Positions 1-8,315 of a stretch of DNA of 8,315 nucleotides are shown here, piece by piece (position 1 is the first letter of the stretch; each line of letters opens with the position of its first letter). The notes beneath the pieces are model-generated. The model was not told the DNA's origin. It worked only from the letters and a program-made list of their open reading frames with translations, and did no database searches. The position numbers and the translations under genes are program-made. The stretch comes from an uncultured Clostridia bacterium (GTDB taxonomy: Bacteria; Bacillota; Clostridia; Oscillospirales; Ruminococcaceae): assembly GCA_947385505.1 (NCBI GenBank), contig CANDLP010000085.1:1-8315 (forward strand). The letters run 5' to 3'.

Positions 1-60
1 TGAATTGTCTAAAAATACGGTAAGGGCGGCGACTATTATTACCGAGCTTTCTTTTGGATA
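1..60 (-). pseudogene. In-frame continuation of the TetR gene beyond the stop
   Basis: Reading on the minus strand in the same frame as the TetR gene, the 20 codons after the TAA are open and encode YPKESSVIIV followed by AALTVFLDNS. This fits the TetR C-terminal domain, where an acidic-Gly turn is commonly followed by a Tyr-Pro pair and a hydrophobic helix. No start codon or ribosome site is seen for a separate gene. I read it as the remainder of the same gene. It runs off the left edge of the window. Confidence 0.65.
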
Positions 61-492
61 TTAAACCTTAATGGAACCTTCCTCAAGCCCCTGCTCCAGA
101 AGCACCGTAAGAACAGGGGCAAGCTCCTGCACTGCCACCTCCTTAAGCTTATTGTGAAGCGTCAGGTCGTCGCTTAAATGAAGGGTTATAATTAAATTGC
201 GGCGGCTGTCGGCGAAGTCTTTTTTCAGAACGCTTCGGAAAAGCTGCTTTATTCGCCCCAAGGCGGTCTGTTCGTAATTTATGCAGTCAAGATACTCCCT
301 TATGGCTCTTCGGAAACTGCGTTCTATAAGACGGTCCAGTATTTCGTCCTTGCTTTCAAAATAATAATAAATGCTTCCTTTTCCCACATTCGCCTCGCGG
401 GCTATTGACTCCACCGATATATCCTTAAAAGGCACTCTGCACATAAGTCTTTCAAGAGCGTCATATATAAGCTCACGCTTGTCCTGCTTCAT
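61..492 (-). CDS. TetR-family transcriptional regulator, cut short by an in-frame stop
   Basis: This is a DNA-binding repressor of the TetR/AcrR family. The N-terminal helix-turn-helix is clear: residues 25-48 contain ISVESIAREANVGKGSIYYY followed by FESKDE, the usual TetR signature. The rest is helical ligand-binding domain. The start is the ATG at 490-492, behind a purine-rich AAAGGA. At 143 residues it is well below the 180-200 usual for the family. The frame stops with TAA directly after EEGSIKV, and the next 20 codons to the window edge stay open and read like the expected next TetR helix. The gene therefore looks like a nonsense-mutated copy, or the stop is an assembly error. It diverges from the biosynthetic operon and is its likely regulator, because two matching palindromes precede that operon. 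Family assignment is firm; activity of the truncated protein is doubtful, since the missing C-terminal helices normally form the dimer. Confidence 0.9.
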   Translation of the reverse strand: MKQDKRELIYDALERLMCRVPFKDISVESIAREANVGKGSIYYYFESKDEILDRLIERSFRRAIREYLDCINYEQTALGRIKQLFRSVLKKDFADSRRNLIITLHLSDDLTLHNKLKEVAVQELAPVLTVLLEQGLEEGSIKV

Positions 493-564
493 TATCTGTT
501 GTCCTTTCTCCTTCTCTTTCCGAATAATTCACAGTTGAAATATGTTTTTTTTGTTCTTATTTGT

Positions 565-593
565 ATTGTATCACAAATTTGCGGTAATTTCAA
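565..593 (-). promoter_or_regulatory. Promoter of the TetR gene
   Basis: On the minus strand there is a -35 box TTGAAA (588-593), a 17-base spacer and a -10 box TACAAT (565-570). The -10 is preceded by TG plus one base, which makes it an extended -10. Transcription would start near 558, leaving a leader of about 65 bases before the ATG. The box quality and spacing are good for a sigma-A promoter. The palindromic operator lies about 60 bases upstream of this -35 and does not cover the promoter. Confidence 0.65.
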
Positions 594-613
594 CGTTTTG
601 TATAAAAACGCAC

Positions 614-642
614 TTGACCTTTGAAGATAAAAGTGCTAATAT
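614..642 (+). promoter_or_regulatory. Promoter of the hydrolase-condensation-carrier-ligase operon
   Basis: A -35 box TTGACC (614-619) is followed by a 17-base spacer and a -10 box TAATAT (637-642). TG at 634-635 makes it an extended -10. The predicted start of transcription is near 649, just ahead of the 17-base palindrome at 655-671. A repressor bound there would block RNA polymerase at the start point. The promoter is back to back with the TetR promoter, with the two -35 boxes about 20 bases apart. Confidence 0.7.
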
Positions 643-654
643 ATAGTTAAATTA

Positions 655-671
655 TTCGACCGTCGGTCGAA
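655..671. promoter_or_regulatory. TetR operator 1 (perfect palindrome)
   Basis: TTCGACCG-T-CGGTCGAA is a perfect 8-base inverted repeat around a single central base. Its length and symmetry suit a TetR dimer. It lies a few bases downstream of the predicted transcription start of the operon and before the ribosome site of the hydrolase. A near-identical copy precedes the condensation gene, and the only DNA-binding protein gene nearby is the divergent TetR gene. The pairing of regulator and site is inference; the palindrome is directly visible. Confidence 0.8.
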
Positions 672-675
672 AATC

Positions 676-688
676 AAAAAAGGGGGGG
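676..688 (+). promoter_or_regulatory. Homopolymeric ribosome binding site (A6G7) of the hydrolase
   Basis: Six A residues are followed directly by seven G residues, ending five bases before the ATG at 694. The G run supplies the Shine-Dalgarno pairing and supports this start. Two adjoining homopolymer runs in this position are unusual and could change in length by slippage, shifting the spacing to the start codon. That last point is inference. Confidence 0.55.
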
Positions 689-693
689 ATAAC

Positions 694-1656
694 ATGTTAC
701 CCGCTTTAATTGCAGCGGCCGCCGCGGGAGGAGTATTGGCGGCGGGAGCTTCGGCGTGTTTTATCGGCGCGAGGGTATTGTTTAACCGCGTTATTCCGCG
801 TCAAAAAGAGGTCCGCGTGGACGTAAGCGAAATGGCGGACGGAGAAAAATGGGAAGAGTACATAAAAATAATTCACCGGGAAAGGGATAAGCTGCTCCAA
901 AGGAAATCGGAACAGGTCACCGTAAGAACAAGGGACGGCCTTAACCTTTACGGAGATTATTTTCCTTCGGAAAAGCCCTCCGGCCGCACCGCCATATTGG
1001 TTCACGGCTACACAAGCTGCGGTATGAACGACTGCCCGGCTATGGCGGAGTATTTTCTTGAAAGAAACTGGAACGCTCTTATAGTTGACCAGAGAGCCCA
1101 TGGAAAGAGCGAGGGCGATTATGTGGGCTTTGGGATACTTGATAGGTTCGACTGTCTTAAGTGGATAGATTACGTAAGGGGACGTTCGGGAGCCGATGAG
1201 GAAATAGCGCTGTTCGGCGTTTCAATGGGAGCTTCTACCGTGCTTATGGCGAGCGGTCTGGAAAATTTTCCGAAAAATGTTAAGGCGGTAATCGCCGACT
1301 GCGCCTTTACTTCACCTTACGAGGTTTTTAAACACATTCTGAAAAGAGACTATCATCTGCCGCCCCACCCTATAATGGACATTAACGACAGACTTTGCCG
1401 CAAAAAAGCGGGATACGGATTCAGGGACTGTTCAACTCTTGACGCGGTAAAAAAAGGCGTATGCCCAATTCTGTTCATTCACGGGAAAGAGGATAAATTT
1501 GTGCCCGCTTATATGACGGAAGAAAACTACAAAGCCTGTACGGGAGAAAAAGAAATGTTTATCATGGAGAACGCGGGTCACGCGGCTTCCATGTATGAAA
1601 ACACCGAGCTTTATAAAGAAAAGGTTACGGAGTTTTTGGATAAATACTTCGATTGA
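694..1656 (+). CDS. Membrane-anchored alpha/beta-hydrolase
   Basis: This is a serine hydrolase of the alpha/beta-hydrolase fold (S33/'BAAT-like' lipase-esterase group), 320 residues, a normal length. Residues 4-30 are an Ala/Gly-rich hydrophobic segment without a lipoprotein box, probably a signal anchor; which side of the membrane the enzyme faces is not clear. The oxyanion-hole motif HGYTSCG starts at residue 104, the nucleophile elbow GVSMG gives Ser177, and GKEDKF gives the acid Asp267. NAGHA gives the catalytic His296. The catalytic set is complete. It is the first gene of the operon, behind operator 1. Possible roles are release of a fatty acid from lipid, release or breakdown of the acyl product, or editing of mis-loaded carrier protein. 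The sequence does not separate these. Fold is certain, substrate unknown. Confidence 0.9.
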   Translation: MLPALIAAAAAGGVLAAGASACFIGARVLFNRVIPRQKEVRVDVSEMADGEKWEEYIKIIHRERDKLLQRKSEQVTVRTRDGLNLYGDYFPSEKPSGRTAILVHGYTSCGMNDCPAMAEYFLERNWNALIVDQRAHGKSEGDYVGFGILDRFDCLKWIDYVRGRSGADEEIALFGVSMGASTVLMASGLENFPKNVKAVIADCAFTSPYEVFKHILKRDYHLPPHPIMDINDRLCRKKAGYGFRDCSTLDAVKKGVCPILFIHGKEDKFVPAYMTEENYKACTGEKEMFIMENAGHAASMYENTELYKEKVTEFLDKYFD

Positions 1657-1680
1657 GCGGCACCAATGCTCGCATAATTT
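1653..1680 (+). promoter_or_regulatory. Possible weak promoter for the condensation gene
   Basis: TTGAGC (1653-1658, overlapping the hydrolase stop) and TAATTT (1675-1680) are 16 bases apart. The match is poor. The reason to list it is that operator 2 begins a few bases downstream, the same geometry as at the first promoter. A second operator would make little sense here without a promoter to control. Confidence 0.3.
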
Positions 1681-1686
1681 TAAACA

Positions 1687-1709
1687 TTTTTCGACTGTCG
1701 GTCGAAAAA
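1687..1709. promoter_or_regulatory. TetR operator 2
   Basis: The core TTCGACTGTCGGTCGAA (1690-1706) differs from operator 1 by one base, which breaks one pair of the palindrome. Here the symmetry extends outward through runs of five T and five A, giving a 23-base site. It sits in the 73-base gap between the hydrolase and the condensation gene, ahead of the latter's ribosome site. The rest of the operon (condensation, carrier, ligase) could therefore be controlled separately from the hydrolase. Confidence 0.78.
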
Positions 1710-1729
1710 CACAGAAAGGTTGATGTAAA

Positions 1730-3139
1730 ATGAAAGAATTTACAATTAACGGCACGGTCATGAAATGCTATCCCCTGACTGCCGCGCAAAGACTTCATTT
1801 CTATACCATAAAATTTGCCAAACCGCAGGTATTAAACATAGGAACCGGACTTTACATCAAGCAGGACGTTGACTTTGACATACTTAAACAGTCGGTACAG
1901 GAAGCGATCGCCGACTTTGACTCAATGCGCCTTCGTTTTATACAGGACGAGGACGGCGCGGTATATCAATACGTTATCCCCTTTGACGAAAGAGAAATCG
2001 GATTTTTTGATTTTTCGGGCTGGAGCGAGAAAGACGCCCACGAGGAAATGACTAAATGGACGCATAAGCCTTTGGAACGCTTTAACTCGGCTATGAACCG
2101 CGTGGTTATGATAAAATATCCGGGCGGCTACAACGGCATATACCTTAAAGTGGATCATATGACGATGGATTCAAGCTCGATAATAGAGTTTAATAAAAGA
2201 GTATTGGAGCTGTACTGCGCCAAGGCTTACAATTATCCGCAGCCCAAGCCGCTCCAATCTTATATAAAAGCCGTTGAACACGATCTGGAATATGAAAAAA
2301 AGAATAACCCTTCCCATATAAAAGACGAGGAATTCTGGAAATTACAGATAGAGGGCGACGAACCCATGTATACCGATTTTACCGGACCGGGAAGGCTGAT
2401 CACCCAGCGCCGCGAAAGCGGAAATCCCGAACTCAGAAGCGCGGTAATTACTTCGAACACTCTCGACGCCGCCATTTCCGTTTATCATCTGGAAGCGGAG
2501 CCTTCCGCAAGACTGCTGGACTTCTGTGCGGAAAATAAGGTTTCAATGGCGAGCCTTTTGCTTATGGGACTTCGCACCGTGCTTTCAAAATTCAACAACG
2601 ACGAAAAGGACGTTTCGGTAAAAACGAACGTAGCGCGCCGAGGCACTCTTCTTGAAAAGCACAGCGGCGGCACAAGAATACACTTTTTCCCTCTGCGCAC
2701 AATCCTTGAACCTGAACAGACCTTTATTGACGGCATAAGAACCATTCAGGCGGAGCAGAATAAGATATTCCGCCACGCGAACTACGACCCGATAGAGCTT
2801 ACGATGAAACGCGCGAAATACCGCAAATTTACTCCCGGCGCCAGCTATGAGAGTATTTCGCTCACCTATCAGCCGCTTACCCTGCGGGAAAAGAACACCG
2901 AAATGCCCGATATAGACTACAAGACTTTCTGGTATTCCAACGGGGTTGCGGCTCAGCCGCTCTATCTTACCGTAATGCACCGTCCGGAGGACAACGGACT
3001 GAACTTTAACTTTGAGTACAAAAAAGATGTGGTAAGCGACAGCGAGATGGAATTTTTATATTACTACTACTGCCGCGTTCTGTTCAGAGGGATCGAGGAT
3101 AAATCAAGATCTATCGGACAGATACTTGAAATGATATAA
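1730..3139 (+). CDS. Stand-alone condensation-domain acyltransferase
   Basis: This 469-residue protein has the length and layout of a single NRPS condensation domain or a related acyltransferase (PapA, wax-ester or alcohol acyltransferase group). The opening YPLTAAQRLHFYT (residues 14-26) matches the first condensation motif (P-L-T/S-x-x-Q). The active-site motif, HHxxxDG in typical members, reads DHMTMDS at residues 142-148. The second, catalytic His (His143) and the structural Asp (Asp147) are kept, while the first His is Asp and the Gly is Ser. VSVKTNVARRG further on corresponds to the conserved strand before the second half. Beside a carrier protein and an acyl ligase, it would transfer the carrier-bound acyl group to a free amine or alcohol. 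AGAAAGG at 1713-1719 supports the start. Family good, acceptor unknown. Confidence 0.85.
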   Translation: MKEFTINGTVMKCYPLTAAQRLHFYTIKFAKPQVLNIGTGLYIKQDVDFDILKQSVQEAIADFDSMRLRFIQDEDGAVYQYVIPFDEREIGFFDFSGWSEKDAHEEMTKWTHKPLERFNSAMNRVVMIKYPGGYNGIYLKVDHMTMDSSSIIEFNKRVLELYCAKAYNYPQPKPLQSYIKAVEHDLEYEKKNNPSHIKDEEFWKLQIEGDEPMYTDFTGPGRLITQRRESGNPELRSAVITSNTLDAAISVYHLEAEPSARLLDFCAENKVSMASLLLMGLRTVLSKFNNDEKDVSVKTNVARRGTLLEKHSGGTRIHFFPLRTILEPEQTFIDGIRTIQAEQNKIFRHANYDPIELTMKRAKYRKFTPGASYESISLTYQPLTLREKNTEMPDIDYKTFWYSNGVAAQPLYLTVMHRPEDNGLNFNFEYKKDVVSDSEMEFLYYYYCRVLFRGIEDKSRSIGQILEMI

Positions 3140-3187
3140 TAAAATTAAAAAAACAAAAAAACAAATCAGGAAAGGCGGATCAGCAAT

Positions 3188-3421
3188 ATGTTTGAAGAGC
3201 TTAAAGAAATGATGTGCAATTATATAGAGGTCGATCCCGAAACAATAACGCCCGAATCGGAGTTTATAAACGATCTCGGCTTTAATTCCTTTGATTTTAT
3301 GTGCCTTCTCGGCGAGATCGAAGAAAAATACAACATTCATGTTGACGAAGAGGAAATAATGGGGCTTTCCACCGTAAAAGACGCTATTAAATATATAGAG
3401 AAGCTGAGAAAGGAACATTGA
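3188..3421 (+). CDS. Acyl/peptidyl carrier protein
   Basis: This is a 77-residue discrete carrier protein that holds the activated acyl group on a 4'-phosphopantetheine arm. The attachment motif reads DLGFNSFDF at residues 29-37, with Ser34 as the attachment site. It differs from the usual D-S-L at both neighbours (Asn before, Phe after). The short acidic four-helix pattern, with helix 1 at 2-14, helix 2 from Ser34 and the helix-4 stretch STVKDAIKYIEKL, is typical. It lies 48 bases after the condensation gene, behind AGGAAAGGCGG, and 4 bases before the ligase start, so it is co-translated with the ligase. No phosphopantetheinyl transferase is encoded in the window, so the modifying enzyme must come from elsewhere in the genome. 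Confidence 0.9.
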   Translation: MFEELKEMMCNYIEVDPETITPESEFINDLGFNSFDFMCLLGEIEEKYNIHVDEEEIMGLSTVKDAIKYIEKLRKEH

Positions 3422-3425
3422 CAAT

Positions 3426-4964
3426 ATGAAAACACTGTTTGATCTGGTAAAAACGGCGCGGGATAAGTTTGAAAACAACATTTTTATAAAAGAAAAAACG
3501 GCTTCCGGCATAAACGAAATCACCTTCGGCGAATTTTACTCGGGCGCCCTTAAAATAGCCGCCTTTTTAAAGGACAGCTTCGGAAAAAGGGTGCACTCGG
3601 CGGTGATCGGCCCCACAAGCGGATATTATCTTATGAGCCATATAGGCGCTATGTGCGGAGGAAACGTAGGGATCCCGATAGACGCGCTTTTGTCCGTAAA
3701 CGATATATGCGAGCTGCTCACAAGATCGGACGCGGACGTGCTGTTCTATGACAAAAGGTATGAACAGGCGATTCCCGTCATACAAGAGGCCTGTCCCTCG
3801 ATGAAAATGTTTGTGGCGCTTTCGGGAGAAACAGAAAACGGTCTTACCGTAGGAGCGGCCCTTGAAAAATACGAGCCTTTGATTATGTCGGAAGAAGAGC
3901 TTCCCGACGAAAACACATTGGCGGCGATACTGTTTACATCGGGTACCACGGGGAAAGCAAAGGGAGTTATGCTTTCCCACGGAAACTTTATGGACAATGC
4001 CTTTTGCTGTGACAATGAAAGCACCGAAGAGGACGTTTTGCTGACAATGCTGCCTATCCATCACGTATACTGCTTTACCTGCGATATCCTCTTGTCATTG
4101 CGTTACGGCACCGCCGTATGCGTAAACGATTCGCTTATGAAGGTCGCGCAGAATTTAAAGCTTTTCGCCCCCACAATAATACTGATGGTGCCGATGATAG
4201 CGGCAACCATATGCAAGCAGATAAAAAATGCCGCCAAAGCAAATCCCGATATTCCCATACAAGCCATTGCCAACAGCGTTTTCGGAGGCAGACTGAAAAC
4301 AATTTACAGCGGCGGCGCTTATTTAAGCCCTGAGCTTATTTCGGAATATGAAAGCTTCGGCATAACAATAGCGCAAGGCTACGGAATGACCGAATGTTCC
4401 CCCCGTATAACCTCCGGAGACCTGTCCCGCAAGTCAAACGGCGACGTGGGAAAAATAGTGCGGGGCTGTGAGGTAAGGATAGTTGACGGCGAGATAACGG
4501 TAAAAAGCCCTTCGGTAATGCAGGGGTATTACAAGGACGAGAAGGAAACCGAAGAAACCATTAAGGACGGCTGGCTGTACACGGGCGACTTAGGATATAC
4601 CGACGAATACGGCCGTCTTTACATAACGGGAAGAAAGAAAAACCTTATAATTCTCTCCAACGGCGAAAATGTTTCCCCCGAAGAGCTGGAAAACAAGGCG
4701 GAAGCCGCTCAGATCGCTCAGGAACTGCTTGTATATCCTGAAGACGAGATATTGACTTTAGAGCTGTTTTTGGGCGGAGAGCTTTACAAGGACAAAACAG
4801 CTGAAGAAGCGGCGGCGGAGATAAAGAAAAAAGTTGCCGAAATAAATAAGACCTTGCCTTCCTCAAAAAATATCCGCAGGATCAGGATAAGAAAAGAGGA
4901 GTTTGAGAAAACCACCTCAAGAAAAATAAAGCGAAATCAAAGCAAACAAGGGGACATTATATAA
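3426..4964 (+). CDS. Acyl-adenylating ligase (fatty acid-CoA/ACP ligase family)
   Basis: This is a class I adenylate-forming enzyme, 512 residues. It activates a carboxylic acid with ATP to the acyl-AMP and here presumably loads it on the adjacent carrier protein. All core motifs are present. The phosphate loop TSGTTGKAKG is at 171-180, YGMTE at 319-323 and TGD at 386-388. GRKKNLIILSNGENVSPEELE starts at 402, and the C-terminal TTSRKIKR holds the catalytic Lys500. The overall look (LPIHHVYCF, GWLYTGDLGY) is of fatty- or aryl-acid ligases rather than amino-acid adenylation domains. The start ATG lies 4 bases after the carrier stop. The C-terminal domain is somewhat compact, but no key residue is missing. 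The gene ends the operon; repeat copy 1 begins 3 bases after its stop. Chain length of the acid cannot be told from sequence by eye. Confidence 0.92.
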   Translation: MKTLFDLVKTARDKFENNIFIKEKTASGINEITFGEFYSGALKIAAFLKDSFGKRVHSAVIGPTSGYYLMSHIGAMCGGNVGIPIDALLSVNDICELLTRSDADVLFYDKRYEQAIPVIQEACPSMKMFVALSGETENGLTVGAALEKYEPLIMSEEELPDENTLAAILFTSGTTGKAKGVMLSHGNFMDNAFCCDNESTEEDVLLTMLPIHHVYCFTCDILLSLRYGTAVCVNDSLMKVAQNLKLFAPTIILMVPMIAATICKQIKNAAKANPDIPIQAIANSVFGGRLKTIYSGGAYLSPELISEYESFGITIAQGYGMTECSPRITSGDLSRKSNGDVGKIVRGCEVRIVDGEITVKSPSVMQGYYKDEKETEETIKDGWLYTGDLGYTDEYGRLYITGRKKNLIILSNGENVSPEELENKAEAAQIAQELLVYPEDEILTLELFLGGELYKDKTAEEAAAEIKKKVAEINKTLPSSKNIRRIRIRKEEFEKTTSRKIKRNQSKQGDII

Positions 4965-4966
4965 AT

Positions 4967-5087
4967 TATAGCAATCCAAGAAAAGAATAAATAGCGGCGA
5001 AGCCGCACCTGTTTTTTTCGCTTCCTTTTTGGACACCAAAAAGGAAGTGGGATCCGGGGCAAAGCCCCGAATGCTCAACGTAATAAT
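4967..5087 (+). repeat. Three-hairpin interspersed repeat, copy 1
   Basis: This 121-bp element begins TATAGCAATCC, 3 bases after the ligase stop. It contains three hairpins: GCGGC-GAA-GCCGC (4994-5006), a perfect 12-bp stem CTTCCTTTTTGG/CCAAAAAGGAAG (5021-5047), and CGGGGC-AAA-GCCCCG (5055-5069). It ends near CGTAATAA. Two further copies occur in inverted orientation at 6612-6732 and 7553-7674. Seven T residues follow the first hairpin after a short gap, so it may end transcription of the biosynthetic operon. It encodes no protein. It is probably a short mobile or REP-like element. Confidence 0.85.
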
Positions 5088-5120
5088 ATAAAAGCTTACT
5101 GATTAACAAGTTGAGTGTTA

Positions 5121-5185
5121 TACTAATCCCATTTTGAACTGTGGGTATTACGTCAGTTCAAAATGGGATTGGTATTATTCTTTTT
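5121..5185 (+). terminator. Strong intrinsic terminator of the biosynthetic operon
   Basis: TACTAATCCCATTTTGAACT (5121-5140) pairs with 5155-5174 over 20 bp with a single G-U pair. The loop is 14 bases, and a U-rich tail ending in five T follows (5175-5185). There is no coding sequence around it. The stem is unusually long for a terminator, so it could also be the body of a small inverted-repeat element. Confidence 0.7.
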
Positions 5186-5187
5186 GC

Positions 5188-5199
5188 GGATTGCTATAA
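5188..5199. repeat. Solo terminal sequence matching the repeat end
   Basis: GGATTGCTATAA is the exact reverse complement of TTATAGCAATCC at 4966-4977, where repeat copy 1 starts. The same GGATTGCTATA also closes copies 2 and 3. Together the two sites bracket 4966-5199 as 12-bp terminal inverted repeats. This suggests that the larger mobile unit here is about 234 bp and holds both copy 1 and the 5121-5185 hairpin. That interpretation is inference. Confidence 0.6.
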
Positions 5200-5257
5200 A
5201 TAAATCAATAGCAGGCTTTCTGTTTAAAACACACGGAAAGCCTGCTATTGATTTATT
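5199..5257 (-). terminator. Long perfect hairpin downstream of the minus-strand genes
   Basis: AATAAATCAATAGCAGGCTTTC (5199-5220) is matched perfectly by 5236-5257, 22 bp. Three more pairs, one of them G-U, extend inward and leave a 9-base loop. On the minus strand it lies about 40 bases after the stop of the gene at 5296-5805, and its foot is A/T-rich and leads into TTTATAG. It is probably the terminator for that gene set. A proper U tract is weak, so another role such as protection of the 3' end is possible. Confidence 0.55.
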
Positions 5258-5295
5258 GGTGAGAGATAAAGAAAAAAGAGATAGTCATAAAAATG

Positions 5296-5805
5296 TCAGA
5301 CCGTTACCGAAAACTTAATTTCGGTATTTGCGGGAACGGTTTTACCTGTTTTCGTATAAGTTACGGGAGAATCAGAAGCGCCCTTAATTTGCTCGGCGTC
5401 GGTATGTTCGGCGCTAAGTTCAATTTTAGGATCGGCGCCGTCCGAATCGGTTTCCTCCCCGATTTCGGAAGAATTTTCGGGAACAGATGTGGAAACTGGA
5501 GGCTTGCTTGCTTCTTCCAGTCTTTCTTCGGTTTCCGTGTGGTTTTCCTTGATGCGCTCCGCAAGTTCTTCCCGTTCGAGACGTTCCTTTTCCTTGGCTT
5601 CAACCGCCTCCTGCTTCAAGGCTTCGTCTGCCTTTGCCTTATATTCCCATGCGTTCTCGTTAAAGTCTTCCACATATCCCATAGCCCTTTTCATAGTGGA
5701 CTCATCGCCTCTTGCGCGGGCTTCCTTATACACCTTCAAGGGGGTTCGTATCACGTTCATAGTGACGTTTGCCCCGATAAGATTTCCTGCGGTTTTAGCT
5801 ATCAT
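5296..5805 (-). CDS. Hypothetical charged protein, 169 residues
   Basis: I do not recognise a family. The first 25 residues are mildly hydrophobic (MIAKTAGNLI, GANVTMNVI) but lack the Lys-start and long core of a Sec signal. Residues 50-100 are very rich in Glu, Lys and Ala and should form a long helix or coiled coil. Residues 100-145 are acidic and disordered-looking, and the tail (TYTKTGKTVP) is beta-like. There is no cysteine. The start ATG (5803-5805) follows AAAGAAAGGCAG at good spacing. The gene lies 39 bases after the stop of the 235-residue gene upstream, so the two are co-transcribed. The opposite strand has an open frame of similar length, but it is Phe/Cys-rich and lacks this context. 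Confidence 0.72.
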   Translation of the reverse strand: MIAKTAGNLIGANVTMNVIRTPLKVYKEARARGDESTMKRAMGYVEDFNENAWEYKAKADEALKQEAVEAKEKERLEREELAERIKENHTETEERLEEASKPPVSTSVPENSSEIGEETDSDGADPKIELSAEHTDAEQIKGASDSPVTYTKTGKTVPANTEIKFSVTV

Positions 5806-5844
5806 ATTACATCTGCCTTTCTTTCATATATTGGGAAACTATAA

Positions 5845-6552
5845 CTACATCAACAAAGTGGTATAAAACGACATATCATTTTCGTTTTCCTCTTTTTTAG
5901 CTTCGCTGCCGTTATTTTCAGCCTGTATCTGCATCGATCTCTGCTGCGCCTGCTGTATAAGCGCTTCCACCTTGGCTATTTCATCATCGTCGCACATATT
6001 CATTTCGCGTCCCTTTTTAACGTCGGACATATCCTTGTTGAGCATACTGAGAACCATCTGAATCTGAGCGGGATTTTTCGCGGCGGCTATCTGCCTTAAG
6101 CGCTTGCCTTCGTTAACCGCTACTTTGCCGCCATAGGTTTCGGAAGTTATTTCGCCGTTTTCGTCGATCTTTATCTGCATACCCTGATAACCCTCAAGGT
6201 TCTCCTCGTTGTCCTCCGCCATTTTATCCGCCGCTTCGAGATTTTCAAACAGCTTTTCAAGTTCATTCGGGTCTTTCAGACATTTATTAAGATAACTGCC
6301 TGATATCTGAGTCATTCCCTTTGCCACGGTCTTGTAATTGCGCTTAAGATAAGTCATAAGCTCGTCTTTATTGTTAAATTTCAGCTCTCCCGTTTTGTTC
6401 TCTGCTTCTGAAAGCCCGTTTGTTTCTTTTGGGGGAAGTTTTGAAGGCGCTTTGTCGGGGTTCTCTTCATCGGTTTTTTCGGTTTTTTCCGACTGTGTTT
6501 TCTTAAAATATTTATATGGATCATAATTTATTCCCAAACCGTTTATTGCCAT
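5845..6552 (-). CDS. Hypothetical protein with M-x-I-x-G-x-G start, 235 residues
   Basis: I cannot name a family with confidence. The protein begins MAINGLGINYDPYKYFKK. A disordered Lys/Glu/Pro linker follows (about 18-58), then a well-structured centre (about 60-205). Within the centre, GMQIKIDENGEITSETYGGK (124-143) and the helix-rich stretch PAQIQMVLSMLNKDMSDVKK (161-180) stand out. The protein ends in a Glu-rich segment and a hydrophobic SFYTTLLM. It has two cysteines and no signal peptide. A strong ribosome site GGGAGGTG five bases before the ATG fixes the start. It follows the FlxA-like gene with repeat copy 2 in between and precedes the 169-residue gene. The defined core between disordered ends suggests a structural or exported accessory protein; this is inference. 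Confidence 0.82.
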   Translation of the reverse strand: MAINGLGINYDPYKYFKKTQSEKTEKTDEENPDKAPSKLPPKETNGLSEAENKTGELKFNNKDELMTYLKRNYKTVAKGMTQISGSYLNKCLKDPNELEKLFENLEAADKMAEDNEENLEGYQGMQIKIDENGEITSETYGGKVAVNEGKRLRQIAAAKNPAQIQMVLSMLNKDMSDVKKGREMNMCDDDEIAKVEALIQQAQQRSMQIQAENNGSEAKKEENENDMSFYTTLLM

Positions 6553-6583
6553 ATAAACACCTCCCGGCTATTGAATTTACGCA

Positions 6584-6589
6584 ATTATA
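6584..6589 (-). promoter_or_regulatory. Possible -10 box for the 235-residue gene
   Basis: The minus strand carries a perfect TATAAT about 30 bases before the ATG. No good -35 box lies at 16-18 bases; the sequence there is A-rich. With repeat copy 2 possibly ending upstream transcription, a separate start here would be useful, but the call is weak. Confidence 0.3.
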
Positions 6590-6611
6590 CTTATAATAAT
6601 GCTTTTTTATG

Positions 6612-6732
6612 TTATTACGCTGCGTATTCGGGGCTTTGCCCCGGACCCAACTTCCTTTTTGGCGTCCAAAAAGGAAGCGAAAAAGACAGTTGCGGCTTCG
6701 CCGCTTATTTATTCTTTTCTTGGATTGCTATA
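6612..6732 (-). repeat. Three-hairpin interspersed repeat, copy 2
   Basis: This is the same 121-bp element as at 4967-5087, inverted. Its hairpins are CGGGGC-TTT-GCCCCG (6629-6643), the 12-bp CTTCCTTTTTGG stem (6651-6677) and GCGGC-TTC-GCCGC (6692-6704), ending TTGGATTGCTATA. On the minus strand it starts 3 bases after the stop of the FlxA-like gene, just as copy 1 starts 3 bases after the ligase stop. The 8-base word TATTACGC occurs at its far end (6613-6620) and just outside its near end (6734-6741). Confidence 0.85.
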
Positions 6733-6735
6733 GTA

Positions 6736-7473
6736 TTACGCCTTGTCCTCATACTCTCTTTCCGCGTTTTCGCCGTTTTCCTCTACCCTGTTTCCGTCTT
6801 TATCGTACATTCCGTCGGTTCTGATATCCTTTTCATCATCGTTATTTTCTTTTTCCTTGATATCTTCGCTCTTTTCGTCGATCTCGGCGGCGTTTTTAAG
6901 CTCTCCGTCCGCTTCGTTCAAAACGCTTGCGGCAGCGGAAGCGGAATTTTGTACACCCTTTTTCACTTTGTCCAGCTCAGCTTGTTTGGCGGAAGTATCG
7001 GCGCCTCTTTTGGCGTCGGTTGCGATCTCCGCTTCCAGCTCATTTGCCCTTCCGGAAAGCCTTACTCTTAAGCCGTCCAGCGCGTCGGCGGTTTCAAGGG
7101 CGTTGGAAGCCGCAATGACCGCCCCCGCCGCTGCCTTTGAAAAACCGAAGCCGTCGGATTTTCTTGCGGTCTCATTAGCCGCTTCTTTCTCCGCTGTTTT
7201 TTTCGCAGGCTCTTTTGCGGCTTGTTTTTCCTTCCGAAGTTCCGCCTGTCTTTGTCTTATCTGAGCGTTAAGATCGGCGATCTGCTGCTGAAGCTGCTGC
7301 TTTTTTTCGGTCTTGGCTTTGGGATCCATGTCCTTGTTTTCGGCAAGCTGCTGAAGCTGTTTTCTAAGTTCCTCAATCTGATTCTGTGCATTCTTGATAA
7401 TGCTGTCCTCGCTCTGCTGCTTGGTTACTCCGACGTTATTATTGGCTTGTGAGCCGATTCCAGTAATCTGCAT
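6736..7473 (-). CDS. FlxA-like coiled-coil protein, 245 residues
   Basis: The N-terminal part (about residues 20-85) has the FlxA-like pattern: an amphipathic helix NAQNQIEELRKQLQQLAENK, a short break around DMDPKAKTEKK, then LQQQIADLNAQIRQRQAELR. In Enterobacteria FlxA belongs to the flagellar regulon, but the role of such proteins in Clostridia is unknown to me. The first residues are MQITGIG, matching the pattern in the downstream 235-residue protein. Residues 80-105 are Lys/Ala-rich, 110-200 form Ala-rich helices (AAAGAVIAASNALETADALD) and the C-terminal 50 residues are strongly acidic. There is no cysteine and no Sec signal. AAAGGAAG nine bases before the ATG supports the start. Repeat copy 2 follows the stop directly. 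Coiled coil certain, family probable. Confidence 0.82.
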   Translation of the reverse strand: MQITGIGSQANNNVGVTKQQSEDSIIKNAQNQIEELRKQLQQLAENKDMDPKAKTEKKQQLQQQIADLNAQIRQRQAELRKEKQAAKEPAKKTAEKEAANETARKSDGFGFSKAAAGAVIAASNALETADALDGLRVRLSGRANELEAEIATDAKRGADTSAKQAELDKVKKGVQNSASAAASVLNEADGELKNAAEIDEKSEDIKEKENNDDEKDIRTDGMYDKDGNRVEENGENAEREYEDKA

Positions 7474-7552
7474 ATTATGTATCTTCCTTTCATAGTGTTT
7501 TTGTATTGCTCCACAAAAAACAGTGCGGGGCTGTAAAAAAGTTCCTTTTTAT

Positions 7553-7674
7553 TTATTATGGCGGTGTATTCGGGGCTTCGCCCCGGACCCTACTTCCTTT
7601 TTGGATCCCAAAAAGGAAGCGAAAAAAGAATCGCGCGGCTTCGCCGCTTTTCTCTTTTTTATCGGATTGCTATA
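7553..7674 (-). repeat. Three-hairpin interspersed repeat, copy 3
   Basis: This is the same element as copies 1 and 2, 122 bp, in the orientation of copy 2. Hairpins are CGGGGC-TTC-GCCCCG (7571-7585), the 12-bp CTTCCTTTTTGG stem with loop ATC (7593-7619) and GCGGC-TTC-GCCGC (7635-7647), ending CGGATTGCTATA. Loop bases and linkers differ from copies 1 and 2 while the stems are kept, so the secondary structure appears to be under selection. It lies upstream of the FlxA-like gene. Confidence 0.85.
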
Positions 7675-7929
7675 GTATAATCCAACGCCGCAGGCTTCGG
7701 TTCGGACATTCATTCCGATTCCGAAAGCCGAACGGACGTCGAAATATACCGATTATGGTGTACAACAGATGAAATCGGCAAGGGGTCGGCCGTTTCATCT
7801 GTATATTTATTCGGCAAGAAAAACATAAACTTTAGCCTTTTGGCGCGAACAGCGCTTTTTTCGGCGCGAAATTCAATATAATTTCACTTGAAAATTCAAA
7901 CGCTATCTCATTGAGTCAGATTTTATAAA
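7675..7929. other. Non-coding region with two imperfect hairpins
   Basis: There is no credible gene on either strand. An imperfect hairpin at 7693-7729 pairs GGCTTCGG with CCGAAAGCC and an inner CGGA with TCCG. A second at 7765-7802 pairs ACAGATGAAA with TTTCATCTGT, with an inner CGGC/GCCG. Neither is followed by a clear T run, although one may end the minus-strand kinase transcript. Further right, GGCGCGAA occurs twice and several short A/T-rich inverted repeats lie near 7868-7900. The function is not clear. Confidence 0.45.
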
Positions 7930-8315
7930 TTACATATGGAGCATTACCGTAAGGAAAAACACGCCTTTACCGCCGATCTCCTCAGTTGAAACGTCAATAT
8001 CGCCCATATATTTCTTGGCGGTTCTTTCTATGTTGGACAAACCGAAGCCGTGAGTCGCGCCTTCTTTTGAAGTAAGAGGAAGGCCGCTATTTTCACAGAG
8101 TTTGATTGCTCCCGAAAAACTGTTTTCTATTTCTATAAAAAACAGGCTGCCTTTAACATAAGACCGAAGAAAAACATAAGGCTCCTTAACCCCCTTAAAC
8201 TCTTTTAACATCTTTACTTTTTCGCAGGCTTCAATAGCGTTTTCCAGCGAGTTGCTGAGAATCACCCCCACGTCGTAGGAATCGAGACTATCGGTTTCGG
8301 GAAAGGTAAAGTCCG
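7930..8315 (-). CDS. GHKL-domain sensor histidine kinase, C-terminal part
   Basis: This is the ATP-binding domain of a sensor kinase of the AgrC/ComD (GHKL, HATPase_c_5) type. The frame stays open to the right edge, so the gene is incomplete at its 5' end, with its sensor and membrane part outside. The visible residues start DFTFPETDSLDSYDVGVI. The N box is LSNSLENAIEAC and the glycine box is THGFGLSNIERTAKKY. The C-terminus is GGKGVFFLTVMLHM, the standard last strand of the fold. The GTG at 8271 is internal and not a start, because conserved sequence lies before it. No response regulator follows within the window; it would be expected to the right. Such kinases usually sense peptides and signal through a LytTR regulator; the link to the neighbouring genes is unknown. 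Confidence 0.9.
   Translation of the reverse strand, partial: DFTFPETDSLDSYDVGVILSNSLENAIEACEKVKMLKEFKGVKEPYVFLRSYVKGSLFFIEIENSFSGAIKLCENSGLPLTSKEGATHGFGLSNIERTAKKYMGDIDVSTEEIGGKGVFFLTVMLHM

Follow-up and report, generated by a model that had tools for sequence, protein, structure and literature searches.

The window analyzed here, a stretch of 8,315 nucleotides (contig bases 1-8315) from a 2.57-Mb genome bin (415 contigs, 87.5% complete) of a bacterium with relatives among animal-gut species, carries a set of four enzyme genes whose assignment as a fatty acid amide (FAA) cluster of the CTA/Oaa type, in a branch that bears a hydrolase and is linked to a TetR-family regulator, is supported by sequence comparison. 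The whole explanation, in which the hydrolase would contribute to the pathway irrespective of the substrate that it acts on, has in our estimate a probability of about 70%.

The four enzyme genes are intact, full-length open reading frames on the plus strand, encoding an alpha/beta hydrolase (694..1656; Pfam Abhydrolase_1, E = 5.1e-14, and Hydrolase_4, E = 5.1e-12), a stand-alone FAA-type condensation (C) enzyme of 469 amino acids (1730..3139; Condensation, E = 2.9e-38, 132 bits against a cut-off of 30.6), an acyl carrier protein (ACP) of 77 amino acids (3188..3421; PP-binding, E = 1.4e-12) and an acyl ligase of 512 amino acids (3426..4964; AMP-binding, E = 1.9e-57, and AMP-binding_C_3, E = 1.9e-06). 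The ACP gene starts 48 bases past the C gene and is separated by 4 bases from the ligase gene, which is followed by a terminator-like hairpin. A shortened TetR-family regulator (TetR_N, E = 6.2e-12) is encoded divergently on the minus strand (61..492). Upstream of the hydrolase gene, a promoter-like site on the plus strand (TTGACC and TAATAT separated by 17 bases; 614..642), recognized by consensus match alone (9 of 12 positions), is followed by a palindromic putative operator, TTCGACCGTCGGTCGAA (655..671), located 12 bases past the -10 hexamer and 22 bases ahead of the hydrolase start. A second putative operator, TTCGACTGTCGGTCGAA (1690..1706), precedes the C gene and is also found between the hydrolase and C genes in the nearest relative (L002). 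The coordinates and full-length frames agree with the original prediction of four separate proteins encoded on one strand; its description of a single operon holds with regard to the same-strand gene set but, because matching palindromes precede both the hydrolase and the C gene, the set may comprise two co-regulated transcription units. As also claimed originally, neither an amino-acid adenylation domain nor a multidomain non-ribosomal peptide synthetase (NRPS) was detected among the Pfam matches of the window, and the same applies to an acceptor carrier. The genome, at its 87.5% completeness, contains one Condensation match; on account of this single C domain, together with the lack of an amino-acid adenylation domain in the window, a multidomain NRPS or a lipopeptide was rejected.

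In a comparison with solved structures, residues 12-469 of the C enzyme matched PDB entry 12kh with E = 1.4e-111 and 377 bits, the next best match scoring 25 bits; this entry is OaaC, described as the stand-alone FAA condensation enzyme of Coprococcus eutactus, which in vitro moved an acyl chain from the ACP to a free amine (PMC13142362). Of 457 aligned residues, 181 (40%) are identical between the two proteins. The sequence DHMTMDS at residues 142-148 fits a (D/H)HxxxDS-type motif, which the OaaC paper reports, with a variable last residue, for a system of separate ligase, carrier and C proteins, where the OaaC homodimer is opened by the holo-ACP (PMC13142362). Among the 69 C proteins linked to a hydrolase, the motif reads DHxxxDS in 61, NHxxxDS in 4, DHxxxDA in 3 and QHxxxDS in 1, and among 18 C proteins lacking a hydrolase, DHxxxDS in 8, HHxxxDS in 5, HHxxxDA in 3, NHxxxDS in 1 and YHxxxDA in 1; in all 10 C domains taken from elsewhere in the class, mostly from multidomain proteins, it reads HHxxxDA or HHxxxDG. 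The names used here for the C motif, the carrier serine and the ligase core motifs are those that we take to be customary. In a tree of 80 rows, in which no starter C domains were included, the 70 stand-alone rows (including OaaC) split from the 10 NRPS rows with support 100/100. The order of the C, carrier and ligase genes is that of the published CTA operon (PMC13060934). Thus, the original proposal of a gut-Clostridia FAA cluster is supported because the C enzyme matches OaaC best by far, has the DHxxxDS motif and lies in the C-T-A order, as a stand-alone protein in a set devoid of an acceptor carrier. By kinship, then, the product chemistry of the set would very probably be amide synthesis.

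Ser34 of the ACP occupies the phosphopantetheine position, which is serine in all 83 aligned carriers, and the genome has one match to the phosphopantetheinyl transferase family PF01648; the presence of both predicts that the ACP can be armed with phosphopantetheine. The core motifs of the ligase are present, and its best NCBIfam match is PRK06187, long-chain-fatty-acid--CoA ligase (224 bits, below the cut-off of 476); it belongs to the long-chain acyl-CoA ligase superfamily, yet falls below every curated cut-off shown. The ligase is predicted to activate a fatty acid and to load the carrier.

To compare gene neighborhoods, loci were collected by a pattern scan of genome contigs with patterns from close relatives (50 loci) and from evenly drawn sets of 391 class and 297 family genomes, both including the source genome of the window; in the family draw, some weak matches yielded no locus. 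This gave 127 loci that had a C match. Dropping 34 whose C protein was identical to or contained in another, and one (L051) whose C protein was short, left 92, of which five (L003, L026, L128, L178 and L179) lie too near a contig end for the hydrolase to be counted. When these loci were divided at 46.5% identity to the C enzyme of the window, a limit chosen after the data were seen, a same-strand hydrolase gene adjoined the C gene in 69 of the 69 readable loci at or above the limit (71 in total, two cut by contig ends) and in 0 of the 18 readable loci below it (21 in total, three cut). The locus L172, with a C protein 46.3% identical, lacks the hydrolase and a nearby ligase, and in L167 and L168 the carrier and ligase are absent as well. 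Pairwise distances of the hydrolase correlate with those of the C protein (0.91, 59 loci), as do those of the ligase (0.92), and in most relatives the hydrolase gene lies less than 60 bases ahead of the C gene. A chance neighbor is thus ruled out by the 69 of 69 loci and the distance correlation, and the hydrolase, considered an unusual extra part in the original prediction, turns out to be constant in this branch. The check proposed there on conserved neighborhoods likewise came out positively: the order hydrolase-C-ACP-ligase recurs in many genomes, with C-T-A as in the published clusters, and is, given this recurrence, beyond chance.

Among the hydrolase matches of the class draw, the top 12, which include that of the window, adjoin a C gene in 11 cases; around the exception (G306), no C, carrier or ligase match was found in 14 kb. 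Matches to the hydrolase family at large are frequent, occurring in 132 of the 391 genomes of the class, and the copies in these operons therefore seem to represent a single recruited line of that family. One genome (G567) contains both architectures, hydrolase-bearing and hydrolase-less, on separate contigs, which suggests that the two do different jobs. In the 80-row tree, OaaC groups with hydrolase-less rows, and a single origin of the hydrolase-bearing branch is not supported, given that four label changes are required (with the contig-edge loci L003 and L026 scored as hydrolase-less). Similarly, in a FastTree phylogeny of the 92 non-identical C proteins and OaaC, no one branch separates hydrolase-bearing from hydrolase-less proteins.

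In the hydrolase itself, Ser177, Asp267 and His296 are invariant across 19 aligned proteins and form what, from the general features of the alpha/beta hydrolase fold, we take to be the catalytic triad. The fold is upheld by a structure model and by fold matches, and a Ser-Asp-His triad is common to many other hydrolases. The N-terminal hydrophobic helix is a predicted membrane anchor; among 67 proteins, the charge following the helix is higher than the charge preceding it in 46, equal in 12 and lower in 9, so that the orientation is not clear-cut, and 14 of the 67 helices fall under the hydrophobicity limit used. A lipoprotein was considered and rejected: Cys22 is not conserved over the alignment. 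The monoacylglycerol lipases share the triad in the same fold, but the hydrolase of the window is at most 22% identical to these and to Esterase Pf2001, the closest known systems for this protein, and has the N-terminal hydrophobic helix; YqkD is presumably another relative. The nearest folds include a thioesterase, feruloyl esterases and peptidases too; therefore, assigning the hydrolase to a lipid-ester step is a choice.

The regulator gene of the window has an in-frame stop after residue 143, the onward frame towards base 1 still reading homologous residues, and the contig starts inside this gene. The TetR proteins of 22 relatives comprise 187-218 amino acids; relatives do have intact copies. 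The best family model for the shortened protein is FadR, the TetR-family regulator of Bacillus, but the match (residues 3-141, 48.8 bits) is below the cut-off of 200; in a Foldseek search with the TetR protein of an intact relative, FadR structures were among the matches, with another regulator, 3b81, at the top. The two operator cores are the sole exact matches to CGACNGTCGGTCG in the genome, both in the window. Across relatives, 29 of 66 loci have CGACN5GTCG upstream of the hydrolase gene (0.12 expected), including 20 of the 27 loci with a divergent TetR gene; the remainder of these loci (749,208 bases) holds 9 further sites, and no such site precedes the C gene in the 19 hydrolase-less loci. 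The strict operator is absent in 37 of the 66 loci, 7 of these with a divergent TetR gene. A wide TetR regulon was not supported: allowing one mismatch gave 10 genome matches compared to 9 for a reversed control pattern, so one-mismatch sites are no evidence. In L002, where the C protein is 95% identical and the proteins overall are 88-95% identical, both operators are kept, and an apparent chemotaxis-receptor gene (identified by eye) stands in place of TetR.

Taken together, these observations are compatible with the following scheme. The anchored hydrolase, likely acting at the inner face of the membrane, would cut monoacylglycerol-like or other lipid esters, once these are in the membrane, to yield a free fatty acid, a role that we assign tentatively, at somewhat less than even odds. 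By kinship, the ligase would form an acyl-AMP and load the acyl chain onto the phosphopantetheine of ACP Ser34; the C enzyme, by analogy with the 40% identical OaaC, would take the acyl chain from the ACP, with His143 helping a free amine to attack, and would release the amide without a second carrier. TetR would repress both starts through the matching operators and be released when its presumed signal, a fatty acid or its thioester, builds up; the repressor being shortened in this genome, the set may here be on at all times. For the cell, the benefit would likely lie, as reported for Blautia wexlerae, in the conversion of toxic free fatty acids to harmless amides, action on host receptors being a side effect, although a lipase that makes free acids fits poorly with a purely protective role.

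Other functions of the hydrolase could be combined with the same amide synthesis. It might act like a type-II thioesterase, removing incorrect or stalled acyl groups from the ACP or from acyl-CoA; however, editing of a soluble carrier needs no N-terminal membrane helix, and the hydrolase-less branch, whose carrier and ligase are the same, manages without such an enzyme (0 of 18 loci), so that we regard this function as unlikely. Cleavage of the amide product or of a related N-acyl amine, making the pathway reversible, seems somewhat less probable still: making and breaking the amide under one control would amount to a futile cycle, and the hydrolase gene heads the unit, close to the C gene in most relatives.

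Two further alternatives concern the product and the state of the set. C-fold enzymes are able to form esters, and the acceptor site of this branch seems to differ from that of OaaC, with Met144 in place of Arg140 and 14 more branch-specific positions, such that the acceptor of the acyl chain might be an alcohol or lipid head group, giving a wax ester or an O-acyl lipid instead of an amide; nevertheless, the sole strong solved relative makes amides, as do the published clusters with the same gene order (PMC13142362, PMC13060934), and we consider ester synthesis very unlikely. We give equally little credence to decay or silence of the set in this genome, despite the in-frame stop in TetR, the replacement of TetR in L002 and the finding of a C match in none of the 4 other listed genomes of the genus: all four enzymes have intact genes and retain their active-site residues, loss of a repressor raises rather than stops expression, and the L002 proteins have not diverged beyond the identities given above. 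A working amide pathway that includes the hydrolase is, accordingly, the reading retained here.

Within this amide pathway, the C enzyme provides a hint as to the amine. At fifteen positions of the C protein, a residue shared by at least 90% of the 69 hydrolase-linked proteins is rare in the 14 hydrolase-less proteins accompanied by a ligase. One of these is Met144, in the catalytic motif next to the catalytic histidine, present in 67 of the 69 hydrolase-linked proteins (Leu in 2); the equivalent residue is Arg140 in OaaC and arginine in 6 of the 14 hydrolase-less proteins. Arginine at this position could bind the carboxylate group of aminovalerate or GABA, and its loss would suit an uncharged amine, a lead suggesting that the amine of this branch differs from that of OaaC. 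A more far-reaching extension, which as a whole seems to us fairly improbable, is that the anchored lipase, ligase, ACP and C enzyme act as an ester-to-amide converter moving acyl chains from acylglycerols of dietary or host origin (including endocannabinoid-type esters) to such a different amine, whereby whole groups of gut Clostridia would turn host lipid esters into amides that serve as receptor ligands.

FAA clusters belong, to our knowledge, to a small number of gut pathways for which enzymes have been reconstituted and both products and human receptor targets are known. The list of candidate amides would be widened by a large branch that has a hydrolase throughout, a repressor site of its own and an altered residue next to the catalytic histidine; the repressor site would offer a first means of learning when a pathway of this kind turns on, and the gene set is small and ready for reconstitution. 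The founding description of these clusters in gut Clostridia is that of Chang et al. 2021, as cited in PMC13142362 and PMC13060934, and may already include hydrolase-bearing ones. The Oaa cluster of Coprococcus eutactus (OaaA, OaaACP and OaaC) resembles the window in its separate ligase, carrier and C proteins and its DHxxxDS motif, but is described as three proteins, the word hydrolase being absent from the main text (PMC13142362), whereas the window adds a hydrolase. The CTA operon of Blautia and other Lachnospiraceae, for which synthesis of acyl amines is reported to relieve fatty acid toxicity in living Blautia, consists of three genes and was found, at a 70% identity cut-off, in Lachnospiraceae isolates only; the paper has 0 occurrences of the word hydrolase and, in the passages covered here, does not mention TetR (PMC13060934), whereas the window has both. 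A search by title or opening of the abstract found no report of a hydrolase in FAA clusters or of FAA clusters in the rumen or Ruminococcaceae.

Within the family, a C match with E ≤ 1e-20 was found in 37 of the 297 genomes, a count to which the window and a small number of remote C domains contribute. The samples from which contigs with C loci originate include deer, goat and rabbit (Lapin), and for one of the more remote hydrolase-bearing copies (G202), near relatives are named Acetatifactor and Roseburia. In some relatives, SCP2 or phosphopantetheinyl-transferase genes join the operon. Recurrent flanking families were considered as a source of the amine; the three of their proteins that were scanned are an SCP2 protein, a hybrid histidine kinase and a phosphopantetheinyl transferase, and for other families the comparison covered the first residues.

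Among the relatives' loci gathered for comparison, an SCP2-type lipid-carrier gene lies directly 3' of the acyl ligase gene, on the same strand, in L013, L017, L025, L027, L031, L034, L036, L038, L040, L042, L043, L045 and L048; its assignment to PF02036 comes from the L034 copy, the sole one scanned. At L124, the SCP2-type match is upstream of the hydrolase gene. A phosphopantetheinyl-transferase-like gene, likewise on the same strand, adjoins the operon or lies within it in L019, L022, L040, L051, L122 and L127, and at L122 this gene sits between the carrier and ligase genes.

Stand-alone condensation enzymes of the same superfamily as that of the window are encoded at L167, L168 and L179, with neither a carrier nor a ligase match near the condensation gene, and at L172, where the enzyme is accompanied by a carrier and no ligase is found alongside the two. 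The hydrolase of L121 (genome G306), at 43%, is about as close as distant copies of the operon are, and the 14 kb surrounding it contain no condensation enzyme, carrier or ligase matches.

Translation of the TetR gene in the window (61-492, minus strand) shows an in-frame stop after residue 143, past which the frame still encodes homologous residues (positions 1-60). In L002, the nearest relative, both operators, i.e. the palindromic sites before the hydrolase and condensation genes, are kept, and the TetR gene is missing from the corresponding place.

Three genes at 5296-7473, on the minus strand, opposite to the enzyme genes, are present in the same order and 77-80% identical in L002; one is FlxA-like (PF14282) and the other two have no match in Pfam. 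The contig terminates inside a gene for a GHKL-type sensor kinase, whose end part occupies 7930-8313 (minus strand).

The near-perfect palindrome CTTCCTTTTTGGNNNCCAAAAAGGAAG occurs within longer repeats at 5021-5047, 6651-6677 and 7593-7619. A genome-wide search for the reversed control pattern returned 0 places, compared to 26 places in the whole genome for the palindrome itself (at most 1 mismatch). These repeats belong to a family dispersed through the genome and may represent a small mobile element.
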